From Microbacterium sp. (GTDB taxonomy: Bacteria > Actinomycetota > Actinomycetes > Actinomycetales > Microbacteriaceae): a stretch of 64,000 nt of DNA. Below are positions 1 to 64,000 of this stretch, in pieces. The translations under genes and the position numbers were made by a program. Under the pieces are notes generated by a model that was not told the origin of the DNA, ran no database searches, and saw nothing but the letters and a program-made list of their open reading frames with translations. Position 1 is the stretch's first letter. Every line of letters starts with the position of its first letter. The DNA is taken from contig JAEKKN010000027.1 of the NCBI GenBank assembly GCA_019510305.1, positions 50,200 through 114,199 on the forward strand, given 5' to 3'.

Positions 1-854
1 AGTTCCGCATCGAGTACTGGGCGCTCGAAGAGGCCAAGCTGCAGCGGATGCCGAAGCCGAAGTCGCACCAGGGACGCATCGCCTTCGTCACCGGCGCCGC
101 ATCGGGCATCGGCAAGGCGATCGCCGTGCGCCTCGCGGCCGAGGGCGCATGCGTCGTCGTCGCCGACCTCGACCTCGAGAAGGCGCAGGCCGCGGCAGCG
201 GAGCTCGGCGGCAGCGACGTCGCGATCGGAGTGGCGGCGAACATCGCAGACGCGGATGCCGTGCAGGCCGCGCTCGACGAGGCCCTGCTGGCGTTCGGCG
301 GCGTCGACCTCGTCGTGAACAATGCTGGCCTGTCGTTGTCGAAGCCGCTGTTGGAGACCACCGAGAAGGACTGGGACCTGCAGCACGACGTCATGGCGAA
401 GGGTTCGTTCCTCGTCTCGAAGGCTGCGGCTCGTGTGCTGATCGAGCAGCAGCTCGGCGGCGACATCATCTACATCTCTTCGAAGAACTCGGTCTTCGCC
501 GGCCCGAACAACATCGCGTACTCCGCGACGAAGGCCGACCAGGCGCACCAGGTGCGGCTGCTCGCGGTCGAGCTCGGCGAGCACGGCATCCGCGTCAACG
601 GCATCAACCCCGACGGCGTGGTGCGCGGCTCGGGCATCTTCGCCTCCGGCTGGGGCGCCAACCGCGCCGCTACCTATGGTGTGGCAGAAGAGGAGCTCGG
701 CCAGTACTACGCGAACCGCACGATCCTCAAGCGCGAGGTCGTTCCCGAGAACGTGGCGGATGCGGTGTTCGTGCTCACCGGCCCGGAGCTCAGCCGCACC
801 ACCGGCCTGCACATCCCGGTCGACTCCGGCGTCGCCGCCGCGTTTCTGCGATGA
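1..854 (+). CDS. rhaEW: Bifunctional rhamnulose-1-phosphate aldolase/lactaldehyde dehydrogenase, C-terminal part (5' cut by window)
   Basis: The reading frame is open from base 3, before the first ATG at 48. The upstream residues (FRIEYWALEEAKLQRMPKPK) match the linker of fused RhaE-RhaW proteins, so this is the 3' portion of a longer gene and not a free-standing dehydrogenase. The visible part is a short-chain dehydrogenase domain with the NAD-binding TGAASGIG motif, the NNAG motif, a catalytic Ser in the YISS strand and the YSATK active site. In the family, the missing N-terminal aldolase splits L-rhamnulose-1-phosphate to dihydroxyacetone phosphate and L-lactaldehyde, and this domain oxidises the lactaldehyde. 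The stop overlaps the rhamnulokinase start (ATGA), showing translational coupling. The family is well recognised; the truncation is a window effect. Confidence 0.87.
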   Translation, partial: FRIEYWALEEAKLQRMPKPKSHQGRIAFVTGAASGIGKAIAVRLAAEGACVVVADLDLEKAQAAAAELGGSDVAIGVAANIADADAVQAALDEALLAFGGVDLVVNNAGLSLSKPLLETTEKDWDLQHDVMAKGSFLVSKAAARVLIEQQLGGDIIYISSKNSVFAGPNNIAYSATKADQAHQVRLLAVELGEHGIRVNGINPDGVVRGSGIFASGWGANRAATYGVAEEELGQYYANRTILKREVVPENVADAVFVLTGPELSRTTGLHIPVDSGVAAAFLR

Positions 855-2251
855 GTACGCACGCCGTCGCCGCCGTCGACCTCGGCGCCACCAGCGGACG
901 GGTCATGATCGGCCGGATCGGCGAGGGCGTGCTCGACCTCGAACTCGTGTCGCGGTTCCCGAACGGCCCTGTCAAACGTGAAGACGGCCTGCACTGGGCC
1001 TTCGAGGCGCTGTACGAGCACGTCGTCGCCGGGCTGACCGAGGCCGTGCGACGCGAACCGTCGATCGAGAGCATCGGCATCGACTCATGGGCCGTCGACT
1101 ACGGTCTGCTGCACGACGGTGAACTGCTCGCCGAGCCGTTCCACTATCGCGACGGTCGCAGCGAACGCGGGGTGACCGAGGTGCACGCGCGCGTGCCGTT
1201 CGATGAGCTGTACAGCCGCAACGGTCTGCAGTTCCTGCCCTTCAACACGCTGTACCAGTACCGCGCCGACGGCAGGACGGCGGATGCCGACACGGCCCTG
1301 CTGATCCCCGATCTCATCGCCTTCCTGCTCACCGGCGTCGCTGTCGCCGAACGCACGAACGCCTCGACGACCGGTCTGCTGAACGTGGAGACCTCAGCGT
1401 GGGACCTTGAACTCGCCGAGCGGATCGGCGTCCCGACCGGCATCCTCCCGCCTCTCGTCGACCCCGGTACCGTGATCGGCGCCCTGCGCCCAGATCTGGC
1501 CGAACGCATCGGCAAGGAACTGCCCGTGATCGCCGTCGGGTCGCACGACACGGCCTCCGCCGTCGTCGCCGTCCCGCTCTCGAGCGCCGGTTCTGCGTAC
1601 ATCTCGTGCGGCACCTGGGGACTCGTCGGCCTCGAGTTGCGTGAGCCGCAGGTGACGGATGCCGCGCGCGACGCGGATTTCACCCACGAGCTCGGCGTCG
1701 ACGGGCGCTACCGCTTCCTCCACAACGTGTCAGGGCTCTGGCTGCTCAGCGAGAGCGTTCGCGCATGGGAGACCGAGGACGGCGCGGCGATCGATCTGCC
1801 GGAACTGCTCGCGGCTGCATCCGAGGTGGCCGGCGAGATTCCACTGTTCGACGCGAACGACCCCTCGCTGAGTGCGCCGGGAGACATGCCCCGCCGCATC
1901 GCGGCACTCCTCGGCGACCGGACGCCCGATTCGCGTCCCGCCTTCACGCGCAGCATCGTCGAATCGATCGCCGCGGCCTTCGCGGACGCGGTGCAGACGG
2001 CCTCTGCCCTCGCCGGGCGCGACATCGACTGCATCCACGTCGTGGGCGGCGGATCACTCAACCGGCTGCTCTGCCAGGCCACGGCCGACCGCGCGGGTCT
2101 GCCCGTGCTCGCCGGCCCCGTCGAGGCCACCGCGCTCGGCAACGTGCTGGTTCAGGGCCGCGCGCTCGGCGCCGCGCCGGCGACCCTCGAGGAGCTGCGG
2201 GCCGTCGTCGCGGCGACGCACGAGCTGGTCCGCTACGAGCCGCGCGGCTGA
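851..2251 (+). CDS. rhaB: Rhamnulokinase
   Basis: A 466-aa FGGY-family sugar kinase that phosphorylates L-rhamnulose to L-rhamnulose-1-phosphate, the substrate of the preceding fused aldolase. The N-terminal phosphate-binding motif DLGATSGR sits at residues 9-16. The actin-like fold continues through GIDSWAVDYGLL and SHDTASAVVAVP to HVVGGGSLNRLLCQATAD near the C-terminus, the adenosine-binding signature of RhaB. Length is close to enterobacterial RhaB (about 490). The ATG at 851 is chosen because it overlaps the upstream stop by four bases and begins right at the conserved motif. A longer open frame from 149 is only a shadow of the upstream gene. It faces the GH2 gene convergently across a 251-base gap that holds repeats. 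Confidence 0.93.
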   Translation: MSTHAVAAVDLGATSGRVMIGRIGEGVLDLELVSRFPNGPVKREDGLHWAFEALYEHVVAGLTEAVRREPSIESIGIDSWAVDYGLLHDGELLAEPFHYRDGRSERGVTEVHARVPFDELYSRNGLQFLPFNTLYQYRADGRTADADTALLIPDLIAFLLTGVAVAERTNASTTGLLNVETSAWDLELAERIGVPTGILPPLVDPGTVIGALRPDLAERIGKELPVIAVGSHDTASAVVAVPLSSAGSAYISCGTWGLVGLELREPQVTDAARDADFTHELGVDGRYRFLHNVSGLWLLSESVRAWETEDGAAIDLPELLAAASEVAGEIPLFDANDPSLSAPGDMPRRIAALLGDRTPDSRPAFTRSIVESIAAAFADAVQTASALAGRDIDCIHVVGGGSLNRLLCQATADRAGLPVLAGPVEATALGNVLVQGRALGAAPATLEELRAVVAATHELVRYEPRG

Positions 2252-2293
2252 TCCGGGCCGCAGCGACCGACTGCGAACGACGGTGCCAACGCA

Positions 2294-2331
2294 CGGATGC
2301 CCGGGATCTGCGCCCCGTCGTCCCGCATCCG
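2294..2331. terminator. Possible hairpin between convergent rhaB and GH2 genes
   Basis: CGGATGC (2294-2300) and GCATCCG (2325-2331) form inverted arms, extended inward by CGGGA/TCCCG-type pairing. It lies 43 bases after the rhaB stop. There is no T-run, so it is a weak terminator candidate. Confidence 0.35.
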
Positions 2332-2332
2332 G

Positions 2333-2381
2333 GTGCGCCCAACTGGCGCCTCACGCCGAGAACGCGACCACAACACGCACC
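2333..2381 (+). repeat. Degenerate 50-bp direct repeat, copy 1
   Basis: Starts GTGCGCCCAACTGGCGCCTC and ends GACCACAACACGCACC. It matches copy 2 (2436-2485) over nearly its whole length. Both units begin GTGCGC and end in a near-inverted ACGCAC/GCGCAC, so each could fold back on itself. No coding sequence overlaps this gap (2252-2502). Confidence 0.6.
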
Positions 2382-2435
2382 CCGGCGCGCACAAGGCGCG
2401 ACCAACCGAGGCATCCCACTGTTGCAGACAGCGAA

Positions 2436-2485
2436 GTGCGCCCAACTGCCGCCTCTCGCTGAAAGAGCCGACCACAACGCGCACC
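2436..2485 (+). repeat. Degenerate 50-bp direct repeat, copy 2
   Basis: Starts GTGCGCCCAACTGCCGCCTC and ends GACCACAACGCGCACC. It has terminal 6-bp inverted repeats (GTGCGC/GCGCAC) and an internal hairpin-capable GCCTCTCGCTGAAAGAGCC. Same orientation as copy 1, with 54 bases between them. It resembles a small non-coding interspersed repeat; whether it is dispersed genome-wide cannot be seen here. Confidence 0.6.
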
Positions 2486-2502
2486 TCGCCCGCGCGGCCC
2501 GG

Positions 2503-4920
2503 CTACTCCACAGCGATGGCAGCGGATGCCGGAGCGAACCCCTCGGCGGTGACCGTCACCGTCACCTCGTTCGCCGCCGCATCCGCGCGCACGATCGCGA
2601 GCGCGCGGCCGTCACAGGTCGTCACGGAAGGTCCCGCGAAGGTCTCCTCGGTGCGCGCCCGCGCCGATCCGAGGCCCGCGAGCGAACCACCCGACACCGT
2701 CACCGTCACGAGCCGATCGGCGTCGCACAGCAGCGTGCCGTCGGCATCCGCGATCGTGATCTCCACGTAGCCGAGGCCGTCCGCCGAGATCGACGGCGAC
2801 TCGGCTCGCGCCGACAGCACGGGCGCGCCCGCAGTACGCAGGGAGGTCCTGGCCACCTCGGCACCGCCCGCGAAGGCGACCGCGGTGAGCTCTCCCCGGC
2901 GGTACTCCGTCTCGAAGCGCGCGATCAGCGGCCGCGGCTCGCCGACCGCGACCCGGTCGAGCACGACGCCGTCGAGCATCAGTTCGACCTCGTCGGCTTG
3001 CGCGTACACGTCCACCGTGACCGGAGAGCCGTCGGGCACTCCCCACGACCAGCTCGACACGACGTCGTCCCACGACCACGGCGTCTTGGCGACGGGGCGG
3101 CCGTGGTGCTGCGGACGGTGCACGGCGATCGCCGGCTCAGCCCGCAGCCCGTATGCGATCTCGCGGTAGTACGAGGCGGGCAGCCTGAGACCTGTGATGT
3201 CGATGTCACCGCAGTCGGCGAGCAGGTACGGGAAAGGGCCCGCCGTCCCGGTCGGCTCGTAGCCCTCGGCATCCGTGTAGTCGACGCGCCCGATCCCGGC
3301 CTCGCCGATGTAGTCCCAGCCGGTCCAGGTGAAGTCGCCGATGACGTGCGGCAGGCGCTTGACGTCGGCCCACAGCGAGGCGATGCGGGCGGGGAAGGTC
3401 TCGGATCCCACGATCACGCGGTTCGGGAACAGCTGGGCGTCGAGGTCGTACCGGGAATCGGCGTAGTTGAACCCGACGACGTCGAGCACGGCCGCCGACT
3501 CCTCTGTCGAGTCCGTGATCAGCTGCGAGGCGTTCATGAGCGCCATCTGCTCGCCCATGTCGGCCATCATCGTGTTCGGGTCGGCCGCCTGCGCTTCGGC
3601 CATGGCTTCGGCCATGCGGTCGAGATTCGCGATGATGCCGTTGATGCCGTTCGTCACGAACCTCGTCGGGTCGAGGCGCCGGAACTCCTCGGCGAGGCGA
3701 CGGCTCCACGTGGCGCCGTGCGGGGTGGCCAGCTCGAGGATCTCGTTGCCGATCGAGTACAGCACGACGCTCGGGTGGTTGCGGTCCTTCGCGACGAGCG
3801 CGGCGACGTCACGGCGCCAGCGCTCGTCGAAGCCGATCGAGCTGTCGAACACGGTCTTCGACCGGGTCCACACGTCGGTGAGCTCGTCCATCACGAGCAT
3901 GCCGTGCGCGTCGCACGCGTCGAGCAGGGCACGGCTCGCCGGGTTGTGCGCGCTGCGGATCGCGTTGAAGCCCGCGGCCTTGAGAAGGCGGATGCGGCGG
4001 TCCTCGGCATCCGCGATCGACACCGCACCCAGGGGACCGTTGTCGTGGTGGATGCACGCGCCGCGCAGGTCGACCGTCACGCCGTTGACGCGCAGTCCGC
4101 GCACGGTGTCGAGCTGCAGGCGGCGGATGCCGAAGGCAGTGGTCTCCTCATCCGTCACCTCGCCGGCTGCATCCGTCAGCACCGTCCGCACCCGGTAGCG
4201 GTGCGGAGACTCCGGGCCCCACAGGCGCGGCGACGGCACAGCGAGCCGCACGCGGGCGGTGGCGGTCTCACCGGGCAGCACGGTGACAGGAGAGTCTCCG
4301 GATGCCGCGACCACGTCGTCGTCGTCGGTGATCGTCCAGGCGATCCGACGGGTTGCGGTATGCCGGGTGCCGTTCTCGACGGTGGTCGCGATCTCGACGA
4401 TCGCGCGCTCGGCCTCGATGTCGCTCGAGGTCGCGCTCGTTCCGTCGAGCGCGATGTGCAGGGGGTCGTCGACGATCAGGTGCACGGGTCGGTAGATGCC
4501 GCCTCCGGTGTACCACCGGCTGTCGCGGTGCACGCGGGCCTCGACCGTGATCGTGTTCGTCTCGCCGAAGCGCAGGAACGGGTCGGCGTCGATCACGAAG
4601 GCGGCGTAGCCGTTCGCCTCGTGCCCGGCGAAGTCGCCGTTGATGCAGACCGTGGCGTCGCGGTAGACGCCCTCGAACTCGATGCGCACGGTCTTGTCAC
4701 GCCAGTCGTCCGGCACGTCGAAGCTCTTCGCGTACACGAACACGCCGCCCGGGATGTACCCGCTGTGCACTCCCTGCCCGCCGTCGACCGAGCGGGGCAG
4801 GTCTCGCAGTGCGTCGTGCGGCACGTGCACCGCGACCGGAGCGCTGTCGGCGTCCTTCGCCTCGAAGGCGCCGAGCTTCGGACCCGCCGTCCAGCCGTCG
4901 GCGAAAGGCAGGCGGGTCAT
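2503..4920 (-). CDS. Glycoside hydrolase family 2 (beta-galactosidase/beta-glucuronidase type)
   Basis: An 805-aa retaining beta-glycosidase. In order: an N-terminal jelly-roll sugar-binding domain with the TGGGIYRPVHL signature, an Ig-like domain, a TIM barrel starting near VNGVTVDLRGACIHHDNG, and C-terminal DUF4982-like and Ig-like domains. The acid/base is expected at Glu393 (YSIGNE) and the nucleophile at Glu507 (VGSETF). No signal peptide is seen, so it is probably cytoplasmic and acts on imported oligosaccharides. The ATG at 4920 overlaps the stop of the upstream TetR gene (ATGA) and fits the family N-terminus; a longer frame to 5073 only reads through the TetR gene. Substrate (galactoside, glucuronide or other) cannot be fixed from sequence. 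The context suggests side-chain removal from a rhamnose-containing glycan. Confidence 0.88.
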   Translation of the reverse strand: MTRLPFADGWTAGPKLGAFEAKDADSAPVAVHVPHDALRDLPRSVDGGQGVHSGYIPGGVFVYAKSFDVPDDWRDKTVRIEFEGVYRDATVCINGDFAGHEANGYAAFVIDADPFLRFGETNTITVEARVHRDSRWYTGGGIYRPVHLIVDDPLHIALDGTSATSSDIEAERAIVEIATTVENGTRHTATRRIAWTITDDDDVVAASGDSPVTVLPGETATARVRLAVPSPRLWGPESPHRYRVRTVLTDAAGEVTDEETTAFGIRRLQLDTVRGLRVNGVTVDLRGACIHHDNGPLGAVSIADAEDRRIRLLKAAGFNAIRSAHNPASRALLDACDAHGMLVMDELTDVWTRSKTVFDSSIGFDERWRRDVAALVAKDRNHPSVVLYSIGNEILELATPHGATWSRRLAEEFRRLDPTRFVTNGINGIIANLDRMAEAMAEAQAADPNTMMADMGEQMALMNASQLITDSTEESAAVLDVVGFNYADSRYDLDAQLFPNRVIVGSETFPARIASLWADVKRLPHVIGDFTWTGWDYIGEAGIGRVDYTDAEGYEPTGTAGPFPYLLADCGDIDITGLRLPASYYREIAYGLRAEPAIAVHRPQHHGRPVAKTPWSWDDVVSSWSWGVPDGSPVTVDVYAQADEVELMLDGVVLDRVAVGEPRPLIARFETEYRRGELTAVAFAGGAEVARTSLRTAGAPVLSARAESPSISADGLGYVEITIADADGTLLCDADRLVTVTVSGGSLAGLGSARARTEETFAGPSVTTCDGRALAIVRADAAANEVTVTVTAEGFAPASAAIAVE

Positions 4921-5597
4921 CCGGCGTCCTCGTCGCTGCCCGCGACCGCATCGGAGGGGTCTCCCGGTTCGGTCCAGTCGACGTCTGCGAGCGCATCGAT
5001 GCACTCGTGCAGCGCGTCGGCGATGTCGACGATGTCGCGGTCGAGCAGCCACTGCACTTGAAGCCCGTCCCACAGCGCGATGAGCACGATGGCCGCTCGC
5101 TGCGGCGTGACGCCCGGCCGCAGCCGCCCCTGGCTGCCGAGCGTGCTGAACGACTTGAGGAACGCGGCCCTGGTGGTCTCGTAGCGACGAGTGAAGTACG
5201 CGTGAGCGGGGTGGTCCGGGGCGGTGGCCTCGGCGGACAACGTGCAGTACAGCTCGACCACACCGGGAACCGTCGCGTTGTAGGCGGCCAGGGCGACGAC
5301 TCCCCGCAGCGCGGCATGGGGGTCGTCCGAGTCGAGCGGCACCATCTCACGGGAGCGATCGTCGCGGCGCGAGAGCACGGCCTCGAGCAGTGCGACCTTG
5401 TTCGGGAAGTGGTGCAGCAGGCCGGCCTCGCTGATGCCGACCCGCTGAGCGACTTCTCGCAGGGATCCGGACCGATAGCCGCCCTCGGCGAACACCTCGA
5501 GAGCGGCGTCGAGGATCGCCTCGCGCCTCTTGCGCGTCTTGGCGTACTCGCCGCGTGCTCGGCGCGGTGCCTTCGTCGTCGTGGTGGTGTTCGTCAT
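4917..5597 (-). CDS. TetR/AcrR-family transcriptional regulator of the glycan locus
   Basis: A 226-aa TetR-type repressor with an N-terminal helix-turn-helix around ILDAALEVFAEGGYRSGSLR and VAQRVGISEAGLLHHFPNK. The C-terminal ligand domain includes the WDGLQVQWLLD segment. It is translationally coupled to the GH2 gene and divergent from the ABC-transporter operon, and a perfect inverted repeat lies between them at 5684-5711. It is clearly paralogous to the TetR protein at 27715-28290, sharing the helix-turn-helix layout, a P[DE]HPAH segment and the LQ[LV]QW motif. Both sit beside glycosidase genes. ATG 5597 is preferred over upstream starts because residues before it lack family character. 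The inducer is unknown, presumably a sugar or glycoside. Confidence 0.88.
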   Translation of the reverse strand: MTNTTTTTKAPRRARGEYAKTRKRREAILDAALEVFAEGGYRSGSLREVAQRVGISEAGLLHHFPNKVALLEAVLSRRDDRSREMVPLDSDDPHAALRGVVALAAYNATVPGVVELYCTLSAEATAPDHPAHAYFTRRYETTRAAFLKSFSTLGSQGRLRPGVTPQRAAIVLIALWDGLQVQWLLDRDIVDIADALHECIDALADVDWTEPGDPSDAVAGSDEDAG

Positions 5598-5661
5598 CGC
5601 TGTCACCGTATCCCAGTTCTCCGCCTCGTCGCGGTTCTCCTCTGGCCCCCTCAATGACCGT

Positions 5662-5667
5662 TCTATA
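5662..5667 (-). promoter_or_regulatory. Possible -10 element for the TetR-GH2 transcript
   Basis: Reads TATAGA on the minus strand, about 65 bases upstream of the TetR start codon. A TATAGT sits in the comparable place upstream of the GH3 gene at 27660-27665. No convincing -35 was identified. Confidence 0.3.
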
Positions 5668-5683
5668 ACGAATTCCGAGTAAG

Positions 5684-5711
5684 CGCTAGGTTTTCTTCCA
5701 AAAACCTAGCG
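5684..5711. promoter_or_regulatory. Perfect 11-bp inverted repeat, likely TetR operator
   Basis: CGCTAGGTTTT (5684-5694), a 6-base spacer CTTCCA, and AAAACCTAGCG (5701-5711). The dyad stands between the divergent TetR-GH2 and transporter operons and is AT-richer than its surroundings. Arm length and position are typical of a TetR dimer site controlling both directions. Assignment to this TetR protein is inference. Confidence 0.65.
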
Positions 5712-5789
5712 GACACTCGTTTTTGCTGCTAGCTTCGCTCGACAGAGGCGATCCGCAGGGGTATCGCCCACCCGATGAAGGGACCAATG

Positions 5790-7316
5790 ATGTTCCGCTG
5801 GAAGGCCACAGCAGCCACCCTCGCCATCGCCGCTCTCGCTCTCACCGGTTGCTCAGGCGCAACCGACGGCGGCGGCACCGGAGAAGGAAGTGGCGGCACT
5901 CTCACTCTGGGTGCGATCACGCCCCCCACCACGTTCGACCCCGCGGGCTCCGAATGGGGCAACCGCGCACCGTACTACCAGGCCGTGTTCGACACGCTGC
6001 TCCTCGCCACCCCCGAGGGCACGATCGAACCCTGGCTCGCCACCGACTGGTCGTACAACGACGACAACACGGTGCTCACCCTCACCCTCCGCGACGACGT
6101 CACGTTCTCGGACGACTCGAAGCTCACAGCCCAGGTCGTCGTGGACAACTTGAATCGCTTCAAATCCGGCACCTCTCCCGACGCGAACTACTTCGCCGAC
6201 GTCGCCAGCTTCGAGGCCCCTGACGACGCCACCGTCGTGATCACCCTGAACGCCCCCAACCCGGCGCTGCTGAACTACCTCACCCGCGACCCGGGGCTCG
6301 TCGGCAGCGGAGAGTCGCTCGACAACGACGATCTCGCCACCAACCCGATCGGCTCGGGCCCCTACGTGCTCGACACCGCGGCGACCGTCACGGGCACGAG
6401 CTACACCTACACGAAGAACCCGGACTACTGGAACCCGGACGTGCAGCACTACGACAAGCTCGTGATCAACGTGCTCGCCGATGCCACGGCATCGCTCAAC
6501 GCCATCAAGGCAGGCGAGGCCAACGGCGTCAAGCTCGCCAGCAACGACAACCTCGCCGAGGTGGAAGGCGCCGGCTGGACCGTGAACGCCAACGAGCTCG
6601 ACTTCCAGGGACTGCTGCTGCTCGACCGCGCGGGAACCATGAACCCGGCGCTCGCGGATGTGCGCGTCCGTCAGGCGCTCAACTACGCGTTCGACCGCGA
6701 CGGGCTGCTGCAGGCGCTGCAGGCCGGCAACGGCACGGTGACCACACAGGTGTTCCCGAAGTCGTCCGCGGCGTACGACCCCGAGCTCGACGACTACTAC
6801 ACCTACGACCCGAAGAAGGCGAAGGAGCTGCTGGCCGAAGCAGGCTACGCCGACGGACTCACGCTGTCGATGCCGTCGTCCACGCTTCTGGGCGCCAGCA
6901 CGTACACGCTCATCGAGCAGCAGTTGAACGACGTCGGCATCAAGGTCGAGTACACCGACCCCGGCAACAACTTCATCGCCGATCTGCTGGCCCCGAAGTA
7001 CGCCGCGTCGTTCATGGCTCTCGAGCAGAACCCCGACTGGCAGCTGATCCAGTTCATGATCGCCCCGACCGCGATCTTCAACCCGTTCGGATACGACGAC
7101 CCGAAGGTCGACGAGTACATCTCGCAGATCCAGTTCGGCGACGAGAAGACGCAGGAGTCCGTCGCCAAGGAACTCAACAAGTACATCGTCGAGCAGGCGT
7201 GGTTCGCCCCGTTCTATCGAGTGCAGGGCAGCTTCGCGACCGACGCGAACACGACCGTCGAGATGCTCCCGACGAACGCCTATCCCGCGATCTACGACTT
7301 CACGCCGAAGTCCTGA
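5790..7316 (+). CDS. ABC transporter solute-binding lipoprotein (family 5, Opp/Dpp type)
   Basis: A 508-aa extracytoplasmic binding protein of SBP family 5. The N-terminus (MFRWKATAATLAIAALALTGC) is a lipoprotein signal peptide with lipobox LTGC, so the mature protein is tethered by its cysteine. Family features include NRAPYYQAVFDTLL, the VRQALNYAFDRDGLL helix and YDPKKAKELLAEAGY. Though the family is named for peptides, members in actinobacterial glycan loci often bind oligosaccharides or glycosides, and the eight following genes (transport, then glycosidases) point that way. ATG 5790 is chosen because AAGGGA lies six bases upstream; in-frame ATGs at 5775 and 5787 are possible. It is the first gene of the operon, controlled by the upstream dyad. 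Confidence 0.9.
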   Translation: MFRWKATAATLAIAALALTGCSGATDGGGTGEGSGGTLTLGAITPPTTFDPAGSEWGNRAPYYQAVFDTLLLATPEGTIEPWLATDWSYNDDNTVLTLTLRDDVTFSDDSKLTAQVVVDNLNRFKSGTSPDANYFADVASFEAPDDATVVITLNAPNPALLNYLTRDPGLVGSGESLDNDDLATNPIGSGPYVLDTAATVTGTSYTYTKNPDYWNPDVQHYDKLVINVLADATASLNAIKAGEANGVKLASNDNLAEVEGAGWTVNANELDFQGLLLLDRAGTMNPALADVRVRQALNYAFDRDGLLQALQAGNGTVTTQVFPKSSAAYDPELDDYYTYDPKKAKELLAEAGYADGLTLSMPSSTLLGASTYTLIEQQLNDVGIKVEYTDPGNNFIADLLAPKYAASFMALEQNPDWQLIQFMIAPTAIFNPFGYDDPKVDEYISQIQFGDEKTQESVAKELNKYIVEQAWFAPFYRVQGSFATDANTTVEMLPTNAYPAIYDFTPKS

Positions 7317-7326
7317 CCCGGTCCCT

Positions 7327-7355
7327 CCGGCCCGCCCGTCTCGCGGGCGGGCCGG
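7327..7355 (+). terminator. GC-rich intercistronic hairpin after the binding-protein gene
   Basis: CCGGCCCGCCCG, loop TCTCG, CGGGCGGGCCGG: a perfect 12-bp stem ten bases after the stop, with no T-run. Such hairpins between binding-protein and permease genes commonly act as partial terminators or protect the upstream mRNA, giving an excess of binding protein. That role is inferred here. Confidence 0.6.
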
Positions 7356-7388
7356 ATCCCGAATTCCTCTGAGACACAGGAGCGCAGC

Positions 7389-8330
7389 ATGCTCATGTTC
7401 ATCGTGCGCCGGGTACTCGCCGGCGTCGTCCTGCTCGCCGTCATATCCATCGTGACGTTCGGGCTCCTCTTCCTCGACAGCGCGAACATCGCGCGTCGCA
7501 TCCTCGGCCAGAACGCCACCGACGAACTCGTCGCCCAGAAGTCGGCGGAGCTGGGACTCGATCGTCCCCTCGCCGTGCAGTACTGGGACTGGCTCACCTC
7601 CGCCCTCACCGGCGACCTCGGGCGCTCATGGTTCAACGGCCAGCTCGTCTCGGTGAGCCTGTCGGGCCGCCTCAGCGTCAGCCTCTCGCTCGTGATCGGC
7701 GCCACCCTCATCTCGGCCGTCCTCGCGATCGTGCTGGGCGTGCTCGCTGCCCGCCGCGGCGGCTGGGTCGACGCGCTGGTGCAGTTCATCTCGGTGATCG
7801 GCTTCGCGATCCCCGGCTTCCTCATCGCGCTGTACCTCGTGCTGCTCTTCGCGATCAACCTGCACTGGTTCAAGGCCACCGGCTACATCCCGATCACCGA
7901 CTCGTTCGGCGGCTGGGTCACCTCGGTGACGCTGCCGATCGTCGCGTTGTCGATCGGGGCGATCGCGGCGGTCGCGCAACAGGTGCGCGGCTCGGTGATC
8001 GACGCGATGTCCCGCGACTACGTGCGCACCCTCCGCGCCCGCGGCCTCTCCTCCGGCAGCGTCGTGTACAAGCACGTGCTGCGCAACGCCGGCGGCCCCG
8101 CCCTGGCCGTGCTCGCCGTGCAGTTCATCGGACTGCTCGGCGGCGCCGTCATCGTGGAGCAGGTGTTCGCCCTGCCCGGCATGGGTCAGCTCACGGTCAC
8201 CGCTACCACCCAGGGCGACATCCCCGTGGTGATGGGCGTCGTGATCGCGTTCGCCCTGATCGTGCTCATCGTGAACCTCGTCATCGACCTCGCGCAGGCC
8301 GCTCTCAACCCGAAGGTGCGACTCTCATGA
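7389..8330 (+). CDS. ABC transporter permease (DppB/OppB type)
   Basis: A 313-aa inner-membrane permease. The first transmembrane helix follows FIVRRVLAGVVLLAVISIV. The periplasmic loop with GLDRPLAVQYWDWL is typical of the DppB class, and five more helices follow. The cytoplasmic coupling (EAA) loop is around GLSSGSVVYKHVLRNAGGPA. It would pair with the fused permease-ATPase downstream, whose start codon overlaps its stop (ATGA at 8327-8330). A good ribosome-binding region (GGAGCGCAG) precedes the ATG. Role: one half of the channel for the solute captured by the upstream lipoprotein. Confidence 0.93.
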   Translation: MLMFIVRRVLAGVVLLAVISIVTFGLLFLDSANIARRILGQNATDELVAQKSAELGLDRPLAVQYWDWLTSALTGDLGRSWFNGQLVSVSLSGRLSVSLSLVIGATLISAVLAIVLGVLAARRGGWVDALVQFISVIGFAIPGFLIALYLVLLFAINLHWFKATGYIPITDSFGGWVTSVTLPIVALSIGAIAAVAQQVRGSVIDAMSRDYVRTLRARGLSSGSVVYKHVLRNAGGPALAVLAVQFIGLLGGAVIVEQVFALPGMGQLTVTATTQGDIPVVMGVVIAFALIVLIVNLVIDLAQAALNPKVRLS

Positions 8331-10222
8331 CCGCCATCGAAGTACCCACGGCAGTGCCGACGCCGGCGATGAAGACCTCGCTCATGCGCCGCCTCGTCCG
8401 CCGCCCCGTCTCGCTCGCCTCGCTGATCTTCCTCGTGCTGGTCATCGTGGTGGCCGTCATCGGGCGCTGGATCGCCCCGTTCGATCCCAACGTCGCCTCG
8501 CTCAAGCTCGTCCTGGCGACCCCCAGCGCAGCTCACCCGCTCGGCGCCGACAGCGCGGGCCGCGACGTGCTGTCGCGGCTGCTCGCCGCCACGCAGATCA
8601 CCTTGGCGGCCGCCCTCGTCGCGGTGGTCACCGCCCTCGTGATCGGCGTGATCTCGGGTCTGATCGCGGGCTACTACCGCGGATGGTTCGACTCGGTCGC
8701 GTCCTGGATCACCTCATTGGTGATGGCTCTGCCCGGCATGGTCGTGCTGCTCGCGGCGCGCACCGTGCTCGGCCCGAGCGTGTGGCTCGCGATGTTCATC
8801 TTCGGCATCCTGCTCGCACCCGCCTATTACCGGCTGGTCTACGCAGCGGTCACCGGGGTGCGCGGCGAACTCTACGTCGACGCCGCCCGCGTCTCCGGCC
8901 TCTCCGACCTGCGCATCATCGGCCGCCACATCCTCTCGGTGGTCCGCGCGCCGATCATCATCCAGTCGGCCATCATCACCGGCATCGCGATCGCGATCCA
9001 GTCGGGACTCGAATTCCTCGGCCTCGGCGACATGAGCGTCCCCACCTGGGGCGGCATGCTGAACGACGGCTTCGCGAACATCTACAAGCAGCCCCTGCTG
9101 ATGGTGTGGCCGTCGCTCGCGATCGCCCTCACCGCGATCGCTCTCACGCTGCTCGCCAACGGCATGCGCGACGTGCTCGAGCGCACCACGGTCGTGCGGC
9201 GCCGTCGCCGTCGTGCCGTGACCACGGCGACCGGCTCGATCGCCGCCGTGACGACGTCGCTCAGCCTCTCGGGCGGAGATCTCGACGCCCTCGAGGACTC
9301 GACGGAGCTGCCGGTGATCGGCGACACCATCGTGCACCCCGACGACGATCGCACCCGCGCGCTCGACGCCGCGCCGATCCTCACGATCTCCGACCTGCGG
9401 GTCGGGTACCAGCAGACGCAGGGCGAGGACATCGAAGTCGTCCACGGCGTCTCGCTGCAGATCCGCAAGGGCGAGGTGCACGGTCTGATCGGCGAATCGG
9501 GCTCGGGCAAGACCCAGACCGCGTTCGCGGTGCTGGGACTGCTTCCCCGCGGCGGGCAGGTCACCGCCGGCTCGATCGACTTCGAGGGCACGCAGCTGGC
9601 GGATGCCTCGGAGCGGGCCTACGCCGGCATCCGCGGAAAGCGCATCGGCTACATCCCGCAGGAGCCGATGAGCAACCTCGACCCCTCGTTCACGATCGGA
9701 TACCAGCTGGTCGAGCCCCTGCGCGCACACCTGGGCCTGTCGAAGAAGGAGGCGACCGAGAAGGCGCTCGCGCTGCTCGACCGCGTCGGCATCCCGAACC
9801 CGAGGCGCACGTTCGAGGCGTACCCGTTCGAAGTCTCGGGCGGCATGGCGCAGCGCGTGCTGATCGCCGGCGCCGTGTCGACCGACCCCGACCTCATCAT
9901 CGCCGACGAGCCCACCACGGCCCTCGACGTGACGGTGCAGGCCGAGGTGCTCGACCTCCTGCGCGACCTGCAGAGCGAACGCCAGATGGCGATGCTGCTG
10001 GTCACGCACAACTTCGGCGTCGTCGCCGATCTGTGCGATCGTGTGACCGTCATGCAGCAGGGCCTGTTCATCGAGCAGGGGCCCGTCCGCACGATCCTGC
10101 GCACCCCCTCGCACGCCTACACGCAGTCGCTGCTGGACGCGATCCTCGACGAGGGTCCGGCCCGCGGCCCGCTCATCACCGCGGGAGCCACCGCGGTGAC
10201 CGCCGAAGGAGGCCGGTCATGA
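8327..10222 (+). CDS. Fused ABC transporter permease (DppC type) and ATP-binding protein (DppD type)
   Basis: A 631-aa fusion. Residues about 25-290 form the second permease, with an N-terminal OppC-like helix (LASLIFLVLVIVVAVIGRW), the HPLGADSAGRDVLSRL motif and an EAA loop near SGLSDLRIIGRHILSVV. A linker of about 60 residues leads to a nucleotide-binding domain with Walker A GESGSGKT at about 389, a variant signature FEVSGGMAQRV in place of LSGGQ, and Walker B LIIADEPTTALD. The C-terminal HAYTQSLLDAI segment belongs to the oligopeptide-ATPase family. Such permease-ATPase fusions are known in actinobacterial Opp/Dpp systems. Its start overlaps the previous stop, and its own stop overlaps the next ATPase start. 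Confidence 0.93.
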   Translation: MTAIEVPTAVPTPAMKTSLMRRLVRRPVSLASLIFLVLVIVVAVIGRWIAPFDPNVASLKLVLATPSAAHPLGADSAGRDVLSRLLAATQITLAAALVAVVTALVIGVISGLIAGYYRGWFDSVASWITSLVMALPGMVVLLAARTVLGPSVWLAMFIFGILLAPAYYRLVYAAVTGVRGELYVDAARVSGLSDLRIIGRHILSVVRAPIIIQSAIITGIAIAIQSGLEFLGLGDMSVPTWGGMLNDGFANIYKQPLLMVWPSLAIALTAIALTLLANGMRDVLERTTVVRRRRRRAVTTATGSIAAVTTSLSLSGGDLDALEDSTELPVIGDTIVHPDDDRTRALDAAPILTISDLRVGYQQTQGEDIEVVHGVSLQIRKGEVHGLIGESGSGKTQTAFAVLGLLPRGGQVTAGSIDFEGTQLADASERAYAGIRGKRIGYIPQEPMSNLDPSFTIGYQLVEPLRAHLGLSKKEATEKALALLDRVGIPNPRRTFEAYPFEVSGGMAQRVLIAGAVSTDPDLIIADEPTTALDVTVQAEVLDLLRDLQSERQMAMLLVTHNFGVVADLCDRVTVMQQGLFIEQGPVRTILRTPSHAYTQSLLDAILDEGPARGPLITAGATAVTAEGGRS

Positions 10223-11070
10223 CCAATCTGCTGGAGGTCGCCGACCTCGACGTCACCTATCCGGGCAAGGGGTTCCGCGCGCAGTCGTTCCACGCGCTCA
10301 AGGGCGTCTCGCTCGACATCCGTCCCGGCGAGACCGTGGGCCTGGTCGGCGAGTCCGGCTCGGGCAAGACGACGCTGGGCCGAGCCGTGCTGGGTCTGGC
10401 TCCCGTGACGGGCGGCTCGGTGAAGTACGACGGCCGCGAGATCGGGCACCTGAACCGCCGCGAGCGCCGCAGCCTCGCGAGCGAGATCCAGGTCGTGTTC
10501 CAGGACCCGTACTCCTCGCTGAACCCCTCGATGACGATCGCGCAGATCCTCGCCGAGCCCCTCACCGCGCGCGGCGTCGCCGCGAAAGAGGCCTTCGCGC
10601 GGGTCACCGACCTGCTCGACCGGGTGGGCCTGCCGGCGGATGCTGCCCGCCGGCTGCCCCGCGAGTTCTCGGGCGGGCAGCGCCAGCGCGTGGCGATCGC
10701 CCGCGCGCTGGCGCTGGATCCCAAGCTCATCGTGTGCGATGAGCCGGTGTCGGCCCTCGACCTGTCGACGCAGGCGCGTGTCCTCGACCTCTTCATCGAG
10801 ATCCAGGAGCGCACCGGTGTCGCCTATCTCTTCATCTCGCACGACCTCGCGGTCGTCCGCCACATCAGCCACCGCGTGGCCGTGATGTTCCGGGGCGAGC
10901 TCGTCGAGACCGGCGACGGCGACCAGGTCACGGCACGCCCGCAGCATCCGTACACCCAGCGGCTGTTCCTCGCCGCTCCCGTACCCGATCCCGACGCGCA
11001 GCAGAAGCGCCGCGCCGACCGCCGTGCGCTCATCGACGCGCAGAAGGCCTCAGAAGGAGCCGCAGCATGA
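10219..11070 (+). CDS. ABC transporter ATP-binding protein (DppF/OppF type)
   Basis: A 283-aa ATPase, the second nucleotide-binding subunit of the transporter. Walker A GESGSGKT is at residue 44, the Q-loop at VVFQDPYSSLNPSM, signature FSGGQRQRVAIARAL, Walker B LIVCDEPVSALD, and the H-loop at FISHDLAVV. The C-terminal HPYTQRLFLAAPVPDP motif is diagnostic of the oligopeptide/dipeptide ATPase subfamily. It starts at ATG 10219, overlapping the upstream stop, with AAGGAGG just upstream. Its stop overlaps the start of the GH3 gene, directly coupling transporter and hydrolase synthesis. Confidence 0.94.
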   Translation: MTNLLEVADLDVTYPGKGFRAQSFHALKGVSLDIRPGETVGLVGESGSGKTTLGRAVLGLAPVTGGSVKYDGREIGHLNRRERRSLASEIQVVFQDPYSSLNPSMTIAQILAEPLTARGVAAKEAFARVTDLLDRVGLPADAARRLPREFSGGQRQRVAIARALALDPKLIVCDEPVSALDLSTQARVLDLFIEIQERTGVAYLFISHDLAVVRHISHRVAVMFRGELVETGDGDQVTARPQHPYTQRLFLAAPVPDPDAQQKRRADRRALIDAQKASEGAAA

Positions 11071-13472
11071 CCGCCTCGACCGACCACCTCCGCCCCCTGC
11101 TCGAGAAGCTCACGCTCGAGCAGAAGGCGGCCCTCGTGCAGGGCGCCGACTTCTGGACGACGGTGCCGCTGCCCGAGATCGGGCTGCGTGCGCTCACGCT
11201 CTCCGACGGCCCCGCCGGGGTGCGCGGGCCGCGCTGGGACGAGCGAGAGCCCTCGCTCAACCTGCCCTCGGGCTCGGCGCTGGCAGCGTCTTGGGACACC
11301 GACCTCGCCTACCGCTACGGCGCGGCCGCAGCATCCGAGGCCCGCCGCAAAGGGGTCGACGTCGTGCTCGGCCCGACCATCAACCTGCACCGCTCTCCGC
11401 TTGGCGGCCGGCACTTCGAGTGTCTGAGCGAGGACCCGGAGCTCACGGCCGAGCTCGGCGCGGCCTACGTGCGCGGCATGCAGGAGAACGGCGTCGCCGC
11501 CACCCCGAAGCACTACGTCGCCAACGACTCCGAGACCGACCGCTTCACAGTCGACGTCGAGGTCGACGAGCGCACGTTGCGCGAGGTCTATCTCGCGCCG
11601 TTCGAGCGCGCCGTCGAGGCCGGCGCGTGGTCGGTCATGAGCGCCTACAACTCGGTCGACGGCGTGACGATGACCGAGAACGATCTGCTCGAGAACCCGC
11701 TGAACAGCGAATGGGGCTTCGACGGCGTCGTCGTCAGCGACTGGACCGCCGTCCGATCGCTCGACTCCGTCGCCGCCGCACAGGACCTCGCGATGCCGGG
11801 CCCTGCTCCGGCGTGGGCCGACCTGGTCGAGGCCGTTCGCGACGGCCGCGTGCAGGAGGCCGACGTCGACCGCAAGGTGCTGCGCATCCTTCTGCTCGCC
11901 GAGCGGGTGGGCGCCCTGGAGGGAACGGATGCCGTCACCCCCGCTCCGCTCGACGGGCCCGCCTTCGCGAAGGAGGCCGCAGTCGAGGGCACCGTGCTGC
12001 TGCAGAACAGCGGCGTGCTGCCCCTGGATGCGTCCGCGCTGGCGAAGGTCGCGATCATCGGCCACAACGCGAAGGACGCCCGCACGCAGGGCGGCGGATC
12101 CGCGACGGTGCTGCCAGAGAAGGTCGTCTCGCCGCTCGACGCGATCCGCGCCGCTCTGCCCGGTGCCGAGGTGAGCTACGAGATCGGCGCGGTCGTGCAG
12201 GAAGGCGTGGCCGAGATCCCGCTCGAGTCGATCGTGAACCCCGCGACCGGGGAGCCGGGGCTGCGCGTATCGTTCCACGACGCCGAGGGCACCGAGCTTT
12301 TCGCCGAGAACCGCCGGGCCACGGCGCTGGTGTGGTTCGGCGGCGATGCGCCGATCGGGGCGAGCCGCACGATCGTGCTGGAGACCCGATTCACTCCGGC
12401 CGAGAGCGGCGAGATCCAGCTCGGCTTCGCCGGGGCCAACCCGGGTCGCATCTTCGTCGACGGCGAGCTCGTGCTCGACGACGTCCCGGTGATCGAGGGC
12501 ACCGATCTGGGCGCCGCGTTCCTGAACCCGCCGTCGATCACGGCCGCGGTGTCCGTCGAGGCGGGCCGCGCCGTCGACCTCCGCGCGGAGTTCACGCGCG
12601 AGTCGCGTGGAGCCCTCGACGGGGCGCTCAGCGTCACTCTGGGCATCGCCCCCGAGCGCACCGACCCTGATGAACTGATCGCCCGCGCGGCCGCCGCTGC
12701 GAGCGCCGCCGAGGTCGCGATCGTCGTGGTCGGCACGAACTCGAAAGTCGAGTCGGAGGGCTATGACCGCGTCGACCTCGACCTTCCCGGCCGACAGGAC
12801 GATCTGGTGCGCGCTGTCGCCGCCACCGGCACGCCCACGATCGTGGTCGTGAACTCGGGCTCCCCCGTGGTGCTGCGCTGGGCGGGCGAGGTCGCCGCGA
12901 TCGTGCAGGGCTACTTCGGCGGTCAGGAGTTCGGGCATGCCATCGCCGACGTGCTCATCGGCTCCGCCGAGCCGGGCGGACGCCTTCCGACCACGTGGCC
13001 GGCCGCGCTGGCCGACGTGCCGGTGACCGACGTCGCCCCTGTCGAAGGACGTCTCGTCTACTCCGAGGGACTGCACATCGGCTATCGCGCCTGGCTCAGG
13101 AGCGGCGCCCGACCCGCGTTCCCGTTCGGTCACGGTCTCGGTTACACGACGTGGTCGTGGGGCACGGCGCAGCGCCACGGCGACAGCGTCGAGGTGACCC
13201 TCGCGAACACCGGCGCCCGCGCCGGCAAGCAGGTCGTGCAGGTGTACGCCGAGCGCACCGACTCGACGGTCGACCGTCCGGCACGCTGGCTCGTCGGGTT
13301 CGCCGTCGTGCATGCCGAGCCCGGCCGCACCGTCACCGCGGTCGTGCCGGTACCGGCACGACGTCTGGCGCACTGGGCCGGCGAGTGGGTGGTCGAGCCG
13401 GGCGCCTACACGCTGCGCGTGGGCTCCTCGGTCGCCGAGCTGCCGCTGAGCGTCGAGTGGGAGCAGGCATGA
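11067..13472 (+). CDS. Glycoside hydrolase family 3 (beta-glucosidase-like) with PA14-type insert
   Basis: An 801-aa enzyme. The N-terminal barrel carries the nucleophile Asp225 in VVSDWTAV and the substrate-loop motif KHYVANDSE. The second alpha/beta domain spans about 295-600. It is interrupted around residues 370-520 by a segment ending GEIQLGFAGANPGRIFVDGE, which resembles the PA14 insert of some GH3 beta-glucosidases. A C-terminal fibronectin-III-like domain follows FPFGHGLGYTTW. No signal peptide, so intracellular action is likely. Translationally coupled to the transporter ATPase and to the following serine hydrolase. Probable activity is on beta-linked glucosides or xylosides released from the imported compound; exact specificity cannot be read from sequence. 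Confidence 0.9.
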   Translation: MTASTDHLRPLLEKLTLEQKAALVQGADFWTTVPLPEIGLRALTLSDGPAGVRGPRWDEREPSLNLPSGSALAASWDTDLAYRYGAAAASEARRKGVDVVLGPTINLHRSPLGGRHFECLSEDPELTAELGAAYVRGMQENGVAATPKHYVANDSETDRFTVDVEVDERTLREVYLAPFERAVEAGAWSVMSAYNSVDGVTMTENDLLENPLNSEWGFDGVVVSDWTAVRSLDSVAAAQDLAMPGPAPAWADLVEAVRDGRVQEADVDRKVLRILLLAERVGALEGTDAVTPAPLDGPAFAKEAAVEGTVLLQNSGVLPLDASALAKVAIIGHNAKDARTQGGGSATVLPEKVVSPLDAIRAALPGAEVSYEIGAVVQEGVAEIPLESIVNPATGEPGLRVSFHDAEGTELFAENRRATALVWFGGDAPIGASRTIVLETRFTPAESGEIQLGFAGANPGRIFVDGELVLDDVPVIEGTDLGAAFLNPPSITAAVSVEAGRAVDLRAEFTRESRGALDGALSVTLGIAPERTDPDELIARAAAAASAAEVAIVVVGTNSKVESEGYDRVDLDLPGRQDDLVRAVAATGTPTIVVVNSGSPVVLRWAGEVAAIVQGYFGGQEFGHAIADVLIGSAEPGGRLPTTWPAALADVPVTDVAPVEGRLVYSEGLHIGYRAWLRSGARPAFPFGHGLGYTTWSWGTAQRHGDSVEVTLANTGARAGKQVVQVYAERTDSTVDRPARWLVGFAVVHAEPGRTVTAVVPVPARRLAHWAGEWVVEPGAYTLRVGSSVAELPLSVEWEQA

Positions 13473-14599
13473 CTCTCTCGGCTCTGACCGGTGCTCTTCA
13501 GGGGCGCGCCGACGAGCGGCTCGCCGAGATCGTCGCACGTCTCGAGGGCTTCCTCGCCTCCGACGCCGACCTGTCGTTCCAGGTGGCCGCCTTCCTCGAG
13601 GGTGTTCCCGTACTCGATGCCTGGGGCGGCCCGCACCTCGGTGAGCACTCCGTGACCGTGCCGTACTCCGTCACGAAGAACACGCTCGGCCTGTCGGTCG
13701 GCCTTCTCGTCGAGCGCGGAGAGCTCGATCTCGACGAGACGGTGGCTCACTATTGGCCCGAGTTCGCCGCCAAGGGCAAGGGCTCGGTCACCGTGCGGCA
13801 GCTGCTCTCGCATCAGGCAGGCCTACCGCAGGCGGCGCCCGCGCTGACCGCCGACGAGCTGCTGGATCATCACGCCGCCGCTGAACGTCTCGCCGCGAGC
13901 TGGCCGTTCTGGTATCCCGGCAGCGCGTTCGGCTATCACGCCCTGACGATCGGCAATCTCGGCGATGAGCTCGTCTACCGGGTGACCGGCCGCACGCTGC
14001 ACGAGTTCTACGAGCAGGAGATCCGTGCCCCGCACGGCGTCGACTTCTACCTCGGCCTCCCCGCATCCGAAGAGGAGCGCCTGGTTCCGCTGCTGCCGAT
14101 GGTGCGACCGGTGTCGGACGCCACGGTGCCATCGTCCTCGGCTCTCGGCCCTGTCGTCTTCGCCTCGCGCAGCGGCGCCATCGACCTCGCCGGCGACCCG
14201 GTGAGCTGGCGATACGGACATCCCGGAACCTCGGGCACCGGCACCGCCCGCGGCCTCGCCCGGCTCTTCGCGGCCGCCGTGACCGGCGTCGACGGAGCCG
14301 CTCCCTTCCTCTCGGCCGACACCGTGTCGCAGGTCGGGCAGCAGCAGATCCGCGGCTACGACGAGGTGCTGCACCAGCACGACCGCGCGCACGCGATCGT
14401 GTTCCAGAAGCCCTCGCAGCAGCTCGCCTTCGGCGGCCCGCGCGCCTTCGGGCACGACGGAGCGATGGGCGCCCTCGCCTGCGTCGACCCCGACACCGGC
14501 CTCGCCTTCGCGTGGACCATCGCCCGCGGTCCGTGGCCCGGCGGCGCAGACCCGCGCGCCGTCGCGCTCGCCCGCGACCTCGGCCGCATCCTCTCCTGA
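13469..14599 (+). CDS. Serine hydrolase of the beta-lactamase/class C esterase superfamily
   Basis: A 376-aa protein with the SxxK catalytic motif in YSVTKNTLGLSVG, the RQLLSHQAGLPQ signature of class C-like esterases, a YHALTIG segment that probably supplies the YxN-type tyrosine, and a C-terminal GHDGAMG motif in the place of the KTG box. It lacks a signal peptide, unlike secreted beta-lactamases and PBPs, and lies between GH3 and GH43 genes with an ATGA overlap to the former. An esterase that deacylates glycosides is therefore more plausible than penicillin hydrolysis; this is inference from context. A longer open frame beginning inside the GH3 gene is a shadow. Confidence 0.86.
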   Translation: MTLSALTGALQGRADERLAEIVARLEGFLASDADLSFQVAAFLEGVPVLDAWGGPHLGEHSVTVPYSVTKNTLGLSVGLLVERGELDLDETVAHYWPEFAAKGKGSVTVRQLLSHQAGLPQAAPALTADELLDHHAAAERLAASWPFWYPGSAFGYHALTIGNLGDELVYRVTGRTLHEFYEQEIRAPHGVDFYLGLPASEEERLVPLLPMVRPVSDATVPSSSALGPVVFASRSGAIDLAGDPVSWRYGHPGTSGTGTARGLARLFAAAVTGVDGAAPFLSADTVSQVGQQQIRGYDEVLHQHDRAHAIVFQKPSQQLAFGGPRAFGHDGAMGALACVDPDTGLAFAWTIARGPWPGGADPRAVALARDLGRILS

Positions 14600-14628
14600 C
14601 CCTCTCCCGCCTCCGGAAGGCACCGCGC

Positions 14629-16143
14629 ATGACCACGCTGCACAACCCCCTCATCAACGGCTTCCACCCCGACCCCTCGGTCGTCCGTGTGGGAGACGAG
14701 TGGTTCCTGGCCACGTCGACCTTCGAGTACCTGCCCGGCATCCCGATCCACCGCTCGACCGACTTCGAGAACTGGCAGCTCATCGGCCACGTCGCCACCC
14801 GGCCCGGTCAGCTCGCGGTCGAGGATGTGCCGACCGCGGGCGGAGCGTGGGCGCCGACGATCCGGCACCGCGACGGCGTGTTCCACCTCGTCATCACCGA
14901 TGCGATGGGCCGGGGCATGCTGCACTTCACCGCCACCGACGCCGCGGGGCCGTGGAGCGACGGCGACCTGATCCTGAAGCACGACGGCTCTGGCTCCATC
15001 GACGGCATCGACCCCGACATCGCGTGGGGCGAGGACGGAACCGTCTACATCACGTTCTCGGGCCTGATCCTCGGCGGCGAGGGCGCGGGTCAGCACCTCG
15101 GCATCCAGCAGGTGCGCGTGGACCTCGAGAACCACGTCGCCCTGGAGGAGCCGCGTTCGGTCTGGTCGGGCACGGGCGGGCAGTTCCCCGAGGCTCCGCA
15201 CCTCTACGCGGTCGACGGCCGTTGGTACCTCATGATCGCCGAGGGCGGCACCGAACGCGGGCACGGGGTGTCGATCGCCCGCGGCGACTCCCCGGAAGGC
15301 CCGTTCGAGACCGCTCCGCAGAATCCGCTGGTCTCGGCACGATCGACGATCCGGCCGATCCAGAACACCGGCCACGGCGACCTCGTGATCGGTCCGGACG
15401 GCGACTGGCTGTGCGTGCTGCTCGGCGTGCGCCCCCGGAGCATGACGCGCGCGTTCTCTGCTCTCGGGCGCGAGACCTTCGTGACGGCGGTGCGCTGGGA
15501 GGAGAACGGCTGGCCGGCCATCGACCCCGTGCAGCTGAACGTGCGCCCGGGTACCCGCGTCGACATCGACTTCGCCGAGACCCGCGAGCTCGACGGCGAG
15601 TGGATCGCGGTGCGCGCCACCCCGGTATCCCTCGTCGATCTCGAGGCCCGTCCCGACGCGATCGTGCTGCACGGCGACGGCCGCACCATGAACGACCCCC
15701 GGCCCGTCTTCGTCGGCCGGCGGCAGGAGCATCTGACCTGCGCGACGACCGCGCGCATCGACGTCGGCGACGGCACAGGAGGCCTCGCCGTGCGCTACGA
15801 CGAGCGCTTCCACGTCGAGATCGAGGCGGGGAAAGGCGTGATCATCGCACGCGCCGTCGTCGCCGACCTCGTGCAGGAGTGGACGGCCCCGTTCTCCGGC
15901 GGCGTGGTCGACCTGCACATCGACTCGCGCCGCCCTGAGGGGAGCGGCGGTTTCCCCCGCACGAGCGACGTGTTCCACCTCGCCGCCACGGTCGGCGGCG
16001 AGCGCATCGACCTCGCCCAGGTCGACGGACGGTTCCTCGCATCCGAGACCGCGGAGTCGTTCACCGGCCGCGTCATCGGCGTGTACGCCCTGACCGGCGC
16101 CGTCGCTCTGCTCAGCTGGAGCATAGAAGGAGACGACGAATGA
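14629..16143 (+). CDS. Glycoside hydrolase family 43 (beta-xylosidase/alpha-L-arabinofuranosidase type)
   Basis: A 504-aa inverting glycosidase. The five-bladed propeller begins with the hallmark NPLINGFHPDPSV, placing the general base at Asp15. The pKa-modulating Asp is in GIDPDIAW and the general acid Glu is in QFPEAPHLY. A C-terminal beta-sandwich of about 190 residues follows, as in the xylosidase/arabinofuranosidase subfamilies. No export signal. ATG 14629 is preceded by GGAAGG; the longer frame from 14512 reads through the upstream gene. Its stop overlaps the GH78 start (ATGA), so both are made together. Likely role: removal of arabinofuranosyl or xylosyl residues from the imported substrate. 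Confidence 0.9.
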   Translation: MTTLHNPLINGFHPDPSVVRVGDEWFLATSTFEYLPGIPIHRSTDFENWQLIGHVATRPGQLAVEDVPTAGGAWAPTIRHRDGVFHLVITDAMGRGMLHFTATDAAGPWSDGDLILKHDGSGSIDGIDPDIAWGEDGTVYITFSGLILGGEGAGQHLGIQQVRVDLENHVALEEPRSVWSGTGGQFPEAPHLYAVDGRWYLMIAEGGTERGHGVSIARGDSPEGPFETAPQNPLVSARSTIRPIQNTGHGDLVIGPDGDWLCVLLGVRPRSMTRAFSALGRETFVTAVRWEENGWPAIDPVQLNVRPGTRVDIDFAETRELDGEWIAVRATPVSLVDLEARPDAIVLHGDGRTMNDPRPVFVGRRQEHLTCATTARIDVGDGTGGLAVRYDERFHVEIEAGKGVIIARAVVADLVQEWTAPFSGGVVDLHIDSRRPEGSGGFPRTSDVFHLAATVGGERIDLAQVDGRFLASETAESFTGRVIGVYALTGAVALLSWSIEGDDE

Positions 16144-18923
16144 CGGATGCTGCTCGCATCGCGACGCTGAAGGCGGAGCTGCGCGACGACACGACGTTCG
16201 TCGCGACGCCGATGCCTCGTCTGAGCTGGATCGTCACGACGACGGATGCCGGTTGGCTGCAGTCGTCGGCGGAGCTCACCGACGGGGTGCAGTCGGTCGT
16301 CGTCGACGGGGCGGACAGCGCACTCGTCGCCTGGCCGTTCGAGCCGCTCACGCCCGGCGACAGCCGGGAAGTGCGCGTGCGCGTCACCGCCTCGTCCGGT
16401 GCTCAGACCGATTGGAGCTCCCCGCTGACCGTGTCGGCCGGGTTCCTCGCCGACGGCGAGTGGATCGCCCAGCCGGTCGGCCTGGCAGACGCCGAGCGCG
16501 AGGCGCAGCCCGCCGAGGTGCGCACGGAGTTCACGCTCGACCGGCCCGTCGAACGCGCGCTGCTGTTCTGGTCGGCTCTCGGCGTCGCCGAGCCCGCGGT
16601 GAACGGCGCGCCGGTCTCGGACGACGTACTCGCCCCCGGGTGGACGGCCTACCGTGATCGGCTCGTGCACGAGACCGTCGACGTCACCGCCCTCCTCCGC
16701 CAGGGGCGGAACGATCTGAGCGCCACGATCGCCGGTGCCTGGTACACCGAGAAGTACGGCTTCTTCACGTTCACCGACCGCCTCTACGGCACCCAGCCCT
16801 CGTTCCTCGCCCAGCTGCGCGTGACCTACGCAGACGGCGTCGTCGAGACTCTCGCCGCGACCGGCGCCGGCTGGGAGGCCGCGGGCGACGGTCCTGTCGT
16901 CGACAGCGGCATCTACCCCGGAGAGCATCAGGACCTGCGCCGCGCCGCGACCGCGTGGACGCCGGCGCGCGTGGGCGCCGGCGCCCTGCCCGGATTCGAG
17001 CACGTCCCGGTGCCCGAGGCGCGCATCGCCCCGCCGGTCCGACGGATTCAGACGCTCCCCGTGGCCGAGGTGATCGCGACGCCATCGGGCGGCCGCATCC
17101 TCGACTTCGGCCAGAACCTGGTCGGACGCCTCCGCATCCGCGCCACGGCACCCGCCGGCACCCGCCTGGTGGCCCGGCACGCCGAAGTCCTCGAAGACGG
17201 CGAGCTCGCGCTGCGGCCGCTGCGCAACGCCGCAGCGACCGCGACCTTCGATCTGTCGGGCGACGACGACGTGCTGGAGTCGCGCTTCTCCTTCTACGGC
17301 TTCCGCTACGCCGAGATCACCGGCCTCGACGTCTCGCCTGCCGACGTCGAGGCCGTGGTGCTGCACACCGACATGACCCGCACGGGCTGGTTCGAGGCAT
17401 CCGACCCCCTGGTGAACCGCCTGCACGAGAACGTCGTGTGGGGCATGCGCGGCAATTTCCTGTCAATCCCGACCGACTGCCCCCAGCGCGACGAGCGGCT
17501 GGGCTGGACCGGCGACATCCAGGTGTTCACCCCGACCGCGAGCTTCCTGTACGACTGCGACGGCTTCCTCACCTCCTGGCTGCGCGACCTCGCGTTCGAG
17601 CAGGGGCGCAACGACGGAGCGGTGCCTCTCGTCGTCCCGGCCGCGCTCCCCGGGTTCGGCGCATCCGGCGGAGCGACTCCCGCCGCGTGGGGCGATGCCG
17701 CGACCGTCGTCCCCACGGTGCTGTTCGAGCGCTTCGGCGACCGCGCGGTGCTCGCCGCGCAGTACCCGAGCATGCGCGACTGGGTCGATGCGGTGCTCCG
17801 CGACGCCGGCGACAGCGGCCTGTGGGCTGGACGCATGCAGCTCGGCGACTGGCTCGATCCAGCCGCTCCGCCAGACCAGCCCGGCAAGGCGAAGGTCGAT
17901 TCCGACATCGTCGCCTCGGCGTACCTCGCCCGGTCGCTGCGGCAGGTGGCGGATGCCGCACGCCTGCTCGGGAACGAGACGGATGCCGCGACATATGCCG
18001 CTCTCGCCGAGCGCAGCCGCGCGGCCTTCATCGCCGAGTACGTGACTCCGGCCGGGCGCATGATGAGCGACGCCGTCACCGCCTACGCGCTCGCCCTCGA
18101 GTTCGAGCTCGTGACGGATGCCGCGCAGCGCGCCGCTCTCGGCGACCGCCTCGCGGCGCTCGTGCGTGAAGGCGGCTACCGCATCGCCACGGGCTTCGTC
18201 GGCACCCCGCTCGTCGCCGACGCCCTCACGGGCACCGGACACCTCGCCGCAGCCGAGCGCCTGCTGCTGCAGATCGAGTGCCCCTCGTGGCTGTACCCGG
18301 TGACGCAGGGCGCGACCACCGTGTGGGAGCGCTGGGACTCGCTGCTTCCCGACGGATCGGTCAACCCGGGTGAGATGACCTCGTTCAACCACTACGCGCT
18401 CGGCGCGGTCGCCGACTGGCTGCATCGCACGGTCGCCGGCCTCGCCCCCGCTGCCCCCGGTTACCGTCGGCTGCGAATAGCCCCTCGACCGCTCACGGCG
18501 CTCGATCATGCGTCCGCCCGGCACGAGACGCCCTACGGCACCGCCTCGGTCTCCTGGGTGCGCGACGGGGACGACGTCGTTGTCACCGCGGTCGTCCCCG
18601 CGAACACCACCGCCGAGGTGTCGGTGCCTGGCGCGCCCGAAGAGGTGCGATCCGGTACGCACGAGTGGCGGTATCGGGAGCCCCCGGCATCCGCTCTTCC
18701 CGCCCTGCCGGGCCTGCACGCCTCGCTCGCCGATGTGATCGACGACCCGCGGGCGTACCGTGCGCTGCTCGGCACTCTCGCCGAGATCGATCCCGACCGC
18801 GCCGAGGCCGTGCGCTCAGGGACAGTGTGGGGTGCGGGTCGACCGCTGTCGACCGCTCTCATGTTCACCCCGCCCGATGTGCTCGCCCGCGTCGACGACG
18901 CCGTGCGCGCCGCCACCGCCTGA
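16140..18923 (+). CDS. Alpha-L-rhamnosidase (glycoside hydrolase family 78)
   Basis: A 927-aa enzyme that releases L-rhamnose from rhamnosides, the sugar handled by rhaB and rhaEW at the start of the window. It has the N-terminal beta domains of bacterial rhamnosidases (SAGFLADGEWIAQPVG, then GAWYTEKYGFF), the (alpha/alpha)6 barrel marked by PTDCPQRDERLGWTGD (Asp446 to about 461, carrying candidate acidic catalytic residues) and TTVWERWDSLLPDG for the second catalytic Glu, then a C-terminal beta-sandwich. No signal peptide. Unusually, the last ~60 residues form an extra helical tail (SLADVIDDPRAYRALL...) resembling segments in two other hydrolases of this window. Coupled to GH43 upstream. This is the strongest functional anchor for the locus. 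Confidence 0.93.
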   Translation: MTDAARIATLKAELRDDTTFVATPMPRLSWIVTTTDAGWLQSSAELTDGVQSVVVDGADSALVAWPFEPLTPGDSREVRVRVTASSGAQTDWSSPLTVSAGFLADGEWIAQPVGLADAEREAQPAEVRTEFTLDRPVERALLFWSALGVAEPAVNGAPVSDDVLAPGWTAYRDRLVHETVDVTALLRQGRNDLSATIAGAWYTEKYGFFTFTDRLYGTQPSFLAQLRVTYADGVVETLAATGAGWEAAGDGPVVDSGIYPGEHQDLRRAATAWTPARVGAGALPGFEHVPVPEARIAPPVRRIQTLPVAEVIATPSGGRILDFGQNLVGRLRIRATAPAGTRLVARHAEVLEDGELALRPLRNAAATATFDLSGDDDVLESRFSFYGFRYAEITGLDVSPADVEAVVLHTDMTRTGWFEASDPLVNRLHENVVWGMRGNFLSIPTDCPQRDERLGWTGDIQVFTPTASFLYDCDGFLTSWLRDLAFEQGRNDGAVPLVVPAALPGFGASGGATPAAWGDAATVVPTVLFERFGDRAVLAAQYPSMRDWVDAVLRDAGDSGLWAGRMQLGDWLDPAAPPDQPGKAKVDSDIVASAYLARSLRQVADAARLLGNETDAATYAALAERSRAAFIAEYVTPAGRMMSDAVTAYALALEFELVTDAAQRAALGDRLAALVREGGYRIATGFVGTPLVADALTGTGHLAAAERLLLQIECPSWLYPVTQGATTVWERWDSLLPDGSVNPGEMTSFNHYALGAVADWLHRTVAGLAPAAPGYRRLRIAPRPLTALDHASARHETPYGTASVSWVRDGDDVVVTAVVPANTTAEVSVPGAPEEVRSGTHEWRYREPPASALPALPGLHASLADVIDDPRAYRALLGTLAEIDPDRAEAVRSGTVWGAGRPLSTALMFTPPDVLARVDDAVRAATA

Positions 18924-18950
18924 CGCCCCCGCCTGACAGAGGAGACCCTG

Positions 18951-20705
18951 ATGTTCGACCGCCGCTCCACCTTCGGAGAAGCCCTCGACAACCCCGCGGC
19001 CCGCGCCGTGCTCGAACGGCTGATGCCCGGCTTCGCCGCATCGCCCATGGCCGTGCAGTTCCGCGACGGGCGCCTCGGATCGCTCATCGCCCTCGTGCCC
19101 TCGCTCGAGACGCCGGAGGCGCGCGAGCGGCTGTGGGCCGAGCTCGCCGAGATCGGCGACGAGGTGCAGCGGCCTCCGTACGCGCCGGCGATCGCGCCCG
19201 ATCCGGCGTACGAGGCCGACGACGTCGCGCGCGGCTCGGCGGCGCTGTCGGTGCCGGAGACGGTCACGCAGTGGGCTCCACTCGAGATCCGCATCGACGG
19301 ACCCTCGCACGGCAACCCGTTCGTCGACGTCGAGCTCGAGGCGGTGTTCACCCGCGCCGGCCAGGATGTGCGGGTCGGCGGGTTCTACGACGGCGACGGC
19401 GTCTACATCATCCGGGCACTGGCGGATGCCGAGGGCGAGTGGAGCTTCGTCACCCGCTCGACCGCCCGCTCGCTCGACGGTCTGACTGGATCCGTCACGG
19501 TCGGGTCTCCTGCCGAGGGCGCGCACGGACCGGTGCGCGTCGACGGCTTCCACTTCCGGCACGCCGACGGCACGAGGCACCGGCCGCTCGGCACCACCGC
19601 CTACGCGTGGACGCACCAGCCCGAAGAGCTGCAGGAGCAGACGCTGGCGACGCTCGCCGAGGCGCCGTTCACGAAGATGCGCATGTGCGTGTTCCCGAAG
19701 TCGTATCTGTACAACGCGAACGAGCCGGCCGACTTCCCGTTCGTCGGCTCACTCGATGACGGCTTCGACCTGGAGCAGTTCGACCCCGCCCACTTCCGCC
19801 GTCTGGAGCAGCGCATCGTGCAGCTGGCCGAGCTCGGCATCCAGGCCGACCTCATCCTGTTCCACGCGTACGACCGCTGGGGCTTCGCCGACCTCGGTCC
19901 GGCCGTCGACGACCGCTACCTGCGCTACGTCGTGCGGCGGCTGAGCGGGTTCGCGAACGTGTGGTGGTCGATGGCGAACGAGTACGACCTGCTGTGGGCG
20001 AAGGACACCGCCGACTGGGAACGCCTGGCCGCGATCGTCGGCACGGAGGATCCGTTCGGGCATCTGAACTCGATCCACAACTGCCGCCCGTTCTACGACT
20101 ACTCGATGCCGTGGATCACCCATGTGAGCGTGCAGCGCGTCGACGTGTACCGCACCGCCGAGAACACCGACGAGTGGCGCGAGCGCTGGGGCAAGCCCGT
20201 CGTGATCGACGAGTGCGCCTACGAGGGCGACATCGACCAGGGCTGGGGCAACATCACCGGGGAGGAGATGGTGCGGCGCTTCTGGGAGGGGGCGGTGCGC
20301 GGCGGCTACGTCGGCCACGGCGAGACCTACCTGCCGTCGGCGCTCGGGCTCGACGACGAGGTGCTGTGGTGGTCGAAGGGAGGGGTGCTGCACGGCTCGT
20401 CGCCCGACCGCATCCGCTTCCTCGAGCAGCTGCTCGCCGAGGCTCCCGATGGTGTCTGGGATCCGCTGCCCGGCGACTGGGACGTGCCGTGGGGCGGCGT
20501 CGCCGGCCGGGTGAAGATCGGCTACTTCGGCTTCAACCGGCCGCGCTTCCGCAACGTCATGCTCGAGGAGGGCGAGTGGACGATCGACGTGATCGACACG
20601 TGGAACATGACGGTGGAGCGGATGCCGGGCGCCTACCCGGCCGGATCCGCCCGGGTCGAGCTCCCCGGCCGGCAGTTCATGGCCGTGCGCCTCACCCGGG
20701 TCTGA
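18951..20705 (+). CDS. DUF5060/DUF5605-type putative glycoside hydrolase
   Basis: A 584-aa protein. Residues 1-75 are a helical module (STFGEALDNPAARAVLERLM) like the tails of the GH78 and downstream GH3 enzymes. About 90-190 match a DUF5060-like beta domain (EAVFTRAGQDVRVGGFYDG). Then comes a TIM barrel with clan-A-like acids at Glu344 (WWSMANEYDLLW) and Glu421 (VVIDECAYEGD), and a C-terminal beta domain of DUF5605 type. The relationship to DUF4038/GH140-like apiosidases is suggested by the WWSMANEYD strand but not proven. No signal peptide. It is the last gene of the operon; GAGGAG lies upstream of its ATG. Likely hydrolyses a remaining glycosidic bond of the imported plant glycan; substrate unknown. 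Confidence 0.78.
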   Translation: MFDRRSTFGEALDNPAARAVLERLMPGFAASPMAVQFRDGRLGSLIALVPSLETPEARERLWAELAEIGDEVQRPPYAPAIAPDPAYEADDVARGSAALSVPETVTQWAPLEIRIDGPSHGNPFVDVELEAVFTRAGQDVRVGGFYDGDGVYIIRALADAEGEWSFVTRSTARSLDGLTGSVTVGSPAEGAHGPVRVDGFHFRHADGTRHRPLGTTAYAWTHQPEELQEQTLATLAEAPFTKMRMCVFPKSYLYNANEPADFPFVGSLDDGFDLEQFDPAHFRRLEQRIVQLAELGIQADLILFHAYDRWGFADLGPAVDDRYLRYVVRRLSGFANVWWSMANEYDLLWAKDTADWERLAAIVGTEDPFGHLNSIHNCRPFYDYSMPWITHVSVQRVDVYRTAENTDEWRERWGKPVVIDECAYEGDIDQGWGNITGEEMVRRFWEGAVRGGYVGHGETYLPSALGLDDEVLWWSKGGVLHGSSPDRIRFLEQLLAEAPDGVWDPLPGDWDVPWGGVAGRVKIGYFGFNRPRFRNVMLEEGEWTIDVIDTWNMTVERMPGAYPAGSARVELPGRQFMAVRLTRV

Positions 20706-20775
20706 GTCCGCGCGCGGACCTCGCCGCTCCGATCGTCGGCAACTCTCGACGGGCGTCGCAGTCGGCCACTCGGAG

Positions 20776-21672
20776 CTAGAGCCCTGATGAGGCCCGGAGC
20801 GAGACGGCATCCTCGCTGGGCGACGCCCCGAACTCCCGTCGGTACTCGCGGCTGAACTGCGACGGGCTCTCGTAGCCGACCGCATACGCGGTCGCGCCGA
20901 TGTCACCGGGGCTGGCGATCAGGCGCAGTCGGGCCTCCTGCAACCGGATGCTCTTCTGGTACTGGATGGGGCTCATCGACGTGACCGCGTGGAACGCACG
21001 ATGGAACGCCGAAGGGCTCATCCTCGCGAGGTCGGCGAGGTCGTCGACGCGAAGCGCCTCGGCGAAGTGCTCCCGTATCCAGCGAACGACGTGGCGGACG
21101 CGACTGAGGCTGCTGTCGGCGAGCCCGAGCTGACGCACGGTCGCGCCCTGATCGCCCGACATGATCAGCCAGAGGATCTCCCTCTCGATCATCGGCGCGA
21201 GCACCGGAATGTCTCGGGGGTGGTCGAGCAGCCGCAGCATGCGGACGGTGGCGTCGAGCAGCCGCGGTGAGGTGTCGCCGACCGCGATCGCCGGCGGCGA
21301 CGACTCGCCCCTCGACGGTCGGGGGAACTCTGCCGCAGCGGCGGTGAGCATCAGCTCGGCGATCGCCTCCGGACGCAGCTCCAGACCGAATCCCAGCGCC
21401 GGGTGCTCAGGGGTGGCATCGGTGAAGTGCCCGGAGACCGGGAGATCCACGGATGCGACCAGGTACTGTCCCGCCCCGTAGTCGTGGACCGTTCCTCCCA
21501 CCGAGAGTCGCTTGGTGCCCTGAGCGACGATGGCGAGGATCGTGCCCGTCGTGGACTCGTCCTGCGAACCGCCATCGTCCATCCGCGACACGAGCACGCC
21601 GGGGATGGTCGTCGAACTGATACCACCCGGTGCATGTCGCGCCACGAGGGCGCGGAAATCGTCGAAGGACAT
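20776..21672 (-). CDS. AraC-family transcriptional regulator (AraC_N type)
   Basis: A 298-aa regulator. The N-terminal cupin-like AraC_N domain runs from VSRMDDGGSQDESTTGTILA through GAGQYLVASVDLPVSGHF, and two helix-turn-helix motifs occupy the last 100 residues (RVDDLADLARMSPSAFHRAF, then GDIGATAYAVGYESPSQFSR). This subfamily often controls neighbouring oxidoreductases, and the divergent SDR gene at 21795 is the obvious candidate. It converges on the rhamnose operon end with a 70-base gap, which contains only a short GC palindrome. A role in the glycan locus is unlikely from its orientation but not excluded. Confidence 0.9.
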   Translation of the reverse strand: MSFDDFRALVARHAPGGISSTTIPGVLVSRMDDGGSQDESTTGTILAIVAQGTKRLSVGGTVHDYGAGQYLVASVDLPVSGHFTDATPEHPALGFGLELRPEAIAELMLTAAAAEFPRPSRGESSPPAIAVGDTSPRLLDATVRMLRLLDHPRDIPVLAPMIEREILWLIMSGDQGATVRQLGLADSSLSRVRHVVRWIREHFAEALRVDDLADLARMSPSAFHRAFHAVTSMSPIQYQKSIRLQEARLRLIASPGDIGATAYAVGYESPSQFSREYRREFGASPSEDAVSLRASSGL

Positions 21673-21794
21673 GTGAAGAGTGAAGCATCAACCCTCGTGG
21701 AAGGCATCCATTTCTGTCGAGCACGGCAGCTTTGTGCAAGGAGTCGACGGGATTCCCCTAACTCGTCGCGTGCGGCTGACGGTTGTGTTGAAGC

Positions 21795-22574
21795 ATGAGC
21801 GAAAAGACACCTGACCAGAAGATCGTCGTCGTCACCGGAGCGAGCTCCGGCATCGGACGCGGCGCCGCCATCGAGATCGCCGCCCGCGGAATGGGCGTCG
21901 TCATCACGTACAACGCACGCCCCGAGGGGGCCGAGAGGACTGTCGAGGAGATCCGGGAGAACGGCGGCACCGCCGTCGCGCTGCCGCTCGACATCAGCCG
22001 CTCCGACACCTTTCCCGACTTCGCGAATGCACTCGCCCGCGTGCTGAGGAGCGAGTGGGGCGCGGATCGCGTTCACGCACTGGTGAACAACGCGGGTTTC
22101 GGCGGCGGCATGAGCTTCGAGGAGATGACCGAGGACGCGTTCGACGCCTACTACCGGGTGCTCCTGCGCGGTCCGTACTTCCTCACCCAGGCCCTCCTGC
22201 CTCTGATCGATGACGGCGGTGCGATCGTGAACACCTCCAGCAGCTCCGTGCGGCCCGGTGACACGGAGCCCGGCTACTCCGGGTACGCCGCGATGAAGGG
22301 CGGCTTGGTCATCGCCACCCGCTTCCTCGCCCAGGAGCTCGCCGGCCGGTCGATCCGCGTGAACTCCATCGCCCCCGGCCCCACCCGGACCCGTCTGGGC
22401 GACAACGCCTTCGAGCGGTTCCCGGAGGTGATCGAAGGGCTCGCAGCGAAGACCGCCTTCGGCCGCATCGGCGAGCCGGCCGATGTCGGGAAGGTCATCG
22501 CGTTCCTCGTCTCCGATGACTCGGCGTGGATCACCGGCCAGGACATCCAGGCTTCAGGAGGGTACGCACTGTGA
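21795..22574 (+). CDS. SDR-family oxidoreductase (FabG-like)
   Basis: A 259-aa classical short-chain dehydrogenase/reductase: cofactor motif TGASSGIG near residue 14, NNAG at about 97, catalytic Ser in SSSSVRPG, Tyr-x-x-x-Lys in YAAMKGG, and the C-terminal WITGQDIQASGG typical of 3-oxoacyl-ACP-reductase-like proteins. The residues after the first beta-strand (TYNARPEG) favour NADP. It is divergent from the AraC regulator across a 122-base promoter region, suggesting regulation by it. Substrate unknown; it lies outside any fatty-acid gene cluster, so a dedicated FabG role is unlikely. Confidence 0.9.
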   Translation: MSEKTPDQKIVVVTGASSGIGRGAAIEIAARGMGVVITYNARPEGAERTVEEIRENGGTAVALPLDISRSDTFPDFANALARVLRSEWGADRVHALVNNAGFGGGMSFEEMTEDAFDAYYRVLLRGPYFLTQALLPLIDDGGAIVNTSSSSVRPGDTEPGYSGYAAMKGGLVIATRFLAQELAGRSIRVNSIAPGPTRTRLGDNAFERFPEVIEGLAAKTAFGRIGEPADVGKVIAFLVSDDSAWITGQDIQASGGYAL

Positions 22575-22602
22575 GCGTCCGCGGCAAGGTGCGGGTCGGG
22601 CC

Positions 22603-23814
22603 ATGAAGGATCGCACGTTCGGCTCAGGCGGCTCGCTGATCCGAGCGGTCGCCAGTCGCGAAGGCCATCGCGTCACCACGCTGGAGCTCTTCTTCGACCT
22701 TGCGTTCGTGTTCGCGTTCACTCAGCTCAGTCGCCTGATGGCGCAGCAGCATGACGCCCTCGGCATCCTGCAGGCGATGGTCGTCCTCGCGCTGCTGTGG
22801 TGGGCCTGGACCGCTTACGGATGGCTCACCAACATCGCCCACGCAGACCACGGCGTCGTGCGTGTGGCGATGATCATCGGCATGACCGCGATGTTCGTCG
22901 CCGGCCTCGTCGTCATGGAGGCATACGACGATCTGCCAGGCGGTCTGTCCGGTCCCCTCGTGTTCGTCGGCGCCTATCTCGTCGCCCGGGTCGCTCATGC
23001 GATCGTCTTCGTGTGGCTCGCGGACCCTGCACTCCGTCGACGCACGCTGATCACCGTCGCCCTCTCCGTCGTTCCGTCCGGAGCACTCCTCGTCGTCGGT
23101 GCTCTGCTCGGCGGCCCGTGGCAGATCTGGTGCTCGATCGCCGCAGTCGCGATCGAGCCCATCGTGTCCTACCGCACGAGCATCGGCATCGCCTGGCCGG
23201 TGCGCTCCACCGCTCATTTCACCGAGCGGCACGGACTGATCGTGATCCTCGCCCTCGGTGAGTCCATCCTCGGTATCGGCGCCGGGGCTGCGACTGAGCC
23301 GATCAGCGTCGGAATACTCAGCGGTGTGGTCTTGTCGATGCTCATCTGCATCGCGCTGTGGTGGGCCTATTTCACTCGGCTGGCAGGCGAGGCCGAGCAC
23401 GCGCTCCAGGCCATCCACGCCTCAGCCCGGGGGCGCGCTGCGACCGGCGCCTACACCTACCTCCACCTGCTGCTGGTCGGCGGGATCGTTCTCGCCGCGC
23501 TCGGCCTCGAGGTCGCGATGGCACACATCGAATCCACCGAGAGTCTCGGGTTCTTCGGAGCCGCCTCGCTCGCGGGAGGAACCGCGTGCTACCTCGTGGG
23601 AGCCGCAGCATTCGCGCGACGGCTGCTCGCCACGTGGAACGCCGTACGCCTCACGTTCGCCGCGATTTTCCTCGCGCTGGCGCCGGTGATCAGCATGCTC
23701 ACCGCTCTCTCGGCGTTGGCGAGCGTCGTGGGCCTGCTCCTCGTGCTGTTCATCGCGGAACGAAACCTCCTGCCGAAGCCTGTCGCGAACCGTTCACGTT
23801 CAGTTGAGGAGTAG
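22603..23814 (+). CDS. Low temperature requirement protein A (LtrA) family membrane protein
   Basis: A 403-aa polytopic membrane protein. The N-terminal signature TTLELFFDLAFVFAFTQLSR is diagnostic of the LtrA family, and the second signature ERHGLIVILALGESILGIG occurs near residue 210. About ten to twelve hydrophobic helices are visible. The family was named from a Listeria cold-growth phenotype; its molecular activity is unsettled. ATG 22603 is preferred because the conserved N-terminus follows soon after. The gene starts 28 bases after the SDR stop, so co-transcription is possible. Its 3' end overlaps the convergent SDR gene by 15 bases. Confidence 0.88.
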   Translation: MKDRTFGSGGSLIRAVASREGHRVTTLELFFDLAFVFAFTQLSRLMAQQHDALGILQAMVVLALLWWAWTAYGWLTNIAHADHGVVRVAMIIGMTAMFVAGLVVMEAYDDLPGGLSGPLVFVGAYLVARVAHAIVFVWLADPALRRRTLITVALSVVPSGALLVVGALLGGPWQIWCSIAAVAIEPIVSYRTSIGIAWPVRSTAHFTERHGLIVILALGESILGIGAGAATEPISVGILSGVVLSMLICIALWWAYFTRLAGEAEHALQAIHASARGRAATGAYTYLHLLLVGGIVLAALGLEVAMAHIESTESLGFFGAASLAGGTACYLVGAAAFARRLLATWNAVRLTFAAIFLALAPVISMLTALSALASVVGLLLVLFIAERNLLPKPVANRSRSVEE

Positions 23815-24678
23815 GTCTTCGGTGTGCCGCCACAGTTCCTTCTGGGTCGCCGGGTCGTCTCCGGGAGCTGCGGGCTCGATCGCACGGGGGCCGCGGACCG
23901 TCCAGTACTCGCCGTTTCGGGTTCGGTAGTCGGGGTGCGTGGCGAGTCGGACGATGAGTCCGGCGCCCCGGTCGGGGTCGCCGATGCGGAGAGATCTGAG
24001 GATCCGTTCGATGATGGCCGCGCCTCGGACTTCTCGTCCGAGGCCGGTGACGTTGAAGCCGGGATCGAGACAGAGCGCGGTGACGTTCGTGGTGGCGTTT
24101 CGCCGGGCTAGCTCTTTCGTGAACATGATGTCGAGGAGCTTGCTCTTGCCGTAGAGCACGGAGGACCCGCGAGCGCGGAAAGCGGGGGTGCCGGTGAGGT
24201 CCTCAGGCAGGCGGAGCGTGCCGTGTCGGCGTGAGGCCTCGGAGGCGACCGTGACGACTCGCGCGGAGGGCGCGGCTTCGAGTGCTGGCCGGAGTTCGTG
24301 GGTGAGCAGCCAGGGGGCGAGATAATTGACGGCGATCATCTCGGAGTAGCCGTCAACGGTGGTGCGCGCTTCGAAGGCATGGAGTCCGGCGTTGTTGACG
24401 AGAACGTCGACCTGGGCGTGGGCGTCGGCGATCTCCCGGCCCAGCCTGCGGACCTCGTCCATGCGGGAGAGATCCGCGATGGGTGTCTCGACCGTGGCGG
24501 TCGGTGCGACTCGCCTGATGAGCGATGCGGTTTCGGCTGCCCTGTGGGCGTTGCGAGCGGGGAGGACGAGGTGCGCCCCCTGCTCCGCGAGGCGCAGGGC
24601 GACGAGTTGTCCGAGGCCGCTCGTGGCGCCGGTGAGGACGATGACGGGTGGGGACATGGAGCTGCTCTGATTCGACAT
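23800..24678 (-). CDS. SDR-family NAD(P)-dependent oxidoreductase (retinol-dehydrogenase-like)
   Basis: A 292-aa short-chain dehydrogenase with TGATSGLG cofactor motif, NNAG, catalytic Ser in VTVASEASRR and YGKSK (Tyr-x-x-x-Lys). The insertion between Ser and Tyr (LPEDLTGTPAFRARGSSVL) and the LCLDPGFNVTGLGR segment are features of the retinol/WW-domain-oxidoreductase-like SDR group. ATG 24678 is set by AAGGA six bases upstream. Divergent from a MarR regulator with a palindromic site in the shared promoter, so probably repressed by it. Physiological substrate unknown. Confidence 0.9.
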   Translation of the reverse strand: MSNQSSSMSPPVIVLTGATSGLGQLVALRLAEQGAHLVLPARNAHRAAETASLIRRVAPTATVETPIADLSRMDEVRRLGREIADAHAQVDVLVNNAGLHAFEARTTVDGYSEMIAVNYLAPWLLTHELRPALEAAPSARVVTVASEASRRHGTLRLPEDLTGTPAFRARGSSVLYGKSKLLDIMFTKELARRNATTNVTALCLDPGFNVTGLGREVRGAAIIERILRSLRIGDPDRGAGLIVRLATHPDYRTRNGEYWTVRGPRAIEPAAPGDDPATQKELWRHTEDLLLN

Positions 24679-24695
24679 CGCATCCTTCGGAAGTG

Positions 24696-24742
24696 ATTTG
24701 CAAATGTCCATCACTGTAGGTGCTATCGTTTGGATATGCAAA
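24696..24742. promoter_or_regulatory. Likely MarR operator region between divergent SDR and marR genes
   Basis: ATTTGCAAAT (24696-24705) is a perfect 10-bp palindrome. TTTGCAAATGTCCA (24697-24710) and TGGATATGCAAA (24731-24742) also form a larger imperfect inverted pair, the second half covering the marR start codon. This is a typical layout for autoregulation plus control of the divergent gene; binding by this MarR is inferred. Confidence 0.55.
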
Positions 24743-25191
24743 CAACCGAGCAGGCGCGGTCTGCCGTGGAGCTGGCCCTGGGCGAGCGGATCAATGCTCT
24801 CCTGAGCGCGACGCGGGGTTTGAGCGAGCGCAGCGCCGCCCAGTTCCACGAGGGGCTTCAGCCGGCCGCCTTCCACATCGCGCGGTGGCTGCACGCCTTC
24901 GGCCCCGCACGGCCCAGCGTGATCGCCGAGTCGGTGGGGATGGATCGAAGCTCCACGAGCACGCTGCTCACCAAGATGCGAGGTCTCGGGTTGGTCGCCA
25001 ACGCCCCGGACCCGCAGGACCGTCGCGGAGTGATCGTCCAGCTCACAGATCTGGGGGAGGCGCGGATTGCACGCACGCTGGAAGAGCGCGGCGTCGAATT
25101 CTTCGGACGCATCAAGGACTGGTCGTTGGATGACATCCGCGAGCTCGAACGCCTCCTCGGGAAACTGACGGCCGACCCCGGCACGCACTGA
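24736..25191 (+). CDS. MarR-family transcriptional regulator
   Basis: A 151-aa winged-helix regulator. The recognition-helix region is VIAESVGMDRSSTSTLLTKM and the wing lies in PDPQDRRGVIVQLTDLG, a strong MarR signature. Divergent from the SDR gene at 23800-24678 across only 57 bases that hold palindromic DNA, so it is most likely the repressor of that gene and itself. ATG 24736 is chosen; a TTG two codons earlier is in frame but unlikely. No Shine-Dalgarno is visible, and the overlapping operator may contribute to low basal expression. Confidence 0.9.
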   Translation: MQTTEQARSAVELALGERINALLSATRGLSERSAAQFHEGLQPAAFHIARWLHAFGPARPSVIAESVGMDRSSTSTLLTKMRGLGLVANAPDPQDRRGVIVQLTDLGEARIARTLEERGVEFFGRIKDWSLDDIRELERLLGKLTADPGTH

Positions 25192-25216
25192 ACGAGGAGC
25201 GCCGCGCTCCCCCACC

Positions 25217-25255
25217 GGTCGTCGAGCGAGGAGCGCCGGCGACGAGACGAAACGC
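25217..25255 (+). repeat. Dispersed repeat (GACGAAACGC family), copy A1
   Basis: GGTCGTCGAGCGAGGAGCGC, a short middle, then GACGAGACGAAACGC. Shares its core with copies at 25286-25317 (inverted), 46617-46654 and 60406-60437. It lies between the convergent marR and GH3 genes. Confidence 0.65.
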
Positions 25256-25297
25256 GTGCCTCCTGCAGTCGACTGCGGGAGGCACGCGTTTCGTCTC
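25244..25297. terminator. Long perfect palindrome between convergent marR and GH3 genes
   Basis: GAGACGAAACGCGTGCCTCC (25244-25263) pairs perfectly with the arm at 25278-25297. After one T/G mismatch the stem continues through GCAGTC/GACTGC. The structure is built from two inverted copies of the dispersed repeat and would be an efficient bidirectional transcription stop. No long T-run is seen. Confidence 0.6.
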
Positions 25298-25317
25298 GCT
25301 TCACTCGCTCAGCGAGC
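25286..25317 (-). repeat. Dispersed repeat (GACGAAACGC family), copy A2, inverted
   Basis: On the minus strand it reads GCTCGCTGAGCGAGTGAAGC followed by GAGACGAAACGC. Facing copy A1, it makes a composite inverted repeat around GTGCCTCC...GGAGGCAC. It ends 13 bases before the GH3 stop codon. Confidence 0.6.
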
Positions 25318-25329
25318 GGGTGCCGAAGC

Positions 25330-27621
25330 CTAGCGACCGGGAATCGGCGCGGAGACTCCCGCGTTCGCCGCGGCGAGGAGCTGCTCGATCTGCTCGTGGG
25401 TGACGGGAACCCCGGGGAAGCCGACGAGGCGCCCGATCGGGAACGACGCCATCATCTTCTGCATCGCGTCGTCGTTCGGCATCATCGAGGCGGCCGCCGC
25501 GTCGACGCCGTCCAGGTCGCCCATGAAACCGGAGAGCGCGCCCTGCATGACCGGCCCGGCCACAGGATTCGCCATGACGTCGCCGATCGACGAGTTCATG
25601 TCGAGCGGCAGATGAACCTCGTCGCCCGAGATCGCGATCGTGAGAGCCGCGCGGATGTCGCGGCTCGACGCCGCGACATCGAGCGTGTACTCGCCGCCCT
25701 CGACGACGTAGCGGTCGACTCTGACGTCCCAATACGCGAGATCCTCACGGCGGATGACGAGCTCGACCGCGCGGGTCTCCCCCGCAGCGAGGGCGACCGA
25801 CGCGAACGCCTTGAGCTCGCGCGGCGCGCGCTGAACGACAGAGCCGGCGAGCGACGCGTACACCTGCACGACCTCACGTCCGTCACGATCGCCCGTGTTG
25901 CTCAGATCGAAGGAGACCGCGATGTCGCCGTCGTCGGTCACCGATGCCGTCGCCGGTCCATATGCGAAGGTCGTGTACGAGAGGCCGAACCCGAACGGGA
26001 AGGTCACCTCGAGCCCCTTGGCGTCGTACCAGCGATATCCGACCAGCAGACCCTCGCCGTAGCGGACGTGCCCGAACTCGCCGGGGAAGTTGCCGTAGGA
26101 GGGGTTGTCCTCGAGCCGCGCCGGGACGGTCTCGGTGAGCTTGCCCGAGGGGTTGACCGCACCGTAGAGCACGTCGGCGACGGCGCTGCCGCCCGCCTGG
26201 CCGAGCAGCCAGCTCTCGATGATCGCGGGCACGCGATCGCCGAACGGCAGGGCGACGACACCGCCGTTCGACAGCACGACGACGGTGCGCGGGTTCGCCT
26301 CGATCACGGCGTCGAGAAGCTCGAGCTGCACGGGTGGCAGATCGATGTGGTCGCGGTCGAAGCCCTCGGACTCCTCGGCCGCAGGCAGCCCCAGGAACAC
26401 GACCGCGATCTCTGCGGCGGCCGCGGTCTCGACGGCCTCGGCGCGCAGTTCGTCGGCAGGGCGACCGGATGCCGCGACGGCTCCGGCCCCGACTCCGAAG
26501 CCCGGCGCGAAGGAGATGTCGTCGCCCGCGATGGCGCGCAGCGCGTCGACGGCGGCATCCACCCGGGTCGGGTTGATCAGCGAGGAACCGGCGCCCTGGA
26601 AGCGGGGCTCGGCGGCGAAGGCGCCGATCACGGCGATCTTCTGACCGGGCGCGAGCGGCAGGATCGACCCCTCGTTCTTCAGCAGCACGATCGAACGGCC
26701 GGCGGCCTCTCGCGCGAGGGCGTGGTGCGCGTCGACATCGAGCGGCCCCTCGACCCCCGGACGCTCTCCCGCCTTTCGGACGAGATCGATCGCACGGGAA
26801 GCCGCGGTGTCGAGAACGCTCTCATCGAGGCGCCCCTCGCGCACCGCGGCGACGAGCTGAGCATCCGTCCGTCCGCCCGTGGCCGGCATCTCGAGATCGA
26901 GTCCCGCGGCGACGCCGGCCACCCGATCGTTCACGGCGCCCCAGTCCGAGACGACGAGCCCGTCGAAGCCCCATTCGTCGCGCAGCACGCTCGTGAGCAG
27001 CCACGGGTCCTCCGAGGTCCACACGCCGTTGAGACGGTTGTACGAGCACATGACCGTCCAGGGTGCGGCGTCCTTCACGACGCGCTCGAATCCGCGCAGG
27101 TAGATCTCGCGCAGCGGTCGAGGGTCGACGTCGGAGCTCGCGCGCATCCGGTCGAACTCCTGGTTGTTGGCGGCGAAGTGCTTGAGCGAGGTGCCGACGC
27201 CCTGCGACTGCACGCCGCGGACCGAGGCTGCGCCCAGCACGCCCGAGACGATCGGATCCTCCGAGAAGTACTCGAAGTTGCGACCGCACAGCGGCGATCG
27301 CTTGATGTTGATGCCTGGGCCGAGCACGACGGCGACGTCTTCGATCGCGGCCTCGACTCCGATCGCGGCGCCGACGCGTTCGATGAGCTCGGGATCCCAT
27401 GACGAGCCGATGCCCACTGCCGGCGGGAAGCAGGTCGCGGGCACGCTGCTGGCGAGGCCCAGGTGGTCGGTTCCGCCTGCCTGCTTGCGGAGCCCGTGCG
27501 GGCCGTCGGTCATCATGATCGACGGGATGCCCGCGCGATCGACGGCTTTGGTCGTCCAGAAATCGGCGCCGCTGGTGAGCGAGGCCTTCTCTTCGAGGGT
27601 GAGATCGGATGCGGTGCTCAC
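25330..27621 (-). CDS. Glycoside hydrolase family 3 (beta-glucosidase-like)
   Basis: A 763-aa enzyme with the full three-domain GH3 layout: barrel with KHFAANNQEFDR and nucleophile Asp226 in VVSDWGAV, the alpha/beta sandwich beginning near GRSIVLLKNEGSILPL, and a fibronectin-III-like domain after FPFGFGLSYTTF. Unlike the GH3 at 11067 it has no PA14 insert. The C-terminal ~85 residues (SSIGDVMANPVAGPVMQGAL...) form a helical tail related to segments in the GH78 and DUF5060 proteins. No signal peptide, so intracellular. Divergent from a TetR gene paralogous to the glycan-locus TetR; a TATAGT -10-like box lies at 27660-27665 on its strand. Substrate is probably a beta-glucoside or beta-xyloside; not determinable here. 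Confidence 0.92.
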   Translation of the reverse strand: MSTASDLTLEEKASLTSGADFWTTKAVDRAGIPSIMMTDGPHGLRKQAGGTDHLGLASSVPATCFPPAVGIGSSWDPELIERVGAAIGVEAAIEDVAVVLGPGINIKRSPLCGRNFEYFSEDPIVSGVLGAASVRGVQSQGVGTSLKHFAANNQEFDRMRASSDVDPRPLREIYLRGFERVVKDAAPWTVMCSYNRLNGVWTSEDPWLLTSVLRDEWGFDGLVVSDWGAVNDRVAGVAAGLDLEMPATGGRTDAQLVAAVREGRLDESVLDTAASRAIDLVRKAGERPGVEGPLDVDAHHALAREAAGRSIVLLKNEGSILPLAPGQKIAVIGAFAAEPRFQGAGSSLINPTRVDAAVDALRAIAGDDISFAPGFGVGAGAVAASGRPADELRAEAVETAAAAEIAVVFLGLPAAEESEGFDRDHIDLPPVQLELLDAVIEANPRTVVVLSNGGVVALPFGDRVPAIIESWLLGQAGGSAVADVLYGAVNPSGKLTETVPARLEDNPSYGNFPGEFGHVRYGEGLLVGYRWYDAKGLEVTFPFGFGLSYTTFAYGPATASVTDDGDIAVSFDLSNTGDRDGREVVQVYASLAGSVVQRAPRELKAFASVALAAGETRAVELVIRREDLAYWDVRVDRYVVEGGEYTLDVAASSRDIRAALTIAISGDEVHLPLDMNSSIGDVMANPVAGPVMQGALSGFMGDLDGVDAAAASMMPNDDAMQKMMASFPIGRLVGFPGVPVTHEQIEQLLAAANAGVSAPIPGR

Positions 27622-27714
27622 AGATGTCCCTTTCGCGCTGACGGCAATGTCCTGCGAAAACTATACGACGGTAAGTATTAGATTCCAAACGATGTTCAGT
27701 ATTACTCTGAAGAC

Positions 27715-28290
27715 ATGGCACAGCGCGGTTCGTATGCGAAAGGCGTCGCGCGGCGCGAGGAGATCCTCGAGAGTGCACTCGAGGTCATCGGGCGCGACGG
27801 CTACCAGAACGCCTCCCTCAAGCAGATCGCCCACATGGTCGGAGTGACGCCCGCTGCTCTGCTGCACTATTTCGGCAGCAAGGAGGAGCTGTTCACCGAG
27901 GTGCTGCGCAAACGCGACGAGCACGACGGGATGGACCCTCGTCTCGCCGACCTCGCTGATCCGCGCGAGGGGCTGATCGACGTCATCAGGCACAACGCCG
28001 AGGTTCCGGGTCTCGTCGAACTGTTCTCGCGCCTCGCAGTCGACGCCGTCGATCCCGAGCATCCGGCGCACTCGTACTTCCTCGAGCGCAGCGAGCGGCT
28101 GCGCGAGGCCGTCGCGGCAGGACTCCACCGCGACTCCACGCGTGAGCCCGCGCTCGACCCCGACACAATGGCCCGCGTCCTCCAGGCAGTGGCCGACGGC
28201 CTGCAGCTGCAGTGGATGATCGATCCCACCGTCGACATGGCCGACATCGTCGAACGGCTCATCGACGCGCTGGCCCCGCGGCGCGACTGA
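27715..28290 (+). CDS. TetR/AcrR-family transcriptional regulator
   Basis: A 191-aa repressor with helix-turn-helix in ASLKQIAHMVGVTPAALLHY and the C-terminal LQLQWMIDPTVD motif. Paralogous to the TetR at 4917-5597. The 93-base gap to the divergent GH3 gene is AT-rich for this genome and contains a 7-bp direct repeat AGTATTA at 27674 and 27698, a weak operator candidate. The expected role is local repression of the GH3 gene, relieved by a sugar or glycoside; the effector is unknown. It is followed by a strong hairpin at 28358-28389. Confidence 0.89.
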   Translation: MAQRGSYAKGVARREEILESALEVIGRDGYQNASLKQIAHMVGVTPAALLHYFGSKEELFTEVLRKRDEHDGMDPRLADLADPREGLIDVIRHNAEVPGLVELFSRLAVDAVDPEHPAHSYFLERSERLREAVAAGLHRDSTREPALDPDTMARVLQAVADGLQLQWMIDPTVDMADIVERLIDALAPRRD

Positions 28291-28357
28291 GTCGCGCACG
28301 CATCGATCACGCCCCGGCTCGTTCGACCGAATCAGCCGCGGCGCGACAGCCGGACGC

Positions 28358-28389
28358 CGTAGAGCGGATGCCACGGCATCCGCTCTACG
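28358..28389. terminator. Strong hairpin between convergent tetR and LCP genes
   Basis: CGTAGAGCGGATGCC (28358-28372) and GGCATCCGCTCTACG (28375-28389) form a perfect 15-bp inverted repeat. It abuts the stop codon of the minus-strand LCP gene at 28391, consistent with a bidirectional terminator. Confidence 0.7.
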
Positions 28390-28390
28390 G

Positions 28391-29644
28391 TCAGCGGACG
28401 TTGCCGTTCGAGCAGGTGGTCTGCGCGGCCGACGTGCCCTTGATGGTGTCGGGCAGCGCCACCACGTTGTCGGGGGTCGCCGCCGGGTCAGGCGTGGCAG
28501 CCGGATCGGTCGGCTCGGTGGGCGCCGTGGTTCCCGGATCGGTGACGACGACGCCGTCGTTCTTGGTGTTCTCGTAGGTGATCTGCAGCTGGGCGTTCGC
28601 GTTGATCGCGTCCCACATCTCCTGCGCCGCCGCCTTGCTCGGCACGACCTTGTTGGGGTTGTCGGGGTCGGTGGCCGTCGGGTACTGCAGGAACACGATG
28701 TCCTCGAAGGGCACCGACTTCACGGCGAGGCCGATCTGCACGATCTTCATCGGGTCGGCCAGCGACGTGCTGGTCTCGAGGTTGTCGATCGCGGTCGTCG
28801 CGAGCTTCAGCATGACCGGCACGTTGCCGAGCGTGTCGCTGCTGATCAGCTTCTTGGCGAGGTTCGACATGTACTGCTGCTGGTTGCCAATGCGACCGAG
28901 GTCGCTGCCGTCGCCTACGCCGTGGCGGGTACGGAGGAACTGCAGCGCCTCGAGGCCCTGCAGGGTCTTGTTGCCGGCGGGCAGGTCGAGGCCCGTGTAC
29001 TTGTCCTTGATCGGGTTCGCGAGGCACACGTCGACGCCGCCGATCGCATTCGTGATCTCGATCACGCCGCCGAAGGTGACGGATGCCGCGAACTGGATCT
29101 CCTGGCCGGTGAGCTTCGCGAGCGTCTGGACGACGCAGTTGAGCCCCCCGTCGGTGTACGAGGTGTTGAGCGGCTGCTTGCTCATCGCCGAGTGCCTCTC
29201 GCCCTCGGCGTCGGTGCATTCGGGGATCGGGAGCATCAGGTCGCGCGGGAAGCTGACCACGGTGATCCGGCGGGGCGCGTCGGAGACGTGCACGAGCAGG
29301 TTGACGTCGTTGAGGGTGCCCTCCGAGTCCTTGCCCGTGCAACGCGCGCCGAAGTACTGCTTGTACGCGTCTTCACAGGTGTCGACGCCGGCGAGCACCA
29401 TGTTGAAGCCGCCCTTGTACTCGCTGATGTCCGGCGGGAGCTCCTTCTGGCCCTCGATCTCGACGGCGTTCGCGGTCACCGTGCTCGTGAAGTCGTAGAC
29501 GATGTAACCGACGACGGCTGCACCGCTGACCAGGACGACCGAGAGGCCGATCGCGATGAACTTGAGGAGCTGACTGACCGGACCCGGCGTGCGCAGCTGG
29601 CCGTGCCGCGCGATGGTACGGCGGCGTCGGGTGTTCTGACTCAC
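28391..29644 (-). CDS. LytR-CpsA-Psr (LCP) family cell-wall glycopolymer ligase
   Basis: A 417-aa membrane-anchored enzyme that in this family transfers lipid-linked glycopolymers to peptidoglycan. One N-terminal transmembrane helix (FIAIGLSVVLVSGAAVVGYIV) follows a basic cytoplasmic stretch. The extracytoplasmic LCP domain contains NVLLVHV-like NDVNLLVHVSD, VVSFPRDLMLPIPEC, GGVDVCL and LRTRHGVGDGSDLGRIGNQQ, with the conserved arginines and aspartates that hold pyrophosphate lipid and metal. A Thr/Pro/Ala-rich linker leads to a C-terminal Cys-containing end. The GTG at 29644 is selected because AAAGG lies upstream and the frame above it runs into the tRNA-Ser gene. Confidence 0.9.
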   Translation of the reverse strand: MSQNTRRRRTIARHGQLRTPGPVSQLLKFIAIGLSVVLVSGAAVVGYIVYDFTSTVTANAVEIEGQKELPPDISEYKGGFNMVLAGVDTCEDAYKQYFGARCTGKDSEGTLNDVNLLVHVSDAPRRITVVSFPRDLMLPIPECTDAEGERHSAMSKQPLNTSYTDGGLNCVVQTLAKLTGQEIQFAASVTFGGVIEITNAIGGVDVCLANPIKDKYTGLDLPAGNKTLQGLEALQFLRTRHGVGDGSDLGRIGNQQQYMSNLAKKLISSDTLGNVPVMLKLATTAIDNLETSTSLADPMKIVQIGLAVKSVPFEDIVFLQYPTATDPDNPNKVVPSKAAAQEMWDAINANAQLQITYENTKNDGVVVTDPGTTAPTEPTDPAATPDPAATPDNVVALPDTIKGTSAAQTTCSNGNVR

Positions 29645-29704
29645 TCGGGGCCTTTCGGTTCTCGGTGATGCGCCTCCCTCCCCGGCGACGCACCCCTCAT
29701 GAAG

Positions 29705-29789
29705 CGGAGGGTAAGAGATTCGAACTCTTGAGACATTTCTGCCCACTGGTTTTCAAGACCAGCTCCATCGGCCGCTCGGACAACCCTCC
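29705..29789 (-). tRNA. tRNA-Ser(TGA)
   Basis: An 85-base class II tRNA on the minus strand. The acceptor arm GGAGGGT pairs with ACCCTCC, with discriminator G. The anticodon loop CTTGAAA reads TGA, a variable arm of the length expected for serine follows, and the T-loop is TTCGAAT. No CCA is encoded. It sits between the LCP gene and the HAD gene. Confidence 0.95.
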
Positions 29790-29831
29790 CGACAGACGAA
29801 TCTGCCGACAAGCCGTGAGTCTAGCCGAGTT

Positions 29832-30674
29832 CTATTCTCCCGCGCTGACCTGGGCGGGCGCTGGAAGCGTGTTGAGGGCGCGCGCGAGACCTCCGTCGAG
29901 CACGTCGTCCGTCACCTCACCCGCAGCATCCTTCACCTCCGCAGGAGCCTGCCCCATCGCCACCGCGCGGCCGCCCAGCGAACGGGACCAGCCGAACATC
30001 CCGATGTCGTTGCGTCCGTCTCCTGCGACGAGCACCCGCTCGCCGTCGACATCGAGCTCGGTGCGTACGCGTTCCAGCGCCGTGCCCTTGTCGACGCCGT
30101 TCGGCGCGATGTCCAGCCACGCCGTCCAGCCGATCGCGTACGAGACCTCGTTGAGTCCGGCATCCGCCACCAAGCGGTGGAAGTCCTCCTCGTCGTGGCC
30201 CGGCGAGACCACCACGATGCGCGACACGGGTTCGTCGGCGAGCTCGTCGAAGGACACCTGACGACCGCCGTCGAGAGTCCAGTCATCGAGCTGCTGCGTG
30301 TACAGGCGCTGCCCGGAGCCGAGCTCGACCATGTACCGCGCGTCGGGCAGGCGCTCGCGGAGCAGCTCGAGCACGGGCGAGGGATCGAAGGTCTCGACGT
30401 TCCAGCGCACCCACTCGCCCTGAACCAGTCGCATGATCACGGCGCCGTTCGAGCACACCACGAACTCCGGTGCGAGACCGAGCTCCTCGACCCACCGCTG
30501 CGTGGCCATCCAGCTGCGTCCGGTCGCGATCGTGACCTGGTGACCGCCGTCGCGAAGGCGGGCCACCGCCTCGGGCACACCGGGGCTCATCGTCTCGTCC
30601 TGGAGCAGGATCGTGCCGTCGACGTCGAGGGCGATGAGCCACGGATTCCCTGAGCCTGCCGAAGCGTCGGTCAT
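29832..30674 (-). CDS. HAD-superfamily hydrolase (Cof/HAD-IIB type)
   Basis: A 280-aa phosphatase. Motif [10 protein letters not shown] carries the nucleophilic Asp, motif II ATGR follows, and motif [12 protein letters not shown] is near residue 220. The cap domain is of the C2B (Cof) type. Such enzymes dephosphorylate sugar phosphates or flavin precursors; the substrate here is unknown. Its ATG overlaps the serS stop (ATGA), so it is co-translated with seryl-tRNA synthetase. The first ten residues ([10 protein letters not shown]) are encoded by a CTGAGCCTGCCGAAG-type dispersed repeat, which has therefore contributed the N-terminus. Confidence 0.9.
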
Positions 30675-30703
30675 TTGGGTCCCTGAGCCTGTCGAAGGGT
30701 CGG
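30648..30703 (-). repeat. Tandem pair of CCCTGAGCCTG(T/C)CGAAG repeats at the serS-HAD junction
   Basis: CCCTGAGCCTGCCGAAGCGT (from 30648) and CCCTGAGCCTGTCGAAGGGT (from 30681), 33 bases apart. They are coding: on the minus strand they specify the SerS tail and the HAD N-terminus. A further copy, with two degenerate ones, lies in the 3' end of folE. Confidence 0.75.
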
Positions 30704-31960
30704 CTCCAGCACGTCCATGCCGCCCAGGTAGGGCCTGAGCACCTCGGGCACCCGCACCGATCCGTCGGCCTGCTGGTGCGTCTCGAGGAGCGCCACGATC
30801 CACCGCGTGGTCGCGAGGGTGCCGTTCAGCGTCGCGACCGGCTGCGTCTTGCCGCCGTCATCGGGGCGATAACGCGTCTCGAGGCGACGCGCCTGGTAGG
30901 TCGTGCAGTTCGAGGTCGAGGTGAGCTCGCGGAACGCGCCCTGAGTGGGCACCCACGCCTCGATGTCGTACTTGCGCGCGGCGCTCGATCCCAGATCGCC
31001 CGCGGCGACGTCGATCACGCGGTAGGCGAGACCGAGAGAGGTGAGCATCTCCTCCTGCAGGGCGACCAGCCGAAGGTGCTCGGCCTCGGCATCCTCGGGA
31101 TTCGTGTAGACGAACATCTCGAGCTTGTTGAACTGATGCACGCGGATGATCCCGCGGGTGTCCTTGCCGTGCGATCCGGCCTCGCTGCGGTAGCAGGTCG
31201 ACCAGCCGGCGTACCGCAGGGCACCCGTCGACAGGTCGACGATCTCGTCCTTGTGGTATCCGGCGAGCGGGACCTCGCTCGTGCCCACGAGGTAGAGATC
31301 CTCCTTGTCGAGGTGGTAGACCTCGTCGGCGTGCTCGCCCAGGAACCCGGTGCCCTGCATGATCTCGGGCCGCACGAGAGTCGGGACGATCATCGGCGTG
31401 AAGCCGTTCTGCAGAGCCCTGTCGAGCGCGAGGTTCATCAGCGCGATCTCGAGGCGGGCGCCGATGCCCTTCAGGAAGTAGAAGCGCGCTCCGGACACCT
31501 TCGCCCCGCGCTCCATGTCTATCGCCCCGAGGATCTCGCCGATCTCGAGGTGGTCGCGAGGCTCGAAGGCGAACGCGGGCACGTCGCCGACCCGTCGCAG
31601 CTCGACGAAGTCGGCTTCACCGCCGGCCGGCACGCCGTCGATCACAACGTTCTCGATCAGCGCGAGAGCGGCGGATGCAGCATCCGAGGCTTCGTTCGCG
31701 GCCTGCTGCGCCTGCTTGACGCGGTCTGCGAGATCCTTCGCCTGCGCGACGAGGGCGGCCTTCTCCTCTTTCGGAGCCTTGGCGACCTGCTTGCCGAAGA
31801 GGTTCTGCTCGGCCCGCAGCTCCTCGAACACGGCGAGCGCCGCCCGGCGCGATCGGTCGGCCTCGAGGGCCGCATCGACGGTCGCCACGTCGTTTCCGCG
31901 GGCGGCCTGGGAGCGGCGGACGATCTCGGGATTGTCGCGAAGCAGAGCGAGGTCGATCAT
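30671..31960 (-). CDS. serS: Seryl-tRNA synthetase
   Basis: A 429-aa class II synthetase that charges tRNA-Ser. The N-terminal antiparallel coiled coil (about residues 30-105) binds the long variable arm. Motif 2 is around [20 protein letters not shown], followed by HQFNKLEMF; motif 3 is near [15 protein letters not shown]. Length is normal, but the last residues (LRQAQGPK) are encoded by a dispersed CCTTCGACAGGCTCAGG repeat and are not part of the conserved protein. The stop overlaps the HAD start. The tRNA-Ser gene lies about 900 bases downstream on the same strand. Confidence 0.96.
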
Positions 31961-32073
31961 CCTCCGATTCTACGTGTGCACTCCGATGCTCCCCGTCCGT
32001 CACAAACCACGGCGGACGTCGTCTTTCCCTGCAGAGGTCGGCACTGCGCCGATCCCCCGCGAAAGGATCCATC

Positions 32074-32454
32074 GTGACCACTCCCATCACCGCCCTCGAC
32101 CAGCTCAACCTCGCCTTCGCCGCGCGTTTCAACGCGCGCGATCTCGACGGCCTCATGGCACTGAATCGACCCGGCGTCGTGTTCGTGCCCGCACCGGGTC
32201 AGCCCGTCACCGGCGAAGCCGGCGTCCGAGGCGCGCTCGAGCAGTTCCTGGGGCTGAACCTCCCGATCACGATGACCGTGCGCCAGACGTTCGAATCCGA
32301 GGGCGTCGGGCTCGCGATCGCCGACTGGACGATCACGGGCACGGGACCCGACGGCTCCGAGATCTCGCTCGCGGGAACGACCGCCGACGTGGCCGTCTAC
32401 AGCGAAGAGCACGGCTGGCGCTATGCAGTCGACAATCCCTTCGGCACGGCCTGA
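32074..32454 (+). CDS. NTF2-like/SnoaL-like domain protein
   Basis: A 126-aa single-domain protein resembling the SgcJ/EcaC-type NTF2-like family: N-terminal helix (LDQLNLAFAARFNARDLDGL), then GEAGVRGALEQFLGLN and a curved sheet including WTITGTGPDGSEISLAGTTAD. Members are ligand-binding or isomerase-like small proteins, often without assigned function. The GTG start at 32074 follows a good GAAAGGA Shine-Dalgarno. It is a single gene, divergent from serS and convergent with the sigma-factor gene, with a shared hairpin at 32462-32489. Confidence 0.82.
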   Translation: MTTPITALDQLNLAFAARFNARDLDGLMALNRPGVVFVPAPGQPVTGEAGVRGALEQFLGLNLPITMTVRQTFESEGVGLAIADWTITGTGPDGSEISLAGTTADVAVYSEEHGWRYAVDNPFGTA

Positions 32455-32461
32455 GGCGGGA

Positions 32462-32489
32462 TGAGGGGCCGGTCGTGACCGGTCCCTCA
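32462..32489. terminator. Bidirectional hairpin between NTF2-like and sigma-factor genes
   Basis: TGAGGGGCCGGTC (32462-32474) pairs with GACCGGTCCCTCA (32477-32489) with a single G-T wobble. It starts eight bases after the NTF2-like stop and overlaps the stop of the convergent sigma-factor gene at 32487. Confidence 0.6.
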
Positions 32490-33008
32490 GTCCGCGTCCA
32501 TACCTGATCTCCGGCAAGCGCTCATGGCCTTGCGCGCCCGCGAGATCCGTTGCCGAGCGGTTGCCGGCTCGATGCCCAGCCGCTCGGCGACCTGTGCCGT
32601 CGTGAGGCCGTCGACCACGGTGAGCAGCAGCGGCTCCCGCAGCGCCTCCGGCAGCGATCGCACCGCGGCGAGCGCCCCATCGAGGATCACCCGCACCTCG
32701 ACCTGCTCGGCGACGCGTGTGCCGCTCGCCTGTTGCGGGTCGAGCTCACCGACCGGGCGCCTGGCTCGTCGTCGGGCCAGGTCGATCGCGACGTTCCGAG
32801 CGATCGTGTCGAGCCAGGAGCACATGGCCCCCTGCTCCGGCATCTCGAGCCTCTCGATCGAGCGCCAGGCTCTCAGCAGCGCGGTCTGCGCGACATCGTC
32901 CGCATCGTCGAGGTCCACGCCCAGGGAGATGCTGCGACGTCGCAGGCGCTGCGGGTCTTCTGACACCATCGCCTCGAGCAGAGATCGCGGATCCTGCGTG
33001 TCGCTCAC
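32487..33008 (-). CDS. ECF-type RNA polymerase sigma factor
   Basis: A 173-aa sigma-70-family protein. Region 2 covers about residues 25-85 (DVAQTALLRAWRSIERLE, then WLDTIARNVAIDLARRRARR), and region 4 has the helix-turn-helix LTTAQVAERLGIEPATARQR. No anti-sigma factor gene is adjacent, unlike many ECF loci: the neighbours are a convergent NTF2-like gene and a divergent lipid kinase. The regulated stress or signal is unknown. ATG 33008 gives a standard N-terminus. Confidence 0.87.
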   Translation of the reverse strand: MSDTQDPRSLLEAMVSEDPQRLRRRSISLGVDLDDADDVAQTALLRAWRSIERLEMPEQGAMCSWLDTIARNVAIDLARRRARRPVGELDPQQASGTRVAEQVEVRVILDGALAAVRSLPEALREPLLLTVVDGLTTAQVAERLGIEPATARQRISRARKAMSACRRSGMDAD

Positions 33009-33063
33009 ATGCCCTCCCGCACGAGGTCGGGGCGCCGCCCTCCGTCCGGATTAGAGTAGCGCC

Positions 33064-34062
33064 ATGACGACCTACCCCGGGGCCCGACCGCAGGCAGCTC
33101 TCGTCTACAACCCGCTCAAGGTCGACGCGAAGCGCCTGCGCGCCCAGGTGGTCTCCCTGTCGAGGGATGCGGGATGGGAGCATCCGGCCTTCTATCCGAC
33201 GACCGTGGCCGACGCGGGTCAGGGTCTCACCCGAGATGCTCTGGAACGGGGCGTCGCCGTCGTCCTCGTCGCGGGCGGCGACGGCACGGTACGCGCGGTG
33301 TCGGAGGCGATGGCCGGGACCGATGTACCTCTCGCCATCATCCCCAGCGGCACCGGCAACCTTCTCGCGCGAAACCTCGGCCTTCCCCTCGCAGAACCCG
33401 AAGCCATGATCCGCGCGGCTCTCGGCGACAACCGGCAAGCGATCGACGTCGGCTGGGCCGAGATCACGAGGCTGGGCGGTGAGAAGTCGACCCACGCCTT
33501 CGTCGTGCTGGCCGGCATCGGGCTGGATGCCGACATGATCGCGAACACGCGCTCCGATCTCAAGAAGACGGTCGGCTGGATCGCCTACGTCGATGGCGCC
33601 GCACGCTCGCTCGCGAAGGCTCAGGCCTTCCGCGCCGTGTACCAGGTCGACGAGGAGCGGCTGCATTCGGCGAAGGTGCACAGCATCCTCTTCGCCAACT
33701 GCGGCACGCTGCCCGCAGGCATCGAACTGGTACCCGAGGCGTCGATCGCCGACGGCACCCTCGACATCGCGGTCATCCAGCCCACGGGCGTCTTCGGCTG
33801 GTTGAACGTGTGGCGCAAGATCTGGTGGGACAACTCCGTGCTCCGCCGCAGCAAGGTGGGGCGCAAGGCCCTCGAGCACCATCGCCGGAACGCGGCCGTG
33901 CACTATTTCCGCGGCGAAGCCGCCGAAGCCGCCGCCACGGCGCCGACTCCCGTGCAGATCGACGGCGACGAGTTCGGCGAGGCCGTGCGCATGGTCTGCC
34001 GGGTGGATGCCGGAGCGCTGCTGCTCGCGCTTCCGGCCGGGCATCCGACCGATCGGCTGTGA
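33064..34062 (+). CDS. Diacylglycerol kinase-like lipid kinase
   Basis: A 332-aa member of the DAGK catalytic-domain family (DgkB/YegS type). The nucleotide-binding GGDGTVRAVSEAM motif lies near residue 75, followed by IPSGTGNLLARNLGLP. The second domain, with GIGLDADMIANTRSDLKK and ELVPEASIADGTLDI, closes the fold. These enzymes phosphorylate diacylglycerol or related lipids at the inner membrane face. The nearby cardiolipin synthase suggests a phospholipid theme, though the genes are not in one operon. The stop lies two bases from the convergent lipoprotein gene stop. Confidence 0.9.
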   Translation: MTTYPGARPQAALVYNPLKVDAKRLRAQVVSLSRDAGWEHPAFYPTTVADAGQGLTRDALERGVAVVLVAGGDGTVRAVSEAMAGTDVPLAIIPSGTGNLLARNLGLPLAEPEAMIRAALGDNRQAIDVGWAEITRLGGEKSTHAFVVLAGIGLDADMIANTRSDLKKTVGWIAYVDGAARSLAKAQAFRAVYQVDEERLHSAKVHSILFANCGTLPAGIELVPEASIADGTLDIAVIQPTGVFGWLNVWRKIWWDNSVLRRSKVGRKALEHHRRNAAVHYFRGEAAEAAATAPTPVQIDGDEFGEAVRMVCRVDAGALLLALPAGHPTDRL

Positions 34063-34064
34063 CC

Positions 34065-34799
34065 TCAGCCGCGAACGTCGACAGTCCCGTCGAGGCCGCC
34101 GCCGACCAGCGTCAGCGTGAAGCCGTCGTCGTCGACCTGATCATCGGCGAAGGCGATGATCGTCCCGCGCGGCGCCATGTCCATGGTGCACACCTCGCCG
34201 TCATCGGTGACGAAGGTCGCCGTCCCTGTCGCTCCCGCGCCCTCCACCGACTCGACCACCGGCGGGCAGGTGGACGAACCCCAGGTGAGCAGCACGAGCG
34301 AACCGTCGTCGATCCATCCGGCGCTCGGCAGGTAGTCGGTCGATGAACCGGGCTTCCCCGTGAACGCGGGGTCGCCGTCGAGATCGACGTCGTCGACGAC
34401 CTCGCCGTAGGTGACGTTCAGCGTGATCTCCTTCGTCGGGTCGACGCCCTCCGGGAGCGCCCCGATGCTGGCCCGCGGCGCGTAGTCGGCGGTGCACATC
34501 ACGGCGGGGTCGGTCTTGTCCTCGACGGTCACGTCGACCGCCTGGCCTTTCGCCGTGACCTGGGTGATCTGGGGAGTGCACGCCAGCGACGACGATCCCT
34601 GGGTGATGACCGCGAACATCCGTCCGTCGTCGAGCAGGGTGCCGTCGAGGTCGGTGTCGTCGCCGCCGGACGAGCTCGACGAGGGAGCAGGTGAGCTGCT
34701 CGGGGTGGTGGACCCGGGGCTCGACGAGGCGCATCCGGCGATCAGCAGGACGCCGGCGAGCGCGGAGAGAACGGAGAGCAGACGCGTGGGGGAGGTCAT
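34065..34799 (-). CDS. Uncharacterised secreted lipoprotein
   Basis: A 244-aa protein with a lipoprotein signal peptide (LLSVLSALAGVLLIAGC; lipobox IAGC) and a Ser/Pro/Thr-rich linker of about 30 residues. Two similar halves follow, each with a DxxMFAV/GSLVLLTWGSS-like strand, a cysteine pair (ACTPQ..VMCTAD and TCPPV..VCTMD) and APRxxI. The repeated pattern DG(S/R)...C.P...V...G...V.C...APR suggests a duplicated small beta domain with a disulphide in each half. No known family was recognised. It is surface-anchored; function unknown. Confidence 0.8.
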   Translation of the reverse strand: MTSPTRLLSVLSALAGVLLIAGCASSSPGSTTPSSSPAPSSSSSGGDDTDLDGTLLDDGRMFAVITQGSSSLACTPQITQVTAKGQAVDVTVEDKTDPAVMCTADYAPRASIGALPEGVDPTKEITLNVTYGEVVDDVDLDGDPAFTGKPGSSTDYLPSAGWIDDGSLVLLTWGSSTCPPVVESVEGAGATGTATFVTDDGEVCTMDMAPRGTIIAFADDQVDDDGFTLTLVGGGLDGTVDVRG

Positions 34800-34831
34800 G
34801 CCCCCACGGTACCCAGCCCTCGGAACAGCCG

Positions 34832-36292
34832 CTACTGCAGGGCGGACGTGAGCCGGGCGAGGTTGTCGAGGACGGTCGAGCGCAACGGCTGCTGCATCCA
34901 CTCCTCGAGTGTGAGCTCACGGCTGAGCGCCCGGTACCGGGCCTCGACCTCGCGCATCTCCGAGACGAACTCCTCGCCGCGCACGAGCATCGACACCTCG
35001 AGGTTCAGACCGAACGAGCGCATGTCCATGTTGCTCGAGCCGATCACGGCCACCTCGTCGTCGATCGTGAGGCTCTTGGTGTGCAGGATGTACGGCTTTC
35101 GGTACATCCAGATGCGCACACCGGCCTTGAGCAGCACCTCGTAGTAGCTGCGCTGAGCGTGGTAGACCATCGCCTGATCGCCCTCTTCCGAGACGAACAG
35201 CTCGACGTCGACGCCGCGATCGACCGCCGCGGTCACGGCGAGCAGCAGTGCTTCGTCTGGAACGAAGTACGGGCTGACGATCATGATCTTCTCTTTGGCG
35301 GCGTACAGAAGACCGAGGAAGAGCCGCAGGTTGTTCTCGACCTCGAAGCCAGGGCCGGAGGGCACGACCTGGCAGTCGAGATCTCCCGTGCCCGGCTGCG
35401 CCGAGGTGATGTCGATCTCCTCGAGGATGTCGTCGGTCTCGCTGTACCAGTCGGCCACGAAGATCGCGTTGATGCTGAGAACGACCGGCCCGTCGATGTG
35501 CACCATCAGATCGACCCAGTGCAGGCCGCGCTTGATGTTCTTCGGCAGGTTGTAGGTGGAGTCGGTGACGTTCTGCGAGCCGAGGAACGCGACCTTGCCG
35601 TCGACCACGAGGAGCTTGCGGTGATTGCGCAGATCGGGGCGCTGCATCCGCCCTTTCAGAGGCTGCACGGGCAGCATCAGGTGCCAGTCCGCGCCCATGC
35701 CGTTCAGGCGCCTGACCGTCGCCCGGTAGCGGGGCTTCCAGCGGTTCGCCCAGTGGTCGAGCAGCACCCGGACGGTCACTCCCCGCGCAGAGACCTCTTC
35801 GAGGGCGCGGAAGAAGTTGTCGGTCGCGGCGTCGGCCTGCAGGATGTAGAACTCGACGTGGACGTACTCGGTGGCCTTGCGGATCTCCTCGGCCATCGCG
35901 TCGAGCGACTCCTGGTAGTCGGCGATCAGGTGCGCGCCGTTGTCGCCCGAGATCGGCAGAGCGCCGAGGCGCTGGTTCATCTCGACCAACGGCGGGAACC
36001 AGTTCGGCGCGTCGGGGCGAAGCGTGCCGAAGTGCAGCTGCTCGCTGGTCTCGTGGATGTACTCGTTGATCTGGTCCTGCTTGCGCCGGCGCGCGCGCGG
36101 CAGACGCGGGTTTCCGATCAGGAGGAAAAGGAAGACGCCGATGTAGGGGATGAAGAACACGGCGAGCAGCCACGCCATCGCGGCCGTCGGACGACGATTG
36201 CGCGGGATCACGATGATCGCCGTGATGCGGATCGAGATGTCGATCACGACGAGGACCGCGGCGAGCCACAGTCCCCACGCATCGGCACTCAT
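34832..36292 (-). CDS. cls: Cardiolipin synthase (phospholipase D family)
   Basis: A 486-aa membrane enzyme that condenses phosphatidylglycerol-type lipids to cardiolipin. Two N-terminal transmembrane helices (LWLAAVLVVIDISIRITAII and AMAWLLAVFFIPYIGVFLFL) precede two PLD domains with HxKxxxxD motifs: HRKLLVVDGKVAFLGSQN, and HTKSLTIDDEVAVIGSSNMD near residue 400. Length matches bacterial Cls. It is probably transcribed behind the 57-aa membrane protein gene 97 bases upstream on the same strand. Active-site residues are intact. Confidence 0.94.
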   Translation of the reverse strand: MSADAWGLWLAAVLVVIDISIRITAIIVIPRNRRPTAAMAWLLAVFFIPYIGVFLFLLIGNPRLPRARRRKQDQINEYIHETSEQLHFGTLRPDAPNWFPPLVEMNQRLGALPISGDNGAHLIADYQESLDAMAEEIRKATEYVHVEFYILQADAATDNFFRALEEVSARGVTVRVLLDHWANRWKPRYRATVRRLNGMGADWHLMLPVQPLKGRMQRPDLRNHRKLLVVDGKVAFLGSQNVTDSTYNLPKNIKRGLHWVDLMVHIDGPVVLSINAIFVADWYSETDDILEEIDITSAQPGTGDLDCQVVPSGPGFEVENNLRLFLGLLYAAKEKIMIVSPYFVPDEALLLAVTAAVDRGVDVELFVSEEGDQAMVYHAQRSYYEVLLKAGVRIWMYRKPYILHTKSLTIDDEVAVIGSSNMDMRSFGLNLEVSMLVRGEEFVSEMREVEARYRALSRELTLEEWMQQPLRSTVLDNLARLTSALQ

Positions 36293-36389
36293 CGGCGGAG
36301 CCTCTCAGCGAGTCGGTGCCGCGAGGATCGTCGCGGCGAGCGCAGAATCCTGCGCTCTCGCTAACAGTAACCGATGCCGGCGACCTCGC

Positions 36390-36563
36390 TCAGGCGCGCG
36401 GAGGCAGACCTCGAGCAGCGCGCTCCTCGGCCTCGATCTTGGCGTGCACGCGCCGCTCGGTGCGGTCGAAGCGAAGGATGCTGCGGATCACGAAGTAGAA
36501 GACCGTGCACACGGCGAGGGTCGGCAGGATCGACCAGGCAGCCGTGAGCCAGAAGTTCTCCAT
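36390..36563 (-). CDS. Small single-pass membrane protein (57 aa)
   Basis: MENFWLTAAWSILPTLAVCT begins a protein with one transmembrane helix (to about residue 29) followed by a charged amphipathic tail (RFDRTERRVHAKIEAEERAA). A lysyl- and glutamyl-rich cytoplasmic helix of this kind is common in small actinobacterial membrane proteins found beside cell-envelope genes. The ATG at 36563 is chosen because the longer frame to 36698 reads into an unrelated basic sequence. It is upstream of cls on the same strand. No function can be assigned. Confidence 0.72.
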   Translation of the reverse strand: MENFWLTAAWSILPTLAVCTVFYFVIRSILRFDRTERRVHAKIEAEERAARGLPPRA

Positions 36564-36676
36564 GCCTCCATGGTACGCGAGCCACTCTTCCTGCACATTC
36601 GGCGCTTCCCCGCCTTTTGCACGGTTCCGTCTGTGGAAGGGCCCCATGGCGATCCCGGATCTCGCACACTCTCGGA

Positions 36677-37774
36677 ATGACCACACTTCTCCGAGCATCC
36701 GACTCCGCCGAGTTCCTCGGCCTGGTACCCGCCCTCGCCGGCTTCGCCCCTTCGCAGAGCCTCGTCCTGCTCCCCTTTCACGGGTCTCGGGCCCACGGCG
36801 CCATGCGCCTGGATCTGCCGCGCGACGACGTCTCGCCCGAAGACTATGCGAATGCGGCCATCGGCCTCATCGCGAAGGTCGAGGGGGCGGATGCCGTCGC
36901 GATCGTCGTGTACTGCGACGACACCCCGTGCCGCACCCCCGACGGTCTCGTGCTGCCGCTGATCGTGCAGGTCGATGAACTGCTCGGGTGCGCCGAAGAC
37001 GCAGGGCTGCGCATCGTCGACGCCCTGTGCGTGACGCCGGCCGGCTGGTCGAGCTATCTGGAAGACGACCCGGAGCTCGCCGCGCTTCCCGCATCGGACC
37101 CGCTCGCGGGCGACCAGCATGCCGGCGCCGAGCTGCCGGTAGCCGATCTCGTCGAGAAGGAGCACGTCGGGCGAGCGCTGCGTGACATCGGCGCGATGCT
37201 CGATCGCGAGGCGCACAGTCGTCTCGACGGCTCGGAGAACCCGCTGGCGATCGCGGCGCTCGTCATGCTCGAAGATATCCCCGAGTTCTTCGAGACCCTG
37301 CTGGACTCGCCCGACGAGCAGCCGCCGTTCGCCACGGCCGCCCTGCTGTGGTGTCTCGACCGGCCGCTCCTGCGGGACGTCGCGCTCGTGCAATGGGCGA
37401 CGTCCTTCGACGACGGCGTCCGCACGCTCGAGGCGCAGTACGCGTTCGCCGACACGGGCTCAGCGATCCCCGACGACCTGGGCGGCGTCTTCCTCGGGCA
37501 CGGCCCCTCCCCCGATGTCGACCGGCTTCGGCACGCGCTCACCGTGGCGAGGCTCGCTGCAGCCCGCGCGCCCCGCGGGCTGCGCCCCGCCCCACTGACG
37601 ATCGCGGCGTGGCTGTCATGGGCTCTCGGGCACGCGACGCACGCGGAGCACTACCTGCAGCTCGTGCGCGAGATCGACCCGGAGTACGGCCTGGCCGAGC
37701 TGCTGGGCACGATCGTCGGCGCCGGGATGCTGCCCGAGTGGGCGTTCCGGCGCGGACCGCGAGACGCGGCGTGA
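36677..37774 (+). CDS. DUF4192 domain-containing protein
   Basis: A 365-aa actinobacterial protein. It opens with the DUF4192 signature LLRASDSAEFLGLVPALAGF and PSQSLVLLPF, continues with VEGADAVAIVVYCDD and LRIVDALCVTPAGWSSY, and ends with a helical region around AAWLSWALGHATHAEHYLQL. The family is conserved in Actinobacteria without an assigned activity. The gene is convergent with lysS, the two stops being one base apart. ATG 36677 is used; the longer frame from 36617 has no family residues upstream. Confidence 0.85.
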   Translation: MTTLLRASDSAEFLGLVPALAGFAPSQSLVLLPFHGSRAHGAMRLDLPRDDVSPEDYANAAIGLIAKVEGADAVAIVVYCDDTPCRTPDGLVLPLIVQVDELLGCAEDAGLRIVDALCVTPAGWSSYLEDDPELAALPASDPLAGDQHAGAELPVADLVEKEHVGRALRDIGAMLDREAHSRLDGSENPLAIAALVMLEDIPEFFETLLDSPDEQPPFATAALLWCLDRPLLRDVALVQWATSFDDGVRTLEAQYAFADTGSAIPDDLGGVFLGHGPSPDVDRLRHALTVARLAAARAPRGLRPAPLTIAAWLSWALGHATHAEHYLQLVREIDPEYGLAELLGTIVGAGMLPEWAFRRGPRDAA

Positions 37775-37775
37775 A

Positions 37776-39302
37776 CTACTTGACGAGCGGGAAGAGGATC
37801 GTCTCGCGGATGCCGAGGCCGGTGATCGCCATGAGCAGCCGATCGATGCCCATGCCCATGCCCCCGGATGGCGGCATAGCGTGCTCGAGAGCACGCAGGA
37901 ACTCTTCGTCCACCGGCATCGCCTCGACGTCGCCGCGCGCCGCGAGCTTGGCCTGCTCCACGAAGCGCTCGCGCTGGATCACCGGGTCGACCAGCTCGGA
38001 GTATCCGGTGGCGAGCTCGAAGCCGCGGATGTACAGGTCCCACTTCTCCACGACGCCCTCGACCGAACGGTGCTCGCGCACGAGCGGAGAGGTGTCGACG
38101 GGGAAGTCCATAACGAAGGTCGGACGCACGAGGTCGCCCTTCACGAAGTGCTCCCACAGCTCCTCGATGAGCTTGCCGTGGGTGGCCTGCGGCGGAAGGT
38201 CGACGCCGTTCGCCTCGGCGAACGCGATGAGATCTTCGACCGGATCCTGCGGGGTGAATTCGCGACCGGCCGCGGCCGAGAGCGACTCGTACATCGAGAC
38301 ACGGTCCCACTCGCCGCCGAGGTCGTACTCGGTGCCGTCGGCCCAGGTCACGGTCGTGGAACCTGACACCGCCACTGCCGCGTTCTGCACGAGCTCCTGC
38401 GTGAGCGCCGCCATCTGGTTGTAGTCGCCGTACGCCTGATACGCCTCGAGCATCGCGAACTCGGGGCTGTGCGTGGAGTCGGCGCCCTCGTTGCGGAAAT
38501 TGCGGTTGATCTCATAGACCCGCTCGATGCCGCCGACGACGGCGCGCTTCAGATACAGCTCGGGCGCGATGCGCAGGAACAGCTCGGTGTCGAAGGCGTT
38601 CGAGTGGGTGATGAAGGGACGAGCGGATGCTCCGCCGTGCTGCACCTGCAGCATCGGCGTCTCCACCTCGAGGTAGTCGTGGCTCGTGAACGTCGCACGC
38701 AGGCTCGCGTTCACGGCGGCGCGGGCGCGCACGGTGGTGCGGGCCTGCTCGCGCACGATGAGGTCGAGGTAGCGGCTGCGGACACGCCCCTCCTCGCTCA
38801 GCTCGGCGTAGGCGTTCGGCAGCGGCAGGATCGCCTTCGAGGCGATGGTCCAGTCGTCTGCCATGATCGACAGCTCGCCGCGGCGGCTGGAGATGACCTC
38901 GCCGTGGACGAACACGTGGTCGCCCAGGTCGACGTACTCCTTCCAGTCGGCGAGCGAGGACTCGCCGACGTTCGCGAGGGAGATCATCGCCTGGATGCGC
39001 GAGCCGTCGCCGGCCTGCAGCGTGGCGAAGCAGAGCTTGCCGGTGTTGCGGCTGAACACGACACGGCCGGCCACACCGACGACGACGCCCGTCTCCGCAC
39101 CCGCCTCGAGCTCGCCGTACTCGGCACGCAGTACGGGAATCGTGTGCGTCACGGGCACGCTCACCGGGAACGCGCCTCCCCCGGCATCCGCGCGCTTCGC
39201 GATCAGGCGCTCACGCTTGGCGAGGCGAACGGCCTTCTGCTCGTGGACGTCCTCTTCGGTGGCGTCAGGGTTCTGCTCGGGCGCGGCGGACGCGTCAGTC
39301 AT
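37776..39302 (-). CDS. lysS: Lysyl-tRNA synthetase (class II)
   Basis: A 508-aa synthetase. The N-terminal OB-fold anticodon-binding domain (about 60-170) contains VVGVAGRVVFSRNTGKLCFA. The class II core has motif 2 around YEINRNFRNEGADSTHSPEF and motif 3 GGMGMGIDRLLMAITGLG near the C-terminus. Motif 2 carries ADSTHSPEF where many bacterial enzymes have VSTRHNPEF, as in other actinobacterial LysS. Divergent from the DUF2207 gene. There is no sign of an LysX-type extra membrane domain. Confidence 0.96.
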   Translation of the reverse strand: MTDASAAPEQNPDATEEDVHEQKAVRLAKRERLIAKRADAGGGAFPVSVPVTHTIPVLRAEYGELEAGAETGVVVGVAGRVVFSRNTGKLCFATLQAGDGSRIQAMISLANVGESSLADWKEYVDLGDHVFVHGEVISSRRGELSIMADDWTIASKAILPLPNAYAELSEEGRVRSRYLDLIVREQARTTVRARAAVNASLRATFTSHDYLEVETPMLQVQHGGASARPFITHSNAFDTELFLRIAPELYLKRAVVGGIERVYEINRNFRNEGADSTHSPEFAMLEAYQAYGDYNQMAALTQELVQNAAVAVSGSTTVTWADGTEYDLGGEWDRVSMYESLSAAAGREFTPQDPVEDLIAFAEANGVDLPPQATHGKLIEELWEHFVKGDLVRPTFVMDFPVDTSPLVREHRSVEGVVEKWDLYIRGFELATGYSELVDPVIQRERFVEQAKLAARGDVEAMPVDEEFLRALEHAMPPSGGMGMGIDRLLMAITGLGIRETILFPLVK

Positions 39303-39385
39303 GTGCGGGGCTCCTTGGAAATCTCATCCAGTTTACCGAGGCGAGGGCGGCTCATTCGGCCGCGGATGCTCGGTACCCTCTGACC

Positions 39386-41233
39386 ATGCCCGCATCCCGC
39401 TTCCTCCGTGCCGCCGCCGTGATCGCGCTCGCCGTCGCGGGCCTGTCGATGCCCGCAGCGGCGTTCGCCTCGGCATCCGCGCCCTCCGCGGCGGCATCCG
39501 CCCGTTCGTCCTCCGACGTCGATGCGGACGTCGACGACTTCTCCTACGCGTCCTGGGACGCACGCTTCGTACTCGGTGTCGACGCCGAGGGGAGGGCCAC
39601 CATGCGGGTGACCGAGACTCTTGCGGCGCAGTTCCCCGATTTCGATCAGAACCGCGGGATCGTGCGAGGGTTGCCGACCAGCTACGAGGGGTCGTCTCTG
39701 CATCTCGACGTGCTCTCGGTCACCGATCAGGGCGGTGCCGCCGTGCCGTACGACACCGATCAGGAAGACGGCGTGCTCTACATCAGCGTCGGCGACGACT
39801 CGTACGTGCACGGACTCACCACCTACGTGATCGAGTACGAGATGCGCGACGTGATCCTCGCCGCCGACCCCTCGACGCGATCGGGCCCCCAGGGTGTCGA
39901 CGAGTTCTACTGGGACCTGCTGCCGCTCGAGAGCACGCAGCCGATCGACCGGTTCAGCGCCGAGATCGTGCTCGACGACACTTTGGCCGCAGGGCTCAAC
40001 GGCAACGCACGCTGCTACGCCGGGTATGCGGGATCGACGACGGAATGCGACCTCGCCCGCGACGGATCGGTCTTCCACGTACAGGGGGCCGAACTCGCAG
40101 CAGGCGAAGGCGTCACGGTCGCGATCGGGTTCGAATCCGGCACGGTCGCGCAGCCGTCTGCCCGGATGGACAATCCCGTCACCGACACCGTCCCGGCCCT
40201 GGCCGCGCTCGGCGCAGTCGCCGCATCGCTCGCAGGCTGGATCGCCGTATCCGTGTTCAAGGGTTCGCGGCGCAAGGCGACGGGCATCATCGTCGCACAG
40301 TACGACGTGCCCGATTCACTTCCCCCGCTGGTGGCGGCCGCGGTCATCCCCCGGCCGAAGGACGTGATGCCGGCGGAGATCGTGCACCTGGCTGTCCGCG
40401 GCACGCTGCGCATCGAGGAGAGCACGCCCCGCCCCCGACTGCGGCGGCTCCCCGGCGCCCGCATCCCCGATCAGCTCGACGTGACCGCGCTCGATGCGCT
40501 GTTCCTCGGAACGGAAGCCGACGGCGTGGTCGAGCTTCCCGAGGCCAGCGAGTCCTTCGCCGCCCGCATGAACCTGGTCACAGCCGCCGGCGTCGACGCA
40601 GCCGGCGCACGCGGCCTGACCTCGAAGGCCCGCAGCCGAATCGCCGTCGTGCTGCAGTCGATCGGCATCGCGATCGCCGTGATCGGTGTCGGCCTCAGCA
40701 TCTTCGGCGCGATCAGCGGACGCGAATCGGCGATTCCCGGTCTCGTCGCCTCGGTGTTCGGACTGTTCCTCGTCGGGTTCTCCTGCTTCTACAGTTTCGC
40801 GAAGCACGTCGTGCTGACTCCGGCGGGCGCGGCCACCTACGAGTATCTGCAGGGGGTGCGGGAGTTCATCCGCGTCGCGGAGGCCGACCGCCTGCGTATG
40901 CTGCAGTCGTACACCGGCGCCGAACGTCGTCAGGACGGATCCGCGAACGTGATCGTGGTGTACGAGCGCCTGCTCCCCTACGCCATGCTGTTCGGCATGG
41001 AGAAGGAGTGGGGCGAGGTGCTCGAGTTCGTCTACGCACAGGAACGGCGCGGAGCGGGGTGGATCGGCGACCCGAGCCGTCCGTTCGTCTATTCGCAGCT
41101 GTCGGCCTTCCGGTCGTCGTCCGGCGCGGCCACCTCGTACACGGCCGCCAGCAGCTCGTCGAGTTCCGGCGGATCCTTCGGCGGTGGATTCTCGGGCGGG
41201 GGCGGCGGGGGCGGATTCTCCGGCGGGCGCTGA
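39386..41233 (+). CDS. DUF2207 domain-containing membrane protein
   Basis: A 615-aa predicted envelope protein. A signal peptide (residues 1-28, ending AAAFASA) is followed by the extracytoplasmic DUF2207 domain with YASWDARFVLGVDAEGRATM and FDQNRGIVRGLPTSYEG. A transmembrane helix lies near residues 268-290, and a helical pair near 418-475 follows an intervening cytoplasmic domain. The tail is Ser/Gly-only low complexity (SFGGGFSGGGGGGGFSGGR), a hallmark of this family. Function unknown. It stands alone between lysS and the DUF2520 gene. Confidence 0.9.
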   Translation: MPASRFLRAAAVIALAVAGLSMPAAAFASASAPSAAASARSSSDVDADVDDFSYASWDARFVLGVDAEGRATMRVTETLAAQFPDFDQNRGIVRGLPTSYEGSSLHLDVLSVTDQGGAAVPYDTDQEDGVLYISVGDDSYVHGLTTYVIEYEMRDVILAADPSTRSGPQGVDEFYWDLLPLESTQPIDRFSAEIVLDDTLAAGLNGNARCYAGYAGSTTECDLARDGSVFHVQGAELAAGEGVTVAIGFESGTVAQPSARMDNPVTDTVPALAALGAVAASLAGWIAVSVFKGSRRKATGIIVAQYDVPDSLPPLVAAAVIPRPKDVMPAEIVHLAVRGTLRIEESTPRPRLRRLPGARIPDQLDVTALDALFLGTEADGVVELPEASESFAARMNLVTAAGVDAAGARGLTSKARSRIAVVLQSIGIAIAVIGVGLSIFGAISGRESAIPGLVASVFGLFLVGFSCFYSFAKHVVLTPAGAATYEYLQGVREFIRVAEADRLRMLQSYTGAERRQDGSANVIVVYERLLPYAMLFGMEKEWGEVLEFVYAQERRGAGWIGDPSRPFVYSQLSAFRSSSGAATSYTAASSSSSSGGSFGGGFSGGGGGGGFSGGR

Positions 41234-41283
41234 GGCCCGGCGCGCACCTCCGGCGCCTCGCCCTGCAGTACGAGACGGGAGCG

Positions 41284-41988
41284 TCAGATCAGGGGCGGAG
41301 GGTCGGATTCTTCGCGCAGCGCGCGCTCGACGGTCGACTGCACGAGGGCCGAGAGGTATCCGCCGGGGTTCTCCACGCCGATTTCGCGAAGCTGCGCCGT
41401 CGACTGGCCGATGATCGAGCGGGAGAACGCGGTGACGGCCTCGATCGCGTCGGCGTATGCTGCGCGGTCGGCCTCGGCGACGACGATCGGCTCGCATCCG
41501 ATCTCCACGGCGAGCGCCTGCGCGATCGGCAGCACGGCCGGCGGCGCGGTCACCGCGGCGTACCCCGCCTGGAGCTGACGCAGATCGATCGATGTTCCCG
41601 TGAAGGTGATCGCCGGATGCACGGCCAGCGGGATGGCGCCGCGCTCTGCGGCCGGGCGCAGCACCTCGATGCCGAACGCGGGATCGGTGTGCAGCACGAG
41701 CTGCCCGAGCTGCCATCCGCCGATCTCGGCGATGCCAGCGACGAGTCCTGGGAGCTGCTCGTGCGGCACCGCGACGATCACGAGCTCGCTGCGACGCACC
41801 ACGTCGAGCGCATCCAGCACGGGCACGTCCGGAAGCACGGCCGAGGCCCGCTCGTCGTCGGACCCGGAGGTGATCCCGACGACGGCGTGGCCCGCTCCGG
41901 CGAGCGCGGCTCCGATCACGGGTCCGACGCGACCCGCGCCGATGATGCCCACGCCGAGGCGACCATCGCGGCGCTGAACCTCACTCAC
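41284..41988 (-). CDS. Rossmann-like and DUF2520 domain-containing protein
   Basis: A 234-aa protein resembling an NADP-dependent 6-phosphogluconate/3-hydroxyisobutyrate dehydrogenase-like scaffold. The N-terminal Rossmann fold has GVGIIGAGRVGPVIGAALAG, and the helical DUF2520 domain follows AVHPAITFTGT. In actinobacteria this gene is commonly found near folK and panC, fitting the cluster here. The GTG at 41988 overlaps the stop of the upstream PH-domain gene by eight bases; a longer frame from 42159 reads antisense to its Pro-rich tail and is spurious. Last gene of the fol/PH run. Enzymatic activity unproven. Confidence 0.85.
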   Translation of the reverse strand: MSEVQRRDGRLGVGIIGAGRVGPVIGAALAGAGHAVVGITSGSDDERASAVLPDVPVLDALDVVRRSELVIVAVPHEQLPGLVAGIAEIGGWQLGQLVLHTDPAFGIEVLRPAAERGAIPLAVHPAITFTGTSIDLRQLQAGYAAVTAPPAVLPIAQALAVEIGCEPIVVAEADRAAYADAIEAVTAFSRSIIGQSTAQLREIGVENPGGYLSALVQSTVERALREESDPPPLI

Positions 41989-43870
41989 CGTTCGACTCGG
42001 TCGTCGGCGGCGGTACCGCGGCCGGCGCGGGCGGTGCCGCCGGCGCAGGCGGTGCCGGGTAGGTGGGCGGTGCCGGCGGCGCACCATACGCAGGCGGTGC
42101 CGGGTAGGCAGGTGGTGCAGTCGGCACACCATACGCAGGCGGTGCGGGCGGCACACCATACGCAGGCAGCGCGGAGACCGGCGCCCCCACGGGCTGGGCT
42201 GGTGCAGCCGGGTATGCGGGCGGCGGCGCTGCAGCTGTCTGCACGTGCTCGCCCCAGCGGTGCGTCTGATCGCGGGCGGCTGCGAGCACGGCGGCCCGGC
42301 TGACGCCGTTGATCAACTCGAGCGCGTCTGCACGCTCCAGCCCAGACAGCGTTCCGGTGATCGGCCCCTGTACCGAGTGCACCTGGGCGCCCGAGACGCG
42401 CTGGGCACGATCGATCGGTCCCTGCGACAGCGACACTCCCTGCAGGCGCGCGAGCGGGAAGATCGCGAGCTTGCGCCAGATCGTTCCTCGTCGCAGAAGC
42501 AGCCCGAATTCGGTGAGCGCATAGCCGTGGCGCTTCCACGAGACCGGGCGACGCCACCATGCTCGGCCGGGCATCGTGCGGTACGGGTCGCCTGCGACGG
42601 GGCCGAGGATGCCGTGCTCCCACACGAGCGGGATGTCGGACGCGGGCGCATCGGGCAGGATCAGCCCGAGCACGCGCTCGACGTCGGCACGCTTGCCGAC
42701 GGGCAGGACGATGTTGAACTGCTGTGCGCTGCCGGACTGCTGCTGCGCGGCGCTCTTGCCGCCCATGCGGTTGATCTTTATCGTCCACCACCCGAACGGG
42801 CGCCACAGCAGCGACTGCGAGACCTCGACGGCGAAGATGCGCCCCGGCGGCAGGGTCTCGGTGACCGTCGTGAGCAGACCATAGGTGATGCGCACCCCGT
42901 CAGGAGTCGGCGCGATCGAATAGCGCAGCGACTTCGAGATGCGCGCCCACGTGATGCCGACGATCGCGAGCACCATGGGCACGCCGATGCCGAGGCTGAA
43001 TCCGATGGTGAGCGCCCCACCGAGCGGGTCGCCATCCAGCACCGTGCCGATGAGCACCCCGCCCATCGAGATGAGGAAGATCAGTCCGAAGAAGATCACC
43101 CACGCCAGCGTTCCGATGAGCTCGGCGCCGATGAGGCGCCCGGTGGGGATCCTGACGACGCTGTGCGGGGCGACGTCGGCGAGGTCGACGCCGTTGATCA
43201 TGCCCGTGACGCCGTTGTTGACCTCTCCTCGCAGCTGAGCGCGAGCAGAGACGGATGAGGGAGCGGATGCTGACGCCTCACCCTGTCGCGCGGCCCGCGC
43301 GCCGGAGGCGAGGCGCAGGATGTCGGCCCGCACCGCTTCAGCCGTCGACGTCGCGAGGTAGTCGAGCTCGACGTTCGCGTCGTTGCCGGCGCCGACGACC
43401 TCGAGCTTGGCAAGGCCGATGATGCGCGCGGGGAAGGGCCGGGTCAGGTTCACGCCCTGCACGCGGTCGAGCGGCGCACGGCGGTGCGAACGGAACACGA
43501 TGCCCTTGCGCACCTCGACGTGGTCGCCGGTGATCCGGAACTGCTGAAACCGCCAGATCACCCAGAACACCGCGATCAGCACGACCACGACGCCCAGCAC
43601 CGACAGCAGCGCGACGATGGCGAGGTTGTTCGACAGCACCCAGTCGACGGGGTCGCCACCGTACTGGTCGTAGTGGGCGTCGGGCTCGAACAGGTCGACG
43701 ACCCAGCCGATCAAGCGCTCGCGCAGGTTCGCAATCACGAAACCGCCGATGACGATCAGCGCCAGCCCGCCCTTGAACAGCGGGGTGAGCGGGTGCATCC
43801 GGTGCCACTCGCCGTCGGCGAGCGACGACGACGCACCGACCTTCGACGGAATCGGCGGCTGCGTGCTCAC
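41981..43870 (-). CDS. PH domain-containing membrane protein (YdbT-like) with Pro/Ala-rich tail
   Basis: A 629-aa protein. Two transmembrane helices near residues 30-50 and 85-115 are followed by a bacterial PH domain (ITGDHVEVRKGIVFRSHRRA, LDRVQGVNLTRP). More helices near 230-300, a second PH-like unit (GVRITYGLLTTVTETLPPGR) and a third (GLLLRRGTIWRKLAIFPLAR) follow. The last ~90 residues are low-complexity Pro/Ala/Tyr repeats of the APPAYGVP type. The GTG at 43870 overlaps the stop of the upstream PH gene, so the two are a coupled pair as in Bacillus YdbS/YdbT. The role is envelope-related; the tail may mediate protein contacts (inference). Confidence 0.86.
   Translation of the reverse strand: MSTQPPIPSKVGASSSLADGEWHRMHPLTPLFKGGLALIVIGGFVIANLRERLIGWVVDLFEPDAHYDQYGGDPVDWVLSNNLAIVALLSVLGVVVVLIAVFWVIWRFQQFRITGDHVEVRKGIVFRSHRRAPLDRVQGVNLTRPFPARIIGLAKLEVVGAGNDANVELDYLATSTAEAVRADILRLASGARAARQGEASASAPSSVSARAQLRGEVNNGVTGMINGVDLADVAPHSVVRIPTGRLIGAELIGTLAWVIFFGLIFLISMGGVLIGTVLDGDPLGGALTIGFSLGIGVPMVLAIVGITWARISKSLRYSIAPTPDGVRITYGLLTTVTETLPPGRIFAVEVSQSLLWRPFGWWTIKINRMGGKSAAQQQSGSAQQFNIVLPVGKRADVERVLGLILPDAPASDIPLVWEHGILGPVAGDPYRTMPGRAWWRRPVSWKRHGYALTEFGLLLRRGTIWRKLAIFPLARLQGVSLSQGPIDRAQRVSGAQVHSVQGPITGTLSGLERADALELINGVSRAAVLAAARDQTHRWGEHVQTAAAPPPAYPAAPAQPVGAPVSALPAYGVPPAPPAYGVPTAPPAYPAPPAYGAPPAPPTYPAPPAPAAPPAPAAVPPPTTESNGE
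42005..42180 (-). repeat. Coding tandem repeat in the Pro-rich tail
   Basis: Units close to ACCATACGCAGGCGGTGCCG on the plus strand recur several times and encode APPAYG/APPAYP-type peptides. Copy-number variation by slippage is plausible. Confidence 0.6.
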
Positions 43871-44463
43871 AGGCCGGTCCGGCGCGTCTCGGCCACCTGG
43901 ATGAGGGTGTCGCGGAGAGCCTCCGCAGCATCCTGCGTGAGCCCGGGGATCTGCACACCGGTGGTCGCGGCGGCGGTCACCATCTTCAGCTGCGACACCC
44001 CGAAGGCGCGATCGAGCGGACCCTGGGTGATGTCGACGAGCTGCATGCGGCCGTAGGGCACGGCGATCATGCGCTGCCACAGGATGCCCTTGCGGAACAC
44101 GATGTCGTCGGCGCGCAGCATGTATCCGATCGCCCGCGCCTGGCGGGGCAGGATGATCAGGGTGGCCAGCGTTAGCACGACGATGACGCCCGCGGGGATC
44201 AGCACCCATGTCTGCTCGAAGCCCAAGAACGCCACGAGGGCCACGACGACGACGACCGCGATGAAGATCACGTTCTGCACGATCTGCGAGGCGACGTAGC
44301 GCGGCGAGATCTGGTGCCAGACGCCGTCGAGCTCGAGCCTCGATTCGTTGCGAGCCGTGCGCAGCTGAGAGTAGGTTCCCTGGTCGAGAGCCGACGCGTC
44401 AGTGACTGCCGCCGAATTCAGCGGGGCCGGGATCGGCATGGGGCTCTCGGGGTTCTGAGTCAT
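43867..44463 (-). CDS. PH domain-containing membrane protein (YdbS-like)
   Basis: A 198-aa protein with two adjacent transmembrane helices (QIVQNVIFIAVVVVVALVAF and WVLIPAGVIVVLTLATLIIL) and a C-terminal bacterial PH domain (MLRADDIVFRKGILWQRMIA, VPYGRMQLVDITQGPLDRAF). It is the short partner of the 629-aa protein downstream, coupled through GTGA. Its start lies 64 bases inside the 3' end of the DUF3180 gene in another frame, an unusually long overlap. Confidence 0.88.
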   Translation of the reverse strand: MTQNPESPMPIPAPLNSAAVTDASALDQGTYSQLRTARNESRLELDGVWHQISPRYVASQIVQNVIFIAVVVVVALVAFLGFEQTWVLIPAGVIVVLTLATLIILPRQARAIGYMLRADDIVFRKGILWQRMIAVPYGRMQLVDITQGPLDRAFGVSQLKMVTAAATTGVQIPGLTQDAAEALRDTLIQVAETRRTGL

Positions 44464-44896
44464 CAGGATCCTTCGGAAGGGTGCAGAACTGTTCGGCGAC
44501 CAGTGCCGCGACCACGAGCACGACCGCGCTCACGATCAGGGCGACCATCGCCACAGTCGACCCTACCTGCGGATCGATCGGACGTGACAGGAGGAACACG
44601 AGCAGGCCCGCACCGAAGCCGCCCATGATCGCACCGAGCAGGCTCGACGCTCGCGCGAGGGTCACGGCTCGCATGGCACGGAAGGGATCGATGCGGACGC
44701 CGGTGCGCACGCTTCTGCGCACGGGCCACGCGAGAGCGAGGGCGGCGCCGCCGATGATCACGAGCAGCACGGGCAGCAGCAGCGACGGGGTGAAGGTCGC
44801 ACGGCCCATCGTCGTGAGCACCTGGTCGAGAACGAACCCCGCCGCCGCCCCGATCAGGGCGAGGAGCACGAGGAGGCCGGCCGAGGTGCGCTTCAT
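44399..44896 (-). CDS. DUF3180 domain-containing membrane protein
   Basis: A 165-aa protein with four predicted transmembrane helices (TSAGLLVLLALIGAAAGFVL, SLLLPVLLVIIGGAALALAW, LLGAIMGGFGAGLLVFLLS, VAMVALIVSAVVLVVAALVA). DUF3180 is found next to folK in actinobacteria and has no assigned function. ATG 44896 overlaps the folK stop by four bases. The C-terminal hydrophilic tail overlaps the next gene by 65 bases. Confidence 0.88.
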   Translation of the reverse strand: MKRTSAGLLVLLALIGAAAGFVLDQVLTTMGRATFTPSLLLPVLLVIIGGAALALAWPVRRSVRTGVRIDPFRAMRAVTLARASSLLGAIMGGFGAGLLVFLLSRPIDPQVGSTVAMVALIVSAVVLVVAALVAEQFCTLPKDPDDSEPREPHADPGPAEFGGSH

Positions 44897-45432
44897 CCGC
44901 GCTCCCGTCGACGCAGCTCCGCGGCGAGCGCGGCGACCCGGCCGTGCCCGGGGAGCACCGCGTCCGGATCCAGATCGAGCCACGGCTCGAGCACGAACAG
45001 CCGCTCGAACGCGCGCGGGTGCGGCAGCAGCACGTGCGGGTCGGTCGAGGTCTCCTCGCCATAGGCGATGAGATCGAGGTCGAGCGTGCGGTCGCCCCAT
45101 CGCTCATGCCGCTCGCGACCGTTCTCGTCTTCGATCGCGTGCAGCATGCCGAGCAGGATGCTGGGGGCGAGCCGGGTCGTGATCAGCGCGACGGCGTTCA
45201 CGTAGCCGGGCACATCGGGGTCGGGGCCGTCCACGGTGAGCGCGACCGTCTCGTGCAGCGGGGAGAGCCGGACATCGCTGACGAGCGGAAGCCGAGCGAT
45301 GCGCTCGGCCGCCGCGCGGATCGTGCCGTCGCGGTCGCCGAGGTTGGCGCCGAGGGCCACGACCGCGACGGTCTCGGGGCGGCCTTCGCGGGGTCCGGGG
45401 ACGTGCGGCGGGTTCGCGAGATTGCGGCTCAT
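44893..45432 (-). CDS. folK: 2-amino-4-hydroxy-6-hydroxymethyldihydropteridine diphosphokinase
   Basis: A 179-aa enzyme that pyrophosphorylates 6-hydroxymethyl-dihydropterin, the step before FolP in folate synthesis. Motifs: VVALGANLGDRDGTIRAAAE at the N-terminus, SPLHETVAL, and the ATP/Mg signature RWGDRTLDLDLIAYG. It follows folB with an ATGA overlap and precedes DUF3180. The longer frame to 45909 is a shadow across folB. Confidence 0.95.
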   Translation of the reverse strand: MSRNLANPPHVPGPREGRPETVAVVALGANLGDRDGTIRAAAERIARLPLVSDVRLSPLHETVALTVDGPDPDVPGYVNAVALITTRLAPSILLGMLHAIEDENGRERHERWGDRTLDLDLIAYGEETSTDPHVLLPHPRAFERLFVLEPWLDLDPDAVLPGHGRVAALAAELRRRERG

Positions 45433-45815
45433 TCCGCTGCCCCCTTGCGGCCACGGTTCACGGTGACGGCGACGTCGGCGAAGGTCAGCGGAATCGGCGC
45501 GTGCGGCTTGTGGACGGTGACGCTCGCGAACTGCACGCGCGGGTCGTCGAGCACCACATCGGCGATGCGCTCCGCGAGTGTCTCGATGAGGTTCACCGGC
45601 TCGCCCGCCACCACCGCGGCGATCTTCTCGGCGAGTTCGCCGTAGTGCACGGTGTCTGCAACGTCGTCGGATGCCGCTGCGTCGCGCAGCTGCATCGCGA
45701 GTCGCACGTCGATCGTGAACTCCTGGCCGTTCTCGCGTTCGTGGTCGTAGACGCCGTGGCGGCCGAACACGGTGAGTCCGGTGAGGGCGATCTGATCGAT
45801 GAAGTCCATGCTCAT
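45429..45815 (-). CDS. folB: Dihydroneopterin aldolase
   Basis: A 128-aa enzyme that converts 7,8-dihydroneopterin to 6-hydroxymethyl-dihydropterin and glycolaldehyde. Hallmarks are IALTGLTVFGRHGVYDHERE with the substrate-binding Glu, the central VHYGELAEKIAAV, and LAERIADVVLD. The first ATG (45815) overlaps the folP stop; a second in-frame ATG lies at 45809. Both fit the family length. Confidence 0.94.
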   Translation of the reverse strand: MSMDFIDQIALTGLTVFGRHGVYDHERENGQEFTIDVRLAMQLRDAAASDDVADTVHYGELAEKIAAVVAGEPVNLIETLAERIADVVLDDPRVQFASVTVHKPHAPIPLTFADVAVTVNRGRKGAAE

Positions 45816-46606
45816 CCTTCCCAGGCGTGCGCGATCGTGAGGGCGTCGCGCGTGGACGCGACGTCATGCACGCGCACGGCCCAGACTCCGGCGCGCGCGG
45901 CGAGCGCACTCGTGATGGCGGTCGCGAGATCGCGCCGGGCTTCGGAGACGTCGGCGCCGCCGAGAGCCTCGGCGAGGAACCTCTTGCGGGAGGTTCCGAT
46001 GAGGACCCGCGGCCCGAGTGCGACGATCTCGTCGAGTCCGCGCAGTGCGTCCCAGTTCTGGGCGCCGGCCTTGGCGAAGCCGATACCAGGGTCGAGGATC
46101 AGCCGAGACGGCGCGATGCCGGATGCCGCAGCCTCCCCCATGCGCTCCTGGAGCTCTCCCGCGACCTCGCGGGCGACCCGGCGGTAGTCGGCGTGGGCGT
46201 ACATGTCCGAAGAGAACCCTCGCCAGTGGCCGATCGCGTAGTCGGCTCCAGACTCGGCGACGGCGGCCCGCATGTCGGGGTCGGCGAGTCCGCCCGAGAC
46301 GTCGTTCACGATGCGCGCGCCCGCGCGGATTGCGGCCGCTGCGGTCGAGGCGTTGAGCGTGTCGATGCTCACCGGGACGCCGGCGACCGCGAGCTGCTCG
46401 ATCACCGGCAGCACCCGTTGCTGTTCCGTCTCGGGGCTGACGCGCTCCGCTCCCGGCCGGGTCGACTCTCCGCCGACGTCGAGCACGCTCGCTCCGTCGG
46501 CACGCAGCTTCAGTCCACGCGCGACGGCGCTGTCGACGTCGAGGTAGCGCCCGCCGTCGCTGAACGAATCCGGCGTCACGTTCACGATGCCCCAGATGCC
46601 GGTCAT
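45812..46606 (-). CDS. folP: Dihydropteroate synthase
   Basis: A 264-aa TIM-barrel enzyme joining 6-hydroxymethyl-dihydropterin pyrophosphate to p-aminobenzoate; the sulfonamide target. It has the pyrophosphate loop NVTPDSFSDGGRY, the pterin motif DVGGESTRPGAERV, NDVSGG, ILDPGIGFAK and the C-terminal RVHDV. ATG 46606 overlaps the folE stop (ATGA). No sulfonamide-resistance insertion is visible. Members of the fol operon are translationally coupled throughout. Confidence 0.95.
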   Translation of the reverse strand: MTGIWGIVNVTPDSFSDGGRYLDVDSAVARGLKLRADGASVLDVGGESTRPGAERVSPETEQQRVLPVIEQLAVAGVPVSIDTLNASTAAAAIRAGARIVNDVSGGLADPDMRAAVAESGADYAIGHWRGFSSDMYAHADYRRVAREVAGELQERMGEAAASGIAPSRLILDPGIGFAKAGAQNWDALRGLDEIVALGPRVLIGTSRKRFLAEALGGADVSEARRDLATAITSALAARAGVWAVRVHDVASTRDALTIAHAWEG

Positions 46607-47297
46607 GGGGACTCTCGGTCGTTGAGCGAGGAGCGCAGCGACGAGACGAAACGCTCGGCCCCTGAGCCCGAGAACTGGTTTCCTGAGCCCGAGATTTGGG
46701 TCCCTGAGCCTGTCGAAGGGCCGATCAGCGCGATGAGCTCGGCGCGAGCCGCGGCATCCGTGTACTCCCCGCGTGCCGCGATCGTGAGCGTCGACGCCTC
46801 GGGCTGACGGCCCCCGCGCATCGTGACGCAGCCGTGGCTCGCGTCGAGCACGACGAGCACGCCGCGGGTGTCGAGATGCTCGGCGATCGTGTCGGCGATC
46901 TGCTCGCCCAGCCGCTCCTGTACCTGCGGGCGGGCGGCGAGGATCTCGACGACCTTCACCAGGGCGCCGAGTCCGACCACCTGCTCCCCGGGGAGATAGG
47001 CGATGTGCGCATGACCCGCGAACGGCAGCAGATGGTGCTCGCACACCGAGCGGAAGAGGATGTCGCGCAGCAGCACGGCGCCCGACGGCAGCGTGTCGGG
47101 CGCAGGGCCCCGCGTTACGCTGATCGTGCGCGCGAGGGGTGCCGCGGCATCCGCCCCCACGCCCGAGAAGAACTCGGAGTACAGCTCGGCCATCCGCGCG
47201 GGTGTCTGCTTGAGCCCCGGGCGATCGGGATCCTCGCCGATCGCCTCGAGCAGCTCATGCGTGAGGCGTTCGACGCGTTCCCGGTCGACGGCCACGG

Positions 47298-47301
<4 letters not shown>
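46603..47301 (-). CDS. folE: GTP cyclohydrolase I with repeat-derived C-terminal tail
   Basis: A 232-aa enzyme that converts GTP to dihydroneopterin triphosphate, the first committed folate step. Zinc and catalytic motifs are intact: [20 protein letters not shown] and [13 protein letters not shown]. The normal family end is around [10 protein letters not shown]; about 40 further residues ([20 protein letters not shown]... then [13 protein letters not shown]) are encoded by dispersed repeats and look non-conserved. The GTG at 47301 overlaps the ftsH stop (GTGA) and gives the correct N-terminus ([17 protein letters not shown]); the longer frame to 47457 is inside ftsH. Confidence 0.93.
46617..46654 (+). 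repeat. Dispersed repeat (GACGAAACGC family), copy B
   Basis: GGTCGTTGAGCGAGGAGCGC then AGCGACGAGACGAAACGC, nearly identical to copies at 25217 and 60406. It lies wholly inside the 3' end of folE, encoding ...[14 protein letters not shown] in the enzyme's tail. Confidence 0.75.
46659..46724 (-). repeat. Three CTGAGCC(T/C)-type repeats within the folE 3' end
   Basis: Two degenerate units (CCCTGAGCCCGAGAACTGG; TCCTGAGCCCGAGATTTGGG) and one full CCCTGAGCCTGTCGAAGGG unit from 46702. Same family as at the serS-HAD junction. Translated they give the [18 protein letters not shown] pattern. Confidence 0.7.
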
Positions 47302-49298
<1,997 letters not shown>

Positions 49299-49369
49299 GA
49301 TCGAATCAGAGTATCGCGCGCGTCCTTGCGGTCGGCTGTGCGTTCACCCACGGCGTACCCCTCGAATCG

Positions 49370-49921
49370 TCAGGCGTACACGTGCGGCGCGAGCACCGCG
49401 ACGTCGCGGAGGTTGCGGTAGCGCTCGGCGTAGTCGAGGCCGTAGCCCACGACGAACTCGTTGGGGATGTCGAAGCCCACGTACTTGCAGTCGATCTCGA
49501 CCTTCGCGGCCTCGGGTTTACGCAGCAGCGCGAGCACCTCGATCGACTCTGCTCCGCGGGAGCCGAAGTTCTCCAGCAGCCAGCTGAGGGTCAGGCCGGA
49601 GTCGATGATGTCCTCGACGATCAGCACGTGCTTGCCGTTCAGGTCGCTGTCGAGGTCTTTGCGGATCTGCACCACGCCGCTGGACTTCGTGCTCGTGCCG
49701 TAGCTCGACACCGCCATCCAGTCCATCGGGGCGTGGAACGGCAGCGCGCGTGCGAAGTCGGCCATCACCATGACGGCGCCCTTCAGGACGCCGACGAGCA
49801 GGAGCTCCTTGCCCTCGTAGTCGGCGGCGACCTGCGTCGCGAGCTCGTCGAGCTTCGCGATGATCTCCTCCTCGGTGACGAGGATCTGGGAAAGGTCGTC
49901 CTGGATGTCCGCGGCGCGCAT
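49370..49921 (-). CDS. hpt: Hypoxanthine phosphoribosyltransferase
   Basis: A 183-aa purine-salvage enzyme making IMP/GMP from hypoxanthine/guanine and PRPP. The PRPP-binding motif VLIVEDIIDSGLTLSWLL is intact, and the flexible loop MAVSSYGTSTKSSGVV and C-terminal YVGFDIPNEFVVGYGLDYAE match the bacterial family. In most relatives it directly follows tilS; here four accessory genes separate them. Confidence 0.95.
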   Translation of the reverse strand: MRAADIQDDLSQILVTEEEIIAKLDELATQVAADYEGKELLLVGVLKGAVMVMADFARALPFHAPMDWMAVSSYGTSTKSSGVVQIRKDLDSDLNGKHVLIVEDIIDSGLTLSWLLENFGSRGAESIEVLALLRKPEAAKVEIDCKYVGFDIPNEFVVGYGLDYAERYRNLRDVAVLAPHVYA

Positions 49922-49930
49922 GGATCGATT

Positions 49931-50785
49931 TTAGGTGATGGAATCGGATGCCGCGGCACGCGGCATCCGGTCCTCTCGGCTGCCGAGACGGTGCTGCATG
50001 TCGGCGTACGAGGCCACCCCGTCGAGGAAGCCCAGCGTGCCCGACTCGCGCAGCTCTCGACCCGCACGCTCGACGGCGTCGTAAGCGGCCCGCGCGATGC
50101 TGCCCCCGACGCTGACCCGCGCGACTCCGAGGGAGAAGAGAGCAGGCGCGTCGAGCACCGGGGCAGTGAGACCCGCGACCATGTTCACCGGCGCGGCGAT
50201 CTCGACCGCGAGCCGGCGGATCGCTTCGGCGTCCCTGACACCGGGCACGAAGATGCAGTCGGCTCCCGCCGCGATGAACCGCTCGGCCCGCGCGATGGTC
50301 TCGGCGAAGGGATCGCCGTCGAAGCGCGAGAAGTAGGCGTCGGTGCGGGCGTTGAGGACGAATGTCCCCGCGGGCGCCGCCGCCCGAGCCGCTGCGACGC
50401 GCTCGGCCGCCTCCTCGATCGGAATCAGAGCGCCGCCGACGGCATCCTCGATGTTCCCTCCCGCGATGCCGAGCGACGCCGCCCGCGCGACGGTCTCCCC
50501 CACCTCGGCCGCGGTGGCGCCGTAGCCCGCCTCGAGATCCGCCGAGACCGGTACGTCGACGGCCGTCACGATCTCCGCCACGGTCTCGAACATCAGATCC
50601 GCGCTGAGCGGCCCGCCGTCAGGCAGTCCCCGTGACCAGGCGATCCCGGCGCTCGTGGTCGCGATGGCGGGGAACCCGAGCTGCGCCAGGAGGCGAGCGG
50701 AACCGGCGTCCCAGGCGTTGGGGATGAGAAACCCCCGGCCCCTGTGCAGCGCGAGCAGAGTCTCGGCTCCGAGGTTCCCGGCCAT
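49931..50785 (-). CDS. Isocitrate lyase/PEP mutase family protein
   Basis: A 284-aa TIM-barrel protein of the ICL/PEPM superfamily, starting LHRGRGFLIPNAWDAGSARL. Metal-ligand motifs VSADLEAGYG and GGNIEDA are present, then LNARTDAYF and GADCIFVPG. The KKCGH signature of true isocitrate lyase is absent, so it is neither a glyoxylate-cycle ICL nor clearly a 2-methylisocitrate lyase. Members of this branch act as oxaloacetate decarboxylase-like or phosphonate-related C-C/C-P lyases. It sits ten bases from hpt on the same strand but is not normally part of that cluster. Confidence 0.85.
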   Translation of the reverse strand: MAGNLGAETLLALHRGRGFLIPNAWDAGSARLLAQLGFPAIATTSAGIAWSRGLPDGGPLSADLMFETVAEIVTAVDVPVSADLEAGYGATAAEVGETVARAASLGIAGGNIEDAVGGALIPIEEAAERVAAARAAAPAGTFVLNARTDAYFSRFDGDPFAETIARAERFIAAGADCIFVPGVRDAEAIRRLAVEIAAPVNMVAGLTAPVLDAPALFSLGVARVSVGGSIARAAYDAVERAGRELRESGTLGFLDGVASYADMQHRLGSREDRMPRAAASDSIT

Positions 50786-50895
50786 GCGCGTTCTCCATCC
50801 GTCGACTTCTCCGGTGGCGAGGTGTCGCCGCAGGTCGCGCCCCGGTACTGTGAGCGGAAAGAGGCGCAGACGCCTGACAACCGGAAGGATCCACC

Positions 50896-51489
50896 ATGGC
50901 CCTTGACGACATCCTCTCGCAGGTTCCGATCGACGACATCGCCAAGAAGCTGGGGGTCTCCCACGATGTCGCGAAGGAAGCCGTGGCGCAGGGCGGCGCT
51001 GTGCTTCTCGGCGGCCTCGCGAAGAACGCCTCGACCGATGAGGGATCCTCGGCGATCGAGAACGCCCTCAAGCGCCATGAGGGCACGACGGGCGTGACCT
51101 CGGTCGACGAGGTCGACGAGGCCGACGGCGGCAAGATCGTCTCGCACATCCTCGGCTCCGAGAAGCAGGACGTGACGGAGAAGCTCACCAAGTCCGACAA
51201 GACTGCGGGCATCGACTTCGGAAAGCTCCTGCCGATCCTCGCGCCCATCATCATGGGCCTGATCGCGAACGCGAACAAGAGCAAGTCGTCGGATGCCGGA
51301 TCCGGCGGCGGCGGAATCGGCGACATCATCGGGGGTCTCCTGGGCGGCGGCTCGAGCAGCGGGTCCGGCGGATCTTCTGGCGGCGGACTCGGCGACATCC
51401 TCGGGGGCCTGCTGGGCGGCGGCTCGAGCAGCGGGTCCGGCGGCGGACTCGGCGACATCCTCGGGGGTCTTCTCGGCGGCAAGAAGTAA
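50896..51489 (+). CDS. DUF937 domain-containing protein with Gly/Ser repeats
   Basis: A 197-aa protein. Residues 1-100 form the DUF937 helical domain (LDDILSQVPIDDIAKKLGVS, AVLLGGLAKNASTDEGSSAI). A hydrophobic stretch FGKLLPILAPIIMGLIANAN is next, then three copies of a (G)GLGDILGGLLGGGSSSGS module. DUF937 proteins are widespread and functionally uncharacterised. A good Shine-Dalgarno (GGAAGGA) precedes ATG 50896, and a strong terminator lies at 51503-51532, so it is a monocistronic unit. Confidence 0.87.
   Translation: MALDDILSQVPIDDIAKKLGVSHDVAKEAVAQGGAVLLGGLAKNASTDEGSSAIENALKRHEGTTGVTSVDEVDEADGGKIVSHILGSEKQDVTEKLTKSDKTAGIDFGKLLPILAPIIMGLIANANKSKSSDAGSGGGGIGDIIGGLLGGGSSSGSGGSSGGGLGDILGGLLGGGSSSGSGGGLGDILGGLLGGKK
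51296..51484 (+). repeat. Three tandem coding repeats in the DUF937 gene
   Basis: Units containing GGCGACATC(A/C)TCGGGGG, then CTGGGCGGCGGCTCGAGCAG, recur at roughly 51318, 51390 and 51447. They are near-identical at the DNA level, implying recent duplication. Confidence 0.75.
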
Positions 51490-51502
51490 CCACGACGCGG
51501 AT

Positions 51503-51532
51503 CGGCGGCCGGGGCGGATGCCCCGGCCGCCG
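51503..51532 (+). terminator. Terminator after the DUF937 gene
   Basis: CGGCGGCCGGGGC, loop GGAT, GCCCCGGCCGCCG: a perfect 13-bp stem 14 bases after the stop, followed by TTG. Confidence 0.75.
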
Positions 51533-51556
51533 TTGCGTGCGCGGAAGGTGCGTGCG

Positions 51557-52117
51557 TCAGGCGTCGTCACCGAGCAGCTGGCGCGCGGCCGCGAGGGTGA
51601 GCCGCTCGAGATCGGCGCCGGGCAGCGCCCCGGAGAGCATCAGGTCGGCCAGTCCGTGCACGAGCGCCCAGGACGCCTGTCGGGCGTCCTCCCTTCCGAT
51701 GCGGATGCGGTCGTCCGGCACGGAATCGAATCCCGCCTGAAGCAGACCGGCCGCACGCGCCTGAGCCTCGTGCAGCACGGCATCGTCGGGGTCGAGCAGC
51801 GAGGGTCGGAACATGACGGCGAAGTGCCCCGGGTGCGCGGTGGCGAACTCGACGTAGGCGACGGCCGTGTGGGCGAAGTCGCGCGCGTCGACCGACGGTT
51901 GCAGCGCATCGCCGAGCATCTCGAACCCCTCGGCGGCGAGCGCCGTGAACAGACCCCGCCGGTCGCCGAAGTGGTGAGCGGGGGCGGCGTGCGACACCCC
52001 GGCCCGTCGCGCCAGATCGCGAAGCGACAGCGCCTCGGGCCCCTCGTCCGCGACGATCTCCGCGGCGACGCGCAGCGCCTGGGCCCTCAGGCTCCCGTGG
52101 TGATAGCGATCGGCCAT
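51557..52117 (-). CDS. TetR/AcrR-family regulator (DoxX partner)
   Basis: A 186-aa repressor with helix-turn-helix in LSLRDLARRAGVSHAAPAHH and HFGDRRGLFTALAAEGFEML, and a TetR_C-type effector domain including FAVMFRPSLLD. Divergent from the DoxX gene across an 81-base region holding two palindromic sites (52139-52151, 52173-52185), so direct control of both genes is very likely. Not closely related to the two glycosidase-associated TetR proteins in this window. The ligand is unknown. Confidence 0.9.
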   Translation of the reverse strand: MADRYHHGSLRAQALRVAAEIVADEGPEALSLRDLARRAGVSHAAPAHHFGDRRGLFTALAAEGFEMLGDALQPSVDARDFAHTAVAYVEFATAHPGHFAVMFRPSLLDPDDAVLHEAQARAAGLLQAGFDSVPDDRIRIGREDARQASWALVHGLADLMLSGALPGADLERLTLAAARQLLGDDA

Positions 52118-52135
52118 TCCCTCACTCTACTCACT

Positions 52136-52188
52136 ATCTAGTCATTGACAAGTTCTCCATGGCGGGTCTAACTTGTCATTGACTAGAT
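52136..52188. promoter_or_regulatory. Double TetR operator overlapping the DoxX promoter
   Basis: ATCTAGTCATTGACAAGTT (52136-52154) and AACTTGTCATTGACTAGAT (52170-52188) are inverted copies with one central mismatch. Each contains its own dyad, GTCA-T-TGAC. The 34-base centre spacing is about three helical turns. TTGACA at 52145-52150 could be a -35 with TCTAAC at 52167-52172 as -10. Confidence 0.7.
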
Positions 52189-52198
52189 CGGAGACTCC

Positions 52199-52657
52199 AT
52201 GGCCCCCTTCCTCGCACTGGTGGCGGTGACGCTCACGTGCCGCCTGCTGGGCGCACTCGGTGTCGGCTACGTGCAGACCTGGCCCGACGCTCTCGCGGTC
52301 GGACTCGCCGCGATGTTCCTGCTGACCGCGAGCGCGCACTTCCTGCAGCCGCGGCGCGACGGCCTCATCGCCATCGTGCCGACCCGGCTGCCCCAGCCCG
52401 GCCTGATCATCACGGCCACCGGCATCCTCGAGATCCTCGGTGCGGTCGGCCTGCTGATCCCCGGCACAGCGGCGCCCGGCATCCGGACGGCTGCGGCAGT
52501 CTGCCTCGCCGCGCTCATGATCGCGATGTTCCCCGCCAACGTGCGCGCAGCGACCGGACAGCGGCATCCCGCGGCGCCGCACACGCCGCTCGTGCCCCGC
52601 ACGCTGCTGCAGATCGCGTTCATCGCGAGCGCCGTGTTCGTCGCCGTCGCCGCCTGA
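52199..52657 (+). CDS. DoxX-family membrane protein
   Basis: A 152-aa protein with four hydrophobic helices: the N-terminal APFLALVAVTLTCRLLGALG, then AVGLAAMFLLTASAHFLQP with the conserved His of the family, GILEILGAVGLLIPG, and the C-terminal LLQIAFIASAVFVAVAA. DoxX-like proteins are small quinone- or thiol-associated membrane proteins, often induced by TetR- or redox-type regulators. GGAG precedes the ATG by five bases. Regulated by the divergent TetR through the palindromic pair. Confidence 0.86.
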   Translation: MAPFLALVAVTLTCRLLGALGVGYVQTWPDALAVGLAAMFLLTASAHFLQPRRDGLIAIVPTRLPQPGLIITATGILEILGAVGLLIPGTAAPGIRTAAAVCLAALMIAMFPANVRAATGQRHPAAPHTPLVPRTLLQIAFIASAVFVAVAA

Positions 52658-52682
52658 GCGGCGACGCGACGCGACGTTCTGC

Positions 52683-53684
52683 TCAGCGAGCAGCGGGGGC
52701 GGACGCCGTGAACACGATGCGGCCACCGACACGCGCGGCGAAGCATCCGGGCAGCCCGATGGGCCCCTGACCGGACCAGTCCGTGACGAGTCGCGCGACC
52801 TCGAGCGTCTGCAGACGGGTCAGACTCGCTCCGAACTCGCTGCCGACGACGAGGCGGATGATGCGGTTGCGCAACGCCGCCGGGTTCGCCGCGAGCGCTG
52901 CGACGCTCACCGAGATTCCCGCCTCGGCGTGCTCGACGATGTCCTCGATCGTCTCGTGGATCATCTCATCGAACGCCTCTGCGTCTTCGCGCAGCTGCTC
53001 GGCTGTGCGCGCGAGCGCCTCTGCGATGCCCGGTCCGAGTTCGGCCTCGAGCACGGGCAGCACGCGTTCGCGGACGCGCACGCGAGCGAAGCGGTCGTCG
53101 ACGTTGTGCGGGTCGTCCCAGAATTCCAGATCGGATGCCGCACAGAACGCCCGCGTCGCCTCGCGTCGCACGCCGAGAAGAGGGCGCAGCCAGCGGATGC
53201 CGTCGTCGTCATCGCGCACAGGCGCCATGCCCTGCAGGCTCGCCGCTCCGGAGCCTCGCGCGAGACCGAGCAGCACGGTCTCAGCCTGATCGTCGAGGGT
53301 GTGGCCCAGCAGCACCGCGGCCGCGCGGGTATCGAGGGCGGCGTCTCGCAGCACCCCGTAGCGCGCCTCACGGGCGGCGTTCTCCGGACCGCCTTCGCCT
53401 CCGACCGCGACCTTCACGATCAGCGGATCGATGCCGAGACCGGCTGCGATCTGACCGGCGCGCACGGCGACGCCATCCGACCCCTCCTGCAGTGCATGAT
53501 CGACCGTCACCGATGCGACGCGCAGACCCCGCTTCGGGGCCTCGAAGGCGACGGCTGCGGCGAGTGCGAGCGAGTCGGCACCGCCCGACAGCGCGACGAT
53601 CACAGTCGCCCCCTCGGGGAGGTCGGCGAGCGAGGTGCGAACGGCGAGGCGGATCTCTGCGATGGCGGGTGAGAGCGACGGCAC
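52683..53684 (-). CDS. tilS: tRNA(Ile)-lysidine synthetase
   Basis: A 333-aa N-type ATP pyrophosphatase that modifies C34 of tRNA-Ile(CAU) to lysidine. The PP-loop VALSGGADSLALAAAV (residues about 30-45), LLGHTLDDQAETVLLGLARG and FWDDPHN motifs are intact. The C-terminal domain is short, as in other actinobacterial TilS proteins. It is usually immediately upstream of hpt and ftsH; here the pair is split by about 2.8 kb. Essential in most bacteria. Confidence 0.93.
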   Translation of the reverse strand: MPSLSPAIAEIRLAVRTSLADLPEGATVIVALSGGADSLALAAAVAFEAPKRGLRVASVTVDHALQEGSDGVAVRAGQIAAGLGIDPLIVKVAVGGEGGPENAAREARYGVLRDAALDTRAAAVLLGHTLDDQAETVLLGLARGSGAASLQGMAPVRDDDDGIRWLRPLLGVRREATRAFCAASDLEFWDDPHNVDDRFARVRVRERVLPVLEAELGPGIAEALARTAEQLREDAEAFDEMIHETIEDIVEHAEAGISVSVAALAANPAALRNRIIRLVVGSEFGASLTRLQTLEVARLVTDWSGQGPIGLPGCFAARVGGRIVFTASAPAAR

Positions 53685-53760
53685 CCCTCAACGGTAGATC
53701 ACACGCCCGCCCCCGCGCGCCCGGCTCAGCCGGAGTTCGCGCGGACACTAGTCTGGCGCC

Positions 53761-54399
53761 GTGACAGATCGCACCAGCACCCAGTCGTATCGAACCGAGC
53801 GGTTCAAGGCCTTCGTCGACGCGGTCGTCGCGATCGCGATGACGCTGCTGATCCTGCCCCTCATGGAGTCGGTGTCCGACGCAGGGGCGGCGAAGCTGAC
53901 CACCTTCGAGTTCCTCGCAGAGCACACCGGTCAGCTGATGAGCTTCCTGCTGAGCTTCTTCCTCATCGCGAACTTCTGGATGGGCCACCATCGGCAGTAC
54001 GACGAAGTCACCGCGATCACCCGGCCGCTGCTGCTGTGCAACGTGCTCTGGATGGCGACGATCGTCTGGCTGCCCGTCCCCACGGCCATGCTCGGGCAGA
54101 TGGACACCGACCCCCTCCAGCAGGTGGTCTACATCGGCACGCTGATCCTCACGTCCGTGGCGACGCTCATCGCGCGGGCGTATCTGCTGCGGCATCCCGA
54201 ATTGACCACGGCCTCCGCCGACCGCATCCGCCACGGCGCGGCCGCCGACGTGGCGACGATCGTGCTGTTCGCGATCGCCCTCGGCCTGGGCATCGCGATC
54301 GGCCCGGTGGGGTACTTCGCATTGCTGCTGCTGCTGTTCACCGGCCCGCTGGCACGGTTGGTCCTGCGCCTGTGGCGCCGGCAGGCTGATGTCGGGTAA
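53761..54399 (+). CDS. TMEM175-family (DUF1211) potassium-channel-like protein
   Basis: A 212-aa membrane protein with the TMEM175 signature in its first helix, RFKAFVDAVVAIAMTLLILP, where the canonical FSD triad is FVD. Six helices are visible, including MSFLLSFFLIANFWMGHHRQ, LLLCNVLWMATIVWLPVPT and VATIVLFAIALGLGIAIG. The family forms K+-selective channels whose first-helix hydrophobic residues line the pore. The GTG start at 53761 follows the tilS promoter region divergently. The physiological role here is unproven. Confidence 0.87.
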   Translation: MTDRTSTQSYRTERFKAFVDAVVAIAMTLLILPLMESVSDAGAAKLTTFEFLAEHTGQLMSFLLSFFLIANFWMGHHRQYDEVTAITRPLLLCNVLWMATIVWLPVPTAMLGQMDTDPLQQVVYIGTLILTSVATLIARAYLLRHPELTTASADRIRHGAAADVATIVLFAIALGLGIAIGPVGYFALLLLLFTGPLARLVLRLWRRQADVG

Positions 54400-54450
54400 G
54401 ACCGGCGACAGATCACGCACGGTTGCTTCCGCGCCCGGGAACCGGCGGAA

Positions 54451-55242
54451 TCAGCGTGCCGACCAGCCGCCGTCCATCGTGTAGCTGGCCCCCGTCACCA
54501 TGGCCGCCTCATCGCTCGCCAGCCAGGCGACCAGCGAGGCCACCTCCTCCGGCTCGATCAGTCGCTTGATGGCGCTCTCGGTGAGCATGATCTTCGCCAG
54601 CACGTCGGCCTCGGGGATGCCGTGCACCCGCGCCTGGTCCGTCAGCTGCTTCTCGACCAGGGGTGTGCGCACGTAGCCGGGGTTCACGCAGTTGCTGGTG
54701 ACTCCGTGCGACCCGCCCTCGAGGGCGGTGACCTTCGACAACCCCTCGAGTCCGTGCTTCGCGGCGACGTAGGCCGCCTTGAATGGCGAGGCCCGCAGGC
54801 CGTGCACAGAGGAGACGTTCACGATCCGGCCGAAACCGCGCGCGTACATCCCCGGCAGCGCGGCTCTGATCAGCAGGAACGGCGCCTCCAGCATGAGCGT
54901 CATGATCTGCCGGAACTGCGCGGGGTCGAAGTCCTCGATCGGACTGACGTGCTGGATGCCCGCGTTGTTCACGAGGATGTCCGCTTCGGCGAGCGCCTCA
55001 GCCAGCCGGTCATCGGCCACGGATGCCGGGTCGAGGAGGTCGATGGTCCACGCCGTACCTCCCACCTCCGCCGCCGCGGCCTCGCAGGCGTCTCTGTCTC
55101 TGTCGGCGACGACGACGTGCGCGCCGCGGCCGGCCAGCGCCCGGACGACCGCCAAGCCGATGCCGCTCGCGCCGCCCGTCACCACGGCGCGACGGCCTGA
55201 CAGGGCTGCGGCGTCCGTCGTCGGTGCGTGCAGGTCGATCAT
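54451..55242 (-). CDS. 3-hydroxybutyrate dehydrogenase (SDR family)
   Basis: A 263-aa NAD-dependent dehydrogenase with TGGASGIGLAVVRALA, NNAGIQHVSPIEDF and YVAAKHGLEGLSK (Tyr/Lys). The C-terminal VNPGYVRTPLVEKQL and VTGASYTMDGGW segments, with GIPEADVLAKIML between, identify the 3-hydroxybutyrate dehydrogenase group. It oxidises 3-hydroxybutyrate to acetoacetate. It lies 48 bases downstream of an MHS-family transporter on the same strand, implying uptake plus first oxidation of a short hydroxy-acid. Confidence 0.88.
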   Translation of the reverse strand: MIDLHAPTTDAAALSGRRAVVTGGASGIGLAVVRALAGRGAHVVVADRDRDACEAAAAEVGGTAWTIDLLDPASVADDRLAEALAEADILVNNAGIQHVSPIEDFDPAQFRQIMTLMLEAPFLLIRAALPGMYARGFGRIVNVSSVHGLRASPFKAAYVAAKHGLEGLSKVTALEGGSHGVTSNCVNPGYVRTPLVEKQLTDQARVHGIPEADVLAKIMLTESAIKRLIEPEEVASLVAWLASDEAAMVTGASYTMDGGWSAR

Positions 55243-55290
55243 GAGGTCTCCTCGGGAGGGGCGGGGATGGATGCCGGGCGGGGCGGTCGC

Positions 55291-56661
55291 TCAGCCGCCG
55301 ACCCGCGCCGTGGTGAGGCCGTGGCGGCGGGCGTCGGCATCGTCGATGTCGTGCAGGGAGACTCCTCGCGTCTCCTTCAACGTGATCACCGCGACGGCGG
55401 TGACGGCGCAGGCCAGAGCGACGTATACGGCCACCGGGAAGCCGGAACCGTACTGCTGCAGCAGCGCGGTCGCGATGATGGGCGCCAGGGAGCCGGCGAT
55501 GATCGAGGTGACCTGATAGCCGAGCGAGACGCCCGAGTAGCGCATGCGGGTCGGGAACATCTCGGCCATGATCGCCGGCTGGCCCGCGTACATCAGAGCG
55601 TGGAAGCACAGTCCGATCGTGACGGCGGCGATGATGACGATCGGGTTCTCCGTGTCGAACATCGGGAAGGCGAAGAACGCCCAGCTGGCTCCGAGCACGG
55701 CGCCGGCGAGGTAGACCGGCTTGCGCCCGACGGCATCCGACAGCCGGCCCACCTGCGGGATCACGAGGAAGTGGACGGCGTGCGCGACCAGCAGTGCGAG
55801 CAGCAGCTGGCTCGTGTCGTAGGAGTGCACGGTCTTCAGGTAGACGATCGAGAACGACACGATGATGTAGTACAGGATGTTCTCCGCGAAGCGGAGCCCC
55901 ATCGCGCCGAGGATGCCCTTCGGGTACTTGCGCACGACCTCCAGCACGCCGTAGCTGACGGCCTTCTCGGCCTCGACCTGCGCACGGGCCTCGAGGAAGA
56001 TCGGAGCCTCGCTCACGTGGGTGCGGATGTAGTAGCCGATGATGACCACGATCGCGGAGACCCAGAACGCGACGCGCCACCCCCAGCCCAGGAACTGGTC
56101 GGACGGCAGTATCCACGACATGCCGAGAAGAACGAGCGTGGCGAGCAGGTTCCCGACGGGCACGGCCGCCTGCGGCCAGCTCGACCAGAACCCGCGGGAC
56201 TTCGACGGGCTGTGCTCAGCGACCAGCAGCACGGCGCCGCCCCACTCCCCGCCGACGGCGAAGCCCTGGACGAAGCGGAGGAGCACGAGCAGCGCCGGCG
56301 CCCAGTATCCGATCGCGGTGAAGCCCGGAAGGCACCCCATCAGGAACGTGGCGACCCCGACGAGGATGATGGTGATCTGCAGCGTGTGCTTGCGGCCCAG
56401 CTTGTCGCCGATCTGGCCGAAGACGATGCCGCCGAGCGGGCGCGCGATGAAGCCCACGGCGTAGGTGAGGAAGGCGGCGATGATGCCGTCGAGCTCGGTG
56501 CCGGCATTCGGGAAGAAATAGCTGCCGAAGACGAGCGAGGCCGCAGTGGCGTAGAGGAAGAACTCGTACCACTCGACCACCGTGCCGACCATCGAGGCCG
56601 CCACGATCTTCTTCAGCCCGGACGTCTCGGTCTCGGGCTTCACCTGCCTGCTGACGCTCAT
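55291..56661 (-). CDS. MFS transporter, metabolite:H+ symporter (MHS) family
   Basis: A 456-aa twelve-helix symporter. The opening KKIVAASMVGTVVEWYEFFL and ARPLGGIVFGQIGDKLGRK are diagnostic for the MHS subfamily (shikimate, alpha-ketoglutarate, proline/betaine-type carriers); RFVQGFAVGGEWGGAVLL confirms it. With the adjacent 3-hydroxybutyrate dehydrogenase and a divergent LysR gene, the likely substrate is 3-hydroxybutyrate or a similar carboxylate (inference). ATG 56661 follows GAAGGAG; the frame up to 57813 is antisense to the LysR gene. Confidence 0.9.
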   Translation of the reverse strand: MSVSRQVKPETETSGLKKIVAASMVGTVVEWYEFFLYATAASLVFGSYFFPNAGTELDGIIAAFLTYAVGFIARPLGGIVFGQIGDKLGRKHTLQITIILVGVATFLMGCLPGFTAIGYWAPALLVLLRFVQGFAVGGEWGGAVLLVAEHSPSKSRGFWSSWPQAAVPVGNLLATLVLLGMSWILPSDQFLGWGWRVAFWVSAIVVIIGYYIRTHVSEAPIFLEARAQVEAEKAVSYGVLEVVRKYPKGILGAMGLRFAENILYYIIVSFSIVYLKTVHSYDTSQLLLALLVAHAVHFLVIPQVGRLSDAVGRKPVYLAGAVLGASWAFFAFPMFDTENPIVIIAAVTIGLCFHALMYAGQPAIMAEMFPTRMRYSGVSLGYQVTSIIAGSLAPIIATALLQQYGSGFPVAVYVALACAVTAVAVITLKETRGVSLHDIDDADARRHGLTTARVGG

Positions 56662-56805
56662 CAGTGCACTCCTTCGTGTTCTGGTTCGTTCCGGGTTCCG
56701 GCCCTGAGCCGACATCGCGCTCGGTGAGGCCTGAGCCAGTATGGGCATCCGCGCACCTGTGCAACAATGACCAGTCCAGCAGATGATGAGTGCAGAATTG
56801 CAGAT

Positions 56806-57774
56806 ATGACCCCTATCGCTGGCTCGTCCGCCCCGAACCCGCACGATCTCCTCATCCTGCTCGCGGTCGCGCGAACGGGCAGGTTCACGACAGCCGGCGA
56901 GAGCCTCGGTCTGAACCACACCACCGTCTCGCGGCGGATCGCGGCGCTCGACGCCGACCTCGGGGGACGCACGCTGGCGCGTACCGCGGGCGGCTGGGAG
57001 CTCACCGAACTGGGCCGTCGCGCGATGCGCGCCGCGGAGGACGTGGAGACCGCGGTGGGCGCGATCCACGGGAGCGAAGAGCCGAGCGATCAGGTCAGCG
57101 GCGTCGTGCGCATCTCGGCGACCGACGGATTCAGCGCCTTCGTGATCGCTCCCGCCGTCGCGCAGCTGCGGCGACGGCATCCGAAGCTCAGCGTCGAGAT
57201 CGTGAACGTGACCCGCCGTGCCCTGCAGCATCGTTCGGGTCTCGACCTCGAGGTCGTCGTCGGACAGCCCCAGGTGCACCGGGCGGAGGCGATCCGACTG
57301 GGCGACTACACCCTCGGCATGTACGCGTCTCGCGACTATCTCGACGAGTTCGGCGCGCCCACGGGGATCGCCGAGCTGAGCGCGCATCCGCTCGTGTACT
57401 TCGTGGACTCGATGCTGCAGGTCGACGATCTCGACGCGCCTCGGCGGCTGGTGCCAGGGATGCTCGACTCGCTCAGCTCCACGAACGTGTTCGTGCACGT
57501 CGAGGCGACCCGCGCGGGCGCCGGGATCGGATTCCTGCCGTGCTTCCTCGCGGACCGGCATGCGGATCTCGTGCGACTGCTCCCCGAGGAGTTCGCCGAG
57601 CGCCTGCCGTATTGGATGGTGCTGCGCCCGGATTCCCTGCGTCAGCCCGCCGTGGCCGCGGTTGCGGACGCACTGCGACGGCGCACCGCCGCCGTGCAGG
57701 ACGCCCTGCGGGGAATCGAGCCGCGCGGAGGCGCCCGGCTGGACGACTCGGGCACTGCCTCGCCGCCCGAGTAG
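56806..57774 (+). CDS. LysR-family transcriptional regulator
   Basis: A 322-aa regulator with the N-terminal winged helix (ARTGRFTTAGESLGLNHTTV, SRRIAALDADLGGRTLAR) and a substrate-binding domain (VSGVVRISATDGFSAFVIAP). Divergent from the MHS transporter-dehydrogenase pair, which it probably activates. The start is uncertain: ATG 56806 gives a normal 11-residue lead to the HTH, while ATG 56767 adds 13 residues; neither has a clear Shine-Dalgarno. A TGCA-N4-TGCA element lies just upstream of 56806. Confidence 0.86.
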   Translation: MTPIAGSSAPNPHDLLILLAVARTGRFTTAGESLGLNHTTVSRRIAALDADLGGRTLARTAGGWELTELGRRAMRAAEDVETAVGAIHGSEEPSDQVSGVVRISATDGFSAFVIAPAVAQLRRRHPKLSVEIVNVTRRALQHRSGLDLEVVVGQPQVHRAEAIRLGDYTLGMYASRDYLDEFGAPTGIAELSAHPLVYFVDSMLQVDDLDAPRRLVPGMLDSLSSTNVFVHVEATRAGAGIGFLPCFLADRHADLVRLLPEEFAERLPYWMVLRPDSLRQPAVAAVADALRRRTAAVQDALRGIEPRGGARLDDSGTASPPE

Positions 57775-57834
57775 GCTGGTCGGCGGCATCCGACCGAAGT
57801 TTTCGGCATCCATCCGATATCAAGGAGCACACGC

Positions 57835-58326
57835 ATGGGCGCACACGACGCCGTCATCGAGATCCCGCGCGGCAGCCGCGTGAAGTACGAGGTCGACCAC
57901 GAGACCGGACGAGTGCACCTCGACCGCGTTCTCTACACGACCTTCGGCTACCCGGCCGACTACGGCTACTTCGACAACACGCTCGGCGAGGACGGCGACC
58001 CGCTCGACGTGCTCGTGCTCCTCGACCAGGCCATCTACCCCGGCGTCGTCGTCGAGGTGCGCCCGGTCGCCGTTCTGAAGATGAGTGACGAGGCCGGCGG
58101 AGACGACAAGCTCGTGGCCGTCCTGTCGAAGGACCCGCGGTGGGCCCACATCCAGGACATCGGCGATGTCGCCGAGTACACGAAGAAGGAGATCGAGCAC
58201 TTCTTCGAGCACTACAAGGACCTCGAGCCTAACAAGTGGGTCAAGGTCGACGCGTGGGGCGACGCCGCCGAGGCGCAGCGCATCCTCGACGAGGCGATCG
58301 TCCGCTTCCAGGAGCAGGGTCACTGA
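57835..58326 (+). CDS. ppa: Inorganic diphosphatase
   Basis: A 163-aa family I soluble pyrophosphatase. Active-site signature GEDGDPLDVLVL carries the metal-binding aspartates, preceded by VDHETGRVHLDRVLYTTFGY and YPADYGYF and followed by HFFEHYKDLEPNKWVKV. It drives biosynthesis by hydrolysing PPi in the cytoplasm. A strong AAGGAG Shine-Dalgarno precedes the ATG, and a terminator lies 23 bases after the stop. Confidence 0.96.
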   Translation: MGAHDAVIEIPRGSRVKYEVDHETGRVHLDRVLYTTFGYPADYGYFDNTLGEDGDPLDVLVLLDQAIYPGVVVEVRPVAVLKMSDEAGGDDKLVAVLSKDPRWAHIQDIGDVAEYTKKEIEHFFEHYKDLEPNKWVKVDAWGDAAEAQRILDEAIVRFQEQGH

Positions 58327-58349
58327 CGTCATCCGTCACTGACGACGAA

Positions 58350-58376
58350 TCCCCCGGTCGCATCGCGGCCGGGGGA
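58350..58376 (+). terminator. Terminator after ppa
   Basis: TCCCCCGGTCGC, loop ATC, GCGGCCGGGGGA (one G-T wobble), followed by TCCTCTTCG. It may also serve the convergent M23 peptidase gene ending at 58411. Confidence 0.75.
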
Positions 58377-58410
58377 TCCTCTTCGTTCGGGGGCTCTGAC
58401 GAGCGGATGC

Positions 58411-59784
58411 TCAGACCGAGATGCCTCGCGCCGCGAGGAAGTCGATCGGGTTCGTCGTCTTGCCGTTGATGTAGACCTCGAAGTGCAGGTGGCAGCCGTT
58501 GGACGACCCGGTCGTTCCGGCGTATGCGATGACCTGACCGGCACTCACCGACTGGCCGTTGCTCACCGCGAAGCCGCCAGGGCGGATGTGCCCGTACCCG
58601 GTGCCCACGCCACCGCCGTGATCGATCTTGATGTAGTTGCCGTAGCCGGAGTGCAGGCTTCCGTTGATGCCTGCATACACGACGCGGCCCGAATTCGCGG
58701 CGTAGATCGCCGCCCCGCAGCCGTTGGCGAGGTCGACGCCGTAGTGGAAGGTGGAGCACCCGCTGCACGGGGCCGGGCGAGGGCCGTAGCCGGAGCTCCG
58801 ATGGCCGCCCTGCGGGCGCACCCACCCGTCGCGTCCGACTGTGCCGCCTCCGCCACCGCCGCCTCCGCCACCGTTGTTCGCTGCGGCGGCAGCAGCGGCA
58901 GCAGCCTCGGCTGCCCTGCGCTGCTCTTCGGCGACGCGCACGCCCTCTCGGTAGCCGGCGACCGTGGTCGCTGTGGCATCCTTCAGGGCGGCGAGCTGGG
59001 CCTGCATGGTGGCGAGGTTGGCGGTCTGCTCGGCGAGAGCAGCCTGCGCCGCATCCGCGGCAGCCTGCGCCTCGATCATCTTCTGCTCGGCGATCTTCTG
59101 CAGACGGTCGCGTTCGGTCTTGGCGACGACGGCCTGATCGCTCAGCGACTGCGCGGCGTCGCGCGAGGCGGTGGCCGTGTCGTAGATCTTCTGCGTATAC
59201 GCGTAGACCTTGTCCATCGTGCCGAGACGCGAGAGCAGTTCGTCGGCGTTCTCGGATGAGCCCGAGAAGAACAGTTCGAGAGAGGCGTCGTCGCCACCGT
59301 CACGGTAGAGCTGAGTGGCGACCTGTGCGGCTTTGCGCTCGGCCTCGTCAGCAGTCGCCGCCTGGACGTCGGCCTTGGACTGCAGCATGTCGGCCCTGGC
59401 CGCGGCGTCGAAGAACGCCTGCTGCGCCTCGTAGAACGCCTGACCGGCCGCTTCCGATGCGGCCTGCGTCTCGGCGACCTTCTGGGTCAGACTGTCGATG
59501 AGGCCCTGAATGCGAGTGACCTCGGAGGCCTTGGCCGACTCGTTGGCCATGGCGTTCTGCACGTCATCCCAGCTGGGGTACGACGCGGCGTATGCGGCGG
59601 AGACCCCGCTCGTCACGCCGAAAGCGCTGAGGGCCACGGCACTGAGCGCGCCGAGACCGAGGGCGTGACGGCGGCTGAGCGAACCGTTCTTCCAGAAGGC
59701 GCGACTCTCAGCAGGAGTGGGTGCGCATCCGCAGTCTTCGGATGCCGCCTCCGCACTCTCTGCGATGGATGACTTGTCGTTCAC
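58411..59784 (-). CDS. Secreted M23-family peptidoglycan endopeptidase with coiled coil
   Basis: A 457-aa protein. It has a 40-residue N-terminal lead containing a CGC triplet, then a twin-arginine-like signal (LSRRHALGLGALSAVALSAF) ending near AAYAAS. A long coiled-coil region (about 90-290, many Ala/Gln/Glu heptads) resembles EnvC/NlpD-type regulators, and a Gly-rich linker follows. The C-terminal LytM domain has zinc motifs HYGVDLANG and HLHFEVYING. It likely cleaves or regulates cleavage of cell-wall cross-links during division. The GTG at 59784 is favoured by GGAAGGGG just upstream; ATG 59811 would add nine residues but lacks a Shine-Dalgarno. Confidence 0.88.
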   Translation of the reverse strand: MNDKSSIAESAEAASEDCGCAPTPAESRAFWKNGSLSRRHALGLGALSAVALSAFGVTSGVSAAYAASYPSWDDVQNAMANESAKASEVTRIQGLIDSLTQKVAETQAASEAAGQAFYEAQQAFFDAAARADMLQSKADVQAATADEAERKAAQVATQLYRDGGDDASLELFFSGSSENADELLSRLGTMDKVYAYTQKIYDTATASRDAAQSLSDQAVVAKTERDRLQKIAEQKMIEAQAAADAAQAALAEQTANLATMQAQLAALKDATATTVAGYREGVRVAEEQRRAAEAAAAAAAAANNGGGGGGGGGGTVGRDGWVRPQGGHRSSGYGPRPAPCSGCSTFHYGVDLANGCGAAIYAANSGRVVYAGINGSLHSGYGNYIKIDHGGGVGTGYGHIRPGGFAVSNGQSVSAGQVIAYAGTTGSSNGCHLHFEVYINGKTTNPIDFLAARGISV

Positions 59785-59994
59785 ACGGCCCCTTCCGCCG
59801 GTTTCACTCATGCCACACTAACAACAACTTTCACATCCGCAACAGGCTCTGCGATGCATCCGTGGGCACGGTGAACAGCACCCATGGTCCTCCGAAACAC
59901 GCCCGGGCGTAAGCAGACTCGCCCTCGATTCGCGATTTGGTCAAAACATCCCTTATGCTTGAGCGTCGGCAAGGAAGTCCCCCGGGACTGACTC

Positions 59995-60067
59995 GGCCCC
60001 ATCGTTTAGCGGCCTAGGACGCCGCCCTTTCACGGCGGTAGCACGGGTTCGAATCCCGTTGGGGTCA
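59995..60067 (+). tRNA. tRNA-Glu(TTC)
   Basis: A 73-base tRNA. Acceptor GGCCCCA pairs with TGGGGTC (one G-T wobble) with discriminator A. The anticodon loop is CTTTCAC and the T-loop TTCGAAT. First of three tandem tRNA genes. No CCA encoded. Confidence 0.95.
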
Positions 60068-60096
60068 CTCCATCCGATACAATTGAAAACAAGTAT

Positions 60097-60170
60097 GGCC
60101 CTGTAGCGCAGTTGGTTAGCGTGCCGCCCTGTCACGGCGGAGGTCGCGGGTTCAAGTCCCGTCAGGGTCG
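60097..60170 (+). tRNA. tRNA-Asp(GTC)
   Basis: A 74-base tRNA. Acceptor GGCCCTG pairs with CAGGGTC (one G-T wobble), discriminator G. The anticodon loop is CTGTCAC, T-loop TTCAAGT. It lies 29 bases after tRNA-Glu, probably the same transcript. Confidence 0.95.
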
Positions 60171-60238
60171 CTCTGAGCGATGGGTCCTTTTTTCGGAGAG
60201 GGCCTTTCGTCTAGATGCGGCAGGTTCGCCGGTCGCAC

Positions 60239-60311
60239 GGCTCTGTAGCTCAGTTGGTAGAGCGCACGACTGAAAATCGTGAGGTCACGGGATCGACGCC
60301 CGTCGGAGCCA
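60239..60311 (+). tRNA. tRNA-Phe(GAA)
   Basis: A 73-base tRNA. Acceptor GGCTCTG pairs with CGGAGCC (one T-G pair), discriminator A. The anticodon loop is CTGAAAA. The T-loop reads ATCGACG, with A rather than T at position 54, an uncommon variant. It is the last tRNA of the cluster and is followed by a terminator. Confidence 0.93.
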
Positions 60312-60338
60312 CACGGACCGTCGTTACAACGGTCCCAG

Positions 60339-60372
60339 AAACCCTCGCCTAGCTTCTACATGGCGGGGGTTT
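60339..60372 (+). terminator. Terminator of the tRNA cluster
   Basis: AAACCCTCGCC (60339-60349) pairs with GGCGGGGGTTT (60362-60372), one G-T pair, and is followed by a further T and GCTTT. It ends the tRNA-Glu-Asp-Phe transcript. Confidence 0.75.
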
Positions 60373-60405
60373 TGCTTTGCCCTGGCGAGACCCGGTCGCC
60401 TCCCC

Positions 60406-60437
60406 GGTCGTTGAGCGAGCGAAGCGAGACGAAACGC
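60406..60437 (+). repeat. Dispersed repeat (GACGAAACGC family), copy C
   Basis: GGTCGTTGAGCGAGCGAAGC then GAGACGAAACGC. It lies between the tRNA terminator and the beta-helix/AAA gene. The rest of 60438-60600 holds no further gene or clear promoter that I can support. Confidence 0.7.
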
Positions 60438-60600
60438 GCAGACACCGAAGCTCACGCCGCCGCTTCCCTCAGCACCTCCGAGCCCTGGCCCATACTGGTT
60501 GAATGGGTGCAGTCGCGCAGTACGCCGTCGATCTCCTCGATGCCGCTCGGGCGCCGGGTCTCCTCTCGGCCGCAGCCCGGTGCCGTGGAGCCGCGCGCCC

Positions 60601-63600
60601 GTGACCACTCTGTACGTCGGGAACGACCCGAGCCGGATGCCGATCGCAACAGCTCTGGCACAGGCTCTCCCGGGCGACGTGCTCTCGCTCGCCCCTGGCA
60701 CGTATGCGATCGGCTCAGTCACGCTGAACGGCGTGACGATCACTGGTGAGGGCGGAGCCGAGGCGACGACGGTGATCGGCACGATCGCGCCCCATGGGAA
60801 CTGCAGCGTCGCCTCACTGACGCTCACCGCGCAACCCCGGGGCAGCGCGGTCGCCATGGTGCACGGTGCTGACGCGTATCTCAGCATCACCGACTGCCGC
60901 ATCGCGGGCGACTCCACCGCGAGCACGCTCACCGTGGGAGTCGACCGCGGCACGCTGGTTCTCAACAGAGTCGTCATCGCGGACGATGCCGATCCCACCA
61001 CCGTCAAGATCGCAGCCGGCGCGCGCCTTCATGCCACCGCCTCACGACTCGGTGGACTCGAGGTGAACGGAGGCTCGGCTGACCTCATCGGCTGCGCCGC
61101 TCATCTGGTGCTGGCGCGAGACGGGGCGCAGGTCCGCGGATACTCCCCTCTCGACCTCACACCGGTACCGGGAAAGCGGGCGCTGCGATCACTCAGCGGA
61201 GCGACTCTCGACCTGGAGTGCGTCCGCCTCAACGGAGATCAGGCGTTCGAGGCGCAGGCCAACGCGGCTGTGCTGCGCATCGCGCAGCTCGAATCTCCGA
61301 CGGGCGCACCGCTCCGAGTGGTCGCCGAGGCGGAGGCCGAAATCCACTGCGAGAGCCCGCTCGCCGAGATCGTGCGGGCGACGCCGGTGCCCCGGAAGCC
61401 ACCGAGGGCGAGAGCCGGGTCCGGCCCTCAGCGCGTGCTCTGGCCCGCGCATCAGGGCCGCAGTTTCGCGACCGACGTGCAGTCGCGGCTCAAGCCCGGC
61501 GACACGCTAGTGCTCGAAGAGGGCGAGTACTCGTTCGATGATCTGGCGAACGGCGACTTTTCGTGCGAGGTGAATCTCGACGGTGAGGGCCGACGTGACC
61601 GCATCGTGCTGCGCGGCCGCCTGACCCTTCCGCCCGGATCCCACGTGACCCTCACCAACCTCACGATCGAGCATCCGATCACGACCAACGCCGTGTACGT
61701 GTCGGCCGGCGCCGATCTCTCGATGCACGGCGTCACGATACGCAGCGACGCCGCGGCCGAGCTCCCCGCGCTGTACGCGCAGGGAGCCGTCACCGCGACC
61801 GCCTGCGAGCTGCGCGCCGGTGCAGCGGAGACGAGGGCCACCGTCACGCTCGCGGGCGGTGGCCGTCTCTCGGCCCTCATGTGCGAGCTCGGGTGGGCGG
61901 ACTTCGCCGGCTCCTGCGTCGTCTCCCTCGAGTCGTGCTCGCTGTTCCGGCTCGCGACTCGAGAGCAGGCGCGCGTGACATCCGCGGGCCGGCTCACGGT
62001 GCATCCGAACGCACGCAATCAGTGCTCCGTGACCGCCAAGGGGCAGGCGTCCATCGACATCGATGTGCTCGACTGCCCGCCGGGTGACGAACTGAACATC
62101 CAAGATCAGTCGTCGCTCGCCATCGCCTCCTTCGCCTCCGGACGGATGCCGACGATCACGCGCGGCGGGGCCGCGCAGATGTCGCAGGGTGCCGCAGGCG
62201 GGTATCGCGAGGGCTCCCGTGGCGGCATGGTCACGTCTTCGCTTCCGGGACGAACCGCCGTCGCGGAGGAGCAGCACTCCGACGGGTCCGACGTCACGGG
62301 CATGCGCGAGGACTCGCTGACAGCGCTGAACCACCTGGTCGGGCTCCGCACGGTGAAGGAGCAGGCTGCTCAGTTCGTGAAGAACGCGGTCATCAACCGC
62401 GAACGGTCGCAGCTCGGGCTGAAGTCCATGCAGCTGACGCTGCACAGTCTGTTCCTCGGCAATCCGGGCACCGGCAAGACCACCGTGGCACGGCTCCTCG
62501 GCAAGGCCCTTTTCGCAGAGGGCGTGGTCTCCTCCGATGTGTTCGTCGAGGTCGGACGCGCCGATCTCGTCGGCACGCACATCGGAGATTCGGCGCCGAT
62601 GACCGAGAAGGTGCTCGACAGCGCCCGCGGCGGCATCCTCTTCATCGACGAGGCCTACGCCCTCGCACAGGGAGTCGACGAGGACTACGGCCAGGAGGTG
62701 ATCGACACGATCATCGCCTATATGGAGAACCATCGGGACGACCTCATGATCATCTTCGCCGGATACACCGACAAGATGCAGCGGCTACTCGAGATGAACG
62801 CCGGCCTGCAGTCGCGGACCCCCAATCGTTTCGATTTCGAGGACTACACAGGCGAGGAGCTCGCCACCATCGGCGTGAACGCCCTCCGCGACACGGACTA
62901 CGAACTCGAGGACGAAGAGTTGTACCGCCGCATCCTCAGTCGCGGCTACACCCAGAGCGCCGACCGCAGCAACGCTCGCTGGGTGCGCAATTTCAATCAG
63001 GAGCTCATCAGCCGACAGGCCGATAGGGTGCACGAACTCCGCACCCGGAGCATCGCCGACTACCGACTGATCGCCGACGATGACCTCTACGCGGTCGCTG
63101 GTGTGGAGATGGATGCCGAGGGCGGCTCGGCCGCGGTAGCCGCTCTGCTCGCCGAGCTCGACGGCATGGTCGGTCTCGCCGAGGTCAAGGCTTGGGTCGC
63201 GAAGCTCGTCAACCGTGTGAAAGCCGATCAGCGCCGCATCCAGGCCGACGCCACCATCTCGCGCCCCACTTATCACGTCACCTTCACCGGCAGCCCCGGC
63301 ACGGGCAAGACCACGGTCGCCCGCATCGTCGCCCAGCTCTTCCACGAGCTCGGCGTGCTGTCCAAGCCGACCGTCAAAGAGGTGAATCGCGCGGCTCTCG
63401 TCGGCCCTTATGTCGGCCAGAGCGAGCAGCGCACATCGCTCGCGATCGACGAGGCGATGGGCGGCGTGATGTTCATCGACGAGGCATACGATCTCTTCCG
63501 CGATGGCGGCGACTCCGCCGACTACGGCCAGGCCGTGATCGCGACGCTGCTTCCGCGCCTCGAGAACGACCGCGACAAGTTCGTCGCGATCCTGGCCGGG

Positions 63601-63960
63601 TACGCGGCCGAGATGGACGTCTTCTTCTCCGCGAACCCCGGGCTCCGCTCCCGTGTGCCGCACACCGTGCGCTTCGCCGACTACTCCCCCGAGGAGGTCG
63701 CCGAGATCGTGGTGCGGATCATCACGAGCACCTGGACGGTCGACACGGCTCGGCTCACCGCACTGATCGCCGGGGTCTATCGCGCTCTTCCCGAGAAAGA
63801 ACGGGCGAACGGGCGGAGCGCGCGCATCCTCGCAGAAGAGCTCGAGGGCCTGCAGGCGGATCACATCGCGATGGACGACGTGCCGGATGCCGAGCTCCAC
63901 GTCATCCCGGCAACCGTGCTCGAGGCGTTCGCCCGCGCGCACGGCGTCGCTCAGGTCTGA
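60601..63960 (+). CDS. Fused double beta-helix/double AAA+ (CbxX/EccA-type) ATPase
   Basis: A 1119-aa protein. Residues about 1-270 and 280-545 are two pectate-lyase-like right-handed beta-helix modules, each beginning with the same kind of segment (IATALAQALPGDVLSLAPGT and FATDVQSRLKPGDTLVLEEG). A Gly/Ser-rich linker leads to two AAA+ modules of the CbxX/CfqX type, with Walker A GNPGTGKTT at 620 and GSPGTGKTT at 897 and Walker B ILFIDEAYAL and VMFIDEAYDL. No signal peptide or membrane helix, so cytosolic. The GTG at 60601 is the best start. CbxX-type AAA proteins include EccA of type VII secretion and rubisco activases; a secretion or envelope-assembly role is inference. Downstream partners lie outside the window. 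Confidence 0.87.
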   Translation: MTTLYVGNDPSRMPIATALAQALPGDVLSLAPGTYAIGSVTLNGVTITGEGGAEATTVIGTIAPHGNCSVASLTLTAQPRGSAVAMVHGADAYLSITDCRIAGDSTASTLTVGVDRGTLVLNRVVIADDADPTTVKIAAGARLHATASRLGGLEVNGGSADLIGCAAHLVLARDGAQVRGYSPLDLTPVPGKRALRSLSGATLDLECVRLNGDQAFEAQANAAVLRIAQLESPTGAPLRVVAEAEAEIHCESPLAEIVRATPVPRKPPRARAGSGPQRVLWPAHQGRSFATDVQSRLKPGDTLVLEEGEYSFDDLANGDFSCEVNLDGEGRRDRIVLRGRLTLPPGSHVTLTNLTIEHPITTNAVYVSAGADLSMHGVTIRSDAAAELPALYAQGAVTATACELRAGAAETRATVTLAGGGRLSALMCELGWADFAGSCVVSLESCSLFRLATREQARVTSAGRLTVHPNARNQCSVTAKGQASIDIDVLDCPPGDELNIQDQSSLAIASFASGRMPTITRGGAAQMSQGAAGGYREGSRGGMVTSSLPGRTAVAEEQHSDGSDVTGMREDSLTALNHLVGLRTVKEQAAQFVKNAVINRERSQLGLKSMQLTLHSLFLGNPGTGKTTVARLLGKALFAEGVVSSDVFVEVGRADLVGTHIGDSAPMTEKVLDSARGGILFIDEAYALAQGVDEDYGQEVIDTIIAYMENHRDDLMIIFAGYTDKMQRLLEMNAGLQSRTPNRFDFEDYTGEELATIGVNALRDTDYELEDEELYRRILSRGYTQSADRSNARWVRNFNQELISRQADRVHELRTRSIADYRLIADDDLYAVAGVEMDAEGGSAAVAALLAELDGMVGLAEVKAWVAKLVNRVKADQRRIQADATISRPTYHVTFTGSPGTGKTTVARIVAQLFHELGVLSKPTVKEVNRAALVGPYVGQSEQRTSLAIDEAMGGVMFIDEAYDLFRDGGDSADYGQAVIATLLPRLENDRDKFVAILAGYAAEMDVFFSANPGLRSRVPHTVRFADYSPEEVAEIVVRIITSTWTVDTARLTALIAGVYRALPEKERANGRSARILAEELEGLQADHIAMDDVPDAELHVIPATVLEAFARAHGVAQV

Positions 63961-64000
63961 CGCGCTGCCCGCATCCCGGCCTCCCGTTCCGGTCGCACTT

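What the first reader, a model, noticed from the sequence alone, without database searches (positions are those of the whole stretch)
60601..63960. Duplicated beta-helix scaffold fused to a duplicated EccA/CbxX AAA+ engine
The sequence shows two polysaccharide-lyase-like beta-helix halves with parallel start segments, then two AAA+ modules, all in one cytosolic 1119-residue chain. CbxX-type AAA proteins (EccA, CbbX) usually have TPR or small helical N-termini, not beta-helices. A long solenoid coupled to a remodelling ATPase suggests a machine that grips a repetitive or elongated client. It may be a variant type VII secretion/WXG100 component, or a new chaperone system. It sits directly behind a tRNA cluster and its partners would lie just beyond the window.
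Basis: partly seen in the sequence, partly recalled or inferred. Interest (0 to 1): 0.75.

Follow-up and report, generated by a model that had tools for sequence, protein, structure and literature searches.

The report
Beta-helix fused to double AAA+ chaperone
This gene encodes a probable ATP-driven protein-remodelling machine with a two-part beta-helix arm; the arm-plus-motor design is already known from relatives of a secretion system, but this gene belongs to a separate, little-studied branch that does not travel with that system.

Summary
Confirmed: one 1119-residue ORF (60601-63960, +) with two beta-helix halves and two CbxX-type AAA+ modules whose ATPase motifs are intact. AlphaFold2 models residues 1-532 at pLDDT 86; each half matches solved right-handed beta-helices. 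In five aligned N-termini no His or Lys is invariant, so the helix looks like a scaffold rather than an enzyme. [quoted passage not shown] The type VII idea fits a sister family (10 of 12 tandem loci read from other actinobacteria lie beside EccC and mycosin) better than this clade: none of 4 window-clade loci has Ecc or mycosin genes nearby, and 3 of 5 clade genomes show no EccB. The AAA modules are nearest to Lactobacillales proteins, some of which lie beside small membrane proteins with N-terminal YVxPP or FGxxA motifs. No such partner was found for the window clade, and the gene looks like solo cargo behind a tRNA cluster. Best reading: a dedicated, T7SS-independent AAA+ remodelling chaperone whose doubled beta-helix recruits a client; the client is unknown.

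The parts
60601..63960 (+). Beta-helix/tandem CbxX-type AAA+ protein, 1119 aa, GTG start
   Evidence: full-length relatives L021 85%, L022 74%, L023 about 50% identity
60604..61389 (+). Beta-helix half 1 (model residues 1-262), helix near its start
61390..61422 (+). Linker between halves, modelled at low confidence
   Evidence: pLDDT under 50 at model residues 260-273
61423..62199 (+). Beta-helix half 2, helix and GDTLVLEEGEY segment near its start
62299..63123 (+). AAA+ module 1 (Walker A at residue 620; sensor-2 SNARWVR)
63130..63957 (+). AAA+ module 2 (Walker A at residue 897; sensor-2 ANGRSAR)
59995..60068 (+). tRNA-Glu(ttc), first of the tRNA cluster upstream
60097..60171 (+). tRNA-Asp(gtc)
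60239..60312 (+). tRNA-Phe(gaa), edge of a site whose downstream genes vary in the genus

Best explanation
A cytosolic, ATP-driven remodelling chaperone of the SpoVK-CbbX-EccA clade. By analogy with CbbX and double-ring AAA+ proteins it should form a hexamer with two stacked AAA rings (inferred). The doubled, apparently non-catalytic beta-helix stands in front of the rings and recruits the client; ATP hydrolysis then pulls on or remodels the client, perhaps a short flexible tail of a membrane protein (inferred from Lactobacillales relatives, some of which lie beside small membrane proteins with N-terminal YVxPP or FGxxA motifs). The gene belongs to a branch that does not travel with type VII secretion and was probably gained as a single cargo gene in a variable site behind a tRNA cluster. 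Shown: architecture, intact ATPase motifs, duplication, branch placement (with long-branch warnings), lack of nearby Ecc/mycosin genes, solo context in the syntenic relative. Inferred: hexamer, client recruitment, kind of client.
For: Intact motifs in both AAA modules. Beta-helix fold of both halves, no invariant His or Lys in 5 aligned N-termini. AAA tree: window clade (5 proteins) with Granulicatella L024 and Ligilactobacillus L040 rows, 97/89, apart from the branch with the T7SS-linked proteins, 96/91. AAA pairs of L230 and L231 are 48% identical to the window's, against 38-42% for the Streptomyces-type hits listed. No EccB, EccC, EccD or mycosin near 4 of 4 window-clade loci; no EccB in 3 of 5 clade genomes. 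In 21 loci of Lactobacillales-type relatives, all 5 genes with Y[VIL]xPP in the first 60 residues, out of 282 neighbour genes, are direct neighbours of the AAA gene (hypergeometric p 4.6e-5). L021 reads tRNAs - this gene - transporter, whereas G014 has the same tRNAs and transporter (87%) and no match to this protein. Narrow-target chaperones with variable recruiting N-termini: PMC10659427, passages.
Against: No client or partner is identified for the window clade: profile A4 of the Lactobacillales partner gives one match at E 0.83 in 5 genomes. The motif partner is seen at 8 of 21 loci counting YVLPG (L244) and the FG type (L230, L231); the motif was noticed by eye before it was tested, and small membrane proteins as such are only mildly enriched next to the AAA gene (10 of 41 adjacent, p 0.043). 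Eleven loci read later show no YVxPP. L084_A1, another Lactobacillales row, falls outside the group in the tree. The window genome and L021's have a T7SSa, so action in trans is not excluded. Hexamer and threading are untested; the AAA part of the full-length model is poor (pLDDT blocks of about 30-59).
Confidence: 0.5

Rival explanations
1. An EccA equivalent that serves the genome's own type VII secretion system in trans.
For: Own genome has EccC, EccB and EccD over the cut-off, mycosin slightly under, and a WXG100 pair on contig C13; I saw no CbxX gene among the genes read there, and one search lists this protein as the genome's only relative at E<=0.001. Tandem beta-helix/AAA proteins of other actinobacteria sit beside T7SS genes at 10 of 12 loci. 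The EccA profile matches both modules.
Against: EccB occurs in 43 of 149 genus genomes (39 over the cut-off) while tandem AAA relatives occur in 3 of 149, so this T7SS does not need the gene. No EccB in 3 of 5 window-clade genomes. No Ecc or mycosin gene at 4 of 4 window-clade loci. Different AAA branch. EccC-like proteins below the cut-off do exist in the three genomes without EccB.
Confidence: 0.2
2. A mobile-element or defence-type accessory gene (for example anti-phage) that uses the beta-helix as a sensor.
For: Patchy distribution (2 of 398 family genomes match the N-terminal half), variable site behind tRNAs, a Firmicutes-like relative next to a phage integrase (PF00589) at the edge of a provirus contig (L131), plasmid copies of relatives.
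Against: PADLOC matches are weak and lie in the AAA part (best IetA 47.8 bits for the window protein, 74.8 for L231). No shared neighbours at the four window-clade loci. L131's gene begins at the contig end, so it may be host DNA.
Confidence: 0.12
3. A carbohydrate-active enzyme (PL6/AlgE-like) coupled to ATPases.
For: Nearest folds are PL6 alginate lyases and AlgE epimerases.
Against: Fold matches only, mostly 8-14% identity; no invariant His or Lys in 5 rows; fused to ATPases. That it lacks a secretion signal is my reading of the N-terminus, not a call.
Confidence: 0.04

Closest known systems
Beta-helix EccA-like proteins of Streptomyces T7SS loci (annotated 'right-handed parallel beta-helix repeat-containing protein')
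   Same: Same domain order: beta-helix then two CbxX AAA modules, about 1100 residues
   Different: Beta-helix recognised by Pfam PF13229 (L039); separate AAA branch; beside EccC and mycosin, which the window clade is not
   Same: AAA pair 48% (L230, L231) or 41% (L040) identical; N-termini of L230 and L231 match both window halves (42-63 bits); L040 AAA in the same tree group
   Different: Shorter N-terminus that would fit one beta-helix unit (330 and 319 residues); L040's N-terminus is hardly matched by sequence; L230 and L231 have motif-tailed membrane neighbours
SpoVK (B. subtilis)
   Same: Same higher-order AAA clade; TIGR02881 is the best NCBIfam model
   Different: Short N-terminal domain (residues 2-41) and restricted to sporulating Firmicutes (PMC10659427, passages); single window modules score 239 and 209 bits, cut-off 423
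EccA (mycobacterial ESX)
   Same: CbxX AAA; PDB 9lur is a sequence match to module 2
   Different: TPRs in front (PMC10659427, passages), encoded with ESX; window protein is below the TIGR03922 cut-off
CbbX (red-type Rubisco activase)
   Same: Best solved-structure sequence match (3syk, E 1e-48)
   Different: About 300 residues, no beta-helix, Rubisco client

Membership tests
SpoVK-CbbX-EccA AAA+ clade | CbxX-type AAA core | tested here: met
   TIGR02881, TIGR03922 and TIGR02880 match each module alone, E 8e-55 or better
SpoVK-CbbX-EccA AAA+ clade | GY in sensor-1 | tested here: met
   FAGY and LAGY; criterion from PMC10659427
[quoted passage not shown]
   NAGLQSR and NPGLRSR carry an Asn, but I count six positions to the Arg where the paper says four
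SpoVK-CbbX-EccA AAA+ clade | Second arginine finger (sensor-2) | tested here: met
   SNARWVR and ANGRSAR; assignment by pattern, not by structure
EccA (type VII secretion) | Score above the equivalog cut-off TIGR03922 | tested here: not met
   401.5 bits with both modules summed against 466.65; single modules 203 and 209
EccA (type VII secretion) | Encoded with T7SS genes | tested here: not met
   No EccB/C/D or mycosin at L021, L022, L023, L053; own T7SS is on another contig. L053 has a WXG100 gene beside groEL. The window's downstream side is not in the assembly
EccA (type VII secretion) | Acts on T7SS substrates | not testable with these tools
   needs genetics or biochemistry
SpoVK | Score above the equivalog cut-off TIGR02881 | tested here: not met
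   439.6 passes 422.95 only because two modules add up; alone 239 and 209
CbbX | Score above the equivalog cut-off TIGR02880 | tested here: not met
   383 against 459.25
PL6 alginate lyase | Two parallel beta-helices in one chain (for PL6, recalled) | tested here: met
   Both halves are beta-helices; Foldseek E 3.2e-6 to 7o7t, TM 0.26/0.21
PL6 alginate lyase | Catalytic Lys and Arg (recalled, no call) | tested here: inconclusive
   No invariant Lys, invariant R193, R209, R422 in a 5-row sequence alignment; no superposition on a lyase active site was possible

The most novel reading that the evidence does not exclude
The window gene is a member of a T7SS-independent beta-helix/CbxX AAA+ chaperone system shared by Lactobacillales and Microbacteriaceae, in which the beta-helix reads short linear motifs (YVxPP, FGxxA) in the cytosolic tails of small membrane proteins and the AAA rings extract or remodel those proteins; the Microbacteriaceae branch doubled the beta-helix and turned to a client encoded elsewhere.
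Probability: 0.3. Interest if true: 0.7.

Novelty: new variant of a known kind. Interest (0 to 1): 0.5.

Why it matters
EccA's function is called unknown in a 2024 T7SS paper (PMC11217815, passages). A branch with the same beta-helix/AAA design that does not travel with the secretion system separates what the machine does from what the secretion system needs. The motif-tailed membrane proteins beside some Lactobacillales members are a concrete, testable candidate client for this AAA clade. For the window gene itself the client is still unknown, which limits its immediate value.

Tried and rejected
T7SS membership of the window gene: considered first, because annotated Streptomyces relatives sit in T7SS loci; set aside for this clade. 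Kept against me: the window genome and L021's have EccB (L021's 147 bits, under the cut-off of 154); EccC-like proteins below the cut-off exist in the genomes of L022, L023 and G468; L053 (G468) has a WXG100 gene beside groEL about 6.6 kb downstream (WXG100 was not among the queries). Two Microbacterium genomes with the other-branch gene (G073, G124) have the two highest EccB scores of 149 genus genomes (262 and 257 bits), and in G073 the AAA gene is about 18 kb from EccB on the same contig; that supports the T7SS link of the other branch.

SpoVK membership: the whole-protein score passes the cut-off only because two modules sum.

Motif partner in the window clade: profile A4 gave one match at E 0.83 in 5 genomes; in the ORFs called for the window and 20 held actinobacterial loci none had Y[VIL]xPP, and repeated FGxxA occurred only in AAA proteins themselves. 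In 246 genomes of the order of G942 (Lactobacillales) A4 gave 19 genomes at E<=0.001; 7 are strong (E<=1e-22): the six training genomes plus G1054, whose copy lacks YVxPP and has no AAA relative in the 10 kb read; the other 12 are weak and were not followed. One search covered 21 loci (282 neighbour genes, 40 adjacent), among them L238, L245 and L247, whose N-termini do not look like beta-helices to me, and L024, L040, L131. Repeated FGxxA in a neighbour is seen once (L230); L231 has one FGxxA and an FGTHV. Of the 31 genomes, loci were read for the 17 genomes and 10 new ones (its eleventh locus, L279, repeats L024); 8 of those 10 look alike, and none shows YVxPP.

Conserved neighbours of L021, L022, L023, L053: none. 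Defence. Phages and viruses: 11 phage records and 77 viral loci with AAA similarity; gene lists were read for 4 of the 77, of which only L131 looks like a beta-helix/tandem AAA protein. Direct repeats around the gene in L021: the search was empty; integrases were not searched by profile there.

T7SS tally: tandem proteins 10 of 12 (7 of 7 tandem Streptomyces plasmid loci; 3 of 5 unnamed-genome loci, misses L091 and L100); single-AAA beta-helix proteins 0 of 9 (L089, L094-L099, L101, L102); Microbacterium L051 and L052 none in the stretch held. The plasmid loci were taken from the top of the list (8 of 38 Streptomyces records; H5, H13, H19, H20 were shown but not read), not at random. L039, L041, L042 were judged by annotation, not.

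Tree: treekit warned of long branches; independent tandem duplication is not claimed. L230 and L231 are not in the tree; L029 dropped out because my Walker A pattern missed it; EccA is represented by L028 and L031 only; L084_A1 falls outside the Lactobacillales group. Hmmsearch E-values are for a 25-sequence file; I rely on bits. Genes in unannotated loci were called with a home-made GC or length rule and transmembrane counts are a simple hydropathy count; both are rough.

Full report

What the parts look like. Both AAA modules keep Walker A, Walker B, GY sensor-1, NxGLxSR and a sensor-2 Arg, so both are expected to hydrolyse ATP (inference). The segment that I take for pore loop 1 (recalled assignment) varies among close homologues: in module 1 THIG in the window, RYIG in L021, QYIG in L022, SVIG in L023. 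In five aligned N-termini (window, L021, L022, L023, L053) 69 positions are invariant, mostly Gly, Ala, Leu, Pro and Val, with no invariant His or Lys; a glycan-cleaving site is therefore unlikely, though the alignment is small.

Relatives. Full-length: Microbacterium hydrocarbonoxydans SA35 (85%), a Leucobacter MAG (74%), M. paludicola (about 50%) and G468 of the same family (N-terminus 29%). The gene is rare: 2 of 398 family genomes match the N-terminal half; 3 of 149 genus genomes have a tandem AAA relative, the window's own and two of another branch. Three groups of beta-helix/CbxX proteins were met in actinobacteria: (a) tandem proteins beside EccC and mycosin at 10 of 12 loci read; (b) single-AAA proteins, 0 of 9; (c) the window clade, 0 of 4. 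In the AAA tree the window clade sits with Granulicatella L024 and Ligilactobacillus L040 rows (97/89), apart from (a) and (b) (96/91), with long-branch warnings and with one Lactobacillales row (L084) outside. The AAA pairs of L230 and L231, not in the tree, are 48% identical to the window's.

Type VII question. The window genome has a T7SSa on contig C13 (EccC, EccB, EccD over the cut-off, mycosin slightly under, WXG100 pair). EccB is found in 43 of 149 genus genomes, in the window's genome and L021's, but not in those of L022 (a MAG), L023 or G468. EccC-like proteins below the cut-off exist in the latter, and G468 has a WXG100 gene beside groEL about 6.6 kb from the AAA gene, so a divergent system is not excluded. 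Granulicatella (G942), with two beta-helix/AAA loci, has no EccB match and only a 107-bit EccC match in an 801-residue frame. The gene is therefore not a fixed T7SS part.

Genomic context. The tRNA cluster of the window is matched in 14 loci from other genus genomes; the genes called after it differ. In L021 the order is tRNAs - this gene - membrane transport protein (PF03547); in G014, which has no match to this protein, it is tRNAs - about 1.5 kb - the same transporter at 87% identity; in four other genomes read further the transporter was not found in the stretch. This fits gain of a single gene at a variable site. No direct repeat was found at L021.

A partner in Lactobacillales. 31 of 246 genomes of the order of G942 have relatives at E<=1e-50. 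At some loci a small multi-span membrane protein lies directly beside the AAA gene and carries a short motif in its N-terminal tail: YVxPP in L233, L237, L239, L240 and L241 (three copies), YVLPG in L244, FGxxA three times in L230 and once in L231. Of 282 neighbour genes at 21 loci, 7 contain Y[VIL]xPP; 5 of these are adjacent, and all 5 with the motif in the first 60 residues are adjacent (p 7.7e-4 and 4.6e-5). The motif was chosen after looking, so these values are optimistic; small membrane proteins as such are only mildly enriched (p 0.043). The bodies of L240 and L241 are not detectably related to L233/L237/L239, i.e. the motif outlasts the body. One relative without a neighbouring AAA gene (G1054) lacks the motif. 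None has a Pfam match over the cut-off. Many loci lack such a partner, and none was found for the window clade.

Mechanism. [quoted passage not shown] I read the window protein as such a chaperone with a doubled beta-helix recruiter. Hexamer, threading and client are inferred.

Novelty. The fusion kind is known. The T7SS-independent branch with a doubled beta-helix and the motif-tailed membrane neighbours did not turn up in my searches; these cover open-access papers only, I saw listings and passages of two papers, and they are no proof of absence.

Noticed in passing
   Followed up: partly
L051, L052, L091: The other beta-helix/tandem AAA branch in two Microbacterium genomes and a further actinobacterium is accompanied by a sigma-70 factor; L051 and L052 also share a 934-residue protein without a Pfam match, and L052 has an Hsp70-type protein.
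   Followed up: partly
L089 (Streptomyces sp. NBC_00019 plasmid): A single-AAA beta-helix gene overlaps by 4 bases the end of a 19-kb gene for a giant hypothetical protein; a RICIN-domain gene follows.
   Followed up: no
L048 11293-11688 (own genome C82) and L053 18923-19213: A lone WXG100 gene (PF06013) beside a groEL-like gene (groEL by my reading) in the window's genome and in G468.
   Followed up: partly
L131 (IMG/VR 2663762720): Beta-helix/tandem AAA gene at the contig edge next to a phage integrase: cargo or flanking host gene.
   Followed up: partly
L024 8882-11653 (Granulicatella elegans): Beta-helix/AAA gene appears split between its two AAA modules.
   Followed up: no
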